DNA of 64,000 bases from Allostella sp. ATCC 35155 (GTDB lineage Bacteria > Pseudomonadota > Alphaproteobacteria > ATCC43930 > Allostellaceae): contig AP019701.1 in the NCBI GenBank assembly GCA_006738865.1, forward strand, positions 3,716,001 through 3,780,000. Direction: 5' to 3'. Position 1 is the first letter of the stretch, and every line of letters begins with the position of its first letter. The position numbers and the translations under genes are program-made. Below, one piece after another: positions 1 to 64,000 of the stretch. The notes beneath the pieces are model-generated. The model was not told the DNA's origin and made no database searches. It saw only the letters and a list, made by a program, of their open reading frames with translations.

Positions 1-2
1 CG

Positions 3-494
3 TCCGCCGCCCTGCTCTACGAGACCCTGACGGCGGCGCCCGTCGAGCGGGTCGAGCGGCCCTATGCGTTGGACGAGATCCGCCATACCGCTCCGCTGCG
101 CGACCGGATGCCGCGCATCGACCTCGACACCATCACCTTCGAGACCGGCTCCTGGACCGTCCCGCCCGATCAGGTCGGCCGGCTGGAAGCCATCGCGGAG
201 GCCATGCGGCGGGCGATCCGGGCCAACCCTTCCGAGATCTTCCTGATCGAGGGGTACACCGACGCCGTCGGCTCGGACATCGACAACCTCTCGCTGTCCG
301 ACCGCCGCGCCGAGGCCGTGGCGATCGCCCTTTCGGAGCGCTACCAGATCCCGGCCGAGAACCTAGCCACCCAGGGCTATGGCGAGGAATTCCCCAAGAT
401 CGCGACCGAGGGGCCGGAGCGCGAGAACCGGCGCGTCGCGGTGCGCCGGATCACGCCGCTGCTGACCGGCCGCGGCGGCCCGCCGCGCGGATAG
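3..494 (+). CDS. OmpA-family C-terminal domain protein (5' end outside window)
   Basis: The reading frame is open to the left edge, so only the C-terminal part is visible; a TTG at 69 is an internal codon, not a convincing start. The visible part is an OmpA/Pal/MotB-type peptidoglycan-binding domain: it carries GYTDAVGS, the downstream NLSLSDRRAEAV helix and GYGEEFP followed by ENRRVAVRRI, the usual core of the domain that binds diaminopimelate in the periplasm. It probably anchors an outer-membrane or periplasmic protein to the cell wall. The identity of the missing N-terminus, whether lipoprotein, barrel or TPR, cannot be told from here. Confidence 0.88.
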   Translation, partial: SAALLYETLTAAPVERVERPYALDEIRHTAPLRDRMPRIDLDTITFETGSWTVPPDQVGRLEAIAEAMRRAIRANPSEIFLIEGYTDAVGSDIDNLSLSDRRAEAVAIALSERYQIPAENLATQGYGEEFPKIATEGPERENRRVAVRRITPLLTGRGGPPRG

Positions 495-575
495 CGGCCG
501 CAAGCCATGGACTCCGCCGCGCGCCAGCGCCATCTATCGCCGGCCGCGGCGCGAGCCGCATGCGTCTTCCGGGAA

Positions 576-1130
576 ATGCCGATGCTCTCCACCCCCGCAC
601 AGGCCCGCGCCGTCCTCGCCTTCTGGCGCGATGCCGGCCCCGACCGCTGGTTCCAGAAGGACGAAGCCTTCGACCGCAGCTTCGCCGAGCGATTCGGCGA
701 CCTCCAAGGCGACGCGGCGGCCGGGCGGCTCGACGGCTGGCTCGCGACGCCGGAGGGCGCCCTCGCGCTCGTCCTGCTGCTCGACCAGTTTCCGCGCAAC
801 TGCTTTCGCGGCACGCCCGCGGTCTACGCGACGGACGCCAAGGCGCGGCGGACCACCGAGGCGGCGCTCGCCGCCGGCCATGACCAGGCGGTCGAGCCCG
901 AGTTGCGGCTCTTCTTCTACCTCCCCTTCGCCCATTCCGAGGATCCGGCAGACCAGGAGCGGTCCGTCGCCCTGATCGGTGCCCTCGGGCCCGAGCCGGC
1001 CCGCCATGCCGAGGGGCACCGCGACATCATCCGCCGTTTCGGCCGCTTTCCGCATCGCAACGCCATCCTCGGCCGGGAAACGACCGCCGAGGAACAGCGC
1101 TTCCTCGACGAGGGCGGCTTCGCCGGCTGA
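576..1130 (+). CDS. DUF924 family protein
   Basis: About 184 residues, the usual length of the DUF924 family, whose fold is an alpha-helical TPR-like bundle and whose function is unknown. Family features visible are LDQFPRNCFRGTPAVYATD near the middle, LRLFFYLPFAHSED and GRFPHRNAILGR near the C-terminus. The frame is open from 507, but family proteins begin close to the VLAFW segment, so ATG 576 (or ATG 582) is preferred to the ATG at 507. It lies just after the OmpA-domain gene and converges on the MFS gene that follows. Confidence 0.85.
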   Translation: MPMLSTPAQARAVLAFWRDAGPDRWFQKDEAFDRSFAERFGDLQGDAAAGRLDGWLATPEGALALVLLLDQFPRNCFRGTPAVYATDAKARRTTEAALAAGHDQAVEPELRLFFYLPFAHSEDPADQERSVALIGALGPEPARHAEGHRDIIRRFGRFPHRNAILGRETTAEEQRFLDEGGFAG

Positions 1131-1139
1131 CGGAGCGGG

Positions 1140-2282
1140 CTATCGCGCGTCCGCAAGCCGCCACAGCCAGGCGGTGCCGGCCAGCCCGGCCGCCGAGAAG
1201 ACCGTCATGGCCGCGAAGCCGGCGCCGCCGAACCAGCCATAGATGAGGCCGGCCAACGGCATGGCGATGCCGAAGGCGATGCCGCCGGCGATCGCGCTGT
1301 GCAGGCTCTGGGCGGTGGCGGAGCGCTCGGGTGCCACGGTCCCGGAGATGTAGATCATGGCGCCGAGATGGGCGGCGCCGAAGGTCGCGGCATGCAGCGG
1401 CTGGAGTATCAGCAGCAGCACCGGGTCCGACCCCAGCGCCATCAGCGGCCAGCGCACGATGCCGGCGATCCCGCCCGCCGCGAGCAGGCCGAGCGGGCCG
1501 ATGCGGGCCAGCGCCTTGCGGCCCCAGATGAAGAAGACGATCTCGGCCACCACCGATTCCGCCCAGAGGAGGCCGATGAACCCCGCCGACAGCCCCGCGG
1601 CCTGCCAGTGCAGCGTGCCGAAGCCGTAGAGCATGGCGTGGCTGCACTGCAGGCAGCCGGCGGCGAGGAGGAAGGCGACGAAGCGCCGGTCGGCGATGAG
1701 GATGCGCAGCGCGCCCGCGCGGTCGCGCTGACGCGGCGTGCGGATGTCGGGCAGGAACGCCGCGGCCACCGCCGTCGCCGCGACGGCGGCCACGATCAGC
1801 CACAGGACCCGGTCGGGCTGGCCGGCGATGGCGATGCCGCCGCCGGTCGCCGCCAGGGTGAAGCTGATCGACCCCCAGAGCCGCGCCCGGCCATAGTCGA
1901 TGCCGTGGCGCTGGACCGCCAGCACGGCGATATTGTCGCCCAGCGGCAGGATCGGCGTGAAGACCGCCGCCACCAGCCCGGCCAGCAGCAGGATCGCGAC
2001 GAAACCGCCGGCAAGGTCGAACAGGGCGTAGCCCAGGGCTGCCGCCACGGCTAGGATCACCAGGACCTTGCGCCGTTCCCCGCGGCGATCCACCCGCGAG
2101 GCGACCCAGGGAGCCGCGGCGACTTGCATCCAGGAACTGACCGCGAGCACCACCCCGATCTCGCCGGGATCGAGGCCGCGGCCCGACAGCCAGACCGGCC
2201 AGAACGGCATCCGCAGCCCGATCACCGTGAACATGGCGGCGTAGAAGACGGCGATGCGGATCGCCACCGCGTGCGGCGCCAC
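1140..2282 (-). CDS. MFS transporter, 3-phenylpropionate permease-like
   Basis: A 380-residue polytopic membrane protein with about 12 hydrophobic segments. The N-terminal pattern (RMPFWPVWLSGRGLDPGEIG) and the RARLWGSISFTLA stretch after the fourth helix resemble the HcaT/LacY-like MFS_1 subgroup, usually named PPP or phenylpropionate permeases. It probably imports a small organic acid by proton symport, but the substrate cannot be inferred. The start used is a GTG at 2282, with a second GTG a few codons later as an alternative. It is transcribed divergently from the DMT transporter 29 bases away, so the two promoters must lie in or near this short gap. Confidence 0.8.
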   Translation of the reverse strand: MAPHAVAIRIAVFYAAMFTVIGLRMPFWPVWLSGRGLDPGEIGVVLAVSSWMQVAAAPWVASRVDRRGERRKVLVILAVAAALGYALFDLAGGFVAILLLAGLVAAVFTPILPLGDNIAVLAVQRHGIDYGRARLWGSISFTLAATGGGIAIAGQPDRVLWLIVAAVAATAVAAAFLPDIRTPRQRDRAGALRILIADRRFVAFLLAAGCLQCSHAMLYGFGTLHWQAAGLSAGFIGLLWAESVVAEIVFFIWGRKALARIGPLGLLAAGGIAGIVRWPLMALGSDPVLLLILQPLHAATFGAAHLGAMIYISGTVAPERSATAQSLHSAIAGGIAFGIAMPLAGLIYGWFGGAGFAAMTVFSAAGLAGTAWLWRLADAR

Positions 2283-2311
2283 CTCAGCCCCGCGGCCGGG
2301 ACCGGCGCGCG

Positions 2312-3229
2312 ATGACGGGCGCGCAGGAGAAGCTCGGGACCAACATCCTGCGCGGCATCCTGTTCATGTGTCTGGCGGCGACGGTGCTGCCGGTGATGAA
2401 CGCCTTCGTCAAGTACCTCAACCTCGACTATCACCCCTTCGCCATCATCTGGGCACGCACGACCGGCCATTTCGTCTTCATGCTGCTGCTGTTCGCGCCG
2501 GCGGCAGGGCTGCGGACCCTCTTCCGCACGCAGCGCCCCGGCATCCAGGCCGTGCGTTCCGTCCTGCACCTCGCCTCGATGCTGTGCTTCTTCACCGGCA
2601 TCGCCTTCGTGCCGCTGGCCGAGGCCTCGGCCATCACCTTCCTCGCCCCCTTCATCGTGACGGCCTTGTCCGGCCCGATGCTCGGCGAGAAGGTCGGCAT
2701 CCGCCGCTGGGCGGCGGTCGTCGTCGGCTTCTGCGGCGCACTGGTGGTGACCCGGCCCGGGTCGGGCGCCGTGCCGCCCGAGGCGATCCTCCTCTTCGGC
2801 AGCGCCAGCTCCTATGCCCTCTACCAGATCCTGACCAAGAAGGTCGCCGCCCTCGACCGGCCCGAGACATCGGTCGTCTACAGCGGCGTCGCCGGCACGC
2901 TGGTCATGTCGGCGGTGGTGCCGTTCTTCTGGATCTGGCCGCATTCCTGGCTCGACGCGGCGCTGTTCCTCTCGCTCGGGCTGCTCGGCGGCATCGGCCA
3001 TTATTTCGTGGCGCGCGCCTTCATGTGGGGACCGGCCTCGGTGATCGCGCCGTTCAACTACGGCCAGATCGCTGTCGCCACGGTCCTGGGCTACTACATA
3101 TTCGGACACCTGCCCGACATCTGGACCTGGGTGGGCGTCGCCATCATCATTTCCAGCGGCATCTACATCGCCTATCGCGAGACCCGCCGCCGCGCCGAGC
3201 GCACCGCGCTGCGGCGCCCGGCCAGCTGA
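2312..3229 (+). CDS. EamA/DMT-superfamily transporter
   Basis: A 305-residue inner-membrane protein with about ten predicted helices arranged as two EamA repeats. The end of each repeat shows the family pattern: PLAEASAITFLAPF in the first, and GPASVIAPFNYGQIAVATVLGY in the second. Such proteins export or import metabolites such as amino acids or S-adenosylmethionine; the substrate here is unknown. The C-terminus is a short Arg-rich cytoplasmic tail. pepN follows 16 bases downstream, so the two may share a transcript. Confidence 0.87.
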   Translation: MTGAQEKLGTNILRGILFMCLAATVLPVMNAFVKYLNLDYHPFAIIWARTTGHFVFMLLLFAPAAGLRTLFRTQRPGIQAVRSVLHLASMLCFFTGIAFVPLAEASAITFLAPFIVTALSGPMLGEKVGIRRWAAVVVGFCGALVVTRPGSGAVPPEAILLFGSASSYALYQILTKKVAALDRPETSVVYSGVAGTLVMSAVVPFFWIWPHSWLDAALFLSLGLLGGIGHYFVARAFMWGPASVIAPFNYGQIAVATVLGYYIFGHLPDIWTWVGVAIIISSGIYIAYRETRRRAERTALRRPAS

Positions 3230-3245
3230 CCCCGGAAGCCCGATC

Positions 3246-5873
3246 ATGAAGCCCCCGACCACAAAACCTGAGCCGACATTGCGCTCCGACTACTGTCCGC
3301 CCGATTTCCGCATCGACCGCCTCGACCTGACGTTCGAGCTGGAGCCGGAGCGCACGCAGGTCCGGGCCGAGATGACGGTGCGGCGCACCGGCGCGGCGGG
3401 CGCGCCGCTGGTGCTGGACGGCGAGGAGATGGAGCTGCACGGCATCCGGCTCGACGGCCGCCCCCTGGCCGAGGGCGAGTACCGGCTCGACCACGCCCAC
3501 CTGACCCTGCCCACCGTGCCCGACACCTTCACGCTCGTCGTCGAAGGCGCGATCCGGCCGGCGGCGAACACCGCGCTGGAGGGTCTCTACATCTCCAGCG
3601 GCGTCTTCTGCACCCAGTGCGAGCCCGAGGGCTTCCGCCGCATCACCTGGTCCCTCGACCGGCCGGACGCGCTGTCGGTCTTCCGCACGACCATCCGCGC
3701 CGACCGCGCGCGCTTCCCGATCCTGCTGTCGAACGGCAACCTCGCCGCCGCCCGCGACCTCGGCGACGGCCGCCACGAGGCCGTGTGGGACGACCCTTTC
3801 CCCAAGCCCGGCTATCTCTTCGCCCTGGTCGCGGGCGACCTCGCCGTCGTCGAGGACCGCTTCGTCACCCGGTCGGGCCGCACGGTCCAGCTCAAGATCC
3901 TGGTCGAGCACGGCAAGGAGGGCCGCGCCGGCTATGCCATGGACGCGCTCAAGCGGTCGATGCGCTGGGACGAGGAGACCTACGGCCTCGAATACGACCT
4001 CGACGTCTTCCACATCGTCGCCGTGTCGGACTTCAACATGGGCGCGATGGAGAACAAGAGCCTCAACGTCTTCAACGACCGCTTCATCCTGGCCGACCCC
4101 GAGACCGCGACCGACTTCGACTATGCCCATGTCGAGGCCGTCGTGGCGCACGAGTATTTCCACAACTGGACCGGCAACCGCATCACCTGCCGCGACTGGT
4201 TCCAGCTCAGCCTCAAGGAGGGGCTGACCGTCTATCGCGACCAGGAATTCACCGCCGACGAGCGCTCGCGCGCGGTCAAGCGCATCCAGGACGTGCGGGT
4301 GCTGCGCGCCCGCCAGTTCCCGGAGGATGCCGGGCCGCTGGCCCACCCGATCCGGCCGGACAGCTATCTCGAGATCAACAACTTCTACACCGCCACCGTC
4401 TACGAGAAGGGGGCGGAGGTGATCCGGATGCTGGAGGGCCTGCTCGGCCGCGACGGCTTCCGCCGCGGCATGGACCTCTATGTCGCCCGCCATGACGGCG
4501 AGGCCGCGACCTGCGAGCAGTTCGTCGCCGCCATGGCCGACGCCAACGGCCGCGACTTCGGCCAGTTCCTGCGCTGGTACGGCCAGGCCGGCACCCCGCG
4601 CCTTGCCGTCTCCAGCCGCCATGACGCCGCGTCCGCCACCTACGAGCTGACGGTGGCGCAGCGCACGCCGCCGACACCGGGCCAGCCCGACAAGCTGCCG
4701 CTGCACATCCCGCTGCATCTCGGCCTCGTCGGCCGCGACGGGGCGGAGATTCCGCTGCAGCTGGAGGGCGAGAACCGCCCCGAGGGCACCGCGCGCGTGC
4801 TGGAGATGACGGGGGCGAGCCAGAGCTGGCGCTTCGTCGGCGTGGCGCAGCCGCCGGTCCTGTCGATCAACCGCGGCTTCGCCGCCCCGGTGATCGTCGA
4901 GAACCCGGAGAGCGATGCCGACCTCGCGCTCCGGATGCAGGGCGACGCCGACCCCTTCCAGCGCTGGGAGGCGGCCCAGAGCTTCGCCACCCGCCTTCTG
5001 CTGGAGACGATCGCGGCCGCCCGCCAGGGCCGTCCCACCCCCTCGCCCGATGCCTTCGTCGCGGCGCTGGCGGCCGCCCATGACGCCGCCGCCGCAGACC
5101 CCGCCTTCGCGGCCGAGCTGCTGGCCCTGCCGGGCGAGTTCTACCTCGCCGAGCAGATGGCGGTGATCGACGTCGATGCCGTCCATGCCGCACGGGAGGG
5201 GCTGCGCCGAGCGGTCGCGCACGGCCTCGCCGACCGGCTGCGGGCGGCCCGCGGGCTCGCGGCCGGACCCTTCGCGCCGGACGCGGCGTCGGCGGGACGG
5301 CGCGCGCTGCGCAACATCGCACTCGGCTATCTCGCCACGATCGACGGCCCGGGCGAGGCGATGGCGCAGTACCGCGCGGCCGACAACATGACCGACCGCT
5401 TCGCCGCGCTGGCGACGCTGGCCGAGCTGGACACGCCCGAGCGCGCCGAGGCGCTGGCCGATTTCCACGACCGCCACGCCGGCGACGCGCTGGTGCTCAA
5501 CAAGTGGCTGGGGCTGCAGGCCTCCTCGACGCTGCCGGACACGCTGGCGACGGTGCGGCGCCTCCTCGACCACCCCGCCTTCTCCTACGGCAACCCCAAC
5601 AAGATCTACGCGCTCGTCGGCGGCTTCGCCGGCAACGCGCTGCGCTTCCACGCCGCCGACGGCTCCGGCTACGCCTTCATCGCCGACCAGATCCTGCGCC
5701 TCGACCCAAGGAACCCGCAGGTCGCCGCACGCCTCCTCAAGCCGTTCGGCCGCTGGCGCCGCTTCGACCCCGATCGCCAGGCCCTGATGCGCGCCCAGCT
5801 GGACCGCATCGCCGCCGCCCCGGACCTGTCGCCCGACTGCCGCGAGATCGTCGACCTGTCGCTGGCGGGGTGA
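3246..5873 (+). CDS. pepN: Aminopeptidase N
   Basis: An 875-residue M1 zinc metallopeptidase, the full length of proteobacterial PepN. It shows the exopeptidase motif GAMEN at about residues 265-269 and the zinc site HEYFHNW starting at residue 302, with the third ligand Glu in LKEGLTVYRDQEF about 20 residues later. The C-terminal half (from about residue 450) is the PepN-type beta-sandwich plus helical domain (DUF3458). It removes N-terminal residues from cytoplasmic peptides. ATG 3246 fits homologue length and follows the DMT gene by 16 bases. Confidence 0.97.
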   Translation: MKPPTTKPEPTLRSDYCPPDFRIDRLDLTFELEPERTQVRAEMTVRRTGAAGAPLVLDGEEMELHGIRLDGRPLAEGEYRLDHAHLTLPTVPDTFTLVVEGAIRPAANTALEGLYISSGVFCTQCEPEGFRRITWSLDRPDALSVFRTTIRADRARFPILLSNGNLAAARDLGDGRHEAVWDDPFPKPGYLFALVAGDLAVVEDRFVTRSGRTVQLKILVEHGKEGRAGYAMDALKRSMRWDEETYGLEYDLDVFHIVAVSDFNMGAMENKSLNVFNDRFILADPETATDFDYAHVEAVVAHEYFHNWTGNRITCRDWFQLSLKEGLTVYRDQEFTADERSRAVKRIQDVRVLRARQFPEDAGPLAHPIRPDSYLEINNFYTATVYEKGAEVIRMLEGLLGRDGFRRGMDLYVARHDGEAATCEQFVAAMADANGRDFGQFLRWYGQAGTPRLAVSSRHDAASATYELTVAQRTPPTPGQPDKLPLHIPLHLGLVGRDGAEIPLQLEGENRPEGTARVLEMTGASQSWRFVGVAQPPVLSINRGFAAPVIVENPESDADLALRMQGDADPFQRWEAAQSFATRLLLETIAAARQGRPTPSPDAFVAALAAAHDAAAADPAFAAELLALPGEFYLAEQMAVIDVDAVHAAREGLRRAVAHGLADRLRAARGLAAGPFAPDAASAGRRALRNIALGYLATIDGPGEAMAQYRAADNMTDRFAALATLAELDTPERAEALADFHDRHAGDALVLNKWLGLQASSTLPDTLATVRRLLDHPAFSYGNPNKIYALVGGFAGNALRFHAADGSGYAFIADQILRLDPRNPQVAARLLKPFGRWRRFDPDRQALMRAQLDRIAAAPDLSPDCREIVDLSLAG

Positions 5874-5890
5874 GCGCGAGCGGAGGCATA

Positions 5891-6061
5891 ATGCCCGCCA
5901 TGGGCGACGAGCAGGAACGGGCGCTTCAAGCGGCCGCGGCCGAAATCCGCGCGCGGATGGCGACACCGCGATCGGCCTTCATCGATACCGCCCGCAGCTA
6001 CGCGACAGCGCCGGATCGTCCGCCCACTGCCGGCCGTAGGGTCCGGCCCCGCCCATGCTGA
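5891..6061 (+). CDS. Possible small protein upstream of phosphodiesterase
   Basis: A 56-codon frame that starts at ATG 5891 behind a GGAGG at 5882-5886 (spacing 4, a little short) and ends in an ATGCTGA overlap with the start of the phosphodiesterase gene at 6055. The first half is charged and helical (GDEQERALQAAAAEIRARM); the second half is Pro/Arg-rich and looks less like a folded protein. I recognise no family. It could be a real small protein or a leader that couples translation into the next gene. Its support is the ribosome site and the overlap only. Confidence 0.33.
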   Translation: MPAMGDEQERALQAAAAEIRARMATPRSAFIDTARSYATAPDRPPTAGRRVRPRPC

Positions 6062-6855
6062 TCGCCCAGCTCTCCGATCCGCACGTCCGGCCCGAGGGCG
6101 TGCTCTACCAGGGCGTGGCCGACAGCAACCGGATGCTGGAGGCGGCGATCGACCGGCTGCATGGCCTCGACCCGCGGCCGGACGTCTTGGTCCTGACCGG
6201 CGATCTCGTCGACGAGGGGCTGCCGGAGGAGTATGCAGCGGCGCGGGCGATCCTCGACCGGCTGGAGATTCCGCTGCGCCTGCTGCCGGGCAACCATGAC
6301 GAGCGGCGGGCCTTCCGCGACGCCTTCGCCGACCGCCACTACTATCTGCCGGCCACGGGGCCGCTGCATTGGGCCGATGGCGGGCACGGGCCGGTACGGG
6401 TGGTCGCGCTCGACGTCACCGTGCCGGGACTGCATCACGGGCTGGTCGACGCGGCCGGCGCCCGCTGGCTCGACTCCACCCTCGCCGAAGAGCCCGGGCG
6501 ACCGACGCTGCTGCTGCTGCACCAGCCGCCGTTCACCTGCGGCATTCCCTACATGGACCTCTATCGCTGCCACGGCGAAGAGCGGCTGGCCGCCGTGCTG
6601 CGGCGGCATCCGCAGGTCGAGCGGGTCGCCTGCGGCCATGTCCACCGCACGATGCAGCTGCGCTTCGCCGGCACCCTGCTCGTCACCGCGCCCAGCACCG
6701 CGACGCAGATCGCGCTGCGCCTGCGCCCCGATGCCGAGCCGGCCTCCCACCTCGATCCGCCGGGCTTCCTGCTGCACCACTGGCTGCCCGGAACCGGGCT
6801 CGTCACCCATGTCTGCCCGGTCGCAGAGGGCCCCGGCCCCTTCCCCTTCGCCTGA
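6055..6855 (+). CDS. Class III cyclic-nucleotide phosphodiesterase (CpdA/GpdQ-type metallophosphoesterase)
   Basis: A 266-residue calcineurin-like phosphoesterase. The binuclear metal motifs are in order: SDPHV at the N-terminus, LTGDLVD, LPGNHDER, an LLLLHQPPF histidine, and CGHVHR near residue 200. This arrangement is that of the class III cNMP phosphodiesterases such as CpdA and Rv0805, and of the glycerophosphodiesterase GpdQ. Because an adenylate cyclase and a Crp-type receptor lie within 4 kb, hydrolysis of cAMP is an attractive role, but the family is promiscuous and other phosphodiesters are possible. The start overlaps the end of a possible upstream small frame. Confidence 0.85.
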   Translation: MLIAQLSDPHVRPEGVLYQGVADSNRMLEAAIDRLHGLDPRPDVLVLTGDLVDEGLPEEYAAARAILDRLEIPLRLLPGNHDERRAFRDAFADRHYYLPATGPLHWADGGHGPVRVVALDVTVPGLHHGLVDAAGARWLDSTLAEEPGRPTLLLLHQPPFTCGIPYMDLYRCHGEERLAAVLRRHPQVERVACGHVHRTMQLRFAGTLLVTAPSTATQIALRLRPDAEPASHLDPPGFLLHHWLPGTGLVTHVCPVAEGPGPFPFA

Positions 6856-6891
6856 CGCCGGACGGCGAGCGGGCGAGCGGGCCATCCACCC

Positions 6892-7257
6892 TCAGTAGAA
6901 CTGCGCGCGGCGCCCGCTGCCGGGATCGCGGCACGTCATGTTGCCGATCTGCGTCTTGTCCATGTAGCCCGGGGTGCCCGGGTAGGCGCAGTTGCGGCCG
7001 GGGTCGACGCAGTACCACGCCTTGTAGCCGGCGAGCGGACCGGGCCCCGGGTAGCAAGCCTGCTGCGCGCAACTCAAGTCGGCTGCGACATGGCCGACCC
7101 TCTGGCCGTTCGGATGCTCGATCTGCAGTCCGCCCGGCACAACCACTTCGCGTCCGTACCCGCACTGCTCTCCCAACCCGATGGTCTGGGCGTGTAGCGA
7201 ATGGGAATGGGCGATACCGAGAACGACCAACAACGGCGCGAAGACAAAGCTTCTCAT
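6892..7257 (-). CDS. Small secreted Cys-rich protein of unknown function
   Basis: The ATG at 7257 is chosen because a GGAGG sits six bases upstream; an ATG at 7281 in frame has no such site. The 121-residue product opens with a typical Sec signal peptide (MRSFVFAPLLVVLGIAHS, cleavage probably after the following HSLHAQ). The mature part has six cysteines, enough for three disulfides, and a YPGxxGY element that occurs twice in variant form (CYPGPGPLAGY and CAYPGTPGYM). I recognise no family. It probably acts in the periplasm or outside the cell. It sits between the phosphodiesterase and the Crp-type gene. Confidence 0.6.
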   Translation of the reverse strand: MRSFVFAPLLVVLGIAHSHSLHAQTIGLGEQCGYGREVVVPGGLQIEHPNGQRVGHVAADLSCAQQACYPGPGPLAGYKAWYCVDPGRNCAYPGTPGYMDKTQIGNMTCRDPGSGRRAQFY

Positions 7258-7452
7258 GGCTGCCTCCAAAGCGTGTCGCATGCAGTGGCCGGCGGAAAGC
7301 GCTTCGACCGGTCTTCACCATGCGCGCGAAATCTACGCCTCGGTGTTCGGCGCCATCTTCATCCAAAAGGATGATGATTTGCACCTGTCATGAGTTCTTG
7401 AACCGGCCGCTACTGCACCGCCCGCCGGACGATGCGCAGCGGGCGCGCGCCG

Positions 7453-8163
7453 TCAGCCGTCGGAGACGTGATAATGCTCGACCAGCGCCGCCAGGCGGTC
7501 CGGGTCGGCGATGTGGAGGCCGTCGGCCTCGCGCCGGACGACGCCGTGGCGGGTGAGTTCGCCCAGGACGCGGGCCACCGTCTCGCGCGTCGTGCTGGCG
7601 CGGCTGGCGACGTCGGAATGGCGGGGCACCGGGCAGATGCGCCAGTCGCCGTCGCCGGTGTCCTCGGCCCGGGCGAGGCGCAGCAGCTCGCCGCAGACCC
7701 GGCTCTGGGCGCCGATGGTGCTGAGGTCCATGATGCGCGCGTTGGAATGGCGGATGATGCCGGCCAGCCGCCGCATGATCGCCAGCGCCACCTCCGGATG
7801 CTCCTTGAGGAGGGCGAGGAAGGCGCTCGGCACCAGGCTGGCGATGATCGTGTCCTCGAGCGCGACCACCGTCGCCGAGCGCGCGGCGCCGTCGATCGCC
7901 GCCAGCTCGCCGAAGAAGCCGCCGGCCGGCACGTCGTCGAAGCTGACCTCGCGACCGCTGGCGGAGTAGTTGACGATGCGCACCCGCCCGCTGGTGACGA
8001 AGAGGACGTCGCGGCTGCCGCTGTCGCGGTCGATGATCTGCTCGTGCGCGGCGAAGCGCCGCCAGTGGCAGCGGCGGGCGACGGCGGCACGGTCCTCGGC
8101 GGCGAGCGACCCGAGGAGGTCGATGCCGTCGAGCGTCTGGGGAAAGGCGGGTTCGACGCTCAT
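7453..8163 (-). CDS. Crp/Fnr-family transcriptional regulator with intact cyclic-nucleotide pocket
   Basis: A 236-residue regulator starting at ATG 8163; the open frame continues far upstream, but that part is cyclase DNA read in another frame. Residues about 14-130 form the cyclic-nucleotide-binding domain, with a phosphate-binding cassette GELAAIDGAARSA in which Glu86, Arg95 and Ser96 match the cAMP contacts of Crp. The C-terminal part has the Crp winged helix (SDVASRASTTRETVARVLGEL, read as two adjoining pieces). No N-terminal Cys cluster of the Fnr type is present. The gene lies 17 bases after the adenylate cyclase, so it is probably co-transcribed with it and senses its product. Confidence 0.9.
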   Translation of the reverse strand: MSVEPAFPQTLDGIDLLGSLAAEDRAAVARRCHWRRFAAHEQIIDRDSGSRDVLFVTSGRVRIVNYSASGREVSFDDVPAGGFFGELAAIDGAARSATVVALEDTIIASLVPSAFLALLKEHPEVALAIMRRLAGIIRHSNARIMDLSTIGAQSRVCGELLRLARAEDTGDGDWRICPVPRHSDVASRASTTRETVARVLGELTRHGVVRREADGLHIADPDRLAALVEHYHVSDG

Positions 8164-8179
8164 GGTGCGATGCGAGCGA

Positions 8180-10273
8180 TCATAGCCCGCCCGCGCCCTC
8201 CGGACTATCGGCCGCCGGATCTGCGCGCGACAGACGCGCCGCGATGACCGCGTGGAAGTCGGCGAGCGTGCCGTCGTCGAGCGCCCGGCAGCGGTCGAGC
8301 GCGGCGCAGGCGGCATCGCGCCCGCCCCCGTGCAGAGCCTTGTCGAGGGCCGCATGGGCCGCGGCGAGCCTGACGAAGGACTCCCTGGCCGCCATCCGTT
8401 CGTCGCCGAGGAGCGCGTGGACCGCGACCGGGCGCTCGGCGCCGCGCACGACGGTGCGGTCGAGGGGAATGGTCGCCATGCCTGGGGCGGCGGCCCGCGT
8501 CGCCTCGCCGATGACGATGGGCACGCCATAGATGCGCGACAGCCCCTCGAAGCGGGCGGCGAAATTGACCGGCTCGCCCAGGGCCGAATAGTCGAACCGC
8601 CGGCTTGAGCCGAAATTGCCGACGGCGCAGGCACCGGTGTCGATGCCGATGCCGACCGCGACCGGCAGCATGCCCGCGGGCAGCACCGCCTCCAGGTCGC
8701 GGTTGACCGCGGCCAGCCGCCCCGCCATCGCCAGGGCCGCGCGGCAGGCATGCTCGGCATGGCCGGCATCGTCGAGCGGCGCGTTCCAGAATGCCATCAG
8801 CCCGTCGCCGAGGAACTTGTCGACGGTGCCGCCCGACTCCAGGACCGCGTCGGACAGCGGCGTCATCATGCGGTTCACGAACTCGGTCAGCACCTGCGGA
8901 TCGAGCTCACCGGCACGCCGGGTGAAGCCGCGGATGTCGCAGAAGAGCACCGAGAGCTGCCGCGTCTCGCCGCCGAGCACGAGCTGCTGCGGACGGGCCG
9001 CCAGCCGCTCGACCAGGACCGGCGAGAGATAGCGCTGGAACGCCTCGCGGACACGCCGGCGCTCGCGCTCGGCCCGGCGGTAGAGCATGGCGGACTGGCC
9101 GGCGAGGACGAGGCCCAGCGTCGCCATCGGCATCGTCGCGTCGACCAGGAGCCCGTCGCCGGCGAACGCGGCCGCCGCCGTCGCGCCCGCACCGGCGATG
9201 CCGAAAGCGGCGGCGGTCGCGGCGGCCGGCAGGCCGCGCCATGCGGCGAGCAGGATCGTGGCAAAGGTGACCGCGGCCGCGTAGCCGAATTCCGCGAGCC
9301 CGCCCCAGACCGGCCGCGTCGCCGTCTGGCCCAGCAGCATCGCCGCCACCGCCTCAGCCTGGATGTCGACGCCGGCCACCGCCTGGGCGACCGGCGTCGT
9401 CCGGAGATCCTTGAGGCCGGCCGCACTCGACCCGACCAGCACGATGCTGCCCCGCAGGCCCTCGACCTGCCCATCCAGAACCTGCCATGCCGAAATGCGC
9501 GGCGCCTCGGGCCGGTCGGCGAAGCGCAGCCAGACCTCGCCCGCCGGATCGGCCGGAACCACCAGGTTGCCGATCCGTGCGGTGATCCGGCCGTCGGGCT
9601 CGCTGCGCAGGACATGCCCCGAGGCGCCCTGCGCGACGCGCAGCGCCTCGGCGGCCAGCGACGGCAGGATGCGGTCCCCGACGGCGAGGAAGAGCGGCAG
9701 GCGGCGGATGATGCCGTCGCGATCGGGCACCGCGTTGATCGCCCCTTCGCCATGGGCGGCGGCGGCCAGCACCGGCAGGTTGCGCACGACGCCCCGGAAC
9801 GGGTGCAGGCGCGGCGAGGGATCGGCCCCGATGACGGCGATCCCCGCCTTGCCGTCGGGCGGCATCCCGGTCGCCTCGCCGACCAGCGCCAGTCCGAGCA
9901 CGCCCCGCCCCGCGGCGAGCGCCTCCGCGAACAGCATGTCGCCGTCGGCGAGGCCTGCGGCCTGCTCCCCACCCCGGCCGGGCTCGGCGAACAGCATGTC
10001 GAAGGCGACGGCGGCCGCGCCCGCCTCGCCCAGCCGCTGCGTCAGCTCCGCCAGCACCGCGCGCGGCCATGGCCACTGGCCGATCCGCGCGAGCGACCCC
10101 TCGTCGACATCGACGACTCGGACCGGGACGGCCTCGTCGGTGCGCGGAAACCAGCGCTGCAACTGGTCGAAGCCGGCCAGCCGCAGCGCCTCGACCGCGA
10201 CCGGATCGACCAGGCGCAGCACCGCCATGACGAGCAGGACCGCGACCGCGAGCGGCGCCTGCGCCCATGCCAT
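8180..10273 (-). CDS. CHASE2-domain class III adenylate cyclase
   Basis: A 697-residue membrane cyclase. An N-terminal helix (residues about 5-22) leads to a periplasmic CHASE2 sensor domain (about 25-320, with the typical VVDVDEGSLARIGQWPWPR start), then three helices (about 325-398) and a cytoplasmic class III cyclase domain (about 437-630). The metal-binding Asp446 (FCDIRGFT) and Asp490, the adenine-selecting pair Lys486 and Asp561, and the transition-state Asn570 and Arg574 are all present, so it should be active and make cAMP rather than cGMP. ATG 10273 is the first start that gives a sensible N-terminus. It is divergent from the barrel/FecR pair and followed by the Crp-type gene. Confidence 0.92.
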   Translation of the reverse strand: MAWAQAPLAVAVLLVMAVLRLVDPVAVEALRLAGFDQLQRWFPRTDEAVPVRVVDVDEGSLARIGQWPWPRAVLAELTQRLGEAGAAAVAFDMLFAEPGRGGEQAAGLADGDMLFAEALAAGRGVLGLALVGEATGMPPDGKAGIAVIGADPSPRLHPFRGVVRNLPVLAAAAHGEGAINAVPDRDGIIRRLPLFLAVGDRILPSLAAEALRVAQGASGHVLRSEPDGRITARIGNLVVPADPAGEVWLRFADRPEAPRISAWQVLDGQVEGLRGSIVLVGSSAAGLKDLRTTPVAQAVAGVDIQAEAVAAMLLGQTATRPVWGGLAEFGYAAAVTFATILLAAWRGLPAAATAAAFGIAGAGATAAAAFAGDGLLVDATMPMATLGLVLAGQSAMLYRRAERERRRVREAFQRYLSPVLVERLAARPQQLVLGGETRQLSVLFCDIRGFTRRAGELDPQVLTEFVNRMMTPLSDAVLESGGTVDKFLGDGLMAFWNAPLDDAGHAEHACRAALAMAGRLAAVNRDLEAVLPAGMLPVAVGIGIDTGACAVGNFGSSRRFDYSALGEPVNFAARFEGLSRIYGVPIVIGEATRAAAPGMATIPLDRTVVRGAERPVAVHALLGDERMAARESFVRLAAAHAALDKALHGGGRDAACAALDRCRALDDGTLADFHAVIAARLSRADPAADSPEGAGGL

Positions 10274-10420
10274 GCCTCGCAACCCCCGCCGGTCACCCGA
10301 GCCGCCACCCGCGCCGCCGCCCCGTCTCTGCGTCACCCGTCCGCCCTCATCGACCTTGAGCGCGACGATGGCCCGGTGTACGGCTTCGCGGCAAGTTCGG
10401 CGTCTGTGGCGTGAGGTGCG

Positions 10421-11575
10421 GTGACCGGCAGGGGGGCTGCTTTCGCCAGCATTGTCATGATGGTGCTGGTCGGGTTGGGGTTGTCCGCCGCGGCCGCGGC
10501 GGAGGGCGCGGACATCCGCGCGCTGTTCCGCGCCGTTCTGGCGGACCCGGCGGACGTCGCCGCCAACCTCCGCTATGCCCGCGCGGTCGAGCGCGCCGGC
10601 GACGGCCGCAAGGCGATGATGGCCTACGAGCGCATCCTGTCGGTCGACCCGGCCAACCGGGAGGCGCTGCGCGGCCTGCAGCGGCTGGGCGGCCAGACGC
10701 GGGCGGTCGCCGCCGACGGCGCCCGGACCGACGTCATCGTCGGGATCGGCGCCCAGTTCGAGAGCAATCCCCGCCTCCTCGACGACGCACGCTCGGGCAA
10801 TGCCGACCTTTCGGCGCTCGGAGTGCTGCGCGTCGAGGACGAGCGCAGCCTCTTCGGCCGGCGCTGGCGCAGCCGGATCAACGCCCAGGGCCGCCTCTAC
10901 CGCACCTTCAGCGACGGCTCGCTCGCCTATGTCGGAGGAGACACCGGCCCGGTCTTTCCGCTCGGCGAATGGGGCGAGATGCGGGCGCTGGCCGGCCTCG
11001 AATATGCCCGCCTGGGCGACGGGCCGCTCTTCCTGTCGGCCTATGGCGGCGCCGAGTTCGGCCTGCGCGATGCCGGCCCGCTGCGCGGCGTGGATGCGCT
11101 GGTCTCCTTCGCGGACTTCGCCGAACGCTACCCCGGCCGCGACGGCTTCCTCTTCCGCCTGCGGCCGCAGTTCGCATGGAACGGCCTGTTCGCGACGGGC
11201 GACCGGCTGACGGTCGAGCCGGAATTCGCCTGGAACGCGGCGGTCGGCGAGGATCACCGCTTCCGCTACTGGTCGCTCGCCGCGGCCGGCTTCTACGCGA
11301 CCCCGATCGCCAGCGACTTCGCCGGCTTCCAGCAGGTGCTCGGCGGGCCGGAACTGACCCTGGAGCACCGGCGTTACGCGGCTGGCGCCGAGCCCGGCGG
11401 CGGCGACCGGCGCGACTGGCGGGTGAGCCCGGGGCTGCGGCTGATCGGGTCCGGATTTCTCGACCAGGATTTCTCCCTCGTCCTGCGCTATCATGTCGAC
11501 CACAACCGCTCCAACGAGGCCGACAAGGAGTACGCCAACCACACGGTCAGCCTCGTGGTCTATCGGAGGTTCTGA
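10421..11575 (+). CDS. TPR-containing outer-membrane beta-barrel protein
   Basis: A 384-residue exported protein with a signal peptide (hydrophobic core about residues 10-27), a short TPR-like helical region (about 30-92, including AMMAYERILSVDPANREAL) and a C-terminal region of alternating amphipathic strands ending in VVYRRF, with the terminal Phe typical of outer-membrane barrels. The layout recalls the Slam/DUF560-type TPR-barrel proteins, but I would not claim secretion of lipoproteins. The GTG at 10421 is used; ATG 10457 is an alternative that shortens the signal peptide. It overlaps the FecR gene by one base and diverges from the cyclase. Confidence 0.75.
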   Translation: MTGRGAAFASIVMMVLVGLGLSAAAAAEGADIRALFRAVLADPADVAANLRYARAVERAGDGRKAMMAYERILSVDPANREALRGLQRLGGQTRAVAADGARTDVIVGIGAQFESNPRLLDDARSGNADLSALGVLRVEDERSLFGRRWRSRINAQGRLYRTFSDGSLAYVGGDTGPVFPLGEWGEMRALAGLEYARLGDGPLFLSAYGGAEFGLRDAGPLRGVDALVSFADFAERYPGRDGFLFRLRPQFAWNGLFATGDRLTVEPEFAWNAAVGEDHRFRYWSLAAAGFYATPIASDFAGFQQVLGGPELTLEHRRYAAGAEPGGGDRRDWRVSPGLRLIGSGFLDQDFSLVLRYHVDHNRSNEADKEYANHTVSLVVYRRF

Positions 11576-12402
11576 TGCGCGCGTTGCTTGCAATCCTGAT
11601 GGGCGGCCTGATCGCGGCTGCGGCCGCCGTCCCCGTCGCCGTGGCGGCCGACCGCGACATCGGCGTCAGCGCCATCGTGGTCAGCCGGGTCGACGCCCTC
11701 GGCGGCAGCCGCGACCGGCAGCTGCGGGTCGGCGACCGGGTCTTCCAGAACGAGCGGATCCAGACCGCGGCCGACGGGCGCGCGCAGATCCTCTTTCTCG
11801 ACGAGACCTCGATCACCGTCGGCCCGAACTCCGCCGTCGTCCTCGACACCTTCGTCTACGATCCCGACCGCGGCCGGCACTCCGTGCTGATCGAGGCGAC
11901 GCAGGGCGTGCTGCGCTTCGTCTCGGGCAGCGGCGACAGCCGGTCGTTCCAGATCCGCACCCCGGTCGCCACGGTCGGCGTCCGCGGCACGGTGCTGGAC
12001 ATCCTGGTCGCGCCCGACGGGGCGACCACGGTCCTCGTCGTCGAGGGCGCGGCCGACCTGCGCGCGATCGGCTCGGGCCGGGTCGAGGCGCTCGACCGCA
12101 TCGGCTTCGCGTCGACGGTCGCCACCCGCCAGTCGGCGCCGACCCCGCCGGCACCGCCGTCGGAGGCGGTGCGCAATCGCCTGAAGGTTCTCGCCCCGGC
12201 GGCGCGCCAGCTCGCCACGGTGGGCGACATCGCCCTGCCGTCCGTCGCCGACACCCGCGCCCCGATCGACAGCACGCTGCCGGCCGAGGTCATCCGCGAC
12301 CGCCTGCGGCAGCCGAGCGCCGTGTCGTCCGGCGTCCGCACGCCCGGCGGCGGCCGCCCGTCCGACGGCGTCCTCAACCCCCCGGTCGCCCCCGGACGCT
12401 GA
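11575..12402 (+). CDS. FecR-domain periplasmic protein
   Basis: A 275-residue secreted protein. A signal peptide (about residues 1-25, ending AVAA) precedes a FecR domain (about 55-150): DRVFQNERIQTAADGRAQILF, read as adjoining parts, LDETSITVGPNS, RTPVATVGVRGT and a final VVVEG segment. The C-terminal 100 residues are Pro/Arg-rich and probably disordered. FecR domains of this secreted kind are often found beside CHASE2 cyclases rather than with sigma factors; that association is known to me from genome context. ATG 11575 overlaps the stop of the barrel gene (TGATG) with a GGAGG just upstream. Confidence 0.88.
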   Translation: MRALLAILMGGLIAAAAAVPVAVAADRDIGVSAIVVSRVDALGGSRDRQLRVGDRVFQNERIQTAADGRAQILFLDETSITVGPNSAVVLDTFVYDPDRGRHSVLIEATQGVLRFVSGSGDSRSFQIRTPVATVGVRGTVLDILVAPDGATTVLVVEGAADLRAIGSGRVEALDRIGFASTVATRQSAPTPPAPPSEAVRNRLKVLAPAARQLATVGDIALPSVADTRAPIDSTLPAEVIRDRLRQPSAVSSGVRTPGGGRPSDGVLNPPVAPGR

Positions 12403-12442
12403 CCCGGTTCCCCGCCAGTCCCGCCCCTCCTCTCCGCCAGCC

Positions 12443-12470
12443 CGGCCGGGGTCATCCCCGGCCGCTCCTT
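12443..12470 (+). terminator. Terminator-like hairpin after the FecR gene
   Basis: A perfect nine-base-pair GC stem (12443-12451 with 12456-12464) closes a TCAT loop and is followed by CTCCTTT. The T-run is short and interrupted, so it is a moderate intrinsic terminator at best. It lies 40 bases after the FecR stop and just before the TAXI-protein gene, so it may separate the two transcripts. Confidence 0.5.
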
Positions 12471-12481
12471 TCCGGTGCATC

Positions 12482-13486
12482 ATGATCCTGCGGTTCGCCC
12501 CGTTGCTCGCGCTCGCCTCCCTCGCCGCCTGTGCCGACCTGGCCGGCGGCCCGACGACGGGCGGCAGCCCCGTCCCCGTCGTCACCATCGGCGCCGGATC
12601 GCCGGGCGGCCTCTATGAGCGGATCGGCAAGGCCCTCTGCGACGCCGTGGCGGCGGGCCCCGCCGCCGCTCCCTGCACGGTGGTGGCCAGCGACGGCTCG
12701 GTCGAAAACCTGCAGGCCCTGCAGCACGGCACCATCGGCTTCGCCCTGACCCAGGCCGACACGGCGCTGGCGGCGCAGCTCGGCGTCGGACCGTTCCGCG
12801 AGAAGGGTCCGGACCGCAGCCTGCGCTCGGCGCTGGCGCTGGGCATCGAGCCGCTGGCCGTCGTGGTCAAGGCCGACTCGCCGATCGCCGGCTTCGCCGA
12901 CCTGAAGGGCCGGCGGATCGATCCCGGCCCGGAGGGGTCCGGCACCGAGCTGACGATGCGCGGGCTGATGCTGAGCCATGGCTGGACGATCGGGCGCGAT
13001 GTTCGCATCGCCAGCGTGGCGCCCGGGGCGGCCGCCGATGCGCTGTGCAGCGGTCGGGTCGATGCCGTCGCCTTCATCGGCGCGCAGCCCAACCCGGCCG
13101 TCGAGACGGCCGCGGCGGCCTGTCCCGTGCGCCTGCTTTCGGTCTCCGGCCCGGTGATCGGGGCGGTCGTCGTCGGCTATCCGACGATCGACCGGGAGAC
13201 GATCCCGGCCGGCACCTATCCCTGGCTGACCCAGCCGGTGCGCACGGTCGGCCTGCAGATGCTGCTGGCGACGACCGAGCGCCAGGCCGACGCCTCCGTG
13301 CGCGCCGTCGTCGACGGCGTCCGCGGCGACATCGCCGGCCTGCGCCGTACCCATCCCGCGCTCGCCCGCATCACCGCCAAGTCCGTGCTGGTCGAGAACG
13401 ACGTGCTGCCGCTGCATCCGGCCGCTGCCGCCTCGGGCGTCGAGGCCGGTGTCGTCACCCGCGAGGAGCTGCTGTTGCCGAAATGA
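12482..13486 (+). CDS. TAXI-family solute-binding lipoprotein
   Basis: A 334-residue protein with a lipoprotein signal (LASLAAC, Cys17), followed by a TAXI-type TRAP solute-binding fold. Family marks are [18 protein letters not shown] near residue 40, a [10 protein letters not shown] segment about 50 residues on, and [18 protein letters not shown], the usual ligand-binding stretch. TAXI proteins normally deliver a carboxylate to a fused TRAP permease. No TRAP permease is in the window, so this may be an orphan receptor or work with a distant one. A lipid anchor instead of a cleavable soluble signal is also notable. The stop overlaps the next start (ATGA). Confidence 0.83.
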
Positions 13487-13809
13487 CCGGAATCAACGTA
13501 CTCGACGAATTCGAGGGATCCCTCGCCAGCGACGCGCCGCCGGCGCTGGGCGACGCGCTCGGCGCCCTCTGGTGGGCGGCCAAGGGCGACTGGAAGCTGG
13601 GGACGGAATGGTCCCGCGCGCACGAACTGGCGCAGGCCGAGGAGAGCCCGAGCGGCGCCTGGGTTCACGCCCACCTGCACCGCATCGAGGGCGACCTCGA
13701 CAATGCCGGCTACTGGTACCGCCAGGCGCGGCAGCCCGCCTGCTCCGACGGGCTGCGGGACGAATGGCGGGCGATCAGCGCCGCCCTCCTCGAGCGGCGG
13801 ACGGCCTGA
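13483..13809 (+). CDS. Conserved-looking small protein coupled to TAXI gene
   Basis: A 108-residue acidic, Trp-rich cytoplasmic protein whose ATG overlaps the TAXI stop by four bases. The sequence is helical and includes [36 protein letters not shown] and YWYRQARQP, which read like a pair of TPR-type helices. I know similar short hypothetical proteins from alphaproteobacteria but no assigned function. Its last 35 bases overlap the convergent lipoprotein gene on the other strand, which makes the exact end of one of them worth a check. Confidence 0.7.
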
Positions 13810-14455
13810 CGGAAACGGGTTCGGGAGCGACAGCCCGCGGCTGCACGAGCGGCGCCAGGTCGGCCTCCATCTGCATCAGGACGGCGGCCAGCGCCCGGTC
13901 GAGCCCCGCCGCCAGCGCCGACGCTCCGCCGTCGGCCACCGGTTCTTCCTGGCGATAGCGCCGCTGGGACAGGATTGGCGCGTTCGGCGCCCGCACGTCG
14001 ATCAGCAGGAACTGGACTTCGAGGATCGCGCGGTTGCGGCCGCCGGTCGCCGCACCGTGAATGGCCGTAAGCGACCCTTCGAGCGCGTAGTCGGCATCCG
14101 CCTGGCTGGTCGAGGCGACGGCGGCGCGGAAGAGGCCGCTGCGCTCCAGCCATTCGCGCGTCTCGTCGCCGACCATCGCCGCCGGCGGCGCGAAGAAGAC
14201 GTTGTAGAAATCGGTGCGGAAGGCCCCGCCATCGACGGCGAAGACCAGTTCCCGCCCCTCGTAGCCCGGCGAGGCGCGGAAGCGCCGCACCGCCAGGACC
14301 GGCGCGCCGGGCGCCGCGACCGCGCTCTCGGGCCGGCGGGCGTCCAGCGTGTAGTAGCGCTGCTCGACCGGCGGCTTCTCGAGCGGCGAGGAGCAGGCGG
14401 CGAGCGCGAGCAGCAGGGCCAGCGCCCGGAATGCGCGGACGGAAGTGGATGGCAT
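13775..14455 (-). CDS. ABC-transport auxiliary lipoprotein (PqiC/MlaC-associated type)
   Basis: A 226-residue lipoprotein with lipobox LALAACSS (Cys21) and an ABC_trans_aux domain: the N-terminal RYYTLDARR strand and the middle [13 protein letters not shown] strand are typical. Such proteins form the outer-membrane end of MCE/PqiB-type lipid export machines. Its ATG overlaps the stop of the MCE gene (TGATG), and it closes the four-gene lipid-transport operon. The last 35 bases overlap a convergent gene. Confidence 0.85.
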
Positions 14456-15543
14456 CACGGTTCGCTCCGTCGCGGGGGCTGACCGAACAGGAGCTGCGAG
14501 GGATAGCGCTTGGCGCTTTCCGTCAGCTCCCGCAGGTTCTGCGAGATGGCGCTGAGGTTGGCGAAGAGCAGGTTCAGATCCTGCTGCCCCTCGGCCAGGA
14601 TGGCGTCGGCCCGGCGGGTGGCGCGTCCGGCGGTGGCGGCCGTGTCCGGCAGGGTGGCCGCCGCCTGCCGCACCTCCGCGATCGTCTCGCGCAGGCCCTG
14701 GGCGATGACCCGCAGCGTGTTGCCGCCGAACTGCGTCGCCAGCTCCTGCGAGAAGCCGTTGAGGCGCATCGAGATCTCGCGCAGGTCGATCAGCACGTTG
14801 CCGATATTGTCCTCGGCGCTGGCGGCGATGCCGCGCAGGCGCTTGGCGACCGCGCCGATGTCGTCGACCGCGGCCGAGACGCGCTCGCCGGCGACGAGCG
14901 CCTGGACGCGGCGGTTGGTCTCGCGCAGCTCGCTGAGCAGGGAGCCCGCCTCGAGGATGACCTTCTCCAGCGGCGCCTCCTCCAGCCGGGTGAAGACCTG
15001 CTCGGCGGCGGTGCTGAGACGCGAGATCACGCTGGGTGCCGACGGCAGGTAGAAGAAATCGGGCGTCCACGAGATCTTGAGCGGTGGGTTCCGCTCCGGC
15101 GGGACGTAGTCGACCTCGAGGTAGGAGGTGCCGGTGATCCCCTGGGAGGCGAGCCGGACGCGCAGGCCGTTGCCGACGAGCCGGCGCATGATCGCCTCCA
15201 GCTGCAGGCCGGTGGCGGCGCCCCCGGCGAGCGCATCCAGTTCCAGCTTCATCCGCACCGTGACGAGCTGGCCGACCTGGAAATAGCGTGGATCGTCGGG
15301 CTGCAGGTTATAGGCGGTGCCGACGAAGGTGATCTGGCTGACCGAGCCGACCTTCACGCCGCGATAGCGGACGGGCGACCCGACATCGAGCCCCTGCACC
15401 GATTCCTCGACATAGGTTTCGATCGTAACCGTGCGCTGGAACAGCGAGCCGCCGCCGAGCACGATGATGCCGGCGACGATCAGCAGGAGCGCCCCGAACA
15501 CGAAGAGCCCGACCCGGAAATAGTTGCGACTGCCTGCCGCCAT
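14455..15543 (-). CDS. mlaD: MCE/MlaD-family lipid-binding protein
   Basis: A 362-residue protein with one N-terminal membrane helix (about residues 9-30) and an MCE domain (about 38-120, with VQGLDVGSPVRYRGVKVGSV). A long helical, coiled-coil-like C-terminal region follows (about 150-350), which suggests the tube-forming type rather than the short E. coli MlaD. It should hold phospholipid in the periplasm between the inner-membrane ABC core and the outer membrane. An AGGAG lies about nine bases before ATG 15543. The gene name follows the family; PqiB/YebT-like naming would also be defensible. Confidence 0.9.
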   Translation of the reverse strand: MAAGSRNYFRVGLFVFGALLLIVAGIIVLGGGSLFQRTVTIETYVEESVQGLDVGSPVRYRGVKVGSVSQITFVGTAYNLQPDDPRYFQVGQLVTVRMKLELDALAGGAATGLQLEAIMRRLVGNGLRVRLASQGITGTSYLEVDYVPPERNPPLKISWTPDFFYLPSAPSVISRLSTAAEQVFTRLEEAPLEKVILEAGSLLSELRETNRRVQALVAGERVSAAVDDIGAVAKRLRGIAASAEDNIGNVLIDLREISMRLNGFSQELATQFGGNTLRVIAQGLRETIAEVRQAAATLPDTAATAGRATRRADAILAEGQQDLNLLFANLSAISQNLRELTESAKRYPSQLLFGQPPRRSEP

Positions 15544-15559
15544 CGGAGCGTCTCCTTGC

Positions 15560-16327
15560 CTATGCCGCAGGCGCGTCGGCCGCCTGGCGGTGGAAGAACC
15601 GCCGGACGAAGGGGTGCCGGCTTTCGTCGCGCAGCCGGGCGGGCGGGCCCTCGGCGATGATGCCGCGGGTCTCCTTGTCCAGCATGATCACCCGGTCGGC
15701 GATGGCGAAGATGCTGGCGAGTTCGTGGGTGACGACGACGAAGGTGATCCCCAGGCTGCGGCGCAGCTGGAGGATGAGTTCGTCGAGCTCGGCCGAGGTG
15801 ATGGGGTCGAGCCCGGCCGAGGGCTCGTCCAGGAAGAGGATCTCCGGATCCAGCGCCATCGCGCGCGCGATCGCGGCGCGCTTGCGCATGCCGCCGGAAA
15901 TCTCCGACGGCATGTGGAAGGCGAAGCGGTCGAGCCCGACCAGCTTCAGCTTCGCCAGCGCCACCGCCTCGACCGCCGCGTCCGGCAGCCGGGTGAACTC
16001 CTCCAACGGCAGGCGGACGTTCTCGATGAGGTTCATCGAGCCGAACAGGGCACCCTGCTGGTACATGACCCCGATGCGCCGCAGGATCGCCAGCCGCGTC
16101 GCCTCGTCGGCCGTCACCAGCTCCATGCCCGCGATGTCGATGCTCCCCGACCAGGGGGAATAGAGCCCGATCAGGTGCTTCAGCAGGGTGCTCTTGCCGC
16201 AGCCCGATCCGCCGAGGATGACGAAGACCTCGCCGCGGGCGACGCCGAAGCTCAGATCCTCGAACAGCACCTGGGCGCCGAACCCCGTCCGCATGTGCTC
16301 GACCGTGATGATCGCGTCGGCTGCCAT
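15560..16327 (-). CDS. mlaF: Lipid-transport ABC ATPase (MlaF type)
   Basis: A 255-residue ABC ATPase. Walker A GGSGCGKST, the signature ISGGMRKRAAIARAM, Walker B ILFLDEPSAGLDP and the H-loop VTHE are all present. The KR-rich form of the signature helix is that of the MlaF/Ttg2A group. It powers phospholipid movement through the MlaE permease encoded just upstream, whose stop is eight bases from this start. It belongs to the permease-ATPase-MCE-lipoprotein operon on the minus strand. Confidence 0.93.
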   Translation of the reverse strand: MAADAIITVEHMRTGFGAQVLFEDLSFGVARGEVFVILGGSGCGKSTLLKHLIGLYSPWSGSIDIAGMELVTADEATRLAILRRIGVMYQQGALFGSMNLIENVRLPLEEFTRLPDAAVEAVALAKLKLVGLDRFAFHMPSEISGGMRKRAAIARAMALDPEILFLDEPSAGLDPITSAELDELILQLRRSLGITFVVVTHELASIFAIADRVIMLDKETRGIIAEGPPARLRDESRHPFVRRFFHRQAADAPAA

Positions 16328-16335
16328 GCCCGTCC

Positions 16336-17454
16336 CTAGAGGTCGAGGTAGAAGAAGAGGACGGCGAAGAGCCCGTCCGCCAGGATGATGAGCAGGATGC
16401 CCGAGACGACCGAGCGCGTCGTCGATTCGCCGACGGCGGCAGCGCCGGTCGTCGTCTGCAGGCCGCGCATGCAGCCGACGCCACCGACCAGCAGGCCGAA
16501 CACCGCCGCCTTGAAGAGGCCGCCCAGCAGGTCGAGATGGGTGGTGGCACCGACAAGCTGGTTGAAGAAGGTGACCGGCGGATAGCCCAGCGACATCATC
16601 ACGACGAGGCAGCCGAACAGCCCCGCCACGTTCATCAGCATGGCGAGAAACGGCATCACCACGATCGCCGCCAGCACCCGCGGCACGACCAGGAAGCGCA
16701 CCGGCACGAGGCCCATGGTGGTCAGCGCGTCGACCTCCTCGTTCACCTTCATGGTGCCGATCTCGGCCGCGAAGGCCGAGCCGGTGCGGCCCGCCAGCAT
16801 GACGGCGGCCATCAGCGGCCCCAGTTCGCGCAGCAGCGACAGCGAGACGAGGTCGGCGACGAACAGGTCGGCGCCGAAGCGCCGCATCGGGATCGCCGAC
16901 TGGAAGGCCATGATGAGGCCGATGAGGAACCCCATCAGCACCATGATCGGCACGGCGCGGACGCCGGCCGCCTCCAGCGTCAGGAAGAAGTCGCTCCAGC
17001 GGACCCGGCCCGGCCGGCGCACGGCCTCGGTGAGATAGACCAGCGTCTCCCCGACGAAGGCGACCTGGCGCTTCGCCTCCCCGCCCATCGCATAGGCGGC
17101 ATGGCCGAGGCGCGAGATCGGGCCGAGCCGCGGCGCGGCCGGCACGGCGGGCGGCGCAACCTCGCCCACGAGATCGACCAGGGTCTGGAACCCGGGCTGC
17201 AGGCCGCGGATCGCGAAGGGCCGGCCCGCCGCTCCGGCGCGGAGCGCGCCCAGGAGCGCGACCCCCGAGCCGTCGCAATAGGTGATGCCGGCCGCGTCCA
17301 CCGTCAGGCTGCCGCCCTTCTGCACCGCCGCCATCGCCGGCACCCAGACAGCAGCCGTGCCGGCAGCGTCGAGGCGTCCGGCGAGCACCAGATCCGCGCC
17401 ATCGGCGACGATCCTGACCTCGGCGGTGGCGGGCCTGTCGGCCGCGTCCGGCAT
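16336..17454 (-). CDS. mlaE: MlaE permease with N-terminal STAS domain
   Basis: A 372-residue fusion. Residues about 10-100 form a STAS domain (DAAGITYCDGSGVALLGAL, the MlaB-like fold), and about 125-370 form the MlaE permease with five to six helices and the conserved cytoplasmic coupling region EIGTMKVNEEVDALTTMGL. ATG 17454 is chosen because GGGAG stands six bases upstream; a GTG at 17478 in frame is an alternative. In E. coli MlaB is a separate STAS protein; here the fusion replaces it, and no separate mlaB is seen. First gene of the lipid-transport operon. Confidence 0.92.
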   Translation of the reverse strand: MPDAADRPATAEVRIVADGADLVLAGRLDAAGTAAVWVPAMAAVQKGGSLTVDAAGITYCDGSGVALLGALRAGAAGRPFAIRGLQPGFQTLVDLVGEVAPPAVPAAPRLGPISRLGHAAYAMGGEAKRQVAFVGETLVYLTEAVRRPGRVRWSDFFLTLEAAGVRAVPIMVLMGFLIGLIMAFQSAIPMRRFGADLFVADLVSLSLLRELGPLMAAVMLAGRTGSAFAAEIGTMKVNEEVDALTTMGLVPVRFLVVPRVLAAIVVMPFLAMLMNVAGLFGCLVVMMSLGYPPVTFFNQLVGATTHLDLLGGLFKAAVFGLLVGGVGCMRGLQTTTGAAAVGESTTRSVVSGILLIILADGLFAVLFFYLDL

Positions 17455-17511
17455 GGGGCGCTCCCGAACCTGCTGCACCGTACAGTCCCTAGCACGAGTC
17501 CGGGGTGTCGG

Positions 17512-18669
17512 TCAGGGTCGCCAGCGCGAAAGCGCCAGCATTCCGCCGCCGGCGAGCAGCCCCCAGAAGGCGCCGCCGATGCCGAAGAAGGAGATGCCGG
17601 AGGCGGTGACGAGGAAGGTCACCACCGCCGCCTCGCGGTCCCGGACCTCGCTGACCGCCGCCATCGTCGCGCCGGCGAAGGCGCCGAGCAGCGCCAGCCC
17701 CGCGACCGCCTCGATCAGGACCGGCGGGGCGGCCGCGACGAAGGCCGTGGCCGCCCCGGCGAGCAGGCCGAGCACGACATAGCCGATGCCGGCGACGACC
17801 GCCGCCCAGTAGCGCCGGGCGCGATCGGGATGGGCGTCGATGCCCGCGCACATGGCGGCCGTGATCGCCGCGAGGTTGACCGCATGGCCCCCGAACGGGG
17901 CGCCGGCGAGGCTGAAGAGCCCGGTCATGCGGAAGAGCGGCCCCGGCTCCGGCCGATAGCCGTTCACCTGCAGCACCGCCATGCCCGGGATATTCTGCGA
18001 CGCCATGGTGACGATGAAGAGCGGCAGGGCGAGGCCGACGATGGCGGCCGGCCGGAACTCGGGCCAGACGAGGACCGGATGCGGCAGCAGATCGGCCGCC
18101 GGCAGCGGCGGAGCGGCAGGATCGAGCGCGATCATCGCCACGGCGACGGCGACGGCCGCCGGCACCGCCAGCACGCGCTTCAGCCGCGCCATCACCGCCC
18201 ACGCCACGAAGATCGCCAGCCCCTGCAGCGGCAGCGCCGCCACGGCGCGGGCCGGGGCGAGGCAGAGGCCGAGCAGGACGCCCGCCAGCATGGCGTTGGC
18301 GATCGGCGCCGGGATCGCCGCCACCCAGCGGCCGAGCGGCTTCCAGGCGCCGGCGACGACCAGCAGCACGCCACAGACGAGGAAGGCGCCGACGGCCGCC
18401 GGAAACCCGCCGTCCGGGACTCCCGAGGCCGCCAGCAGCGCCGCACCCGGCGTCGACCAGGCGACGCTGATCGGCTGGCGGCGGGCGAGGCTCAGCACGA
18501 TGGCGCAGAGGCCCATGGTGATCGACAGGGCCATCAGCCCGGACGCCGCCTCCGCCTGCGAGGCGCCGACCGCGACCAGCCCCTGCAGGACGACCGCGAA
18601 CGAACTGGCGAATCCGACGAAGGCGGCGAGCAGGCCGGCGACCGCGGCCTGGAGGGAGAAGGAACGCAT
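17512..18669 (-). CDS. BenE-family benzoate/H+ symporter-like protein
   Basis: A 385-residue protein with 11-12 hydrophobic helices. The N-terminus (MRSFSLQAAVAGLLAAFVGF) and the central TMASQNIPGMAVLQ and FGGHAVNLAAITAAMCAG segments are BenE hallmarks. The family is named for benzoate uptake, but no aromatic catabolic gene is near, so the substrate is open. ATG 18669 fits the family N-terminus and follows an AGGA; ATGs at 18678 and 18702 are in frame alternatives. It stands between the lipid-transport operon and the restriction gene. Confidence 0.87.
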   Translation of the reverse strand: MRSFSLQAAVAGLLAAFVGFASSFAVVLQGLVAVGASQAEAASGLMALSITMGLCAIVLSLARRQPISVAWSTPGAALLAASGVPDGGFPAAVGAFLVCGVLLVVAGAWKPLGRWVAAIPAPIANAMLAGVLLGLCLAPARAVAALPLQGLAIFVAWAVMARLKRVLAVPAAVAVAVAMIALDPAAPPLPAADLLPHPVLVWPEFRPAAIVGLALPLFIVTMASQNIPGMAVLQVNGYRPEPGPLFRMTGLFSLAGAPFGGHAVNLAAITAAMCAGIDAHPDRARRYWAAVVAGIGYVVLGLLAGAATAFVAAAPPVLIEAVAGLALLGAFAGATMAAVSEVRDREAAVVTFLVTASGISFFGIGGAFWGLLAGGGMLALSRWRP

Positions 18670-18717
18670 CCGGCGCATCCTAGCCCAAGCGGCCAGCGCC
18701 ATGCCGGGCGATCGTGC

Positions 18718-19797
18718 TCAGCCAGCCATCGCCGACAGCGTCTTCGGAGCCGCATCCTCGCTTCGCAGGACGATCAGGTTGCGCGGCTCCGACGCGAACC
18801 AGGCGAAGGTCCCCCAGGCGAGCCCGCCGACGGTACGCTTGAAGCCCGGCGCCTGCCGATCGCGGTAGGCCGTGACGAAGGCGACCTGCTCGCGCCGGAA
18901 TCCGGCCGCATCGGTCAGGGCGAAGATCGCCTCCCGCCGGCGCGGCGTCACCGCCCCGTCGGTTGCCACGACCTCCACGAACACCAGCATCGCTTCCCGC
19001 GGACCGAGATCGACCAGCACGATGTCCGGCAGGTTCCGATCCTGCTCGATCGCCAGCCCGATCGCCCTGGCGAGGCGGTCGTCGCGCGCGACGACCTTGT
19101 TGCCGCTTTCGCTGAGCCAGAGCACCGCGGGGCGCTCCAGGAACGTCGGCGCGAAGGCCTCGATGACCGCCTTGGCGATGACGGAACTCGGCCCTGGGGC
19201 CAGTTCCCGCGTTTCGCGACCGGGAAAGGTGACGAGGACGCCCGCCCCGTCCGACGCCGCCCCCAGCCGCAGGATGGCGAGCCGCGCCAGCGCAGCCGGC
19301 GACAGATTTCGGTCGCGCCACTCGGTGATCGCGCCCGCCAGACGATCACCCGACAAATCCGGGTCGAAGAGCAGGGCAAACCCGGCGTCCAGGGCATAGC
19401 GCGGCTTTGAGGAGGTCGTGGGCAGATCGGTGCGGACATGCACGGCGCCGACCGGGATCAGCCCTTCCCGCAGCGTCTCGTCGCGGATCGGCTCGCGCGT
19501 GTTGTCGGCGTACCAGCGATGTCCGGCCACAGCTCCGCCGGGTTCGAGTGCGGAACGGCGATAGTGCATCCGGGCCGCCGGATCGCTCGCGAGAGCCTGG
19601 ATGTCCGTCATCCGGTAGACATGCTTGGGTGCCAGATGGACGCCACTGCCTGCGACCGCACCGACGTACAACATGGTGAACACCGTGCTTGCGGCGAGCT
19701 CGCGGATGCAGAAATTCCGGTTCGGCGTGCCTTCGGGAAAGATCACCTTCAGACGCTCGCCGACCAGCGAGCGCGGAACATATGGCGGCAGGCTCAT
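18718..19797 (-). CDS. BsuBI/PstI-family type II restriction endonuclease
   Basis: A 359-residue protein whose C-terminal half matches the BsuBI/PstI endonuclease family: LPDIVLVD (residues 256-263), then FVEVVATDGAVTPRRRE (about 273-289), FVTAYRDR (307-314) and GGLAWGTFAWFASEP near the end. These are the catalytic and structural elements of that family; PstI and BsuBI cut CTGCAG. The N-terminal part (about 1-200) probably has the winged-helix DNA-binding region and is more diverged, so the exact site is not certain. The gene starts seven bases after the methyltransferase stop and forms an R-M operon with it. Confidence 0.9.
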   Translation of the reverse strand: MSLPPYVPRSLVGERLKVIFPEGTPNRNFCIRELAASTVFTMLYVGAVAGSGVHLAPKHVYRMTDIQALASDPAARMHYRRSALEPGGAVAGHRWYADNTREPIRDETLREGLIPVGAVHVRTDLPTTSSKPRYALDAGFALLFDPDLSGDRLAGAITEWRDRNLSPAALARLAILRLGAASDGAGVLVTFPGRETRELAPGPSSVIAKAVIEAFAPTFLERPAVLWLSESGNKVVARDDRLARAIGLAIEQDRNLPDIVLVDLGPREAMLVFVEVVATDGAVTPRRREAIFALTDAAGFRREQVAFVTAYRDRQAPGFKRTVGGLAWGTFAWFASEPRNLIVLRSEDAAPKTLSAMAG

Positions 19798-19804
19798 CGA
19801 ATGG

Positions 19805-21625
19805 CTAAGCGGCAGCGGCGAGCCGATCGGCGTACAGATGCGTGCATGCGGCCTCGATCTCCCGTCTGGGGGCGCCCTCTGCGAGCAGCGGGCGCAACGC
19901 CGCGACCACGTCGGCGGCCGGCGGCAGCGGCAGGTGGTGCAGCTCATAGGCCGAGACGGCGACACTTCCGCTGACGCACCGGAACGCCTGATCGGCCGCC
20001 GTGCTGTTCAGGAACGCGGCCAGCACCTCGGGCGGAACGATTTCCCGCCCGCCGTCCGGCAGGTCGCCCGCCGCGCGCAGCATGTTCAGGTGATTCTCGA
20101 CGATGACGGCCCGGTGCGCGCGTACGAATTCGACCGGCAGTGGCGCAGCGATGAGCCGTCGCGCCTGTTCCTTGGCAGTCGTGCGCTGCAAGAGGACACA
20201 GGCCTCGCGAGTCAGCAGCCAATCGTCACCCGGCCGTGCTTCGAACCATGGGCTATGGTTGCGCTTCTCGGCCCGATAGACGAACCGGCCGTCCGGCGTC
20301 ACCGCCTCCGACCAGATCACCGGCAGCGAACCCGGCCTCGCCACCGCCTTGAGTTGGTCCTTATGCCGGTTCCACACCAGCGGCCCGGTGCTGACGGCGT
20401 AGCCCCAGTCGGCCAGCCTGTCCGGCATGTCGCGCAGTCGCTCGATCAACTCTGCCTGGCCGCGCGTGCGGGGCAGCAGCCACGGCTGCGACCGCACCGG
20501 CGGCAGATGCAGTTCGCCGGTCGGCTCGACCCGCAGTTCCCCGCCCAACTCCGGCATCGCGATCTCGGATACCGCTGCTGCCCGGGGGGCGCCGCCACGC
20601 CGCCATGTCGCCAGCATGGTTTCCTGGAGCACGGCGTCGAATACGCCCCGGCGAGCAGCCACGAACTCGACGCTGACAGGCGGCGCGTCCCGTGCCAGGA
20701 GATCGCGGAACTTCTTGAAGTACTCGCCAGCCAGGAAGCTCGTGGGCATGACGAATGCCACGACGCCACCATGCGCCGTCACCGCCAGCGACGCATCCGT
20801 GAACAGCGCATAGAGATTTGCATGGCCGAACAGGCTGCGGTGATAGCGACGCCGCAAGTCCTCCGGCAGGGAGACCTTGCCGAACGGCGGATTCCCGATG
20901 ACGAGATCGAAGCTGTCGCCAGCCGGCGCGCGTCGCAGGCTGTCGCAGACGGTGATCAGGTCCGGCGGCCTAGCGCCGGACGATGCCAGGAGTGGCTCCA
21001 GAACCGCATCCAGCGCGACCTGCGCCAGCCACGCGGCAAAGGGATCGAGTTCCCAACCCGCGAGGCGCCGCGCCACCATGTCCAGTCGCCGAGCAGGCGC
21101 CATCGGCCCGGCAGCGGCGATCATCCGCTGGGCGATGGGCACCAGAAAGGCGCCACTGCCGCATGCAGGGTCGAGTACCCGCGCCGTCCGCCAATCCACT
21201 CCGGCAGTCTCCGCCAGCACGACGAGCCGGCGCACGAGAACGGAGGGGGTGTAATAGACACCGTTCCGGGTTCGATGGTCGTCTGGCAACAGGCCCGAAT
21301 AGAGGGCGCCGATCCGGCTTGCCGCCGCTTCGATCGTGTCCGCCGCCAATCCCGCGGCAAAGGCCTGCGCTGCCGTCGCGGCCGGCCCGGACAGCGGGAC
21401 ATCGTCCCCGTCGGACGGCACGGCACGTAGGGGGATGCGCGCGCCGAGCGACGACCACCACGCAGCCGCGACCGCGGCACAGAACGCCCGCACCGACCCC
21501 ATCCGCTCACCGGCTGCCATCGTCGGTCGCGCCCCGAACAGGCCGGATGCCACTTGGTCGACCGTCGACCAGGTGCCGTTCGAAGGGGGGGCTCGATCCA
21601 TCGGAGCGGGATACGGTCGGCTCAT
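19805..21625 (-). CDS. N6-adenine DNA methyltransferase of the R-M system (Eco57I/M.PstI-like)
   Basis: A 606-residue gamma-type amino-methyltransferase. GVYYTP precedes the S-adenosylmethionine motif DPACGSGAF (residues 152-160), and the catalytic NPPF is at 245-248; a target-recognition region fills the C-terminal third. M.PstI and M.BsuBI belong to this group and methylate A in CTGCAG. The first 35 residues may be extra, since an ATG at codon 36 would give a length closer to theirs. A short inverted repeat TTTCG-AA-CGAAA at 21645-21656, just upstream, could be an operator, but this is weak. Base composition is slightly lower in GC than the flanks by eye. Confidence 0.9.
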   Translation of the reverse strand: MSRPYPAPMDRAPPSNGTWSTVDQVASGLFGARPTMAAGERMGSVRAFCAAVAAAWWSSLGARIPLRAVPSDGDDVPLSGPAATAAQAFAAGLAADTIEAAASRIGALYSGLLPDDHRTRNGVYYTPSVLVRRLVVLAETAGVDWRTARVLDPACGSGAFLVPIAQRMIAAAGPMAPARRLDMVARRLAGWELDPFAAWLAQVALDAVLEPLLASSGARPPDLITVCDSLRRAPAGDSFDLVIGNPPFGKVSLPEDLRRRYHRSLFGHANLYALFTDASLAVTAHGGVVAFVMPTSFLAGEYFKKFRDLLARDAPPVSVEFVAARRGVFDAVLQETMLATWRRGGAPRAAAVSEIAMPELGGELRVEPTGELHLPPVRSQPWLLPRTRGQAELIERLRDMPDRLADWGYAVSTGPLVWNRHKDQLKAVARPGSLPVIWSEAVTPDGRFVYRAEKRNHSPWFEARPGDDWLLTREACVLLQRTTAKEQARRLIAAPLPVEFVRAHRAVIVENHLNMLRAAGDLPDGGREIVPPEVLAAFLNSTAADQAFRCVSGSVAVSAYELHHLPLPPAADVVAALRPLLAEGAPRREIEAACTHLYADRLAAAA

Positions 21626-21759
21626 GACCGCAAACTTTCCATCATTTCGAACGAAAAGTGAACGGCCGCGATGACGATGACGGCAAAATCCGTTAGTTCA
21701 TCGTCGATCCTTCCCTCATCCTTTCTCCAGAATCGATCCCGGTGCCCCGCTCCTCCGCC

Positions 21760-22935
21760 ATGCCGGCACCGCCCGGAATCGTCCTGCTCGCCGCGATCAG
21801 CGCCTTCGGTGCGGTCGCGATCGACAGCTTCCTGCCGCTGCTGCCGACACTGGCCGCGGCGTTCGCGGTCGGCGCAGCCGAGGCGCAGTCGGCGGTCGGG
21901 GCCGTCATGATCGGGTTCGCACTCGGCCAGACGATCTACGGCCCGCTGTCCGACCGCTTCGGGCGACGGCGACCGCTTCTCGTCGGGATCGCCCTCTTCA
22001 CCGGGGCGAGCCTCGGAGCGGCGGGGGCGGAGAGCTTCGGGGCCCTGGTCGCCTGGCGTTTCCTGCAGGGGCTGGGCGGGTCGGCCGGGTCGGTCCTGGC
22101 GCGGGCGATTGTCCGCGATCTCTATGCGCGCGACGAGGCGGCGCGCCAGCTCTCCTTCATGACGACGATCATGGGCTCGATCCCCATCGTCTGCTCGTTC
22201 GTCGGCGCCCAGCTGCTCGCCCATGCCGGTTGGCGCACGGTGCCGCTCGCCATGGTGGGCTACGGCCTCGTTCTCGTCGTGCTGGTGCTTCGCCGGCTGC
22301 CGGAAACGAACCGCCGCGACGGCCGGCCGCCGGCGCCGCTGTCGGACCTCGTACGGGGCTACGGACAGGCCCTCCGGCATCGCGCCTGCGCCGTCCACAT
22401 CGCCACCAACATCGTGCTGACGACCGCCTTCTTCGTCTTCCTGTCCGCCTCGCCCTTCGTGCTGATCGGCGGCGGCCGCGTCGCCGCCGAGGCCTACGGC
22501 TTCGTCTTCGCGCTGGCGATCGGCGGGCTGATGGCGGGGGCGCTGCTGAACGGCCGGCTCGTGCGCCGTTTCGGCGCGCCCTTGCTGATGCGGCGCGGCA
22601 AGCAGGCGCTCGTCGGACTGGCGCCGCTCCTTGCGCTCTCCGGCACGGAGGCCGCCGGCCTAGCAGCCTTCCTGCCGGCCCTCTTCCTCTTCCAGACCGC
22701 GCTCAGCTTCGTCGGCATCAATGCCATCGCCAGCGCCCTCTCCGACCTCCCGGAGCGCGCCGGCACCGTCTCGGCGATGATCGGGGCCGGCCAGTTCGCG
22801 GCCGGCGCCGTCGTCGGGCGCTGGGCGGCCGCGGCCGCCGGGCACGATCTTCTGCCGATGACGGCGCTGATGGCGGCGTTCGCGCTGGCGGGCGTCGCGC
22901 TGCACCAGTTCCTCGCCCCCGCCGCGCCGCGATGA
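21760..22935 (+). CDS. Bcr/CflA-type multidrug efflux MFS transporter (copy 1)
   Basis: A 391-residue 12-helix drug:H+ antiporter. The motif A region GPLSDRFGRRRPLL, AWRFLQGLGGSAGSV in helix 4-5 (motif C region) and the early ALxDSFLPLLP-type pattern are typical of Bcr/CflA. ATG 21760 makes its N-terminus align with the next gene; a GTG at 21742 is also in frame. It overlaps a second pump of the same family by four bases, and the two are clearly paralogues. Only about 115 bases separate it from the divergent methyltransferase gene. Confidence 0.86.
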   Translation: MPAPPGIVLLAAISAFGAVAIDSFLPLLPTLAAAFAVGAAEAQSAVGAVMIGFALGQTIYGPLSDRFGRRRPLLVGIALFTGASLGAAGAESFGALVAWRFLQGLGGSAGSVLARAIVRDLYARDEAARQLSFMTTIMGSIPIVCSFVGAQLLAHAGWRTVPLAMVGYGLVLVVLVLRRLPETNRRDGRPPAPLSDLVRGYGQALRHRACAVHIATNIVLTTAFFVFLSASPFVLIGGGRVAAEAYGFVFALAIGGLMAGALLNGRLVRRFGAPLLMRRGKQALVGLAPLLALSGTEAAGLAAFLPALFLFQTALSFVGINAIASALSDLPERAGTVSAMIGAGQFAAGAVVGRWAAAAAGHDLLPMTALMAAFALAGVALHQFLAPAAPR

Positions 22936-24104
22936 CGGCACGGCCACCCTCGATCGTCTTCCTGGCCGCGCTCGCGGGCTTCGGCGCGCTCAGCGTCGAC
23001 GGCTTCCTGCCGCTGCTGCCGGGCTTGGCGGCGGAGTTCGGCCTGACCGCCGGCGAGGCGCAGACCGCGCTGGGCGGCCTCATGCTCGGCATGGCGGTCG
23101 GCCAGCTCGCCTACGGGCCGCTCGCCGACCGGCTGGGGCGGCGCGGGCCGCTGCTCGCCGGCATCGCCCTCTTCGCGATGGCGAGCCTGATGGCCGCCTT
23201 CGCCGATGACTTCGCGGGGCTCGTCTTCTGGCGCTTCGTCCAGGGCCTCGGCGCGTCGGCCTCGCCCGTCATCGTCCGCGCCGTCGTCCGCGACCTCTAC
23301 GACCGCGAGGCGGCGGCCCGCCAACTCTCCCACCTCACCGGCCTCATGGGCGTGATGCCGATCGCAGCCCCCCTCGTCGCCGCCCAGCTCCTGCTCGCCG
23401 GCGGCTGGCGGGCGGTGCCACTCGCGATGGGGGCCTTCGCGCTGCTGATGGGCGCGCTCGCCGCCCTGCGTCTGCCGGAGACGCTCGGCCCCGAGCGCCG
23501 CGTGCGGCTGCCGCTGTGGCAGGTGGCGCGGCTCTATCTCGACGTCGTGCGCCACCGCCGCGCCTTCGGCCATGTCGCCACCAACGTCGTGCTGCAGACG
23601 GCCGTGATGGTCTTCGTCTGCGCCTCCCCCTTCGTCATGATCGAGGGGCGCGGGGTGCCGACCGAACTCTTCGGTTTCATCATCATGGTCGAGGTCGGCG
23701 GCCTCATCGCCGGGGCCGCGATCAACGGCCGCCTCGTCGGCCGCTACGGCACCGACCGGCTGATCCGCCTCGCCCAGCCGGTGCTGGCCGGCATGGCGGC
23801 GCTGCTGGTGCTAATCGCTTGGCTCGACCTCGGCGGGCTCGCGGGGTTCCTCGTCATCCTCTTCGCCTTCAAGACGACGACGAGCTTCGTCTCGATCAAC
23901 TGCATCGCCGGCGCGCTGCAGGCGATGCCCGAGCGTGCCGGCACCGTCTCGGCCCTGATCGGTGCCGGCCAGTCGGCCGCGGGCGCGCTCGCCGGCCGCT
24001 ACGCCACCGCTGTCATCGGCACCGACACGCTGACGATGACGCTCTTCATCGCCGGTTTCGCGCTGGCCGCCATCGCGCTGCACCGGCTGCTGCTGGGCCG
24101 CTGA
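22932..24104 (+). CDS. Bcr/CflA-type multidrug efflux MFS transporter (copy 2)
   Basis: A 390-residue paralogue of the preceding pump with the same landmarks: GFLPLLPGLAAEFGLT, GPLADRLGRRGPLL, FWRFVQGLGASASPV and AVVRDLYDREAAARQL. Start and stop overlap (ATGA) implies translation from the same message. Probable function is export of a toxic compound or metabolite by proton antiport. Two tandem full-length copies may have different substrates or form a heteromer; nothing in the sequence decides this. Confidence 0.87.
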   Translation: MTARPPSIVFLAALAGFGALSVDGFLPLLPGLAAEFGLTAGEAQTALGGLMLGMAVGQLAYGPLADRLGRRGPLLAGIALFAMASLMAAFADDFAGLVFWRFVQGLGASASPVIVRAVVRDLYDREAAARQLSHLTGLMGVMPIAAPLVAAQLLLAGGWRAVPLAMGAFALLMGALAALRLPETLGPERRVRLPLWQVARLYLDVVRHRRAFGHVATNVVLQTAVMVFVCASPFVMIEGRGVPTELFGFIIMVEVGGLIAGAAINGRLVGRYGTDRLIRLAQPVLAGMAALLVLIAWLDLGGLAGFLVILFAFKTTTSFVSINCIAGALQAMPERAGTVSALIGAGQSAAGALAGRYATAVIGTDTLTMTLFIAGFALAAIALHRLLLGR

Positions 24105-24190
24105 GGGACGCCCGTCGCGGTTGGCATCCCGGGCGCTTTCCCGCACAATCGGGCGCTTCCCGAATCCCTTCCCCGACATGGCCTGCCCGA

Positions 24191-25036
24191 ATGCGCTTCG
24201 CCGGTACCGACAGCTACATCGCGACCCCGGACCTGATGGTCGCGGTCAACGCCGCCGTCTCGCTGCAGCGGCCGCTGCTGGTGAAGGGCGAGCCCGGCAC
24301 GGGCAAGACCATCCTCGCGCACGAGATCGCGGGCGCACTCGGCCGGCCGCTCATCGCCTGGCACATCAAGTCGACGACCAAGGCGCAGCAGGGCCTCTAC
24401 GAGTATGACGCAGTGGCCCGGCTGCGCGACGGCCAGCTCGGCGACGAGCGGGTGCGCGACATCGGCAACTACATCAAGCGCGGCAAGCTGTGGGATGCCT
24501 TCACGGCCGAGACCGCGCCGGTGCTGCTGATCGACGAGATCGACAAGGCCGACATCGAGTTCCCGAACGACCTGCTGCTCGAACTCGACCGGATGGAGTT
24601 CCACGTCTACGAGACGGGCGAGACGGTCGCGGCCAGGGTGCGCCCGATCGTCGTCATCACCTCGAACAACGAGAAGGAACTGCCGGACGCCTTCCTGCGC
24701 CGCTGCTTCTTCCACTACATCCGCTTTCCCGACCGCGAGACGATGGAGCGCATCGTCGCCGTGCATTTCCCGAACATCCGCAACGACCTGGTGCGGGAGG
24801 CGATGGCCCTCTTCTACGAGATCCGCGACGTGCCGGGACTGAAGAAGAAGCCCTCGACCTCCGAGCTGCTCGACTGGATCAAGCTGCTGATGATCGACGA
24901 GATCCCGCCCGAGGTGCTGAAGGAGCGCGATCCGGCCAAGCTGATCCCGCCGCTGCATGGCGCGCTGCTGAAGAACGAGCAGGACGTGCATCTCTTCGAG
25001 CGGCTCGCCTTCCTCAATCGTCGCGAACGGCGCTGA
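24191..25036 (+). CDS. MoxR-type AAA+ ATPase (CoxD-like)
   Basis: A 281-residue AAA+ protein with Walker A GEPGTGKT, Walker B LLIDEIDKAD, sensor 1 TSNNEKELPDAFLRRC and an arginine in the RRC position. It belongs to the MoxR group that works with a vWA-domain partner to mature metalloenzymes, CoxD of carbon-monoxide dehydrogenase being the best-known case. Its partner is the next gene, 11 bases on, and a molybdenum hydroxylase large subunit lies four genes downstream. It is the first gene of a seven-gene co-oriented run. Confidence 0.9.
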   Translation: MRFAGTDSYIATPDLMVAVNAAVSLQRPLLVKGEPGTGKTILAHEIAGALGRPLIAWHIKSTTKAQQGLYEYDAVARLRDGQLGDERVRDIGNYIKRGKLWDAFTAETAPVLLIDEIDKADIEFPNDLLLELDRMEFHVYETGETVAARVRPIVVITSNNEKELPDAFLRRCFFHYIRFPDRETMERIVAVHFPNIRNDLVREAMALFYEIRDVPGLKKKPSTSELLDWIKLLMIDEIPPEVLKERDPAKLIPPLHGALLKNEQDVHLFERLAFLNRRERR

Positions 25037-25047
25037 GCGAACCGGCG

Positions 25048-26226
25048 ATGTTCCTGCGCTTCTTCACCGAGCTGCGGGAAGCGCGCGTGCCGGCCAGCCT
25101 GCGCGAATATCTGACGCTGCTGGAGGCGATGAAGGCGGGCGTCACCAACCTCGACATCGAGGAGTTCTACTACCTCTCCCGTGCGACCCTGGTGAAGGAC
25201 GAGCGGCACATCGACCGCTTCGACCGGGTGTTCGGTCGCGTCTTCCGCGGGCTGGAGGGGCTCGGCGACGAGGTGACGGCCGAGATCCCCGAGGAATGGC
25301 TGCGCAAGCTGGCCGAGAAGTTCCTGACGCCGGAGGAGATGGCGCAGATCGAGGCGCTGGGCGGCTGGGACAATCTGATGGAGACGCTGAAGCAGCGCCT
25401 GGAGGAGCAGAAGGGGCGCCACCAGGGCGGCAGCAAGTGGATCGGCACCGCCGGCACCTCGCCGTTCGGCGCCCATGGCTACAATCCCGAAGGCGTGCGC
25501 ATCGGCCAGGACCAGTCGCGCCACCGCCGCGCGGTCAAGGTCTGGGACAAGCGCGAGTTCAAGGATCTCGACGACAGCGTCGTCATCGGCACCCGCGAGA
25601 TCAAGCTGGCGCTGCGCCGCCTGCGCCGCTTCGCGCGCGAGGGCGCGGCCGACGAACTCGACCTGCCCGGCACCATCGGCTCGACGGCGCGCAACGCCGG
25701 CTGGCTCGACATCCGCATGGTGCCGGAGCGGCACAACACGGTGAAGGTGCTGCTGCTGCTCGATATCGGCGGGTCGATGGACGACCATATCCGCCTGTGC
25801 GAGCAGCTCTTCTCGGCCACCAAGGCCGAGTTCAAGCACATGGAGTTTTACTACTTCCACAACTGCGTCTATGAGCGGCTGTGGAAGAGCGCGCAGCGCC
25901 GGCGGGTCGAGAGTACGCCGACCGAGGAGGTGCTGCGCACCTACGGCCACGACTACAAGGTCATCCTGGTCGGCGACGCCAGCATGAGCCCCTACGAGAT
26001 CGTCCAGCCCGGCGGCAGCGTCGAGCACTGGAACGAGGAGGCGGGCGAGGTCTGGATGAAGCGCATCCTCGACACCTGGCCGCACGCCGTCTGGCTCAAT
26101 CCCGTGCCGAAGGAGCGCTGGTCCTACCTGCAGTCGATCGAGATGATCCGCAAGCAGATGGAGGGGCGGATGTACCCGCTGACCCTGGCCGGCCTCGACG
26201 AGGCGATGCGGGAACTCGGGCATTGA
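25048..26226 (+). CDS. vWA-domain protein (CoxE-like)
   Basis: A 392-residue cytoplasmic protein. The N-terminal half is helical with a typical FFTELREARVPAS beginning; a von Willebrand A domain (about 230-390) follows, starting with LLLLDIGGSMDDHI. The metal-site motif is DxGGS, not the classic DxSxS, so one Ser ligand is Gly; I believe this form is normal in this subfamily. MoxR/vWA pairs remodel or load a cofactor into a target enzyme. The ATPase precedes it and a secreted protein overlaps its stop. Confidence 0.88.
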   Translation: MFLRFFTELREARVPASLREYLTLLEAMKAGVTNLDIEEFYYLSRATLVKDERHIDRFDRVFGRVFRGLEGLGDEVTAEIPEEWLRKLAEKFLTPEEMAQIEALGGWDNLMETLKQRLEEQKGRHQGGSKWIGTAGTSPFGAHGYNPEGVRIGQDQSRHRRAVKVWDKREFKDLDDSVVIGTREIKLALRRLRRFAREGAADELDLPGTIGSTARNAGWLDIRMVPERHNTVKVLLLLDIGGSMDDHIRLCEQLFSATKAEFKHMEFYYFHNCVYERLWKSAQRRRVESTPTEEVLRTYGHDYKVILVGDASMSPYEIVQPGGSVEHWNEEAGEVWMKRILDTWPHAVWLNPVPKERWSYLQSIEMIRKQMEGRMYPLTLAGLDEAMRELGH

Positions 26227-26729
26227 GGGGGGCGCTCGCCCTCCTGGCGCTGCTCCTGGCCGTGGCCCCCGCTGCGGCCCAGAAGCCGGATGCCGTCGTC
26301 GCGGCACTGCGCGGGAAGCCGGCCAGCCTGCTCGACCTGTCGGTCGCGCGCCTGGAGGCCTTCGTCAACACGACGGGGCGGCCGCTCGGCTTCGGCGGCT
26401 TCGTGGCGGTCCAGGAGGGCCGCATCGTCGTCTTCGCCTATGCCGAGGAGGATCCGGCGACCGAGGCGCGCTGCCGTGCGATCGTGACCGAGCTGAAGCG
26501 CGCCGCCGCCGTCCATCCCGACACGGGCGAGCCCTTCCGGCCGGCATCGGCCTGGGCCAGCCTCTTCTCCTATCCCGGGCTCGACCAGTTCCGAATCGAC
26601 CCGTCGTGGGACGAGACGGTGGACGGCATGTTCGAGATCCGCGTCACGGTCGGCGTCACCGGCGACGGCAAGGGCATCGTCTGCCGCAGCCCGCTGCTCG
26701 GGCGCGAGGTCGCGGTCCGCCGCGAATGA
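26223..26729 (+). CDS. Secreted protein of unknown function in the hydroxylase operon
   Basis: A 168-residue protein that starts at TTG 26223, overlapping the vWA stop (TTGA). This start puts a clean signal peptide (RGALALLALLLAVAPAAAQ, cut after Ala) at the N-terminus; no ATG gives one. The mature part is a mix of strands and helices with three visible landmarks: GFGGFVAVQEGRIVVF, a single CRAIV Cys and GKGIVCRSPLL. I recognise no family. Its place between maturation factors and the large subunit hints at a role with the same enzyme, in the periplasm. Confidence 0.65.
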   Translation: MRGALALLALLLAVAPAAAQKPDAVVAALRGKPASLLDLSVARLEAFVNTTGRPLGFGGFVAVQEGRIVVFAYAEEDPATEARCRAIVTELKRAAAVHPDTGEPFRPASAWASLFSYPGLDQFRIDPSWDETVDGMFEIRVTVGVTGDGKGIVCRSPLLGREVAVRRE

Positions 26730-26737
26730 GGGACGCC

Positions 26738-27634
26738 ATGCAGCGACGCGACATCGAGTTCCCCGCGGACGGCGTGACGCTGCGCGGCTGGTTCTACCCC
26801 GCGGCCGGCGCGGCCGGGCCGGCGCCGACCATCGTCATGGCGCACGGCTTCTCGGCGGTGAAGGAACAGTATCTCGACGGGTTCGCCGAAATGTTCGCCG
26901 CTGCCGGCCTCAACGCGCTGGTCTACGACCACCGCAACCTCGGTGCCAGCGACGGCGAGCCGCGCCAGGAGATGGACCCGTGGGCCCAGGTGCGCGACTA
27001 CCGCACCGCCATCACCTATGCCGCGACCCTGCCGGAGACGGACCGCGAGCGCATCGGCGTCTGGGGCACCAGCTATTCCGGCGGCCACGTCCTGGTGGTG
27101 GCCGCGATCGACCGCCGGGTGAAGTGCGTCGTCGCCCAGGTGCCGCACATCAGCGGCGCCGAGAGCGGCCGGCGGCGGGTGCGGCCCGACCTGCTGCCCG
27201 CGCTCCTCGCCCGCTTCGACGCCGACCGCGAGGCGCGCTTCCGCGGCGAGCCGCCGGGCATTTTCCCCGTGGTCGCCAGCGACTCCGCCCAGCCCTCGGC
27301 CCTGCCCGGCCAGGATTGCTGGGACTTCTTCGACGGGTCGCGCGGGCGCGCGCCCAACTGGCGCAACGCGGTCACCCTGCGCACGCTGGAGATGGCGCGC
27401 GAGTACGAACCCGGCATCTATGTCCCGCGCATCTCGCCGACGCCGCTCCTCCTCATCGTCGCGCCGCAGGACCGGCTGACGCCGCCCGACCTGATGCTCG
27501 AGGCCTACGAGCGGGCGCTGCACCCCAAGAAGCTGGTGCTGCTGCCGGGCGGGCATTTCGACCCCTACATCGCAGGACTGGCGACGGCCGGCGGCGCCGC
27601 GCGCGACTGGTTCGTCGAGCACCTGAAAGGCTGA
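26738..27634 (+). CDS. Alpha/beta hydrolase (DLH/acetyl-esterase-like)
   Basis: A 298-residue serine hydrolase. The fold starts with a PADGVTLRGWFYP strand pair and AHGFSAVKEQYLDG as the oxyanion loop; the nucleophile elbow is GTSYSGG (Ser at about residue 115), the acid is in APQDRLTP and the His in PGGHFDPY. It resembles the X-Pro dipeptidyl-peptidase or dienelactone-hydrolase-like group. Substrate unknown. ATG 26738 has GAGGG five bases upstream; an in-frame ATG at 26726 overlaps the previous stop. It is followed 11 bases later by the hydroxylase gene. Confidence 0.85.
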   Translation: MQRRDIEFPADGVTLRGWFYPAAGAAGPAPTIVMAHGFSAVKEQYLDGFAEMFAAAGLNALVYDHRNLGASDGEPRQEMDPWAQVRDYRTAITYAATLPETDRERIGVWGTSYSGGHVLVVAAIDRRVKCVVAQVPHISGAESGRRRVRPDLLPALLARFDADREARFRGEPPGIFPVVASDSAQPSALPGQDCWDFFDGSRGRAPNWRNAVTLRTLEMAREYEPGIYVPRISPTPLLLIVAPQDRLTPPDLMLEAYERALHPKKLVLLPGGHFDPYIAGLATAGGAARDWFVEHLKG

Positions 27635-27645
27635 GAAGACACAAG

Positions 27646-29970
27646 ATGGGCCAGAACGCCTTCGGACAGCCGGTCCGACGCAAGGAAGACCACTCGCTGC
27701 TGATCGGCGGCGGCCGGTTCGTCGACGACCATCGGCCGGACGGCCTGCTGCATGCCTGGATGGTGCGCTCGCCCCATGCCCACGCGCATATCCGAGGCAT
27801 CGACGCTGCCGAGGCGCTGGCGGCGGAGGGCGTGGTGGCGGTGCTGACGGGCGCCGACCTGAAGGCCGACGGCGTCGGCGGCATCCCCTGTACCTACCAG
27901 CCCCCCTGGCCTGCCGGCACCGGACCGGCCCGGCCCAACACCCTGCCGGACTGGCCGGCGCTCGCCCATGAGACGGTGCGCTATGTCGGCGACGCCGTCG
28001 CGATGGTCGTCGCCGAGACGCTGGAGGCGGCCCGCGGCGCGGCCGAGTTGCTGGCGATCGACTGGGAGGTCCTGCCCGCGGTCGCCGACCCGGTCGCGGC
28101 GCTGGCCGGCGATGCCCCGCTGGTCCACGCCGATGCGCCCGACAACACCTGCTTCGTCTGGGAGACCGGCGACGGGCCGGCCGTCGACGCCGCCTTCGCC
28201 GCCGCCGATCGCGTGGTCGCGCTCGATGTCGTCAACAACCGCATCGTCGTCGCGGCGATGGAGACGCGTGGTGCCGTCGGCGAATGGATCGACGGACGCC
28301 ATGTCCTGACGACCGCCAGCCAGATGCCGCACCAGCTGAAGGAGCAGCTGGCGAGCCATGTGCTCCACGTCCCGGAGGAGGCGATCCGCGTCGTCGTGCG
28401 CGACGTCGGCGGCGGCTTCGGGATCAAGAACTCGCTCTATCCCGAGCAGATCCTGGTGCTGTGGGCGGCGCGTCGCCTCGGCCGGCCGGTCAAGTGGATC
28501 GGCGACCGGGCCGACGCCTTCCTGACCGACGCCCATGCGCGAGACAACCGCAGCCGCGGCGAGTTGGCGCTCGATGCCGAGGGGCAGTTCCTGGCGCTGC
28601 GCGTCAACACGACCGCCAACATCGGCGCCTACATCGCCAACAAGGGGCTGCTCTCCCCCACCCTCAACGCCCCCGCGCTCGTCGGCGCCTATGCGACGCC
28701 GGCGATCCACCTGCGCGTGACCGGCGCCTTCACCCACACGGTGCCGACGGACGTCTATCGCGGCGCCGGCCGGCCGGAGGCGGTCTACCTCGTGGAGCGG
28801 CTGGTCGACGTCGCCGCCGCCGAACTCGGCATCGACCGCATCGCGCTGCGCCGGCGCAACGTCATCCAGCCGTCCGCGATCCCCTACAGGACGCCGATCT
28901 GGCTGACCTACGACGCCGGCAAGTTCGAGGAGAACCTCGACGTCGCCATGCCGCTCGTCGACTGGGCCGGCTTCGAGGCGCGGCGGGCAGCGGCGGCCGA
29001 ACGCGGCAAGCTGCGCGGCATCGGCCTCTCCTTCTATGTCGAGCGCTGCGCCGGCGCCTCGCACGAGGACGCGACGCTGGAGGTCGCCGCCGACGGCCGG
29101 GTCACGGTCCTGGTCGGCACCATGGCGAACGGCCAGGGGCACGTCACCGCCTATGCCCAGATCGCGGCCGAGATGCTGGGCCTGCCGATCGAGCAGGTCG
29201 ACGTCGTCCAGGGCGACACCGACCGGGTGAAGCACGGCCAGGGCACCGGCGGCTCGCGCTCGCTGGTGATGGGCGGCAGCGCCGTCCATGGCGCCACCCG
29301 GACCGTCATCGACAAGGCAAGGACCATCGCCAGCCACCTGCTGGAGACGGCCGAGGCCGATATCGAGTTCCAGGAAGGCGTCTTCTCGATCGTCGGTACC
29401 GATCGGCGCATCGGCTTCCGTGACGTCGCCGCGGCCGCCCACGACCCCGCGCGCCTGCCGCCCGGGATGGCGCCGGGCCTCGACGCCGACAACCGCTTCC
29501 AGGTGCCGGGCTACACCTATCCCAACGGCTGCCACGTCGCCGAGGTCGAGATCGACCGCGACACCGGCAAGCCGGAGGTCGTCGGCTACACCGTCGTCCA
29601 TGATTTCGGGCGGGTGCTGAACCCGCTGATGCTGGGCGGACAGGTCCATGGCGGCGTCGCCCAGGGCGTCGGCCAGGCGCTGCTGGAGCACACCGTCTAC
29701 GATCCGCAGTCCGGGCAGCTCCTCTCGGGCTCCTTCATGGACTACTGCATCCCGCGCGCCGACGACGTGCCGGACTTCCGCCTCCACGTCCGCGAGGATC
29801 CGGCGCCGGCCAACCCGCTCGGCGTCAAGGGCGCCGGCGAGGCCGGTTGCGCCGGGGCACCGCCCGCCATCGTCAACGCCGTCGTCGATGCGCTGAAGCC
29901 CTATGGCGTGCGCCACGTCGACATGCCGCTGACGCCCGAGCGGCTGTGGCGGACAATCCACGGGGGATGA
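27646..29970 (+). CDS. Molybdenum hydroxylase large subunit (xanthine dehydrogenase/CoxL form II family)
   Basis: A 774-residue molybdopterin-binding subunit. The early RRKEDHSLLIGGGRFVDD is the family N-terminus, GGGFGIKNSLYPEQ the first cofactor loop, and VYRGAGRP (about residues 370-377) the active-site loop. The last is of the aldehyde-oxidase/form II type, not the AYxCSFR loop of true CO dehydrogenase. GVKGAGEAGCAGAP near residue 730 holds the catalytic Glu. It probably hydroxylates an aldehyde or N-heterocycle. The FAD and iron-sulfur subunits that normally sit next to it are absent from this window. GST follows with a four-base overlap. Confidence 0.92.
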   Translation: MGQNAFGQPVRRKEDHSLLIGGGRFVDDHRPDGLLHAWMVRSPHAHAHIRGIDAAEALAAEGVVAVLTGADLKADGVGGIPCTYQPPWPAGTGPARPNTLPDWPALAHETVRYVGDAVAMVVAETLEAARGAAELLAIDWEVLPAVADPVAALAGDAPLVHADAPDNTCFVWETGDGPAVDAAFAAADRVVALDVVNNRIVVAAMETRGAVGEWIDGRHVLTTASQMPHQLKEQLASHVLHVPEEAIRVVVRDVGGGFGIKNSLYPEQILVLWAARRLGRPVKWIGDRADAFLTDAHARDNRSRGELALDAEGQFLALRVNTTANIGAYIANKGLLSPTLNAPALVGAYATPAIHLRVTGAFTHTVPTDVYRGAGRPEAVYLVERLVDVAAAELGIDRIALRRRNVIQPSAIPYRTPIWLTYDAGKFEENLDVAMPLVDWAGFEARRAAAAERGKLRGIGLSFYVERCAGASHEDATLEVAADGRVTVLVGTMANGQGHVTAYAQIAAEMLGLPIEQVDVVQGDTDRVKHGQGTGGSRSLVMGGSAVHGATRTVIDKARTIASHLLETAEADIEFQEGVFSIVGTDRRIGFRDVAAAAHDPARLPPGMAPGLDADNRFQVPGYTYPNGCHVAEVEIDRDTGKPEVVGYTVVHDFGRVLNPLMLGGQVHGGVAQGVGQALLEHTVYDPQSGQLLSGSFMDYCIPRADDVPDFRLHVREDPAPANPLGVKGAGEAGCAGAPPAIVNAVVDALKPYGVRHVDMPLTPERLWRTIHGG

Positions 29971-30605
29971 GCATGTACCGGCTCTACAACAGCCCCGGCA
30001 CGGCCGGCATGGCGCCCCATATCGTGCTGCGCGAACTGGCGGTGCCGCACGAGATCGTCTTCCTCGACCGCGACGCCGGCGCCCACAAGATGCCGGAGTA
30101 CCTGGCGCTCAACCCGCTGGGCCGCCTGCCGACCCTGGTCGACGGCGACCTCGTGATCTTCGAGGCGGCGGCGATCTGCCTCCATCTCGCCGACCGCCAT
30201 CCCGAGGCCGGGCTGGCGCCGCCGGTCGGCCATCCGGACCGGGCGCGCCTCTACCAGTGGCTGATGTTCCTGACCAACACCGTCCAGGCCGACCTCATGG
30301 TCTGGTTCTATCCCGAACGGGTCGCCGACGAGGCCCATTTCACGGACGCCCGCGTCCGACTGGAGGAGCGGCTGGCGGCGATGTTCGCGCCGCTCGACCG
30401 GGCGCTCGAGGGTCACGACTGGCTGGTCGGCGACCGCTTCACGATCGCCGACGCCTATCTCTTCATGCTCGCCCGCTGGTCGCGCAACCTGCCACGCAAG
30501 GCGCGCGACCTGCCCCATCTCGGCCCCTGGCTCGCGCGTGTCGCGGAGCGGCCGGCGGTCGCCGGGATGTTCCGGGTCGAGGGCCTGTCGGCCCCGTACT
30601 ACTGA
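29967..30605 (+). CDS. Glutathione S-transferase family protein
   Basis: A 212-residue protein with a thioredoxin-like N-terminal domain (residues about 1-80: NPLGRLPTLVDGDLVIFEAAAI, read as two parts, contains the cis-Pro and the glutathione-binding Glu-Ala) and a helical C-terminal domain (about 90-205, GDRFTIADAYLF, the N-capping box). The start ATG overlaps the preceding stop. It could conjugate or reduce a reactive compound made or used by the same operon. Confidence 0.9.
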   Translation: MSMYRLYNSPGTAGMAPHIVLRELAVPHEIVFLDRDAGAHKMPEYLALNPLGRLPTLVDGDLVIFEAAAICLHLADRHPEAGLAPPVGHPDRARLYQWLMFLTNTVQADLMVWFYPERVADEAHFTDARVRLEERLAAMFAPLDRALEGHDWLVGDRFTIADAYLFMLARWSRNLPRKARDLPHLGPWLARVAERPAVAGMFRVEGLSAPYY

Positions 30606-31111
30606 TGCCGGCCGCCGCGCCGCGCTTCACGCAGCGCCTGCGGCTCGACCCGCCGCACCTGTCGGACGTCCCTGCCCTTTTCGAGTTCATGGGCGATCCG
30701 GCGGCGATGGCGCACACCCACCCGCGGACGTCGCTGCGCGACTGCCGCCGCTATGTCGCCGTCCACGAGCGCCAGCGCCGGCGCACCGGGCTCGCGCCCT
30801 GGACCATCCGCGAGCGCGAGAGCGGCCGCATCGTTGGCTGGGGCGGGCTCTATCGCGACGTCTTCGATCCCGGCTGGGGCGTCGAGGTCGTCTATTTCCT
30901 CCACCCCGACGTCTGGGGCCGCGGCTATGCCACGGAACTGACGGAGGCCGCCTTGGGGTTCGGGCGGGAGCAGGGGTTGGACACCGTCATCGGCTTCGCG
31001 CACCCGGACAATCTCGGCTCGCGCCGGGTCCTGGAGAAGGCGGGCTTCCAGCACGACCGCTTCCTGACGGAGATGCAGCGGCACCTCTATCGACGGGCAC
31101 TGACGGCGTAG
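30605..31111 (+). CDS. GNAT-family acetyltransferase (RimJ/RimL-like)
   Basis: A 168-residue N-acetyltransferase. TQRLRLDPPHLSDVPALFEFM is the usual RimJ/RimL-like N-terminus (read as adjoining parts), VYFLHPDVWGRGYATE holds the acetyl-CoA-binding Q/RxxGxG/A-type loop, and AHPDNLGSRRVLEKAGF is the final motif. The acceptor may be a protein N-terminus or a small amine. It overlaps the GST gene by one base (TGATG) and ends the seven-gene run. Confidence 0.88.
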   Translation: MPAAAPRFTQRLRLDPPHLSDVPALFEFMGDPAAMAHTHPRTSLRDCRRYVAVHERQRRRTGLAPWTIRERESGRIVGWGGLYRDVFDPGWGVEVVYFLHPDVWGRGYATELTEAALGFGREQGLDTVIGFAHPDNLGSRRVLEKAGFQHDRFLTEMQRHLYRRALTA

Positions 31112-31143
31112 GCGGAACCGCCCGCCCACGCCGCCGCATCCCG

Positions 31144-31605
31144 TCAGGCGGCCGCGGGCATCTTCCGCAGCGCCGCCATGTTGGCGAGCGTCTGCAGGCA
31201 GGCTGCCGCCGCCTCCTCGCCCTTGACCACGAAATGGTCGAGGAAGAAGCGGCGGTGCTCCTCGTGCTCGTGGAAGCGCTGCGGCGTCAGCACCGCCGAC
31301 AGCACCGGCACCTCGGTGTCGAGCTGCACTCGCATCAGGCCGGAGATGACGGCTTCCGAGACGAACTCGTGCCGATAGATGCCGCCATCGACGATGAAGC
31401 CGGCACCGACGATCGCGGCGTAACGCCCGCTCTTGGCGAGCAGCTTCGCCTGGAGCGGGATCTCGAACACGCCCGGAACCTCGACGAGGTCGATCGCCTC
31501 GCGCGGATGGCCGGCGCGGGCCATGGCGGCGAGGAAGGAATCGCGGGCCCGGTCGACGATATCGCGGTGCCAGCAGGATTGAATGAAGGCAATGCGCTGA
31601 TTCAT
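31144..31605 (-). CDS. ribH2: 6,7-dimethyl-8-ribityllumazine synthase, RibH2 type
   Basis: A 153-residue lumazine synthase that condenses the ribityl-pyrimidine with dihydroxybutanone phosphate, the step before riboflavin. IAFIQSCWHRDIVDRARDSF, VPGVFEIPLQAKLLA and YRHEFVSEAVISGL (with the catalytic His) are typical of the RibH2 form known from Brucella and Mesorhizobium, which makes decamers. It stands alone, not in a rib operon, and is controlled by the FMN riboswitch directly upstream. The ATG is preceded by GGGAGCACGCC. Confidence 0.95.
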   Translation of the reverse strand: MNQRIAFIQSCWHRDIVDRARDSFLAAMARAGHPREAIDLVEVPGVFEIPLQAKLLAKSGRYAAIVGAGFIVDGGIYRHEFVSEAVISGLMRVQLDTEVPVLSAVLTPQRFHEHEEHRRFFLDHFVVKGEEAAAACLQTLANMAALRKMPAAA

Positions 31606-31704
31606 GGCGTGCTCCCGAAGCAAAGGACCAGAATCAGGGCGCACGGGACCGAGCGCAGGGGGGACGGGCGCAGCCATGCTCCGCCCGCTTCCGCAGCGTT
31701 CACC

Positions 31705-31860
31705 CGTTCTCTTTCATCCGGACTGTGACCGTCGGCCCGGGAATCGCACCCGATCTGCTGACCCCGGCCATGGCGACACGGCCGGGCGCTCGCGGGCTTC
31801 GGGCCGGCGCAAGCCGTCCCGTCACCGCCGGTGGGGACTTTCACCCCGCCCCGAGAACGT
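31705..31860 (-). promoter_or_regulatory. FMN riboswitch (RFN element) controlling ribH2
   Basis: Read on the minus strand, this stretch has the conserved RFN elements in order: GTTCTCGGGGCGGGGTGAAA, then GTCCCCACCGGCGGT, an AGCCCGCGAGC segment, a variable arm, the ATTCCCGGGCC-type segment, and finally TCCGGATGAAAGAGAACG, whose end pairs with the first element to close stem P1. Ligand binding normally blocks expression when FMN is plentiful. The 100 bases to the ribH2 start are the expression platform: CGTGC about 65 bases before the start can pair with GCACG over the ribosome site, so control of translation is likely. I see no clear terminator there. Confidence 0.95.
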
Positions 31861-31914
31861 CAGCCGCCGGGAACCCGGCGGCCGGGCCGATCTAGCGGAG
31901 CCCGTACCTGCCGG

Positions 31915-32949
31915 TCAATGCCCAAGCACGGCGGCGAAGGCGGCGATGGCCCGCTCGATACCGGCGCGGTCGACGTCGAGATGGGTGACGGCGCGGATGC
32001 TGGTCGGCCCCAGCGCGCCCATGACGATGTCGCGCTCGCCGAGGGCGGCCACGATGTCCGCGGCGCTGCGGCCGGTGCCGGCAACGTCGATGTAGACCAT
32101 GTTGGTCTCGACCGCCGCCCGGTCGATCATCAGACCCGGCAGGTCCGCGAGCCCGTCGGCGAGCCGTCGGGCGTTCTCGTGATCCTCCGCCAAGCGATCG
32201 ACATGGTGGTCGAGCGCGTGGAGGCCGGCAGCTGCCACGATGCCGGCCTGGCGCATGGCGCCACCCCAGCGGTGCTTGAGGCGCCACGCCTCCTCGATGA
32301 AGTCCCGGTTGCCGGCCAGCACGGCGCCCACGGGGCAGCCGAGGCCCTTGGTCAGGTCGATCCAGACGCTGTCGCAGACACGGCCATAGTCCGCCGCCGC
32401 CGTACCCGAGGCGACGACGGCGTTCATCAGCCGGGCGCCGTCCATATGGACGGCGAGGCCACGCCGGCGCGCGGCCGCGGCTACCTCCTGCACCCCCGCC
32501 AGCGGCCAGACGGTGCCGCCGCCGAGATTGGCCGTGTTCTCGATCGAGACCAGCCGCTGGCGCGGCGAATGGCGCGTCAGCGCCCGCGTCGCCGCATCGA
32601 CGTCGGCCGCGGTGAAGACGCCGCGCCGGCCGGGCAGCGTGCCGATCAGGACGCCGGCCAGGGCGCTCGGCGCCCCTGCCTCGAAATGGATCAGGTGCGA
32701 GGTGACGTCGGCCAGCACCTCGTCGCCCGGGCGGCAATGGACCGCGATCGCGATCTCGTTGCACATGGTGCCCGACGGCAGGAAGAGCGCCGCCTCGTGC
32801 CCCAGCAGCGCCGCCACACGCTCGCACAGCGCATTGACCGACGGATCCTCGCCGCGCTGCTCGTCCCCGACGGGTGCCTCGGCGATCGCCCGCCGCATGG
32901 CCGCGGTCGGGCGGGTCTGGGTGTCGCTGTAGAGATTGACGCGGCTCAT
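31915..32949 (-). CDS. ltaE: Low-specificity L-threonine aldolase
   Basis: A 344-residue fold-type I PLP enzyme that splits threonine or allo-threonine to glycine and acetaldehyde. [16 protein letters not shown] is the family N-terminus, [10 protein letters not shown] holds the PLP-ring Asp, and [14 protein letters not shown] the Schiff-base Lys. The start ATG overlaps the stop of the upstream ABC binding-protein gene by four bases, so it belongs to that operon. The ribH2 riboswitch starts 54 bases after its stop, in the same orientation. Confidence 0.93.
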
Positions 32950-34217
32950 CGCTGGGCTCCGGCGGTGGGCTGGGGCTTGACGGGCGGCGGCACCGGACGT
33001 TCGGGTGCGCCGGAACCCCGCCCCGGCCGTGCCAGCCGGTCGGCCCACACGGACTGACCTGGAATCCAGACCGCCACCGCCCGGTCGGCCGGGGCGTCCG
33101 TCTCCTGGTGCTGGACCAGTGCGAACGGGATGTCGACGCGCTGGCGCAGGCGCGGGCCCGTCTCGGTCTGAAAGCGGATGGGACCGCGCGATCCGGTGCC
33201 GGGCGCCGCGTCCAGTGCCCGGACGATCGCCGCGGCGTCGGTCGAGCGGGCGCGGCGCATGGCGTCGACCAGCGCGAAGACGGCATCCGCCCCCTGGTGG
33301 AACAGCCGCGTTTCCGGCATGTCGGCCGGCAGGGCACGGCGCAGCGCCTCGCCGCGTGGGGTGAGCGGGATCGCGGGATGATGCAGCGCGACCGACAGGA
33401 GATAGCGTCCGGCGTCCTTCGCGTCGTCCCAGAAGGCAGCAGAATCCGCGATGCCGGCGGCGTCCAGCGCCAGCGTCCCCGGCTGGGGCACGATCCCCGC
33501 CTGGCGCAGCTGGCCGAGGAGACGGGCACCGGCAGCGCCTCCCTGGACGACCATCAGCAGATCGGGCGGCTCCCGGCGCAACGGCGCGGCGGCGGCCGGC
33601 CCGCGATAGGCCGGATCGAAGGGCACGAAGGCGGCCGCAATCGGCGGATCGAGGGTGGCGAGCGCAGCCTTCAGGGGCTCGGCCCGCGCTTCGGCACCGC
33701 GATCGGCGGCCGACGCGGTCATCGTCACGCGCGTCGCCGACAGCGCGGCTGCCGACCGCGCCAGCATGCGCGGCACGGTCTGCGGGTCGGGCGAGATGTG
33801 ATAGACGGCGCCGACGCCCGGCACGCGCAGGCCGGCATCCCAGCCGTTCACGTTGACGTAAGGCTGCCCGGACCGCGCCGCGGCGGCGATCTGGGCCGGC
33901 GCCGTCGCGGACACCTGTCCGCCGACCAGGGCAACGGCCCCGGCGGCGAGAAGGCGCTGGGCGGCGTCGCCGGCACCCGGCAGCGTGCCGCGATCGTCGG
34001 CGAAGACGGCGCGCACGGGCTGCGCCTTGCCGGCCTCCTCGGCATTGGCGACCTGGATCGCCGCCTCGATGCCGGCGCGGATGAGGGCGGCCGGAAACGC
34101 AGCCGGTGCCGGCGTCTCGCTGAGGACGACGGCGATGGCGGCCGGTTCGCCGGCAGCCGGCGACGACAGGGAGAGCGCGGCGGCGAGCGCGGCCGCGACA
34201 GGGATCGGGTGGGACAT
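32946..34217 (-). CDS. ABC transporter substrate-binding protein (Peripla_BP_6/LivK-like)
   Basis: A 423-residue exported protein with a signal peptide (about residues 1-23, ending SPAAGEP) and a two-lobed periplasmic fold of the branched-chain amino-acid type. [16 protein letters not shown] and [11 protein letters not shown] near residues 95-125 are ligand-cleft elements, and [10 protein letters not shown] near the end is typical. Such a protein is also like PQQ-dependent alcohol-degradation ABC proteins. It overlaps the permease gene by one base and the aldolase by four. The family of the binding protein does not match the Fe3+-type permease beside it. Confidence 0.8.
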
Positions 34218-35920
34218 CACGCGCCGGGACGCGCCCGGCCGATGGCTCGACTCAGAAGCATGACCGGCAAGATACCGGCGAGCACGATGGCAAGCGAGGC
34301 CGTCGAGCTTTCCGCCAACCGCTCGTCCGACGCGAGGCGATAGGCGCGGATGGCGAGCGTGTCGAAATCGAAGGGCCGGACGATGAGCGTGGCCGGCAAT
34401 TCCTTCATGACGTCGACGAACACCAGCAGGGCGCCGGTCAGCAGCCCACCGCGCAGGATCGGCAGGTGGACGAGCCGGAGGGCGCCGCGCGGCCCCTGCC
34501 CGAGCACCCGGGCCGCCTGGTCGATATGCGGCGTGACCTTGGCGAGGCTGGCCTCCGCGGCATTGTGCGCGACCGCCAGGAAGCGGACGAGATAGGCGAT
34601 CAGCAGCGCCGCCGCGGTGCCGCTGAAGATGAGGCCGGTGGAGACGCCGAGCGTGCGGCGGGCCCAGGCGTCGACGGTGCTGTCGAGGTGGCCGAAGGCG
34701 ATGAGGACACCGACGGCGACCACGGCGCCGGGCATGGCATAGCCCAGCGTCGCGACGCGGACGGCACCGCGGACGATCCGTCCGGGGGCCAGGCGCGCGG
34801 CATAGGCCAGCAGGACCGCGACGGAAACGACGAGGGCGGCCGCCATCGCGCCGAGCAGCAGGCTGTTGCGCGCGAAGCCGAGGAACTGGGCGCCGAGCAG
34901 CGGGTCGCCGCCATCGATCGCCATGCGCAGGAGCACCCCGCCCGGCACGAAGAAGCCGAGCAGGATCGGCAGCGCGCAGACCGCGGCCGCCACCCAGCCG
35001 CCGAACCGGCCGAGCCGCCGTTCCGGCAGGTTGCGCCAGCGCGGCGTCGTGTGATGGAAGCGCGCCTGCCCCCGCGACCAGCGTTCGACGACGATCAGCG
35101 CCGCCACGAAGACGACGAGGAGCGCCGAAAGCTGGGCGGCCGCCACCGGCGTGCCGAGCGCGAACCAGGTCCGGTAGATGCCGGTGGTGAAGGTGTCGAT
35201 GCCGAAATGCTGGACGGTGCCGAACTCGGCCAGGGTCTCCATCAGGGCCAGCGCGACGCCGGCGACGATGGCGGGCCGGGCCAGCGGCAGGGCGACGCGG
35301 CGGAACATCTGCCACTGGCCGCAGCCGAGCGTGCGACTGACCTCGAGCACGCAGACGGACTGGCCGAGGAAGGCCGAGCGGGCCAGCAGGTAGACGTAGG
35401 GATAGGAAGCGAGCGTCAGGACAAAGATCGCGCCGCCGAGCGAGCGGATCTCGGGAAACCAGTAGTCGCTGCGGCTCCAGCCCATCCAGTCGCGCAGCGC
35501 CGTCTGCACCGGCCCGACGAACTGCAGGAAGTCGGCATAGGCATAGGCCATGACATAGCCCGGGGCCGCCAGCGGCAGCAGCAGCGCCCATTCGAAGAGG
35601 CCGCGCCCGGGGAAGCGGTACATGGTCACGAGCCACGCCGTCGCCGTGCCGATGACGAGGGTGCCGCAGCCGACGCCGGCCGCCAGCCACAGGCTGTTGG
35701 CGACATAGCGCGGCAGCACCGTCTCGGCGAGGTGCGTCCAGACCCCGCCAGAAGAGGCGAAAAGATTGGCGAAGACGGCCAGCAGCGGCACGCTCACCAG
35801 GACGGCGATCACCACCGCCATCACCGCCCAGCGCCGCGCGCCGCTGCGCCCAGCCGGCCGCGAGCGGCCAGCGGCGGGAAGGAAGGCGGTGGCGCGGTGG
35901 GCGAGCGCGGCGTCGGTCAC
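34217..35920 (-). CDS. Fe(3+)-type ABC transporter permease (FbpB/AfuB family)
   Basis: A protein of about 567 residues with two BPD_transp_1 modules and about 12 helices. Each half ends in an EAA loop: [23 protein letters not shown] in the first and [23 protein letters not shown] in the second, read as adjoining parts. FbpB-like permeases take up ferric iron or thiamine. [20 protein letters not shown] is a strong family mark. GTG 35920 is used; the frame is open to a TTG at 35986, and neither has a good ribosome site. No ATPase gene is adjacent. Confidence 0.87.
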
Positions 35921-36087
35921 AGGGCGGGCCTGGTCGGGACAGGGCGAGAGATGCGAATGCGGATCATGGTCGCGAGCTGACCGCAATCTGTCACGTTCTA
36001 TAGCGGGTGACCATCGCCGCGGCAGGTCATTCCGTCGCAGCTGCCCCCTTTTCAGGACCCCGTGGCCGGCCTTATATACGAACGGAT

Positions 36088-37113
36088 ATGACGATGATGG
36101 TCCAGGATCGCCCCGCTCCGCTGATCGACCCGTTCGCGCGGGCGATCTCGTACCTCCGCGTCTCGGTGACGGACCGGTGCGATTTCCGCTGCCTCTACTG
36201 CATGTCCGAGGACATGACCTTCCTGCCGAAGGCCGAGATCCTCAGCCTCGAGGAACTCGACCGGCTGTGCAGCGCCTTCGTGCGGCTGGGCGTGCGCAAG
36301 CTGCGGATGACGGGCGGCGAGCCGCTGGTCCGCCGCAACGTCATGAGCCTGTTCCGCTCGCTGTCGCGCCACCTGCGTTCGGGCGACCTCGACGAACTGA
36401 CGGTGACGACCAACGGCAGCCAGCTTGCCCGCCATGCGGCCGAACTGGCGGACTGCGGCGTGCGCCGGATCAACGTGTCGATCGACACGCTGGACGCGCG
36501 CAAGTTCACGGAGATCACCCGCTGGGGCCGGCTGGAGCAGGTTCTGGCAGGCGTGGCGGCGGCCAAGGCCGCGGGGCTCGCCGTCAAGATCAACGCAGTG
36601 GCGCTCAAGGGCTTCAACGACGACGAACTCGACCGGATGGTCGCCTGGTGCGGCGACGAGGGCTTCGACCTGGTACTCATCGAGGTCATGCCGATGGGCG
36701 AACTCGGCGGCGAGGCGCGTCTCGACCAGTACCTGCCACTCTCGATCGTGCGCGCCGGGCTGCAGCGCAACTGGACGCTGGACGAGTCGGACTACCGCAC
36801 CGGCGGCCCGGCCCGCTACTACACGGTGCGCGAGACCGGGCGCCGCATCGGCTTCATCACGCCGCTGACGCACAATTTCTGCGAAAGCTGCAACCGGGTG
36901 CGCCTGACCTGCACCGGCACGCTCTACATGTGCCTCGGCCAGGAGGACGCGGCCGACCTGCGGGCGCCGCTGCGCGCCGGTGGCGGCGACGAGGTCCTGG
37001 AGGCGGCGATCCGGGAGGCGATCCGGCACAAGCCGAAGGGGCATGACTTCGTCATCGACCGGCGCCGCCGCGGGCCGGCGGTGTCGCGCCACATGAGCGT
37101 GACCGGCGGCTGA
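36088..37113 (+). CDS. moaA: GTP 3',8-cyclase (molybdenum cofactor biosynthesis protein A)
   Basis: A 341-residue radical-SAM enzyme that makes the first intermediate of molybdopterin from GTP. The N-terminal cluster motif is [19 protein letters not shown] is the SAM-binding element, and the C-terminal cluster uses CESC plus a third Cys in TLYMCLG. The C-terminal GlyGly (SVTGG) needed for catalysis is present. ATG 36088 lies after a TTATATAC that could be part of a promoter. It should supply cofactor for enzymes such as the molybdenum hydroxylase at 27.6 kb. It stands alone and is not in a moa operon. Confidence 0.96.
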
Positions 37114-37116
37114 CCT

Positions 37117-37677
37117 TCAGACGTCGCAGAGCCGCGGCCGGCCGGGTCCGGCGGTGACGATCAGCCGGCAGGTGTCGTAGCCGACCGCCGAGAGCCGTTC
37201 GCGCAGCTGGCGCAGGGTGTCCGTCGGCAGGGACGGCGTCCGCGACAGGATCCAGGCATAATCCCGCGACGGGTGGCCGACCACCGACCAGCGATAGTCC
37301 GGATCGAGCGCCACGATCCAGTACTCCCCCGCCGTCAGCCAGATCGGCAGCCCGAGGATCGAGACGAACGTCACCTCCAGCTTGCCCTCGCCCGGCGTCC
37401 CGGTCGGGCGCGCGACGCCGGTCGCGTCCTCGCGTGCGCCGCCCGCCTCGCGGCAGCTGTTGACGACGGCGATCCGGTCGTCGGCGATCAGCTCGTAGCG
37501 GGCGCGCGTGTCGGAGGCGCAGTCGCGCTGGAACCAGGCCGGGATCGCGGCGATCTGATGCCATTCGCCGGCATAGCGGGTGAGGTCCACCCCACCGACC
37601 ACCGGCATGTCCCGCGCCCCGCCCGAACAGGCGGACAGGACCGCCATCGCCAACGCCGCCAGCCCTGCCCTCAGCAT
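37117..37677 (-). CDS. blc: Lipocalin-family outer-membrane lipoprotein (Blc-like)
   Basis: A 186-residue lipocalin. ATG 37677 is chosen since a GGAGG lies about six bases upstream; upstream in-frame ATGs have none. A lipobox LSACSGG (Cys near residue 17) is followed by the lipocalin core: VDLTRYAGEWHQIAAIPAWFQ holds the GxW motif and DYAWILSRTPSL the later TDY-type motif. Blc-type proteins bind fatty acids or lysolipids at the outer membrane under stress. It converges on moaA with three bases between the stops. Confidence 0.9.
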   Translation of the reverse strand: MLRAGLAALAMAVLSACSGGARDMPVVGGVDLTRYAGEWHQIAAIPAWFQRDCASDTRARYELIADDRIAVVNSCREAGGAREDATGVARPTGTPGEGKLEVTFVSILGLPIWLTAGEYWIVALDPDYRWSVVGHPSRDYAWILSRTPSLPTDTLRQLRERLSAVGYDTCRLIVTAGPGRPRLCDV

Positions 37678-37875
37678 CCGCCGCCTCCAAGTCTCGTCAC
37701 CCGATTCCATACGCAAGCCGCGGCACCGCGGATCGTTCCGCCTGCGGCGGCCCGGCGCGACGATCGAGAGGCTTCGATCTCGGGCCGCGCTTGGCTAAAC
37801 TCGCGGCCCACCAAGCCGGCGGCCTCTTGCGCCGTCCGCGCGAGCCGACAATCCCTGCCCCCGAGGAACTCGCCC

Positions 37876-39744
37876 GTGCCGAGCTCAAAGATCGTTCTCA
37901 TCGACCGCCACCCCGGCCGCTCCAGCCAGACGATCGGGATGGCTCGCGTACTCGGCACCGATCCCGACCTCATCCACGAGCCGTCGGTCGGCGTGGTCGG
38001 CACCAAGGGCGACAGCCAGTGCTACCTCGGCGTCATGGCGAAGGTCGATGCGATCCACGAGGTGCTGCGCGCCCGCATCGGCATGGGCGAGGGCCAGCTG
38101 CGCCTGCGGCTCGTGCAGCCGGAATACACGATCGCCACCTCCGACGGCATCCGCAACGGCACGCGCGAGATGCGCTATTCGCTGATCGGCCGGGAGGTGA
38201 CGCACGACGCGCTGTGCGAGCATCTGGAGGCCACCGGCCTTGCCGGCACGATCGCGGTCGTCGCCTGCGACAAGCCCCCGGTCGGCACCCTGGCCGCCCT
38301 GCTGGAGCACAACCAGCCGGCCATCATCATGTCGGACGGCCCGATCCACCCCGGCCACGACCCCGTCACCGGCGACGCGCTCGACATCGTCAGCGCCTAT
38401 CAGGTCGCCGGCCACACCGACGCCGAGTTCCGCAACCGCATCGCCTGCCATGCCTGCCCCGGGATCGGCAGCTGCGGCGGCATGTTCACCTACAACACGA
38501 TGCAGACCTTCATCGGCGTCGTCGGCATGCAGCCGCTGCACATGGTGGCGCCGCCGTCCGACGATCCGCGCCGGCTGGAACAGTTCCCGGCCGAGCTGGT
38601 CGGGCATCTGTCCCGCATGATCGAGAAGGGTTTGAAGCCGCGCGACATCGTGGTCCGCGATTCCCTGCGCAACGCGATCATCGTCGCCATGGCCATCGGC
38701 GGCTCGACCAACGTCACGCTGCACGCGCCCGAGATCGCCCGCGCCGCCGGCTATGCCGACTTCTGGAAGGAGGTCATGACGCCGGAGGAGTTCAATCACC
38801 TGTCGCAGCGCGTCGTGCCCGTGCTGACCGACGCCCGGCCCTACGGCAAGTATTCCATGGTCGACATCGATGCCGCGGGCGGCGTCCAGGTGATCGTGCG
38901 CGAACTGCTCGATGCCGGGCTGCTGAACGGCGACGTCCTGACCTGCACCGGCGAGACGCTGGCCCAGCAGGTCGAGCGCCTCGGCACCGCGGCGGTCGAC
39001 GGCAAGGTGATCTATCCCGTCGCCCAGCCCTACAAGCCGACCGGCGGACTGCGCGTGCTGGGCGGCAACCTCTCGCCCGACTTCTCGGCGATCCTCAAGC
39101 TCGCCGGCGTCGAAGGCGGGCTCGAGGACAACGTCTTCCGCGGGCGCGCCCGGGTGTTCGAGGGCGAGCAGGCGCTGCTCAAGATGCTCGACGAGACGCC
39201 CGAGCGCTTCGAGAACCACGACATGATCATCGTCCGCTACGAAGGGCCGAGCGGGGCGCCCGGCATGCCCGAGATGCTCGACCCGACCTCGCGCATCACC
39301 ACGCTGTGCCGCGAGCGCGGCATCGTCGTCGCGCTCATGACCGATGCCCGCTTCTCGGGCGGCTCGGTCGGCCTCGTCATCGGCCATGTCGGGCCGGAAG
39401 CCGCGCTCGGCGGGCCGATCGCCTTCATCGAGGACGGCGACGAGATCGTCGTCGACCTCAACACCAGCGAGCTGAACTGCACCGCGCTGGCCGATCCGGC
39501 GACGCTGGCCGCGCGCAAGGCCGCCTGGGACAAGGCCGTGGCGGCCAACGGCGGGATCCACCCGAATTGCGGCATCGCCGACACGCGGCTGCTGCACCGG
39601 GCCCGCCATACCGCGGTGCCGGCGACGCGGGGCGGCGGCCTGCATCCCAATCGCGAGGTCTGGGTGCGCGAGCCGCGGGCGGCCGAGCGCTCCGGCTTCG
39701 TCCCGCACAACCGCCACCGGCCGGACACCAAGAAGGCGTTCTGA
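37876..39744 (+). CDS. IlvD/EDD-family dehydratase
   Basis: A 622-residue iron-sulfur dehydratase. The three cluster Cys positions are seen in GDSQCYLG (Cys49), VVACDKPPVG and IGSCGGMFTYNTM. SDGIRNGTREMRYSL replaces the SDGISMGHEGMRYSL-type stretch of IlvD, and the C-terminal half has DARFSGG and HVGPEAALGGPI. The enzyme therefore dehydrates a dihydroxy acid, but these changes suggest a sugar acid rather than the branched-chain pathway substrate. GTG 37876 is preceded by GAGGAA. A long inverted repeat follows about 100 bases after the stop. Confidence 0.9.
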   Translation: MPSSKIVLIDRHPGRSSQTIGMARVLGTDPDLIHEPSVGVVGTKGDSQCYLGVMAKVDAIHEVLRARIGMGEGQLRLRLVQPEYTIATSDGIRNGTREMRYSLIGREVTHDALCEHLEATGLAGTIAVVACDKPPVGTLAALLEHNQPAIIMSDGPIHPGHDPVTGDALDIVSAYQVAGHTDAEFRNRIACHACPGIGSCGGMFTYNTMQTFIGVVGMQPLHMVAPPSDDPRRLEQFPAELVGHLSRMIEKGLKPRDIVVRDSLRNAIIVAMAIGGSTNVTLHAPEIARAAGYADFWKEVMTPEEFNHLSQRVVPVLTDARPYGKYSMVDIDAAGGVQVIVRELLDAGLLNGDVLTCTGETLAQQVERLGTAAVDGKVIYPVAQPYKPTGGLRVLGGNLSPDFSAILKLAGVEGGLEDNVFRGRARVFEGEQALLKMLDETPERFENHDMIIVRYEGPSGAPGMPEMLDPTSRITTLCRERGIVVALMTDARFSGGSVGLVIGHVGPEAALGGPIAFIEDGDEIVVDLNTSELNCTALADPATLAARKAAWDKAVAANGGIHPNCGIADTRLLHRARHTAVPATRGGGLHPNREVWVREPRAAERSGFVPHNRHRPDTKKAF

Positions 39745-39844
39745 CGGTCGGCGGGCCGGGCTTCCGCGGATACGGAGGCCCGGCCCGCCGAGATCTCATG
39801 CCGAATCCGAAGAGCCATGACGCATGGCGCCAGCGAGCGGCCGT

Positions 39845-39928
39845 GCGTCCCTCGACTTCGCTCGGGATGAGCAGTATTCTTCAATTGAAACAATGGCATC
39901 CCTCATCCCGAGCGAAGTCGAGGGACGC
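39845..39928. repeat. 27-bp perfect inverted repeat with 30-base spacer
   Basis: Bases 39845-39871 and 39902-39928 are exact reverse complements, and the spacer is AT-rich with a ten-base palindrome TTCAATTGAA at 39880-39889 near its centre. Its core (TCATCCCGAGCGAAGTCGAG) resembles a dispersed intergenic repeat I recall from many high-GC proteobacterial genomes, but I cannot confirm this here. It lies between two convergent genes, the dehydratase and OsmC, so it may act as a two-way terminator or mRNA end, or be a small palindromic mobile element. This is the most AT-rich interval nearby. Confidence 0.92.
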
Positions 39929-39972
39929 AACGGCATCGATGACGGGGGATTCCGCATCGACCGGATTTGGTA

Positions 39973-40431
39973 TCAATGCCCCTCGACCGTGACCTCGGTC
40001 GTCACGGAATTGGCGATGAAGCAGAGCTCGTGGCTCTCGTGGTGGAGCGCGGCCACCTCGTCGGGCGCGGGTTGCCGCCCGGCGAAGGCGATCTCGGGGC
40101 GCAGCACGACGCGGGTCATGGCGAGCCGGCCGGCCGCATTCTTCTCCATCTGCCCGACCGCCCGGTCGCGATAACGATCGACGACGAGGCCGCGCTTCTG
40201 CGCCAGATGCAGGAAGAACAGCATGTGGCAGCTGGACAGCGCCGCGACGAACGCCTCCTCGGGATCCACCGCTTCCGCCACCGAGTAGGGCGGTCGCACC
40301 ACATGCGGCGAGGATGAGGCCGGCACGACCGTGCCGCCGTCGAAGCGCCATTGATGGCCGCGGCTGTAGCGCCCGTCGGAAAAGACCTGCTCGCCGCGCT
40401 CCCACAGGACGTCGGCTTCGTAGCTGCTCAT
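39973..40431 (-). CDS. OsmC-family peroxiredoxin-like protein
   Basis: A 152-residue OsmC/Ohr protein that reduces organic or fatty-acid peroxides. The two redox Cys are in ALSSCHMLFFLHLAQ (about residue 68) and in HELCFIANSV near the C-terminus. The N-terminal strand has the usual hydrophobic pattern, and PEEAFVAALSSC is the classical helix. It is alone on its transcript; its upstream gap to mltA is 79 bases. Confidence 0.92.
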   Translation of the reverse strand: MSSYEADVLWERGEQVFSDGRYSRGHQWRFDGGTVVPASSSPHVVRPPYSVAEAVDPEEAFVAALSSCHMLFFLHLAQKRGLVVDRYRDRAVGQMEKNAAGRLAMTRVVLRPEIAFAGRQPAPDEVAALHHESHELCFIANSVTTEVTVEGH

Positions 40432-40510
40432 GTCGCACCTCCGGCCCGCCGAGTAGGCCGCCAGCCCTCCGCGCGCTATCCGGAACTTGCGCGGACGAGA
40501 GGTGGACGGG

Positions 40511-41785
40511 CTACTGCGTCTGGCGGTTCGAGAGCTGCGTCGCCCGGGCGGAGAGCTGAGCCAGGATCGTGTTCGTCTTGGGGACCAGCATGTAGTACTG
40601 GCCGGACGCGTTCGTCGCCAGCGCCCGGCCCCGCGCCGCGTCGCCATGGCCCCAGAACACGTCGCCCCGCACCGGCCCCGAGATGGCCCCGCCGGTATCC
40701 TGGGCGACCACGAGCCGGCGTACCGCGTCGCCGCCGCCCGCCACCTTCGGCACATGCAGCCACAGCAGCGAGCCCAGCGGAACGTGGCGGGGATCGACGG
40801 CGAGGCTGCGCCCGGCCGTCAGCGGCACGCCCTGCGCGCCGACCGGGTCCGAGCTGTCCCGCAGCTTGAAGAAGACGTAGCTCGGATTGTAGTTCAGGAC
40901 GGCCTGCCGGCGGGACGGGGACAGGCGATCGAGATAGCGACGCAGCGATTCGAACGAACGGTCCCGGATGACCCCCTTGCGGCTCAGGACTGCCGTCAGG
41001 TCGACGAAGCGGTGACCGTTCTGGCCGGCATAGCCGATGCCGACGACGCTGCCGTCGGTCATGTGGACGCGTCCGGCCCCCTGGATCTCGAGCACGTAGG
41101 CATCGAATTCGCTGTCGACCCAGAGCAGGGGCTTCTTGCCCTTGCCGAGCGCGCCGCGTGCGATCTGGGCGCGGCTCGGCAGGTTCTTGCCGCTCGGCCG
41201 GCCGGGATAGCCGTAGATGGGGACGTTGTAGCGCTGGGTCCGCTTGTAGGAGCCGTGAAGCTGGGCTTCGTAGTAGCCGGTGAAGCGGCCCTTGCCGCCG
41301 TTCTCGGTCTCGACCTTGACCGGGGTGAACCACTGTTCGAAGAAGCGGCGGCCGGCCTTCTGGTCATCCGGGGGCACGGCGGCCGCGGCGACGCAGATGT
41401 CGACCCAGTCGTCCGGCGACGCATTGACCCCGATGGCAAGCATGCGCTGGTGCGACAGCACCCCACAGGAATGGAGCAGCGCGGGAATCGCCTCGGCCTG
41501 CTGGTCGGTCGACCATCCGGGCAGGATGGCAGGGCTGACTGCGCTGCGCGGCTCGTGCCGCAGCGCCGAAGACCGCAGGATCTCGTCGAGTTCCTCGACG
41601 GTACTTTCGGGTGCGACGTAGGTCGCGATGCTGGTATCGGGCTGCATTGCGACGCTGTGCATCGGTGCCGGCGCCGGCACCTGGCCGTCGATGGCGCAGG
41701 CCCCGAGAGTGGCAGAGAGAGCCAGCGTCCCCACGCCGGCCCGCAATCGTCGAACGAGCGCCCCAGAGCGCGTCTTGGCCGGCAC
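40511..41785 (-). CDS. mltA: Membrane-bound lytic transglycosylase A
   Basis: A 424-residue lipoprotein that cleaves peptidoglycan to 1,6-anhydro products. The signal ends in LGAC; the MltA domain follows (FTGYYEAQLHGS, then IYGYPGRP and RAQIARGAL), and the C-terminal 3D domain carries DTGGAISGPVRGDVFWG with the catalytic Asp. GTG 41785 is three to four bases beyond a GGGGGAG; TTG 41788 is also possible. A short GC hairpin at 41801-41817 lies in the leader. No partner gene is in the operon. Confidence 0.94.
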   Translation of the reverse strand: MPAKTRSGALVRRLRAGVGTLALSATLGACAIDGQVPAPAPMHSVAMQPDTSIATYVAPESTVEELDEILRSSALRHEPRSAVSPAILPGWSTDQQAEAIPALLHSCGVLSHQRMLAIGVNASPDDWVDICVAAAAVPPDDQKAGRRFFEQWFTPVKVETENGGKGRFTGYYEAQLHGSYKRTQRYNVPIYGYPGRPSGKNLPSRAQIARGALGKGKKPLLWVDSEFDAYVLEIQGAGRVHMTDGSVVGIGYAGQNGHRFVDLTAVLSRKGVIRDRSFESLRRYLDRLSPSRRQAVLNYNPSYVFFKLRDSSDPVGAQGVPLTAGRSLAVDPRHVPLGSLLWLHVPKVAGGGDAVRRLVVAQDTGGAISGPVRGDVFWGHGDAARGRALATNASGQYYMLVPKTNTILAQLSARATQLSNRQTQ

Positions 41786-41935
41786 CAAGCTCCCCCTTTC
41801 CGCCGCCCCCGGCGGCGCCTCCTGTCAGCGAACGACCTCGATGCGCCACGGCGGCTTCCCCGACCGCCGGTGCGCGCCGGAGAGTAAGCCGTTGGAGAAT
41901 CGAGAAGTCAACCCGGCGGATGCAGGCGGCCGTTC

Positions 41936-42619
41936 TCAACCATCCGTGCGCAGGGCCAGCCGGCGCCGATCCCATCGCTCGACCAGGATCCGGCTGATCA
42001 GCGCCCAGGCCGCGCCCAGGCACCACCCGGCCAGAACGTCGCTCGGCCAGTGGACGCCGAGATAGACCCGGCTGATGCCGACCAGCCCGGTCAGGGCGAT
42101 CCCCGAGCCGAGGACGAACCGCGCCAGCGCGGGGCGCGGCTGGACCCGCGCGACGAGGCCCGCGAGCGTGAGGTAGGCCACCGCCGACAGCATGGCGTGG
42201 CCGCTCGGGAAGCTCGCCGTATGGATGTCCGCGAGATGGGCGACGAGATCCGGCCGCGGCCGGTCGAAGACCAGCTTGAGGCCCGCCGACAAGGCCGTTC
42301 CGCCGAGGACCGACAGCGCGAGCAGCAGGACGGACGCGTGCTGACGGAGCAGCCGGAGGTAGATCGCGGCCGCCAGCACGAGCAGCGTCAGGACGGCGTG
42401 GCTGCCCAGCGCCGTCACGTCGCGGAAGAAGATCTCGAGCCAGAACGGGCCGATGGGGTCGGCACGATCGGCCGGCTCGCGAAGCGCCAGCAGCACGCCC
42501 TCGTCGAACGGCCGCAGCCGGCCGCCATCATGGGCGACCAGCAGCATGAGCAGGCCCGCCGCCGCGATGCAGACCGGGATCACGACGCGGTGCGGATGGA
42601 AGGAGAGGCGGCGGGACAT
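41936..42619 (-). CDS. PAP2-family phosphatase
   Basis: A 227-residue membrane protein with about six helices and the three PAP2 phosphatase motifs: KLVFDRPRPD, SFPSGHAM and RVYLGVHWPSDVLAG, with Lys, Arg and the two catalytic His present. It probably dephosphorylates a lipid such as undecaprenyl diphosphate or phosphatidic acid at the periplasmic face. It is divergent from the lipid kinase that starts 118 bases away, which could form a functional pair. Confidence 0.93.
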   Translation of the reverse strand: MSRRLSFHPHRVVIPVCIAAAGLLMLLVAHDGGRLRPFDEGVLLALREPADRADPIGPFWLEIFFRDVTALGSHAVLTLLVLAAAIYLRLLRQHASVLLLALSVLGGTALSAGLKLVFDRPRPDLVAHLADIHTASFPSGHAMLSAVAYLTLAGLVARVQPRPALARFVLGSGIALTGLVGISRVYLGVHWPSDVLAGWCLGAAWALISRILVERWDRRRLALRTDG

Positions 42620-42737
42620 CGCTGCGGTCCGTTCGAGGGGGAGGATGGAACCTGGAGAGCCTTCCGGCGATTGTAGCGCGTCCCCCGCCCGATCCCCGGC
42701 CGGGGTCGAACGCAAGCCCGGAGGCCGAAGTTCCGCG

Positions 42738-43661
42738 ATGACCGCCGCCCACCCCCAACGCCGCAAGGCGCTGCTGATCGTGAACGGTCGCGCGCGCAAC
42801 GGCGCCGAAGCGCTGGGCGAGCCGCGCACGATCCTCCAGAGCGCCGGCATCGAGCTCGTCGACTGCCACTGCGGCGACGGCGGCAGCGTCGCCGAGGCGG
42901 TGCGCCAGCGGGCCGGCGAGGGTTTCACGGAGGTCATCGTCGGCGGCGGCGACGGGACGCTCAACGCCGCCGCCCCGGGCCTCGTGGCGACCGGGCTGCC
43001 GCTCGGCATCCTGCCGCTCGGCACCGCCAACGACCTCGCCCGCTCGCTCGACATTCCGCTCGATCCGGCGACGGCGGCCGGCGTGATCGCCACCGGCCTG
43101 CGGCGGCGCATCGACCTCGGCCAGGTCAACGACCGCTACTATTTCAACGTCGCCAGCATCGGCTTCAGCGCGGTGCTCGCGCGCGAGCTGTCGGCCGAAT
43201 CGAAACGCCGCTGGGGCGTCCTCGGCTACGCGATCACCGCCTTCCGCATCCTGCGGCGCATGCGCCCCTTCACCGCCAGCATCCAGCACGACACCGGCCA
43301 GATCCGCTCGCGCACCATCCAGATCTCCGTCGGCAACGGGCGAAACTATGGCGGCGGCATGACGGTCGACGCCGACGCCCGGCCGGACGACGGCATGCTC
43401 GATGTCTACAGCCTGGAGATCGACCGCTGGTGGCGGCTGATCGCGCTCGCCCCCGCCCTCCGGCGCGGCACGCACGGCGCCTGGAGCGACGTACGGACGC
43501 TGCGGACGCGCGAATGCACCCTCGTCACGCGCCGGCCGATGCGGGTCAACGCCGACGGCGAGATCGTCACCAGGACCCCGGCGCGATTCCAGGTGATGCC
43601 GGGGGCGATCGAAGTCTTCGCGCCACCCGCTCAACCCTCGGGCGGGTCGAGCGCGGCATAG
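42738..43661 (+). CDS. Diacylglycerol-kinase-family lipid kinase (YegS-like)
   Basis: A 307-residue soluble kinase with the DAGKc domain: LIVNGRARNG near the N-terminus, VGGGDGTLN as the nucleotide loop, and PLGTANDLARSL. The C-terminal beta-sandwich has NGRNYGGGM and DDGMLDVYSLE, as in YegS/BmrU. It phosphorylates a membrane lipid. The last 31 bases overlap the convergent fkbM-type gene. Confidence 0.92.
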   Translation: MTAAHPQRRKALLIVNGRARNGAEALGEPRTILQSAGIELVDCHCGDGGSVAEAVRQRAGEGFTEVIVGGGDGTLNAAAPGLVATGLPLGILPLGTANDLARSLDIPLDPATAAGVIATGLRRRIDLGQVNDRYYFNVASIGFSAVLARELSAESKRRWGVLGYAITAFRILRRMRPFTASIQHDTGQIRSRTIQISVGNGRNYGGGMTVDADARPDDGMLDVYSLEIDRWWRLIALAPALRRGTHGAWSDVRTLRTRECTLVTRRPMRVNADGEIVTRTPARFQVMPGAIEVFAPPAQPSGGSSAA

Positions 43662-44401
43662 ACGTCGCCGGAATTGGCCTGCTGCGGCAGGCCGGCGATC
43701 CAGACGGCCATTTCCGAGTGATCGCACCAGCGGTCCGCGACCAGTTGCTGGCTCTCCCCGAGGGCGGCCCGGAAGCGGTAGGGGCCGAGGGCGGCGACGC
43801 GGTCGAGCGCCGCCAGCGCCACCGTGCGCTGAATGGTCGTGAACTCGAACGACAGGGCCGGCACGGGCTGCGACAGGCCGGCCAGCGCGTCCGCCTCGAA
43901 GCCCTCGACGTCGATCTTGAGGAAGGCCGGCTGCCCGTGGCGAGCGACCAGCAGGTCCAGCGTCGTCAGCGGCACCGCGACGGTGTCGTCCCAGCGCTGG
44001 CCCTCCCAGCCCGCGGCGCCGTCGGCCGCGCGGATGAAATCGTCGGATGCGGTAGAGACGGTCGGGTTGGCGCGGTTGATGCGCAGCGTCACCTGCCCGG
44101 GCGCACTCCCGACGGCCGCCGCCTCGATCGCCACCTGCCGGTCGCGGCCATAGAGGAGGCGGAGCAGCCGGACCAGCGCCGGCTGGGGCTCGACCGCGAC
44201 GACGCGGCAGCCGAGCCGGCGGAACGACGCGACCCGGTCGCCGACATGGCTGCCGACGTCGAAGACGAGATCGCCAGGCCGCACGAAGCGGGCGTGCAGC
44301 CGGTCCATCGCCTGCCGCCGCTCGCGTCCGCGATAATAGATCGAGAGCGACCGCAGGATGCCCCGCGCCGCCCGCACCCGCCCCGCGAGGGCCCCGATCA
44401 T
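43631..44401 (-). CDS. FkbM-family methyltransferase
   Basis: A 256-residue SAM-dependent O-methyltransferase. VFDVGSHVGDRVASFRRLG is motif I, VVAVEPQPALVRLL the next, and FLKIDVEGFEADALAGL the FkbM signature. FkbM enzymes often methylate sugars in glycans or natural products. It overlaps the OpgH stop by four bases and is the last gene of the seven-gene operon, so it may modify the glycan or the pathway product. The 3' end overlaps a convergent gene by 31 bases. Confidence 0.92.
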   Translation of the reverse strand: MIGALAGRVRAARGILRSLSIYYRGRERRQAMDRLHARFVRPGDLVFDVGSHVGDRVASFRRLGCRVVAVEPQPALVRLLRLLYGRDRQVAIEAAAVGSAPGQVTLRINRANPTVSTASDDFIRAADGAAGWEGQRWDDTVAVPLTTLDLLVARHGQPAFLKIDVEGFEADALAGLSQPVPALSFEFTTIQRTVALAALDRVAALGPYRFRAALGESQQLVADRWCDHSEMAVWIAGLPQQANSGDVYAALDPPEG

Positions 44402-46143
44402 CCGGGCGCGCCCGGCGGCAGCGCCGCCGGCCCGGCAGTGAGGAGGTCGGGCGGCGGCGCCGTCTCCTCCGGCAGGCGGCAGAGACCGACCCGTGCCGCC
44501 CAGCGGCCGAGTTCCGGCAGGGATGTCACGACGGCGAAGGGCGCGGCCAGCAACAGGCCCGCGAGGCCAAGCTGGGCCCAGGCCCAGGCCTCCCAGGAGG
44601 TGGACAGGAACGCCGCCGTCCCCGCCGCCCCGGCCAGGGTCTGGCGCCAGAGCGTGCGCAGCGCGACCGGCCACGGCACCGCATGATCATCGCGCACCTG
44701 CCCCGTCCAGCCGGCCCGGCGGCGGAACGGCAGGGCCAGCATGTAGAGCGTGTGCGCCAGCGTCGTGATCGGGAAGAGCAGCAGCGAGAAGAGGAACTCG
44801 GCCGCAAAGCCGGCGAGGAACCGCGGCGCACCGCCGAAGCTGCGGCGCTGGTCGGCGTCGGCGAGCACGTCGACGGCGCTCGCGAACTTGGGTGCGAAGA
44901 CGAAGAGGATGACCACGGCGAGCAGCACCGGCCCCACCACCGGATCGAAGATCGCCGCCCCCTCCGGCAGGGTCGCCGTCCGCCAGGCGAGCAGCGCCAG
45001 CATGGCGGTCCAGGCCGGCGCGCCGAAGAACATCAGCATCGCCAGCCAGAGGTGGAAGCGGCTGCCGGGCAGCAGCCCCGGCAGCCCGACCAGCCGGACA
45101 TACTGCATGTTGCCGAGGCACCAGCGCAGGTCGCGGCGGACGAACTCGATGAGGGTCGGCGGATTGGCCTCCCAGCTGCCGCCCTCCTCCGGCAGCACCC
45201 GCACCTCCCAGCCGGCCCGGCGCATCAGGGCCGCCTCGATCTGGTCGTGGCTGAGCACGTCGCCGCCGAAGGGCGGACGGCCGGACAGGCGCGGGATGTG
45301 GCAGTGCCGGGTGAACGGCGCCACGCGGATGATGGCGTTGTGCCCCCAGTAGGGCCCGCAATCGGCCTGCCAAGCCGAGGCGCCGAGCGTGTAGGAGCGC
45401 ATCCCGAGGCGCATTCCGAACTGGAACAGCCGCGCGAACAGGCTGGCGCTCGGCATTCCCGTGACCAGGGTCTGGACGATGCCGAAGCGGGGATTCTCCT
45501 CCATGATCCGCACGAGACGGAGGATCGCGTCCGGCGCCATGACACTGTCGGTGTCGAGCGTGACCATGAAGTCGTACCCGTCGCCCCAGCGCAGGCAGAA
45601 ATCGCGGATGTTGCCGGCCTTGAAGCCTTCGTTCGCGGTCCGCCGGCGATAGGTGACCGGCAGACGGGCCGCGAGCGCGGCGGCCTCTGCCTCCTCCGCC
45701 TGCGCCACCTCCGGCCGGTCGGTGTCGCTGAGGACGAAGGCATGGAAATGCCCGCCCCAGCCGGCCCGCAGGAGGCCCGACATGAGGCGGTCGAGGTTGC
45801 GGAACGTGCCGGCCGGATCCTCGTTGCGGACGCACACCAGCAGCGCGGTGCGCCCGGCAAGCGGGCGCTGCGGATCGGGCCGGGCGAAGGGGGCGACGGC
45901 GGCCACGGCGTCGGCGGTCCGCAGGCGCAGCCAGAGGAAGATGGCGGAGTTCCAGAACCCGATCACGCCCCAGGGCGCCGTCAGGGCGAACAGCAGGACG
46001 ATGGCGAGGTCCGCCCCGTCGATGCCGCCGGGCCGCAGCGCCAGGGCCATCAGGCCGATGAGCAGCAGTGTCGTCGCGGCGGCAGCCGCGGCGTAGAGCC
46101 GGCGTCGGCGGGTGATCACAAAGCCCGTTTCGGTGCTTGCCAT
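44398..46143 (-). CDS. opgH: Glucans biosynthesis glucosyltransferase (OpgH/MdoH-like, short form)
   Basis: A 581-residue inner-membrane GT2 glycosyltransferase. Two N-terminal helices, a cytoplasmic catalytic domain with TLDTDSVM, DCGPYWGHNAIIR and RRDLRWCLGN (the Q/RxxRW-type site), and about four C-terminal helices are visible. OpgH makes the beta-glucan backbone of osmoregulated periplasmic glucans. Enterobacterial OpgH is about 850 residues; this shorter form resembles those of Rhodobacter-like bacteria. The usual partner opgG is absent here. The gene is packed three bases after a methyltransferase gene. Confidence 0.9.
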   Translation of the reverse strand: MASTETGFVITRRRRLYAAAAAATTLLLIGLMALALRPGGIDGADLAIVLLFALTAPWGVIGFWNSAIFLWLRLRTADAVAAVAPFARPDPQRPLAGRTALLVCVRNEDPAGTFRNLDRLMSGLLRAGWGGHFHAFVLSDTDRPEVAQAEEAEAAALAARLPVTYRRRTANEGFKAGNIRDFCLRWGDGYDFMVTLDTDSVMAPDAILRLVRIMEENPRFGIVQTLVTGMPSASLFARLFQFGMRLGMRSYTLGASAWQADCGPYWGHNAIIRVAPFTRHCHIPRLSGRPPFGGDVLSHDQIEAALMRRAGWEVRVLPEEGGSWEANPPTLIEFVRRDLRWCLGNMQYVRLVGLPGLLPGSRFHLWLAMLMFFGAPAWTAMLALLAWRTATLPEGAAIFDPVVGPVLLAVVILFVFAPKFASAVDVLADADQRRSFGGAPRFLAGFAAEFLFSLLLFPITTLAHTLYMLALPFRRRAGWTGQVRDDHAVPWPVALRTLWRQTLAGAAGTAAFLSTSWEAWAWAQLGLAGLLLAAPFAVVTSLPELGRWAARVGLCRLPEETAPPPDLLTAGPAALPPGAPG

Positions 46144-46146
46144 CGC

Positions 46147-46947
46147 TCAGTTCCTTCGCCCGGCCGGCATGGCCAGGATGTCCCGATGGCCGACGCGCAG
46201 CGTCAGCCGGCCCTCCGCCGCCTGGCGGCAGCGCCGCTCGGCCCATGCCGCGATCGCCGGGGCATCGCCCGGCGACTGCTCGCGCGCCGCCGCCGCCGCG
46301 CCCGCGATCATGGCGGCCAGCATCGCCCCCTCGCCCGCACCCACCCGCCAGTCGCTCCGCGCGGTCTCGACCCGCCAGCCGCGACGGCGAAAGGCCGACG
46401 CGACCGCGGCCGGCGCAGCCGGACCCAGCGCCGGGCCCGGCCCCAACCCCTTCGGCCGGCGCTGGTGGCGCGCGAACAGCCCTTCGACGAGGGCGTCGTC
46501 CGGGTCGTCCGGCCACCAGCCGCCACGACCGTCGACGACCAGCGGCGCATAGAGCGGCAGGCGGCGCCGGGCCAGTGTCGCCGCCAGGTCCTCGATCCAT
46601 GGGCCGGACGCCAGGTCGAGCAATGCGAAGGCCGTCACCGCGTCGGCGCGGCGCGGCAGGAACCGGGCGCAGCCGACACCAAGATCGGCGGCGATGCCGC
46701 GTGTACCGGGTGCCGCGGCGAGCGCGACCCGCAGCAGTTCGGGATCGCCTTCGACGAAGACCCAGCGCGCAGACGGTCCGACCACCGGGCCCAGCGCCCG
46801 CCGCGACGCCCCCGTGCCGGCGCCGAGATCGACGATGGTGCCGCCCGCGACCAGCAGCCGGGCAAAGCGGCGGGCGAGGGCCGGCGACCGGGCGGCGGCA
46901 TCGAACGGCGCACGCAGCGCGAGCCAGTCGGCCGAAAAGCCGCTCAT
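46147..46947 (-). CDS. Class I SAM-dependent methyltransferase
   Basis: A 266-residue methyltransferase with motif I VDLGAGTGASRRAL (residues about 38-51) and a later FALLDLASGPWIEDL in the motif IV region. The C-terminus is Ala-rich and helical. It overlaps the GT4 gene by four bases, and its own stop is three bases from the opgH start. The substrate is unknown; by position it acts on the product of the RibD/PTPS-like enzymes or on a glycan. Confidence 0.82.
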   Translation of the reverse strand: MSGFSADWLALRAPFDAAARSPALARRFARLLVAGGTIVDLGAGTGASRRALGPVVGPSARWVFVEGDPELLRVALAAAPGTRGIAADLGVGCARFLPRRADAVTAFALLDLASGPWIEDLAATLARRRLPLYAPLVVDGRGGWWPDDPDDALVEGLFARHQRRPKGLGPGPALGPAAPAAVASAFRRRGWRVETARSDWRVGAGEGAMLAAMIAGAAAAAREQSPGDAPAIAAWAERRCRQAAEGRLTLRVGHRDILAMPAGRRN

Positions 46948-47990
46948 CGGGCCAACCGCGCGACCGCCGCGGCGAACTGCCGGGCGGCCGTCGGCCAGTC
47001 CGGCAGCGCCGCCCCGGCTGCCGCGGCCCCCGCGGCCAGCCGCCCGCGCAGCGCCGCGTCGCCGATGGCGCGGCGGAGTGCGGCCGCCAGGGCCGGCCCG
47101 TCCCCCGGCGGCACCAGCAGGCCCGCCGCGGCCGGCACCGTATCGGCCACCGCACCGCCGGCGGCGGCGACGATCGGCAATCCGGCGCGCAGCGCCTCCG
47201 ACAGCGCCATGCCGTAGCCTTCGTAGAGCGCCGGGTGGACGAAGAGGTCGGCCTGCAGCCGGGCGCCCGCGAGGGCGGCCTCGTCGACTTCTCCGGCGAA
47301 GCCGATGCGGCCGGCGAGCCCGGCTGCCGCGACCCTGGCCGCGAGTTCGGCCGTCAGCGCCGGGTCGCGGTCGGTCGCGCCGATGCAGGTCAGCTGCCAG
47401 TCGAGATCGGCCATGCCGGCCAGTGCATCGACCAGCAGCAAGTGGCCCTTGCGCGGCACCAGTGCGGCGACCGACAGCAGGCGCACGGGGCCGGGCGCAC
47501 GGGCGGGACGCGGCCCCGGGATCGGGTCGACGCCCGGCGCAACAGCCACCACCCGGTCGGCCGAAACCCCGTACGCGTCGCACAGGGTTCGCCGGGTGAA
47601 GGCGCTGGTGACGATGATGCCGGCGACCCGGGCGAGCGCCGCGCGCTCGCCCGCGCGCAACCGGTCGGCCAGGTCGGGCGCCAGCCCCGTCTCCTCGGCC
47701 AGCGGATGATGGACGAGCGCGATCATGCCTTCGGCCGCCGCACCGCGGTCGAGCCCGAAGGCCGGCAGGGCCAGGCCGTCGACGACGAGCGGGGCGCCGC
47801 GCGCAGCGGCGCGCACCGCGGCCGCGGCGTCGCGGGCAGCGTGGTCCGCCAGCGGATAGGTGCCCGCCATCTCGTGCACCGCGACGTCCCAGCCCAGCGC
47901 CCGCAGGCCCTCGACGATGCGCCGGTCGTAGATGGTGCCGCCGGTGCGCCGGTCGAGCGGGCCCGGCAGCGCCAGGTCGAACCGGTTCAC
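46944..47990 (-). CDS. Glycosyltransferase family 4 protein
   Basis: A 348-residue GT-B glycosyltransferase starting at GTG 47990, which overlaps the PTPS-like stop (GTGA); the open frame extends further but only as antisense-like sequence. DRRTGGTIYDRRIVEGLRAL near the N-terminus is the acceptor side; VSADRVVAVAPGVDP and LFVHPALYEGYGMALSEAL carry the GT4 nucleotide-sugar-binding ExxxxxxxE pattern. It moves a sugar onto an acceptor that may be a pterin-like compound, given its neighbours. Confidence 0.88.
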   Translation of the reverse strand: MNRFDLALPGPLDRRTGGTIYDRRIVEGLRALGWDVAVHEMAGTYPLADHAARDAAAAVRAAARGAPLVVDGLALPAFGLDRGAAAEGMIALVHHPLAEETGLAPDLADRLRAGERAALARVAGIIVTSAFTRRTLCDAYGVSADRVVAVAPGVDPIPGPRPARAPGPVRLLSVAALVPRKGHLLLVDALAGMADLDWQLTCIGATDRDPALTAELAARVAAAGLAGRIGFAGEVDEAALAGARLQADLFVHPALYEGYGMALSEALRAGLPIVAAAGGAVADTVPAAAGLLVPPGDGPALAAALRRAIGDAALRGRLAAGAAAAGAALPDWPTAARQFAAAVARLAR

Positions 47991-48400
47991 CGGGTTGCCG
48001 GAATCGGCCCTTCGAAGCTGGCCCAGGCCCGCGGCGACTCGCGCAGCGTCACCTTGATGCCGGTCAGGCGGTCCGCCGTGTCGGGGCCGAGATCCCCGGC
48101 GGCCGTCCGCAGCGCCAGCCGGCGATGGATTTCCGCCGCCAGGAACTCGGTCGTGGTGTTGATGCCCGCGAAGTCGGACTCGGCGTCGAGGTTGCGGTAG
48201 TCGAAGGCGGCCAGCACCTCGCGCAGCGCGGTCATCGCCCGGCCGATATCGCAAACGACGCCGTTGGCATCGAGGTCGGCACGGCGGAACTCCGCCTCGA
48301 CGGCGTAGGTCGCGCCGTGCAGCGCCTGGGCCGGCCCGAAAAGTTCGCCGCGGAAGCTGTGGGCGATCATGAAATGGTCGCAGACGGTGACGGCATACAT
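47987..48400 (-). CDS. PTPS/QueD-like protein with degenerate active site
   Basis: A 137-residue protein with the T-fold of 6-pyruvoyl-tetrahydropterin/6-carboxy-tetrahydropterin synthases. Compared with PTPS, the first zinc His is kept (His14 in MIAHSF) and the second probably (His28), but the HGHNY motif is HGATY, so the third zinc ligand is Ala30. The catalytic Cys position (FGKC) is FGPA, and the catalytic His of DHKNLD is Tyr68 (DYRNLD). The C-terminal Glu (Glu121) that anchors the pterin ring remains. It may thus bind a pterin-like ligand without the usual reaction. It overlaps the GT4 gene by four bases. Confidence 0.82.
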   Translation of the reverse strand: MYAVTVCDHFMIAHSFRGELFGPAQALHGATYAVEAEFRRADLDANGVVCDIGRAMTALREVLAAFDYRNLDAESDFAGINTTTEFLAAEIHRRLALRTAAGDLGPDTADRLTGIKVTLRESPRAWASFEGPIPATR

Positions 48401-48429
48401 GGCGCGGGCGGACCTTCCGTCGGGTGGCT

Positions 48430-49428
48430 TCAGGGGTAGCGGACGGCGTGACAGAGCGTGCCGTCCCGGTTGGTGGAAAGTTGCTGCATGGTCTGCGGCA
48501 GATCCGCGAAGTGGCTCTCGCCGGAGATCAGCCGGTCGTACGCAGGATCGCGCAGCAGCTCCAGCGCGAGTTCCAGCCGCCGGCGATGGTTCCAGCGCCG
48601 GCGCTGCGCCGGCGCCACCTGGCCTACCTGCGAGGAGCGGATCGTCAGGCGGCGGGAATGGAAGGCGCCGCCCAGCGGCAGCACGACGGGGCTGGAGCCG
48701 AACCAGCTCAGCACCGTGACCGACGCTTCCTCGCCGGCCAGTTCCAGCGCGGAGACGAGGCCGTCGGGCGCGCCCGTCGCCTCGAACACGGCATCCTGGT
48801 CGGCCGGCGCCGCATCCGGGCCGGCGAAGCGGATACCGAGCGCGGCGGCCAGCGCGGCCTTGCCGGGATCGCGGTCGACGAGGGTGACCACCGTGCCCGG
48901 CACATAAGCGGCCAGCCGGGCTACCAGCGCGCCAACGACACCGGCGCCGACGACCGCAATGTGCTGGCCGGGCAGGACCGGCGTGTCCCAGAGCGCGTTG
49001 ACCGCCGTCTCCATGTTGGCGGCGAGCACGGCCCGACGCGGCGGCAGGCCGTCGGGCAGCGGCAGCACGGCGACGGCCGGCACGACGAAGCGATCCTGGT
49101 GCGGGTGGAGGCAGAAGACGAGGCGGCCGGCGAGCCCGGACGGGCCCGCCTCGACCCGGCCGACGGCGGCATAGCCGTACTTGACGGGATAGGGGAAATC
49201 GCCGGCCTGGAACGGGCAGCGCATCCGCGCCCGCTCGCTGTCGGGCACCCGGCCGAGGAAGACCAGCGCCTCGGTCCCGCGCGAAATTCCGGACCACAGG
49301 GCGGCGACGCGGACCTCGTCGGCCGCCGGCTCCGGCAGCGCCTCCGCGCGGACCTCGCCCCGCCCCTTGCCGACCGTCCAGAAGGCATGCGCCCGCGACG
49401 CGGCGGCGGGGTCAGGTGCGGCGGACAT
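48430..49428 (-). CDS. MDR-superfamily dehydrogenase, BchC-like
   Basis: A 332-residue medium-chain dehydrogenase. SGISRGTEALVFLGRVP near residue 45 is the mark of the BchC-like subgroup, and VVGAGVVGALVARL the Rossmann nucleotide loop. The GHExxG zinc element of alcohol dehydrogenases is absent (YGYAAVG instead), so a catalytic zinc is unlikely. ATG 49428 overlaps the upstream RibD-like stop by 17 bases; ATG 49449 is an alternative. Such proteins oxidise or reduce an alcohol on a ring-bearing substrate. It lies 29 bases before the PTPS-like gene. Confidence 0.85.
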   Translation of the reverse strand: MSAAPDPAAASRAHAFWTVGKGRGEVRAEALPEPAADEVRVAALWSGISRGTEALVFLGRVPDSERARMRCPFQAGDFPYPVKYGYAAVGRVEAGPSGLAGRLVFCLHPHQDRFVVPAVAVLPLPDGLPPRRAVLAANMETAVNALWDTPVLPGQHIAVVGAGVVGALVARLAAYVPGTVVTLVDRDPGKAALAAALGIRFAGPDAAPADQDAVFEATGAPDGLVSALELAGEEASVTVLSWFGSSPVVLPLGGAFHSRRLTIRSSQVGQVAPAQRRRWNHRRRLELALELLRDPAYDRLISGESHFADLPQTMQQLSTNRDGTLCHAVRYP

Positions 49429-50251
49429 CGCAATCGAACAGCACATCATCTCCCATACGGAAGATGCGCGTGGGTGGACGCAGCGCCTCGGAAAGATTCA
49501 CCAGCGGCGGCAGTGCCAGCGCCGGTCGGCCCGAGCCGAGGATCATCGGCGCGACGGTGATCTGCAGCCGGTCGAGACAGCCCTCGGTGAGGAAGCGCGA
49601 GACGGTGACGCCGCCGCCCTCGACGAAGATGCGCCGGCAGCCGCGCCGGGCCAGCGCCTCGACGACCGCGCCATAGTCGATGGTCTCGCCGCGCCGCGGC
49701 ACGCCGACCACGTCGGCGTCGCCGAGCCGCTCGCGGTCGACGCGATCGGCCGCGCAGAGCAGGAGCGTCTCGGTCTCGCCGTCGCGGAACAGGCGATAGC
49801 GGTCGTCGAGCCGGCGCTCGGTGTCGATCACGACCCGCATCGGATGGCGGCCGGGCACCCGCCGCACCGTCAGCCGGGGATCGTCGTGCCGCACGGTTCC
49901 CGCACCGACCACGACGGCGCATGCGAGCGCCCGCATCCGGTGCATGTGGTCGAGATTGTCGGGACAGGTGATGTAGGTCGACTCGCCGGCGTCGGTGGCG
50001 ATGCGTCCGTCGAGGCTCTGGCCGAGATGGGCGAAGACGAGGGGCCGGTTCGGGCAGTCCGCGACGAACGGCCCGTAGAGGTCGAGCATCCAGGCGGCGG
50101 CCGCCTCGCCATGCCACGCCGCATCGCCGGCGGCCGGATCACCAGTTGCGCGGTCGCCCGCGGCACGCCTTTGCAGCAGCGCCCAGGCGGCATCGCCGCC
50201 GGGAAGGCGCGCGTCGGGGACGGCGGTCGTGTCGGTACCGGACGACGGCAA
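49412..50251 (-). CDS. RibD C-terminal (pyrimidine reductase/DHFR-like) domain protein
   Basis: A protein of about 279 residues. After some 60 residues of unclear sequence comes a RibD-C/DHFR fold: VFAHLGQSLDGRIATD, VVVGAGTVRHDDPRLTVR and RIFVEGGGVTVSRFL, then VAPMILGSGRPAL. The N-terminal deaminase domain of true RibD is absent, so it is not a riboflavin-pathway bifunctional enzyme. It should reduce a pyrimidine- or pterin-type carbonyl with NADPH. No ATG gives a sensible start; TTG 50251 is tentative. It is first in the seven-gene operon. Confidence 0.82.
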   Translation of the reverse strand: MPSSGTDTTAVPDARLPGGDAAWALLQRRAAGDRATGDPAAGDAAWHGEAAAAWMLDLYGPFVADCPNRPLVFAHLGQSLDGRIATDAGESTYITCPDNLDHMHRMRALACAVVVGAGTVRHDDPRLTVRRVPGRHPMRVVIDTERRLDDRYRLFRDGETETLLLCAADRVDRERLGDADVVGVPRRGETIDYGAVVEALARRGCRRIFVEGGGVTVSRFLTEGCLDRLQITVAPMILGSGRPALALPPLVNLSEALRPPTRIFRMGDDVLFDCDVRRT

Positions 50252-50358
50252 GGAGATGCGGGGCTCCTGTCGTGCGGACCCGGGCGGGCCCGCCTGAGGC
50301 GAGACTAGCAAATTAGGGCACGGCCCGGCAGTGGCCAGTCCCGCATCGTCCGGATCGC

Positions 50359-51234
50359 TCAGGCGGGCGCCACCCGGTTGCCGACGATCCGGCTGCGCAG
50401 CGCGGTCGAGAGGACGTCGATGAGCGCCACGGCCGCCAGGATGATCAGGATGAGGAAGGACACCGTCTGCCATTCGAGCGTGCGGATCTGCTCGGCCAGA
50501 TGCAGGCCGATGCCGCCGGCGCCGACGATCCCGATGATGGTGGCCGAGCGCGTGTTCGATTCGAAGTAGTAGAGGACCTGGCTCAGCATGACCGGCAGCA
50601 CCTGGGGCAGCAGGCCGAAGCGGATGCGGTGCAGTCCGCCCCCGCCCGCGGCGACGACCCCTTCGCCGGCCTTGCGTTCCGTCGCCTCGATCGCCTCGGA
50701 GAAGAGCTTGCCGAAAGATCCGATGTCGGAGGACATGATCGCAAGCACCCCGGCGAACGGCCCCAACCCGACGACGTTGATCCAGATCAGCGCCCAGATC
50801 AGCGTGTCGACACCGCGGATGGTGTCGAGGAAGCGCCGCGACAGGAAATGCACGACCCGCTGGCCGACGACCGTCCGCGCCGCGATGAAGCCCAGCGGAA
50901 ATGCCAGGATCGCGGCTGTCAGGGTGCCGAGGAAGGCGATCGCGACGGTCTCCGCCAGGGCATGGAGATAGATTTGCAGCCGCTCCGGCGTTCCGAAATC
51001 CGGCGGCACCATGAGGGCGGCGAACGTCCCCAGCTGGCCGAGCCCATGCCAGAGGCGCGCCGGACTGGCATCGATCCACCAGAGGCCGAAGAACAGCAGA
51101 AGGACCGGCCCGCCGATCGCCAGCCCGGTCGCGAGCCGGCGTCCCAGCGGCGCCGCGAACTGCGCGGCGTGCCGCTGCCGCAGCTCGGGCAGGCGGGCCG
51201 CGGCCTCGGCACGGATCGCGGAAGGGCGGTTCAT
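50359..51234 (-). CDS. phnE: Phosphonate ABC transporter permease (second PhnE)
   Basis: A 291-residue permease with about six helices. DTIRGVDTLIWALIWINVVGLGPFAGVLAI, read as adjoining parts, is typical of PhnE, as are FESNTRSATIIGIVGAGGIG (the EAA-linked loop) and the final LIDVLSTALRSRI. It pairs with the other PhnE in the membrane to move phosphonate or phosphite into the cell. Its ATG overlaps the first permease's stop by four bases. The transporter operon ends here. Confidence 0.92.
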   Translation of the reverse strand: MNRPSAIRAEAAARLPELRQRHAAQFAAPLGRRLATGLAIGGPVLLLFFGLWWIDASPARLWHGLGQLGTFAALMVPPDFGTPERLQIYLHALAETVAIAFLGTLTAAILAFPLGFIAARTVVGQRVVHFLSRRFLDTIRGVDTLIWALIWINVVGLGPFAGVLAIMSSDIGSFGKLFSEAIEATERKAGEGVVAAGGGGLHRIRFGLLPQVLPVMLSQVLYYFESNTRSATIIGIVGAGGIGLHLAEQIRTLEWQTVSFLILIILAAVALIDVLSTALRSRIVGNRVAPA

Positions 51235-52127
51235 GCGCGATGCTCCAGGCCGATCAGGCGATGGCGGAGGCGCTCGGTCGCCATGTCGATGACGACGACG
51301 GCCAGGATGATCAGCAGCAGGATCGCCGACACGTCGGCATAGTAGAATTTCCGGATCGCCTCGATCAGATCCTGGCCGATTCCGCCGGCTCCGACGAAGC
51401 CCATGACCGACGCGCCGCGCACGTTGATCTCGAAGCGCAGCAGCGCGTAGCTCGCGAAGTTCGACAGCACCTGGGGCACGACGGCGAAGCGCATCGTGCT
51501 GACCCAGCTCGCGCCCGTCGCCGCGGCACCCTCGACCGGGCCCATGTCGGCGTTCTCGACGACCTCCGCGAAGAGCTTGCCGAGCGCCCCCAGGGTATGG
51601 ATCGACAGTGCCAGCACGCCCGGCAACGGGCCGAGGCCGAAGGCGACGACGAAGATCAGCGCGAATACGATCTCGGGAACCGTGCGGCAGAACTCCAGGA
51701 AGCGCTTGGCGAGGAAGCGGGCGACCGGCCAGCGGCCGACATTGCGGGCGGCGAGGAAGCTGAGCATGAACGCCGCCATCGCCCCGACCACCGTTCCGAG
51801 ATAGGCGATCAGCAGCGTCTCCGCCAGGAGCCGGCCCCAGCGCGCGAGACCCCAGTACCACTCCGCGGGATCGGAGAAGACCGAGTGGCCGGTGGCTGGC
51901 CCGGTATCGAACACGAACAGCCGCGAGACGTAGGCCGGCAGGCGATCGAAGTTGGCGGCGAACTTGGCGAGATCGACCTCGGCGGTGAGCGCCGCGACGA
52001 GCACGGCCAGGACGAGGATGACCCCGCCCAGCAGCGTCTGCCGTCGACGGCCGGCCATCGCCTCGGCATAGGCGCGGCTCAGCGGCGCCAGGGTGGCGTC
52101 GGGCAGGCGGGGGACCGTGCGGCTCAT
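51231..52127 (-). CDS. phnE: Phosphonate ABC transporter permease (first PhnE)
   Basis: A 298-residue permease of the same family as its neighbour, with EFCRTVPEIVFALIFVVAFGLGPLPGVLAL (read as adjoining parts) and FEINVRGASVMGFVGAGGIGQ. ATG 52127 is used; an in-frame ATG at 52136 would add three residues. Two PhnE genes in tandem are common in alphaproteobacteria and imply a heterodimer. Confidence 0.92.
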   Translation of the reverse strand: MSRTVPRLPDATLAPLSRAYAEAMAGRRRQTLLGGVILVLAVLVAALTAEVDLAKFAANFDRLPAYVSRLFVFDTGPATGHSVFSDPAEWYWGLARWGRLLAETLLIAYLGTVVGAMAAFMLSFLAARNVGRWPVARFLAKRFLEFCRTVPEIVFALIFVVAFGLGPLPGVLALSIHTLGALGKLFAEVVENADMGPVEGAAATGASWVSTMRFAVVPQVLSNFASYALLRFEINVRGASVMGFVGAGGIGQDLIEAIRKFYYADVSAILLLIILAVVVIDMATERLRHRLIGLEHRA

Positions 52128-52195
52128 GACAGGCAATCCGGGCAGGCGGCCGGCGGCACGCGGAAGGGGGCGCGTGCCGCCGGTGCTGCCGCTCC

Positions 52196-53107
52196 TCAGC
52201 TGGCGCGGCGCTTGCGCAGCGAGTCGACGAACTGGATCAGCTCAACGACGGGGATGTAATCCTTGTGGGTGGTCGGCTTCCAGACCTGGGCCTGGCCGTC
52301 GGTCAGCTTCTTGAACGCCTCCGGATCCTTCTTCTCGACCGAGAAGTAGGCGTCGCGAACGGCCGCCTTGAGATCGTCCGGCAGGGACGAGAGATAGGCG
52401 ACCGGCGAGTTCACGATCTGGTCGGACTTGAAGATGATGCGGTAGTCGTCGTACTTCGCCATCGACTTGCGCTGCATGCGCATCAGGTTCGACTCTTTCT
52501 CGTCGTTCCACCAGTTGGCGGCAACGTCGACCGTGCCCTGCTGCAGCGCGATGATCGCGTTCTCGTGGCTGCCCGTGTAGACGACCCGGCCGAAGTAGGA
52601 GTCGGGATCGATCTTCATCTTGTCGAGCGCGAAGCGCGGCACGTTGTTGCCCGAGGTCGAGTTCGGGTCGACCAGGCCGAGGTTCTTGCCCTTCAGGTCC
52701 TGGATCGACTGATAGGGGCTGTCCTTCTTCACATAGAAGACCGAGAAGTAGCCGGTCGAGCCGTCGGCGTTCACCTGCATGGCGAACGGCTCGACCTTGG
52801 CGCCCGTGGCATAGGCGCGGGCATAGGAGGCCGGACCGTACTGGGCGATGTGGATGTTGCCCGCCTTCTGGCCCTCGATCACCGCCGCGTAGTCGTTGGC
52901 GATGCGCAGCGTGACCTTCACGCCCAATTCGCGGGCGAGGTACTGGGTGAACTTGGAATAGCGATCGGTCATGCCCGAGGCATTCTCGTCGGGCACGGCC
53001 GCAACGACGAGTTCGGGATACTTCGCCTTCCAGCCCTGCGCCTGGGCGCCGGTCGTGACGAGTGCGAGACCGGCGGCGAAGCCAGCGAGAACGGTGCGCC
53101 TCAGCAT
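52196..53107 (-). CDS. phnD: Phosphonate ABC transporter substrate-binding protein
   Basis: A 303-residue periplasmic protein with a signal peptide (about residues 1-23, ending GAQA). VAAVPDENASGMTDRYSKF, GLVDPNSTSGNNVP and VDVAANWWNDEKESN are PhnD marks, the second of which lines the phosphonate pocket. It lies between the ATPase and the permeases. The ligand may be a phosphonate, phosphite or phosphate ester. Confidence 0.95.
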   Translation of the reverse strand: MLRRTVLAGFAAGLALVTTGAQAQGWKAKYPELVVAAVPDENASGMTDRYSKFTQYLARELGVKVTLRIANDYAAVIEGQKAGNIHIAQYGPASYARAYATGAKVEPFAMQVNADGSTGYFSVFYVKKDSPYQSIQDLKGKNLGLVDPNSTSGNNVPRFALDKMKIDPDSYFGRVVYTGSHENAIIALQQGTVDVAANWWNDEKESNLMRMQRKSMAKYDDYRIIFKSDQIVNSPVAYLSSLPDDLKAAVRDAYFSVEKKDPEAFKKLTDGQAQVWKPTTHKDYIPVVELIQFVDSLRKRRAS

Positions 53108-53141
53108 GGGAAGTCTCCTGGTGGGACGAGGTGAAGTTCGG

Positions 53142-53939
53142 TCAGGCGGTGGCGGGAACGAGGCCGTCGGGCTCGAGGCCGGCCTCGCCGTCGAGCACCT
53201 CGGCGGCTTCGAGACCGTAGAGTTCGCGCGCGACCGACGGGGTCAGCGCCGCCGGCGCGTCGTCGAACACGACCCGCCCGGCGGCGATGCCGACCAGGCG
53301 GTCGCAGTAGCCGCGGGCGAGATCGAGCGAATGCAGGTTGACCAGCACGGTGATGCCGTAGTGGCGGTTGATGCGCTGGATCGCGTCCATGACGACGCGC
53401 GTGTTGCGCGGATCGAGCGAGGCCACCGGCTCGTCGGCGAGGAGGATGCGCGGCTCCTGGACGAGCGCGCGGGCGATGGCGACGCGCTGCTGCTGGCCAC
53501 CCGACAGGCTGTCGGCCCGTTGCGCGGCGATGGCGGCGATGTCGAACTGTTCGAGTGCGGACAGCGCGATGGCCTTGTCCTCGTCCGACCAGAGCCGGAG
53601 CAGGCCGCGGTGCAGCGGCACATGGTTCAGCCGCCCCATCAGGACGTTGGTGAGGACGTCGAGACGGCCGACCAGGTTGAACTGCTGGAAGACCATTGCG
53701 CAGGTCTGGCGCCAGCGCCGCAATTCGGCGCCGCGCAGCGCCGAGACTTCGCGCCCGTCATGGAGGATGCGGCCGGCGCTGGGATCGACGAGGCGATTGA
53801 TCATCCGCAGGAGCGTCGACTTGCCGGCGCCCGAGCGGCCGATCACCCCGACGAACTGCCCGTCCGGCACCTTGATCGAGGCGGCATTCACCGCCCAATG
53901 GTTGCCGAAGCGGCGACCGACCCCCTGCAGTTCGAGCAT
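53142..53939 (-). CDS. phnC: Phosphonate ABC transporter ATPase
   Basis: A 265-residue ATPase with Walker [30 protein letters not shown] (the PhnC-type Q-loop), signature [15 protein letters not shown] and Walker [14 protein letters not shown]. It is the first gene of phnCDEE. No C-P lyase gene (phnG-M) or phosphonatase gene is in the window, so the substrate is used by enzymes encoded elsewhere. Confidence 0.95.
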
Positions 53940-54013
53940 GTTGCACCGCACAAGTTTCCGGGACGGCGGCAACTTGCCAGCATCGCGTGACGGTACGGTG
54001 ACCGATCGATGAT

Positions 54014-54033
54014 CCGACCGCGAAAGCGGTCGG
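54014..54033 (-). terminator. GC hairpin between sensor kinase and phnC
   Basis: A perfect eight-base-pair stem (54014-54021 with 54026-54033) around a four-base loop, GAAA on the plus strand and TTTC on the minus strand. It follows the hybrid-kinase stop by about 30 bases and precedes phnC, so it may end the phytochrome operon transcript. It has no T-run after it, so intrinsic termination is uncertain; a processed mRNA end is equally likely. Confidence 0.35.
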
Positions 54034-54064
54034 CCCTCAACCGTCCGGCCTTCGGTCCAGAAGC

Positions 54065-56455
54065 TCAGCCCAGGACGCGGGCGACCTTGGCTGCCAGTTC
54101 CGCGTCGCTGTAGGGCTTCGAGACAATGCGCTCCTCGCCGACATCGCCGAGCGCGCCGAGGTCGGCGAAGCCGGTGATGAACATGACGGGCGTGTCCGGC
54201 CGCAGCCGGCGGGCCTCGCGCGCCAGTTCGGCGCCGTTCATTCCGGGCATTGCATAGTCGAGCAGCAGCAGGTCGAACGCCTCGCCGTCGGCGAGGATGT
54301 CGAGCGCGCGGCCACCGCTGTCCGCCTCGACGACGCGATAGCCGAGTTCGCGCAGACGCGAGGCCGTGACTTCCCGCACTGCGGCATCGTCGTCGACGAG
54401 GAGGATCGACCGGCCGCGTCCGCCGCCCGCGGCCACCGGACCGGTGCTGCGAACCGCGGCCGCCGCGGCGGCTTCCCCCGCCCGCGGCAGATAGACCCGC
54501 ACCGTCGTCCCCTTGCCGGCGACGGTGTCGATGCCGACGCCGCCGCCGGACTGCTTGGCGAAGCCGAAGACCTGGGCGAGGCCCAGCCCCGAACCCTCGC
54601 CCACCTTCTTGGTGGTGAAGAAGGGCTCGAACGCCCGCTCCAGCACCTCCGGCGTCATGCCGGTGCCGGTATCGGCGACCGACAGCATGACGTACTCGCC
54701 GGGCCCTGGTTCCTCCGGACGCTGCGAGCGTTCGGCGAGCACGACGTTCGACGTCGCGATCGTCAGCCGCCCGCCGACGCGCATCGCATCCCGGGCGTTG
54801 ATCGCCAGGTTGAGGATGATCAGCTCGATCTGGGTCGGATCGACGAGGGCCGGCCAGAGATCGGGCGACAGCTCGCGACGGAGCTGGACGCTGCCGCCGA
54901 GCGAACTCTGCAGCAGGTCGCGCATCCCCTCGACCGTCTCGTTGAGATCGGTCGGCTTGGGCTCCAGGCGCTGGCGGCGCGAGAAGGAGAGGAGCTGGTC
55001 CGTCAGCTTGGCGCCCCGCTCGGCCGCCTGTCGCATGTGCCCGAGCCGGCGCAGCAGCGGCTCGGCCGGATCCCCCCGTTCGATCGCCCGCTCGGCGAAC
55101 CCGATATTGCCGAGGATGATCGTCAGCAGGTTGTTGAAGTCGTGCGCGACGCCCGATGTCAGCTGGCCCACGGCTTCCAGCCGCTGCATCTGGCGCAGCG
55201 TCGCCTCGATGCGCTCGCGCTCCTCGATCTGGGCCCGGAGCTCGCGGTTGGCGGCGGCAAGTTCGGCCGTCGCGTGCTTCTCCTCGGTGACATCGCGGCC
55301 GACGCCATAGACGAGGTCGTCGGCCGGCACGGCACTCCATGCGATCCAGCGATAGCTGCCGTCGCGGTGCCGATAGCGGTTCTCGAAGCGCTCGATCACG
55401 CCGTGCTCGCGCACCGCCGCCGCGACGACCTCGGCGACCGAGCGGTCCTCGGGATGGACGAGGTCGCCCAGCCGGCCGGCCATCAGCTCCTCTTCCGGCC
55501 ATCCGAGCACCTCCTGCCACGCCGGATTGAGCGCGACCGGGCTGGTGTCGAGGCGCTTGACCACCATCAGGTCGCGCGACAGCCGCCACGCCTGATCGCG
55601 CTCCTGCGTGCGCGCGGTGACCCGGGCCTCGAGATCCTCGTTGACCCGCCGCAGCGTCGCCTCGGTGCGCTTGCGTGCGGTCACGTCCTGGACGACGCCG
55701 ATGACGCGCGTGCAGACCCCGCCGTCGAAGAAGGCGCGGCCGTGCGTCGCAATCCAGCGTTCCGCTCCGATCGGACGGACGGTGCGATGCTCCTCCACGA
55801 CCTCGCCCGTCCCGTGCGGATCGGTCGCCGCGACGACCGCCTCCCGGAACGCCTCGCAGTCGTCGGGATGGCAGCCGGCGACGAAGGTCTCGAAGTCGAT
55901 CTCGCCCTCGCCGAGAATGCCGAAGAGCGTGCAGCAGCGGCGGTCGCAGGCCATGCGGCCCGTCGCAGGGTCGAGGTCCCAGAGGCCGAGCCGGGCGGCA
56001 TCGACCGCCAGCCGCAGCCCGACCTCGCTCGCCCGCAGCGCCTGCTCGGCCCGCCGCCGCTCGCTGCGCTCACGCGCCTCCATCAGCGCCCGGTCGACCG
56101 CCGCCGGCAGTCGATGCAGGTTGCGCTTCATGACGTAGTCCGTCGCGCCCTGCTTCAGGGCGTCGGTCGCGAACTCCTCGCCGACGACGCCCGAGACGAA
56201 GAGGAACGGGACGGTCGGCACCTGGACGCGGGCGATCGCCAGCGCCTGCAGCCCGTCGAACCCCGGCAGGAGATAGTCGGCCAGGATGATGTCGATGCCG
56301 CCCGCCGCGAGGGCCGCCTCGAATTCCGGCCGGTCGCCGGCTTGGACGAAGCGGTAGCCGCCGCCGGCAGCGGCGAGGTAGCTGCGCGCCAGCTCGGCGT
56401 CGATCTGGCTGTCCTCCAGGAGGAGAACGGTGACCTCGGACCGGTCCGGGGGCAC
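54065..56455 (-). CDS. Hybrid sensor histidine kinase (REC-PAS-PAS-HK-REC)
   Basis: A 796-residue cytoplasmic protein with no membrane helix. An N-terminal receiver (about residues 8-125; Asp60 in [12 protein letters not shown]) is followed by two PAS domains (about 145-265 and 300-395), a HisKA domain with [14 protein letters not shown], and an ATPase domain with [16 protein letters not shown] and [11 protein letters not shown]-terminal receiver has [12 protein letters not shown]. Receivers at both ends suggest a relay. GTG 56455 starts one base after the response-regulator stop, so it is in the phytochrome operon and may be its downstream partner. Confidence 0.92.
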
Positions 56456-56456
56456 G

Positions 56457-56909
56457 TCAGCGACCGGCCTGGAGATAGGGCGGCGGCTCGTTCAGGATCG
56501 CCCAGAACATGCCGAGATCCTGGATCGCTTCGTGGAACTCGTTGAAGTTGACCGGCTTCACGACGAAGGCGTTGACGCCAAGTTCGTAGCTGCGGACGAG
56601 GTCGCGCTCCTCGCGCGAGGAGGTCAGCATAACGACCGGAATCTGCCGCCGCTGCGGATCCTGCTTCACCTGCTCCAGCACCTCGAGCCCGTCGATCTTC
56701 GGCAGCTTCAGGTCGAGCAGCACGACCGCCGGATCACCCGGCTGGCGATCGGAAAAGCCGTTGCGGCAGTGCAGATAGTCCAGCGCCTCGGCACCATCGC
56801 GGGCGATGACGATCTCGTTGGCGAGATTGCATTTCGCGAGCGCGGCGAGGGTCAATTCGAGATCGCGCGGATTGTCCTCGACCAGAAGAATTGGTCTCAG
56901 GTCCGTCAA
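56457..56909 (-). CDS. Rcp1-like single-domain response regulator
   Basis: A 150-residue receiver. ILLVEDNPRDLELTLAAL starts it, the phosphoacceptor Asp is in VVLLDLKLPKIDG, and the later VMLTSS and VVKPVNF hold the Thr and Lys. The extended form with DYLHCRNGFSDRQP between strands is typical of Rcp1-type regulators that partner with phytochromes. TTG 56909 is chosen since AGGAGG stands six bases upstream. It has no output domain, so it signals by phosphotransfer or protein contact, probably to the next kinase gene. Confidence 0.9.
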   Translation of the reverse strand: MTDLRPILLVEDNPRDLELTLAALAKCNLANEIVIARDGAEALDYLHCRNGFSDRQPGDPAVVLLDLKLPKIDGLEVLEQVKQDPQRRQIPVVMLTSSREERDLVRSYELGVNAFVVKPVNFNEFHEAIQDLGMFWAILNEPPPYLQAGR

Positions 56910-56919
56910 TGCGGTCCTC

Positions 56920-59091
56920 CTATCGATGCCTCGGAAGCGCGAAGCAGAACGTCGCACCCACCCCCAATGTTCCATCGGCGTCGATCCGGCCGCCATGGCG
57001 TTCGATGATCCGCTTCGACAGGGCGAGGCCGATACCGGTTCCCTCGAACTCCTCCGCGCGATGCAGGCGCTGGAACACGCCGAACAGCTTGCCGACATAG
57101 GCCATGTCGAACCCGACGCCGTTGTCGGACACCTTGTACTCGGTCTCGCGTTCGTCCGCGCGTCCCGCAATGGTGATGACGGCGGGGTTGCGGTCGCGGG
57201 TGTACTTGACCGCGTTTCCGACCAGGTTGAGCAGCACCTGGCGCAGCAGACCCGCATCGCCCCAGGCGGCCGGCAGGCGGCCGATGCGCCATTCGATGTC
57301 GCGGCCGGGATGCTCGTGCTCGACCGCGCGCCGCACCTCGGCGACCAGCTTGTCCATGTCGATGCGGGCGGCGTGAAGGCTGGTGCGCCCGAGATGCGAG
57401 AAGCGCAGCAGATCGTCGACCAGGCGGCCGGCCGCCATGGCGGCATCGACGATGCTGGCGAGATAGTGCTGCGACTTCTCGTCGAGCGCCGTCTCGCGCT
57501 GGCGCAGCAGTTCGGCATAGCCGACGATGTGGCGGAACGGCGCCCGCAGGTCGTGGGACACCGAGTAGGAGAAGGACTCCAGCTCCTTGTTGGTGCGTTG
57601 CAGTTCCTCGGTCAGGGCGGCCCGCTCCTCGGCCCGGCGCAGCACGAAATCGACGATCGCGTTGCGGAAGTCGCGGGCGCTCTCGATCTCCGCGTCCATC
57701 CAAGGGATCGCACAGCCGCGGACCTGTTCCTTCCATTGCGCGAAGGACCGGCGCGGGTGGATGCGCCCGTCGCTGCCGGGCTCCTCCTTCGAGCGCTCTC
57801 CGGCCCAGCGCACGGTCTCGACCACCTCCGGCCGGAACCAGAAGATCGCATCGTCGTGCAGGCCGGATATCGCAGCCACGATGACGCCGCTGCCGTTCTC
57901 GGCATACTGGCCCGCCTCGGGCAGCTGGGTGGAGAGGCAGCTGGTTGCGAAGATCGGATCCTCGCGGCCCTGGCGGAGCCAGGCGCCGAGCCGCCGGATC
58001 GCGTCCGCGGGCGGCACGCGCCCGACCGAGGTCACCTCGCCGTCGAGCAGGATCGCCGCGCCCTCGGCGCCGGTCAGCGCCATCCATAGCCCGGGATGGG
58101 CGATCAGTCCTTCCGCCAGACCCTCGACCCGGGCCAGCGGAACCAGCAGCCCGCTCTCGATGCGCTTCAAGGCGATGCGGCGCTGCGACTGGGCGCTGCG
58201 CACGCGCGCACCGATCTGTTGCGACACGACGCGCCCCAGGAACTCGCAGGTTGCGCGGACCCGCGGATCGACCCGGCGCGGCGCGCCATGGTGGCAGGAC
58301 ACCAGCCCCCAGAGCCGGCCGTCCACCACCAGCGACACGGACATCGACGACCAGGTGCCCATGTTGCGCATGTATTCGAGATGGATCGGCGAGACGCTGC
58401 GCAACCCGCAGCCGCCGAGATCAAGCGGCCGGCCATCGAGCGGGCTGAGGGCCGGCTCGATCGGAACCGGGCTGTAGCCGGCGTCGGGGATAATGCGCAG
58501 CCGGTTGACCCGGTAGAGTTCGCGCGCCTGCGCCGGGATGTCGGAGGCGGGAAAGCGGAGGTCGAGATAGGAGGGCAGCGTGCCGTCGCCATCCTCGGCG
58601 ATCACCGTGCCGTGGCCATCGGCATCGAAGCGATAGGCCAGAACCCGGTGAAAGCCGGTCAGCACCCGCACCTCTGCGGCGGCCGCGGCCGCGATCTCGG
58701 CGACGGTGTCGATATCCTCGACCCGGTCGAGGAAACGGCGAAGCTGGCGCTGGGCGGCGTCGGCGCCGCCGCCGGCCTCCTCCAGTTCGAGGATCAGCCC
58801 CTGCGCCGTGCGTTGGCCGGTCAGCAACAGGGCTCGGCCGTCGTCTGCGATCGTGAGGTAGCCGTCGACCGGCTGCAGACCTGTCGCGGCCGCCAGCCGC
58901 GCGGCCCAGATCTGCGCCCCGCCGCCGAGGAAGGTCGCCGCGTTCGCGCTCGCCTGGAGCAGGTGGCCGGAATCGGGATCGAGGACGAGAAGCGCGCCGT
59001 GCGGCTGGATGCTGCCCGGGATCCGGATCGGCTCCCCGGCGCAGAGGTCGAGATCGGCGGCGGTCACCGGCAGCCCGCCGCGTCGTTCCAT
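56920..59091 (-). CDS. bphP: Bacteriophytochrome histidine kinase
   Basis: A 723-residue red/far-red photoreceptor: PAS (about residues 15-110), GAF (about 130-300), PHY (about 310-490) and a histidine kinase (about 500-720). The chromophore Cys is Cys17, before AGEPIRIPGSIQPHG, as in biliverdin-binding phytochromes. GAF has FPASDIPAQARELY with the conserved Asp and SPIHLEYMRNMG with the conserved His; PHY has HPRRSF, the tongue motif. The kinase has SHDLRAPFRHIVGY and the N box NLVGNAVKYT. No heme oxygenase gene is in the window. It leads the operon with the regulator and the hybrid kinase. Confidence 0.96.
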   Translation of the reverse strand: MERRGGLPVTAADLDLCAGEPIRIPGSIQPHGALLVLDPDSGHLLQASANAATFLGGGAQIWAARLAAATGLQPVDGYLTIADDGRALLLTGQRTAQGLILELEEAGGGADAAQRQLRRFLDRVEDIDTVAEIAAAAAAEVRVLTGFHRVLAYRFDADGHGTVIAEDGDGTLPSYLDLRFPASDIPAQARELYRVNRLRIIPDAGYSPVPIEPALSPLDGRPLDLGGCGLRSVSPIHLEYMRNMGTWSSMSVSLVVDGRLWGLVSCHHGAPRRVDPRVRATCEFLGRVVSQQIGARVRSAQSQRRIALKRIESGLLVPLARVEGLAEGLIAHPGLWMALTGAEGAAILLDGEVTSVGRVPPADAIRRLGAWLRQGREDPIFATSCLSTQLPEAGQYAENGSGVIVAAISGLHDDAIFWFRPEVVETVRWAGERSKEEPGSDGRIHPRRSFAQWKEQVRGCAIPWMDAEIESARDFRNAIVDFVLRRAEERAALTEELQRTNKELESFSYSVSHDLRAPFRHIVGYAELLRQRETALDEKSQHYLASIVDAAMAAGRLVDDLLRFSHLGRTSLHAARIDMDKLVAEVRRAVEHEHPGRDIEWRIGRLPAAWGDAGLLRQVLLNLVGNAVKYTRDRNPAVITIAGRADERETEYKVSDNGVGFDMAYVGKLFGVFQRLHRAEEFEGTGIGLALSKRIIERHGGRIDADGTLGVGATFCFALPRHR

Positions 59092-59240
59092 GTCGTCATC
59101 GCCCCCGTCTCCGCGGCAAGCGTCGGCGGTCGAAGCATTCGACCGCGCCACCGGTCGCCGACGCTGCGGCCGGCGAACGGCGGCAAGGTCACCCGGAACG
59201 CGCCGGACCGGAACTGGTTCCCTGCCCGGCCGCGGACCTT

Positions 59241-60023
59241 TCAGGCGAGGCCGGACACGAACTTCGCGCGCTCGGCGGCGGCGGCCATCAGCAGCGACAG
59301 GTCGTTCCCCGACAGCACCATGCGCGCGCCCATGCCGATATAGCGGCGCATCGGCTCCTCGACATAGACGCCGCCCATGCCGGCCCACTTGCCGTGCTTG
59401 CGGCAGGCGGCGATCACCGTCTCGTACGCCGCGACGACATCCGGGTGCTGGAGCTGCCCGGGGATGCCCATCTCCATGGTGAGGTCGCTGGTGCCGATGA
59501 GGAGCACGTCGATGCCCGGCACCGCGGCGATGGCGTCCGCGTTGGCGATCGCCGTCGGCGTCTCCAGCATGACGACGACCAGCAGCGCACGGTTGAACAG
59601 CGCGGCCGCCTCGCCCCCCGGCAGCGACCGGAAGTCGAGCTGCGGCATGGCGCCGGCGACGGAGCGATGGCCCTGCGGCGGGTAGCGCAGGCGGTCCGCG
59701 ACGACGCGGGCCTCGTCGGCCGTGTCGACATGCGGGATGACGATGCCCATGGCACCGCCGTCCAGCGCCCGCGTCGCCATGTCGTACTGGCCGTAGGGCA
59801 CGCGGACGATCGGCGCGATGCCGGCACCGTTGGCGGCGACGGAGATCTGGACCGCCATGTCGAGCGTCATCGAGTTGTGCTCGAGGTCGATGAAGAGCCA
59901 GTCGAAGCCGGCGGTCTTCATGGCGGCGGCGATGTCGACCGTGCGCGCCTGCCGCAGCCCGATGCCGGCCGCGACCTTGCCTTCCTCCAGGCGCTTGCGC
60001 GCCGCGTTGACGATTTCGACCAT
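59241..60023 (-). CDS. HpcH/HpaI-family aldolase
   Basis: A 260-residue class II aldolase. GFDWLFIDLEHNSM has the catalytic His and a Glu, VVMLETPTAIAN the metal-binding Glu, and LLIGTSDLTMEMGIPGQ the metal Asp. The family cleaves 4-hydroxy-2-oxo acids to pyruvate (or a ketoacid) and an aldehyde. ATG 60023 has GGAGG about eleven bases upstream. It lies after the Pot-type ABC operon on the same strand (about 210 bases away), so the transported compound might feed this enzyme, but that is inference. Confidence 0.9.
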   Translation of the reverse strand: MVEIVNAARKRLEEGKVAAGIGLRQARTVDIAAAMKTAGFDWLFIDLEHNSMTLDMAVQISVAANGAGIAPIVRVPYGQYDMATRALDGGAMGIVIPHVDTADEARVVADRLRYPPQGHRSVAGAMPQLDFRSLPGGEAAALFNRALLVVVMLETPTAIANADAIAAVPGIDVLLIGTSDLTMEMGIPGQLQHPDVVAAYETVIAACRKHGKWAGMGGVYVEEPMRRYIGMGARMVLSGNDLSLLMAAAAERAKFVSGLA

Positions 60024-60231
60024 GTCCGGGATTTCCTCCTGCTTGTCGGGCGCCAGGGCCACCCCCCTGTCTAGATCGCAATGGCGCGGGGTCCAACCCC
60101 CCGGCACCGATCCGTCGCTCTGGCGCGCTGGAATCCGGTCCACGCGGCGGATCGCCAGGTACGCGGCCGCACGGCAGGCGGAAGGGGATGTCGCCGCCGC
60201 GCTCGATGCGCAAATACGGCGGTCGGTTCGC

Positions 60232-61044
60232 CTATGCGGCCGGACGCCGGCGCTCCTCGGCGGAGACGAAGAGTTCCAGGCCGATCACCCGGTCGAGGAG
60301 GAAGACGATGATCATGGTGAAGACGACGAGCGCGGCGGAGATGGCGGCGATCACCGGGCTGCCGCTGTCCTGGATGGCCGAGAAGATCTTGACCGGCAGC
60401 GTCGAGAGATCGGGGCCGACCAGGAACAGGCTGACCGTCACCTCGTCGAAGGAGATGATGAAGGTGAAGAGCAGCGCAGTCACCATGCCGGGCCGCAGCA
60501 GCGGCAGCGTCACCTTGCGGAAGGTGTAGAAGGGCGGCGCGCCCAGCGACATCGCGGCCTCCTCGACCGCGAGGTCGTGCTTGCGCATCGCCGCCACGAT
60601 CGGCCGCCAGGCGTAGGGGATGGTCAGGATGAAGTGGCCGAGCAGCAGCCCGAGGAATTCCCCGGTCCAGCCGAAGATGCCGACCAGCCCCAGCATGATG
60701 ACGCCCAGAGCCGCGTGCGGGAAGATGAGCGGCAGCAGGACCAGCGTCTCCAGCCCCTGGGTCATCGGCAGCCGCTGCCGGGTGATCGCCAGCGCCCCGA
60801 GAAAGGTGACGGTGGTGGAGAGCAGGGCCGCGAGCGCCGCGATGCCGGCGCTGATCGCCATGGTGGCCAGCCAGTCGGCGCTGCCGAGGAACTCCGCATA
60901 CCAGCGCAGCGACAGTTCGCCCGGCGGAAAGCCGATATAGCCCGCCTTGGTGAAGGACGAGAGCACGACGATGAGGATGGGCGCCGGCAGGAACAGCAGC
61001 ACGGCGGCGACCAGCGTGCGGTGGGCGATGCTCCAGGCCTTCAT
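60232..61044 (-). CDS. ABC transporter permease (PotC-like)
   Basis: A 270-residue inner-membrane permease with six helices and the EAA loop EEAAMSLGAPPFYTFRKVTLP. FIISFDEVTVSLFL is the usual PotC/YdcV mark near the C-terminus. The start overlaps the PotB-like stop by four bases. With its neighbours it imports a polyamine or related cation; the actual ligand is not clear. Confidence 0.91.
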   Translation of the reverse strand: MKAWSIAHRTLVAAVLLFLPAPILIVVLSSFTKAGYIGFPPGELSLRWYAEFLGSADWLATMAISAGIAALAALLSTTVTFLGALAITRQRLPMTQGLETLVLLPLIFPHAALGVIMLGLVGIFGWTGEFLGLLLGHFILTIPYAWRPIVAAMRKHDLAVEEAAMSLGAPPFYTFRKVTLPLLRPGMVTALLFTFIISFDEVTVSLFLVGPDLSTLPVKIFSAIQDSGSPVIAAISAALVVFTMIIVFLLDRVIGLELFVSAEERRRPAA

Positions 61045-61874
61045 GCCGCACCCTTGAGGTTGCGGGAGACGCGCCGCTCCAGCCACTGCAGCGGCAGGAC
61101 GACGACGAAGGCGGTGACCGTCAGGATGACCGCGATGGTGGCCGCCTTGGGGAAGTCGAAGAGCTGGAACATCTCCTGGTAGATCTGGGTGCCGAGCATC
61201 CGGTCGCGCAGGCCGCCCAACAGCAGCGGCGTGATGATGGCGCCGGTCGACATGAGATAGACCAGCATGACGCCGGAGATGACGCCCGGCAGCGACAGCG
61301 GCAGGACGACCCGCCAGAAGGTCTCCACCGGCCCCGCCCCCAGGCTCATGCTCGCCTCTTCCAGCTGGCGCTCGAGCTGCAGGAAGACCGCGAGGATCGC
61401 CAGGATCATGAACGGGCAGAAGACGTGGACGAGGCCGATCACGACGCCCGTGGTGTTGAACAGCATGCGCACGGGAGCGTCGATCACGCCGAGCCAGCCG
61501 AGGAACTCGTTGAGCAGGCCGCGGTTGCCGAGAATGACGATCCAGCCATAGGTGCGGACGACGACGCTGACCAGCCACGGCAGCATGATCAGCACCAGCA
61601 GCCAGTCCTTGCGCCCGCGATAGCGGGCGACGAAATAGGCGACCGGATAGCTGATGAAGAGGCTGACCACCGTCGTCAGCGCCGCCACCCACAGGGTGCG
61701 GAAGAGGACGTCGATATAGTCCGGGCGCGCGAAGAACTGGCGGTAGCGGTCGAGGCCGAACCCCTCCGGCCCGGCGAAGGACGACCAGACCAGTTCACCC
61801 AGGCCGAAGAGGAAGAGGCCGAGCACGGCCAGGAGGGGCAGTGGCAACAGCCACGCCCAACGCCCGAGACGCAT
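61041..61874 (-). CDS. ABC transporter permease (PotB-like)
   Basis: A 277-residue permease. Its EAA loop is EEASMSLGAGPVETFWRVVLP, and SYPVAYFVAR and VVRTYGWIVIL are typical of PotB/YdcU-type permeases. It pairs with the following permease. The binding protein gene lies 29 bases upstream. Confidence 0.91.
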   Translation of the reverse strand: MRLGRWAWLLPLPLLAVLGLFLFGLGELVWSSFAGPEGFGLDRYRQFFARPDYIDVLFRTLWVAALTTVVSLFISYPVAYFVARYRGRKDWLLVLIMLPWLVSVVVRTYGWIVILGNRGLLNEFLGWLGVIDAPVRMLFNTTGVVIGLVHVFCPFMILAILAVFLQLERQLEEASMSLGAGPVETFWRVVLPLSLPGVISGVMLVYLMSTGAIITPLLLGGLRDRMLGTQIYQEMFQLFDFPKAATIAVILTVTAFVVVLPLQWLERRVSRNLKGAA

Positions 61875-61903
61875 CGGCCCCTACCCTTTCCCGGTCCTGC
61901 GGC

Positions 61904-62947
61904 TCAGCGCGAGAGGAGCTGCTCGACCATCGCGACCCGCTCCTTGTGGGTGCGGGCGACGACGTCCCAGTCCGGCTGGTAGAGCCGCTCGAGCAGGGCC
62001 GGCAGCTTCATGCCGAAATTCGCCTCGTGCTCGGCCGAGATCGGCGTCTTCGTGTTGAGCGGGATGTAGCCCGACATGTCGAGCATTTTCGCCTGCTGGG
62101 TCGTCTCCAGCGAGCTCTTGAGGAACGCCTTGTAGGCTGCGGGATGCTTGGCGCCCTTCGGCACGATCAGGATGTAGGGCAGCGCGAGGCTGCCTTCCTT
62201 GGGCAGGACGAACTCGACGTTCTTGACCCCCGCCTTCTTCATGCCCCAGACGCGCGTGACGTAGTAGGGCGCCGCCGCCACTTCGCCGCGGGTCAGCAGC
62301 GTGTTGAGGTGGGCCATCGAGTTGTAGACGTTGAGGGCGTTGGCGCCGAGCGCCTTCAGCAGCGGGAGCCCCGGCTCGATGTTCTTCTCGTCGCCGCCAT
62401 TGACCTTGGCGAACATGACGAGATCGTAGGTCGAGGCGTAGATCGGCCGGGTGACCGACAGCTTCCCCTTCCACTTGGGATCGCCGAGATCCTTCCAGGA
62501 CTGGAAGTCGGAGACCTTGGCGAGGTCGGTGTTCACCGCGATGCCGTAATACTGGAAATAGGCCGGAATGCCGATGAGGCGGCCGTCGGCGGCCCGCATC
62601 TTGTAGCTCTCCGGGACATTCTTCAGGTCGGGAAACTCAGCCTCGTCGAAGGTCTCGAGCAGCCCGTCGCGATGCAGGTTGGCGGCGTTGAAATAGGTCG
62701 CGACCGCCATGTTGTACTGCGGATTGGCGCGCTGGGCGCGGATCTGCGGCTCGGGGTCGGGCCACTCGTTGATCTTGACGGGAATGCCGGTCGCCTTGCT
62801 GAACGGCTCGGCGACGCCGGCGCGCCAGGTGGCGCTGGTGCCGCCGCCCCAGGCGCCCATGACGATCTCGCCCTTGTCCTGGGCAAGGGCGGGAGCGGCC
62901 GACAGTGCGACCGCAGCAGCGGCAGCGATGAACGAGCGTCGATCCAT
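61904..62947 (-). CDS. Extracellular solute-binding protein (PotD-like)
   Basis: A 347-residue protein with a Sec/Tat-like signal (MDRRSFIAAAAAVALSAAP; the double Arg is near the N-terminus). The mature part starts VMGAWGGGTSATWRAGVAEP, the common beginning of the polyamine-type (SBP_bac_8-like) group. YGIAVNTDLAKVSDFQSW and a C-terminal SGYIPLNTKTP complete the pattern. It delivers a small cation or sugar acid to the permeases. The ATPase gene lies 42 bases upstream. Confidence 0.9.
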   Translation of the reverse strand: MDRRSFIAAAAAVALSAAPALAQDKGEIVMGAWGGGTSATWRAGVAEPFSKATGIPVKINEWPDPEPQIRAQRANPQYNMAVATYFNAANLHRDGLLETFDEAEFPDLKNVPESYKMRAADGRLIGIPAYFQYYGIAVNTDLAKVSDFQSWKDLGDPKWKGKLSVTRPIYASTYDLVMFAKVNGGDEKNIEPGLPLLKALGANALNVYNSMAHLNTLLTRGEVAAAPYYVTRVWGMKKAGVKNVEFVLPKEGSLALPYILIVPKGAKHPAAYKAFLKSSLETTQQAKMLDMSGYIPLNTKTPISAEHEANFGMKLPALLERLYQPDWDVVARTHKERVAMVEQLLSR

Positions 62948-62989
62948 GGCAGCAAAGCTCCTCTTGTCCGAAGTTTTTTCGTTTGACGG

Positions 62990-64000
62990 TCAGGCGGCGG
63001 ATGCGGCGAGCAGGGCGGCGTCCGCACCCGCCCAGGTGATGGCGATGCGCTGGCCCGGCGCCAGCGGCGCGGTCCCCGGATTGGCGGGCGCGGCGACGAG
63101 GAGGCGCATGTCCCCGGCCTCGACCGTGTAGCGGTGGGCCGCGCCGGCATAGACGACGTCGCGGACGATCGCCTCCACGCGCCATGCGGCGTCCGGGCCG
63201 GCGATGCGGATATTCTCCGGCCGGATCGACAGGCGCGCGGGATCGCCCGCGCGGAGACTGCCGGCCGGCGCCGGCACGTCGCGCCCGAGCGCCGGCACCG
63301 AGACCCTCGCCTCGCCGTCCCCCGCCTGCGCGACCCGGCCGCTCAACAGGTTGGTGTCGCCGACGAAGGTCGCGACGAACTCCGTCGACGGCCGGTTGTA
63401 GACGCGGTCGGCGGTATCGACCTGTTCCACCCGCCCGCCGTTCATGACGGCGATGCGGTCGGACATGGTGATCGCTTCTTCCTGGTCGTGGGTGACGAAG
63501 ATGAAGGTGGTGCCGGTGCGCTGCTGGATCTGCTTCAGCTCGAGCTGCAACTGGCGCCGGAGCTTGAGGTCGAGTGCGCCGAGCGGCTCGTCCAGCAGCA
63601 TGACCGCCGGCCGGATGATCAGCGCGCGCGCCAGCGCGACCCGCTGCCGCTGCCCGCCCGAAAGCTCATGGACGCGCCGCTCGCCATAGCCCGAGAGCTC
63701 GACGAGGGCCAGCGCCTCGTCGACCGAACGGGCGATCTCCTCCTGTGGCCGCCGCCGCACCCTGAGGCCGAAGGCGATGTTCTCGCCGACCGTCAGGTGC
63801 GGGAAGAGCGCGAGGTTCTGGAACACCAGCCCGATCGGCCGGCGATAGGGCGGCACGCCCTGGATGGGGCGCCCCTCGATCGCGATCGTGCCGGAGTCCG
63901 GATGCTCGAATCCGGCGACCATGCGCAGGATCGTCGTCTTGCCGCAGCCGGACGGGCCGAGCAGCGTGAGGAACTCGCCGCGGCGCACGTCGAGCGAGAC
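62990..64000 (-). CDS. ABC transporter ATPase (PotA-like; 5' end outside window)
   Basis: The frame is open to the right edge; a GTG at 63988 is internal, since family proteins have about 20-30 more residues before the Walker A loop. Visible are GPSGCGKT, NLALFPHLTVGENI, LSGGQRQRVALARAL, LLDEPLGALDLKLR and FVTHDQEEAITMSD. The C-terminal 100 residues are the TOBE domain (SIRPENIRIAG). It is the first gene seen of the Pot-type import operon. Confidence 0.93.
   Translation of the reverse strand, partial: VSLDVRRGEFLTLLGPSGCGKTTILRMVAGFEHPDSGTIAIEGRPIQGVPPYRRPIGLVFQNLALFPHLTVGENIAFGLRVRRRPQEEIARSVDEALALVELSGYGERRVHELSGGQRQRVALARALIIRPAVMLLDEPLGALDLKLRRQLQLELKQIQQRTGTTFIFVTHDQEEAITMSDRIAVMNGGRVEQVDTADRVYNRPSTEFVATFVGDTNLLSGRVAQAGDGEARVSVPALGRDVPAPAGSLRAGDPARLSIRPENIRIAGPDAAWRVEAIVRDVVYAGAAHRYTVEAGDMRLLVAAPANPGTAPLAPGQRIAITWAGADAALLAASAA

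Follow-up and report, generated by a model that had tools for sequence, protein, structure and literature searches.

Stella is a soil bacterium with star-shaped cells, and in the 64,000-nucleotide stretch of its chromosome analysed here (the window) one minus-strand gene block brings together enzymes of ring, sugar and methyl chemistry. The question that this locus raises is what such a block could make, and whether its genes belong together outside Stella.

A packed gene block in Stella

All seven open reading frames named in a preliminary description of the window are present and tightly packed on the minus strand (Table 1). The gaps of 3-29 bases and overlaps of 4-17 given there agree with the coordinates, with an overlap of 17-38 bases between the RibD_C and BchC-like genes depending on the choice of start. 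Profile searches confirmed the family names, except that the BchC-like protein is a distant match only and the methyltransferase belongs to no curated family. The observation that no GTP cyclohydrolase accompanies the genes also holds for the Stella cluster, and genes for GTP cyclohydrolase II (GCH2) and GTP cyclohydrolase I are found elsewhere on the chromosome.

The true start of the co-directional block lies further upstream, where phnC-phnD-phnE1-phnE2 precede the RibD_C gene with short gaps (34 to about 107 bases), and no terminator-like or sigma-70-like site above shuffle background separates the phn genes from RibD_C. However, Stella and a Stella-like MAG (L035) alone have phnCDE immediately upstream of the core, and in the other groups it is absent from that position. 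These genes were rejected as part of the pathway on account of this restricted position, and they are probably a lineage-specific neighbour outside it.

Table 1. Genes of the co-directional block, with positions in the window and the profile matches behind each name.
Feature	Position	Strand	Remarks
FkbM-family methyltransferase	43631..44401	-	PF05050 5.9e-16; TIGR01444 above cut-off; overlap of 4 with OpgH
OpgH/MdoH-type membrane GT2 glucosyltransferase	44398..46143	-	NCBIfam MdoH models: NF003958 514 bits (cut-off 419), NF003962 463 (cut-off 328); gap of 3 to methyltransferase
Class I SAM methyltransferase, uncurated family	46147..46947	-	PF13649 19.1 bits, under cut-off 27; overlap of 4 with GT4
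GT4 glycosyltransferase	46944..47990	-	PF00534 2.5e-23; overlap of 4 with PTPS-like
PTPS-like T-fold protein, SCO6650/3D7J type	47987..48400	-	PF01242 8.3e-23, above cut-off; 29-base gap to BchC-like
BchC-like medium-chain dehydrogenase	48430..49428 or 49449, by start choice	-	TIGR01202 52.7 bits, below BchC equivalog cut-off 291
Stand-alone RibD_C reductase, without deaminase domain	49412..50251	-	PF01872 148.8 bits, 2.3e-43; TTG start assumed, alternative starts possible
phnC-phnD-phnE1-phnE2 phosphonate-type ABC transporter	50359..53939	-	PhnC, PhnD and PhnE equivalog models above cut-off

Conservation of the core and its partners

A search for conserved co-occurrence located a five-gene core, consisting of the stand-alone RibD_C, BchC-like, PTPS-like, GT4 and methyltransferase genes, in 64 loci from 39 taxonomic groups. 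These reach far beyond the relatives of Stella and span Alpha-, Beta- and Gammaproteobacteria and Actinobacteria, and the core is also carried on Streptomyces and Microbacterium plasmids. Core order and strand are the same in 57 of the 64 loci. Individual core genes occur in 38-39 of the 39 groups (RibD_C in 35), and the BchC-like gene lies near the PTPS-like gene in all 39, the GT4 and methyltransferase genes in 38 each. RibD_C is on the same strand as the rest of the core in 15 cases and on the opposite strand in 40, which makes the same-strand arrangement the minority one, and several core-bearing genomes are without any cluster-type RibD_C. This recurrence in 39 groups bears out the earlier proposal that the first five genes form one conserved functional unit. 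A literature search for the cluster or its product, in which coverage of subscription journals was thin, found no paper, and the widespread pathway is not known to have a named product.

A GTP cyclohydrolase does join the core in other bacteria, GCH2 being near it in 17 of the 39 groups. The wider partners are a CDP-alcohol phosphatidyltransferase (17 groups), OpgH (14, within 6.5 kb of the PTPS gene), cytochrome b561 (13), a creatininase-family protein (11), FkbM (11) and YceI (9). All of these, GCH2 included, are enriched near the core with binomial P values of 3e-8 to 3e-24, in a calculation that assumed generous copy numbers. About 50 loci also have OtnK/OtnC beside the core, and flagellar genes occur there too, but these were rejected as partners, being lineage synteny of Acetobacteraceae. 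Two genomes of 1.4-1.6 Mb (L127 and L139) keep the creatininase, BchC, PTPS, GT4, methyltransferase, RibD and GCH2 genes, with no envelope genes nearby.

Predicted ring chemistry of the encoded proteins

The PTPS-like protein belongs to the SCO6650/3D7J family (family profile against PDB 3d7j: 210 bits, E 1e-61) and stays under the cut-off of the QueD equivalog TIGR03367 (40.6 against 89.25 bits). In a residue survey of 38 homologues, in QueD numbering, zinc ligand H33 is replaced by Ala in every sequence, while H16 and H31 are retained; the catalytic Cys27 is likewise Ala in 38/38, and His71 is Tyr in 34 and never His. A protein that has lost a zinc ligand along with its catalytic Cys and His cannot carry out canonical PTPS chemistry. 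The pterin-anchoring Glu E110 is kept in all 38, together with E86 and D54.

In the Stella RibD_C protein the reductase domain is the sole domain in 279 aa, the fused deaminase of bacterial RibD being missing (eubact_ribD 115.6 bits, cut-off 156), and a separate riboflavin RibD is encoded elsewhere in the genome. Its closest solved structures are DARoPP reductases (6p8c, 2.6e-24; 2azn, 1.8e-23). The extra GCH2 copies within clusters have the canonical zinc Cys and Tyr105. With GCH2 and RibD_C the chemistry is that of riboflavin, and the two could equally supply a lumazine or a pyrimidine. In one genome (G234), the slot that RibD_C occupies in relatives, here between BchC and a second methyltransferase gene, contains a divergent GTP cyclohydrolase I (FolE; PF01227 6.6e-54). 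It is the third in that genome, from which cluster-type RibD_C is missing. This swap favours a pterin; it was seen once only, in an assembly of 460 contigs, and 15 additional loci of same-family genomes gave no further example.

The creatininase-family protein of the Streptomyces cluster scores higher with the MftE model (141 bits) than with that of ArfB (37 bits), both under cut-off. A Tyr-to-Met switch in GCH2 tied to the creatininase gene was rejected as a general rule, as eight proteobacterial creatininase clusters keep Tyr and Met was found in one Streptomyces locus (L180) only, among the creatininase-bearing clusters compared.

The BchC-like dehydrogenase, as judged by eye, is missing the usual catalytic zinc ligands, and at least 90% of 38 homologues share an SGISRGTE-type motif. 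The AlphaFold model of the methyltransferase (pLDDT 96.2) has the fold of small-molecule class I methyltransferases. No substrate hint came from the solved-structure search with the GT4 protein or the fold search with the methyltransferase; the core homologues are broad families, with sequences that do not reveal a substrate.

The proposed product and its known relatives

OpgH and FkbM, which had been left as either part of the pathway or just co-transcribed, are recurrent partners, and chance co-transcription does not account for them. OpgH and the CDP-alcohol transferase never share a locus: none of 30 CDP-alcohol-transferase loci has OpgH within 4 kb, and the cluster-type CDP-alcohol transferase is absent genome-wide from 15 OpgH-type genomes and present in three controls. 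Because the two are mutually exclusive, they may be alternative membrane-end modules, a suggestion that comes from the exclusion only, as the two enzymes are chemically different. The wider gene set includes the CDP-alcohol phosphatidyltransferase, the creatininase-family protein, cytochrome b561, YceI and a flippase; therefore, the product is probably linked to the membrane or envelope rather than simply a soluble pterin glycoside. Of the glycosylated, methylated pterin- or lumazine-like product first proposed, pterin chemistry is favoured by the kept E110 and by the RibD-to-FolE swap.

Our tentative first choice, at somewhat under even confidence, is that the core makes a 2-amino-4-oxo-pyrimidine or pterin derivative, predicted to be glycosylated, methylated and finished at the membrane. 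The similarity of RibD_C, by sequence, to reductases of the 2-amino intermediate is consistent with it. GTP would be opened by GCH2, from a dedicated paralogue in many clusters and the general pool in Stella, and the creatininase-family protein would remove a formyl group where needed. RibD_C would reduce the intermediate with the 2-amino group retained, and the zinc-free BchC-like dehydrogenase may oxidise a side-chain hydroxyl. The PTPS-like T-fold could bind the ring and help with ring closure or side-chain rearrangement, or act as a scaffold. GT4 would attach a sugar, and the methyltransferase would supply the methyl, before a membrane enzyme, OpgH in Stella and the CDP-alcohol phosphatidyltransferase elsewhere, completes the compound. 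FkbM, sulfatase-like and flippase proteins may serve decoration or transport, and cytochrome b561 and YceI are possible periplasmic redox partners. A bolder and doubtful extension sees the product as an envelope cofactor of a new class. It would be a tetrahydropterin bearing a sugar and a methyl group, which clusters of the CDP-alcohol transferase type would attach to a phospholipid and those of the Stella type would extend through OpgH; once flipped into the periplasm, it would be maintained in redox-active form by cytochrome b561 and YceI.

Other readings were weighed against this one. GCH2 and RibD_C are riboflavin enzymes, additional GCH2 copies adjoin the core and the creatininase family includes the riboflavin-pathway formamidase BrbF (PMC9478397), so these enzymes may feed a riboflavin-pathway ribitylamino-pyrimidine into a glycosylated lumazine or flavin analogue, with the PTPS-like protein merely binding the pyrimidine. 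However, the recurrent neighbours include no recognised lumazine or riboflavin synthase, the RibD slot in G234 is taken by a pterin enzyme, and the PTPS-like protein keeps the Glu that recognises the 2-amino ring, a group that deaminated lumazines do not have; we consider this unlikely. It is also rather unlikely that the cluster builds or alters a glycan or lipid of the membrane by means of GT4, the methyltransferase, OpgH or the CDP-alcohol transferase, FkbM, flippase and sulfatase, its ring-type enzymes having been drawn into sugar or polyol chemistry of an unrelated kind. What speaks for a glycolipid is the strong linkage with enzymes of membrane-glycan and phospholipid type and the mutual exclusion of OpgH and the CDP-alcohol transferase, but linkage to GCH2, creatininase and FolE is left unexplained, and the small genomes L127 and L139 keep the core, creatininase and GCH2 away from envelope genes.

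The loss of catalytic residues, as well as solo PTPS-like genes in other contexts on Streptomyces plasmids, could mean that the PTPS-like protein and its partners serve not in biosynthesis but as a pterin sensor, a complex with a regulatory or binding role. In 39 groups the PTPS-like gene sits among the genes of four enzymes, which makes this very unlikely. Least credible is a phosphonate-related pathway headed by phnCDE, which the equivalog scores and short co-directional gaps in Stella would fit, but which is disfavoured by the confinement of that arrangement to Stella and L035.

Conserved across a range that runs from streamlined alphaproteobacteria of 1.4-1.6 Mb to Streptomyces, and borne on plasmids too, the pathway must make something useful, and at its centre stands an orphan solved structure, 3D7J. 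The gene set, the exclusion between OpgH and CDP-alcohol transferase and the RibD/FolE swap point to specific mutants and masses to seek. SCO6650 of Streptomyces coelicolor (PDB 3D7J), of the same family as the Stella PTPS-like protein, has been described, reportedly, as without zinc, catalytic triad and PTPS activity. The gene order in S. fungicidicus (CDP-alcohol transferase, BchC-like, PTPS-like, GT4, methyltransferase, flippase, creatininase, GCH2) fits the SCO numbering 6650-6655. In its GCH2, Met replaces Tyr105, whereas proteobacterial cluster GCH2s keep Tyr, and Met at this position is said, in the work of Spoonamore et al. in 2006, to make SCO6655 produce a formylated intermediate.

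Cyanopterin is a pterin bearing a sugar and a methyl, and both it and limipterin come from GTP cyclohydrolase I and biopterin-type chemistry. Sugar on a pterin is also what is predicted here, but the cluster differs in its degenerate PTPS-like protein, RibD_C and membrane enzymes. Bacterial pterin glycosides of this kind, and pteridine glycosyltransferases such as CtPGT (PMC5683033), are among the nearest known parallels to the cluster. The riboflavin formamidases BrbF/ArfB (PMC9478397) have the creatininase fold, as does the cluster protein that adjoins GCH2 and RibD_C in some clusters. In the PruR/DcpA signalling of Agrobacterium, 2'-O-methylmonapterin is a methylated tetrahydropterin with a proposed periplasmic action, and PruA is an SDR reductase, unlike the enzymes of this cluster (PMC13259868). 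The cluster could bear on the mode of action of pterins in the periplasm.

Conservation of the core and its partners

The preliminary description suggested one pathway for the RibD_C, BchC-like, PTPS-like, GT4 and methyltransferase genes, and our results show that they co-occur beyond close relatives, at loci from 39 groups including Actinobacteria. Searches at E 1e-15 were positive in 36/289 genomes of a class sample and 28/398 of a phylum sample; with genome contigs and plasmids as further sources, the set comprised 64 loci from Alpha-, Beta- and Gammaproteobacteria and Actinobacteria. Its 39 groups, reduced from 42 once two loci had proved to belong to a family sampled before and another had been given its known family, carry approximate labels, GTDB families being mixed with genus or MAG names. 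Near the PTPS-like gene, BchC-like was found in 39/39 groups, GT4 and methyltransferase (MT) each in 38 and RibD_C in 35, with BchC>PTPS>GT4>MT order and strand kept in 57/64 loci. RibD_C shares the strand of the core in 15 loci and lies on the other strand in 40, which makes Stella a variant in this respect. Two genomes of 1.4-1.6 Mb (L127, L139) hold a minimal set of creatininase, BchC, PTPS, GT4, MT, RibD and GTP cyclohydrolase II (GCH2).

Partners within 6.5 kb of the PTPS gene were GCH2 and CDP-alcohol phosphatidyltransferase (17 of the 39 groups each), OpgH (14), cytochrome b561 (13), FkbM and creatininase (11 each), YceI (9), flippase (8) and sulfatase-like (7), against 0.4-1.3 groups expected under generous assumed copy numbers. 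A GTP cyclohydrolase thus does join the core, and OpgH and FkbM, at 14 and 11 groups, are recurrent partners rather than merely co-transcribed, as had been considered. The wider set includes Streptomyces fungicidicus, Microbacterium, Methylosinus OB3b, Agrobacterium pAt, Thiodictyon, Rhizobium and a Neorhizobium operon headed by mdoH.

About 50 Acetobacteraceae loci (L040-L113) encode OtnK, a 3-oxo-tetronate kinase, and the decarboxylase OtnC after the cassette, probably as lineage synteny. The PTPS-like family also has a second context: on Streptomyces plasmids (L181, L182, L193), genes belonging to it stand alone, with no BchC, GT4 or MT, and have MEKHLA-domain, cupin and MBL-fold genes as neighbours.

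Features of the Stella window and of compared loci
Feature	Coordinates	Strand	Content
Stella block	43631-53939	-	phnC, phnD, phnE1, phnE2, RibD_C, BchC-like, PTPS-like, GT4, MT, OpgH, FkbM
Pair just past FkbM, convergent to it	41936-43661		both genes below
YegS/DAG-kinase-like lipid kinase	42453-43661	+	
PAP2-type phosphatase		-	
Second methyltransferase, L136	11597-12454		
Second methyltransferase, L124	11588-12439		
Stella loci L189 (G000 chromosome) and L188	2349000-2367000 (L189)		RibBA-type protein next to riboflavin RibD; separate intact RibA

Genes of the Stella block are separated by 3 to about 107 bases or overlap shortly, and Pfam and NCBIfam confirmed the family names first given. 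The Stella family comprises four genomes, and the window PTPS-like protein is 90% identical to its S. vacuolata counterpart. No promoter- or terminator-like site rose above background in a scan of the block, which is weakly informative in so GC-rich a genome. Read by eye, both proteins beyond FkbM resemble lipid enzymes.

Candidate source of the ring

The PTPS-like family profile matches PDB 3d7j (SCO6650, S. coelicolor) at E 1e-61, a far better match than true PTPS or QueD. Measured against the established residue roles of E. coli QueD, all 38 sequences have Ala for zinc ligand H33 and catalytic C27, none has His at H71, and H16, H31, D54, E86 and E110, the pterin anchor, are kept throughout. 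SCO6650 reportedly lacks zinc, the catalytic triad and PTPS activity but has a pterin-like site.

Proteobacterial cluster GCH2s retain the zinc Cys and Tyr105, Met being found only in Streptomyces. Nine genomes checked have two or three GCH2 matches each, which usually makes the copy in the cluster an additional one. The Stella cluster has no GCH2, and an intact RibA is encoded elsewhere; in the Stella RibBA-type protein, whose gene neighbours a riboflavin RibD, the GCH II domain is degenerate and has no zinc Cys.

The window RibD_C resembles reductases of the 2-amino intermediate. In G234, which has no cluster-type RibD_C in its genome, a third GTP cyclohydrolase I, diverged from two housekeeping copies and retaining the zinc Cys/His motif, occupies the position of RibD_C in relatives; this single case is the best hint at a pterin ring. 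G031 carries its cluster-type RibD_C about 62 kb away. The second methyltransferase genes beside the cassette adjoin RibD or FolE and recur in one family. The genomes G164 and G329 have no RibD_C match other than the one in the cluster, so they either depend on it for riboflavin or lack a RibD.

Proposed membrane steps and relation to known systems

CDP-alcohol transferase and OpgH never occur together within 4 kb of the PTPS gene (0/64 loci), and singly they occur in 30 and 16 loci (group-level Fisher p 0.003); beyond that distance, a remote homologue of OpgH is present at one gammaproteobacterial locus. Fifteen OpgH-type genomes have no cluster-type CDP-alcohol transferase genome-wide (best E 2e-5, 27-32% identity), and three control genomes do carry it, at about E 1e-35. 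We infer that OpgH and the CDP-alcohol transferase serve as alternative last steps at the membrane. The comparisons directly show the conservation and linkage of the genes, the lost and retained residues, the exclusion and the swap; the reactions are all putative, as are the sugar, the position of the methyl group, attachment to the membrane and a redox role.

The literature searched yielded no description of the cross-phylum cluster or its wider gene set, nor of the OpgH/CDP-alcohol transferase exclusion or the G234 swap; the PTPS-like structure and Streptomyces GCH II have reportedly been studied earlier. We tentatively place the cluster with pterin-derived conjugate biosynthesis.
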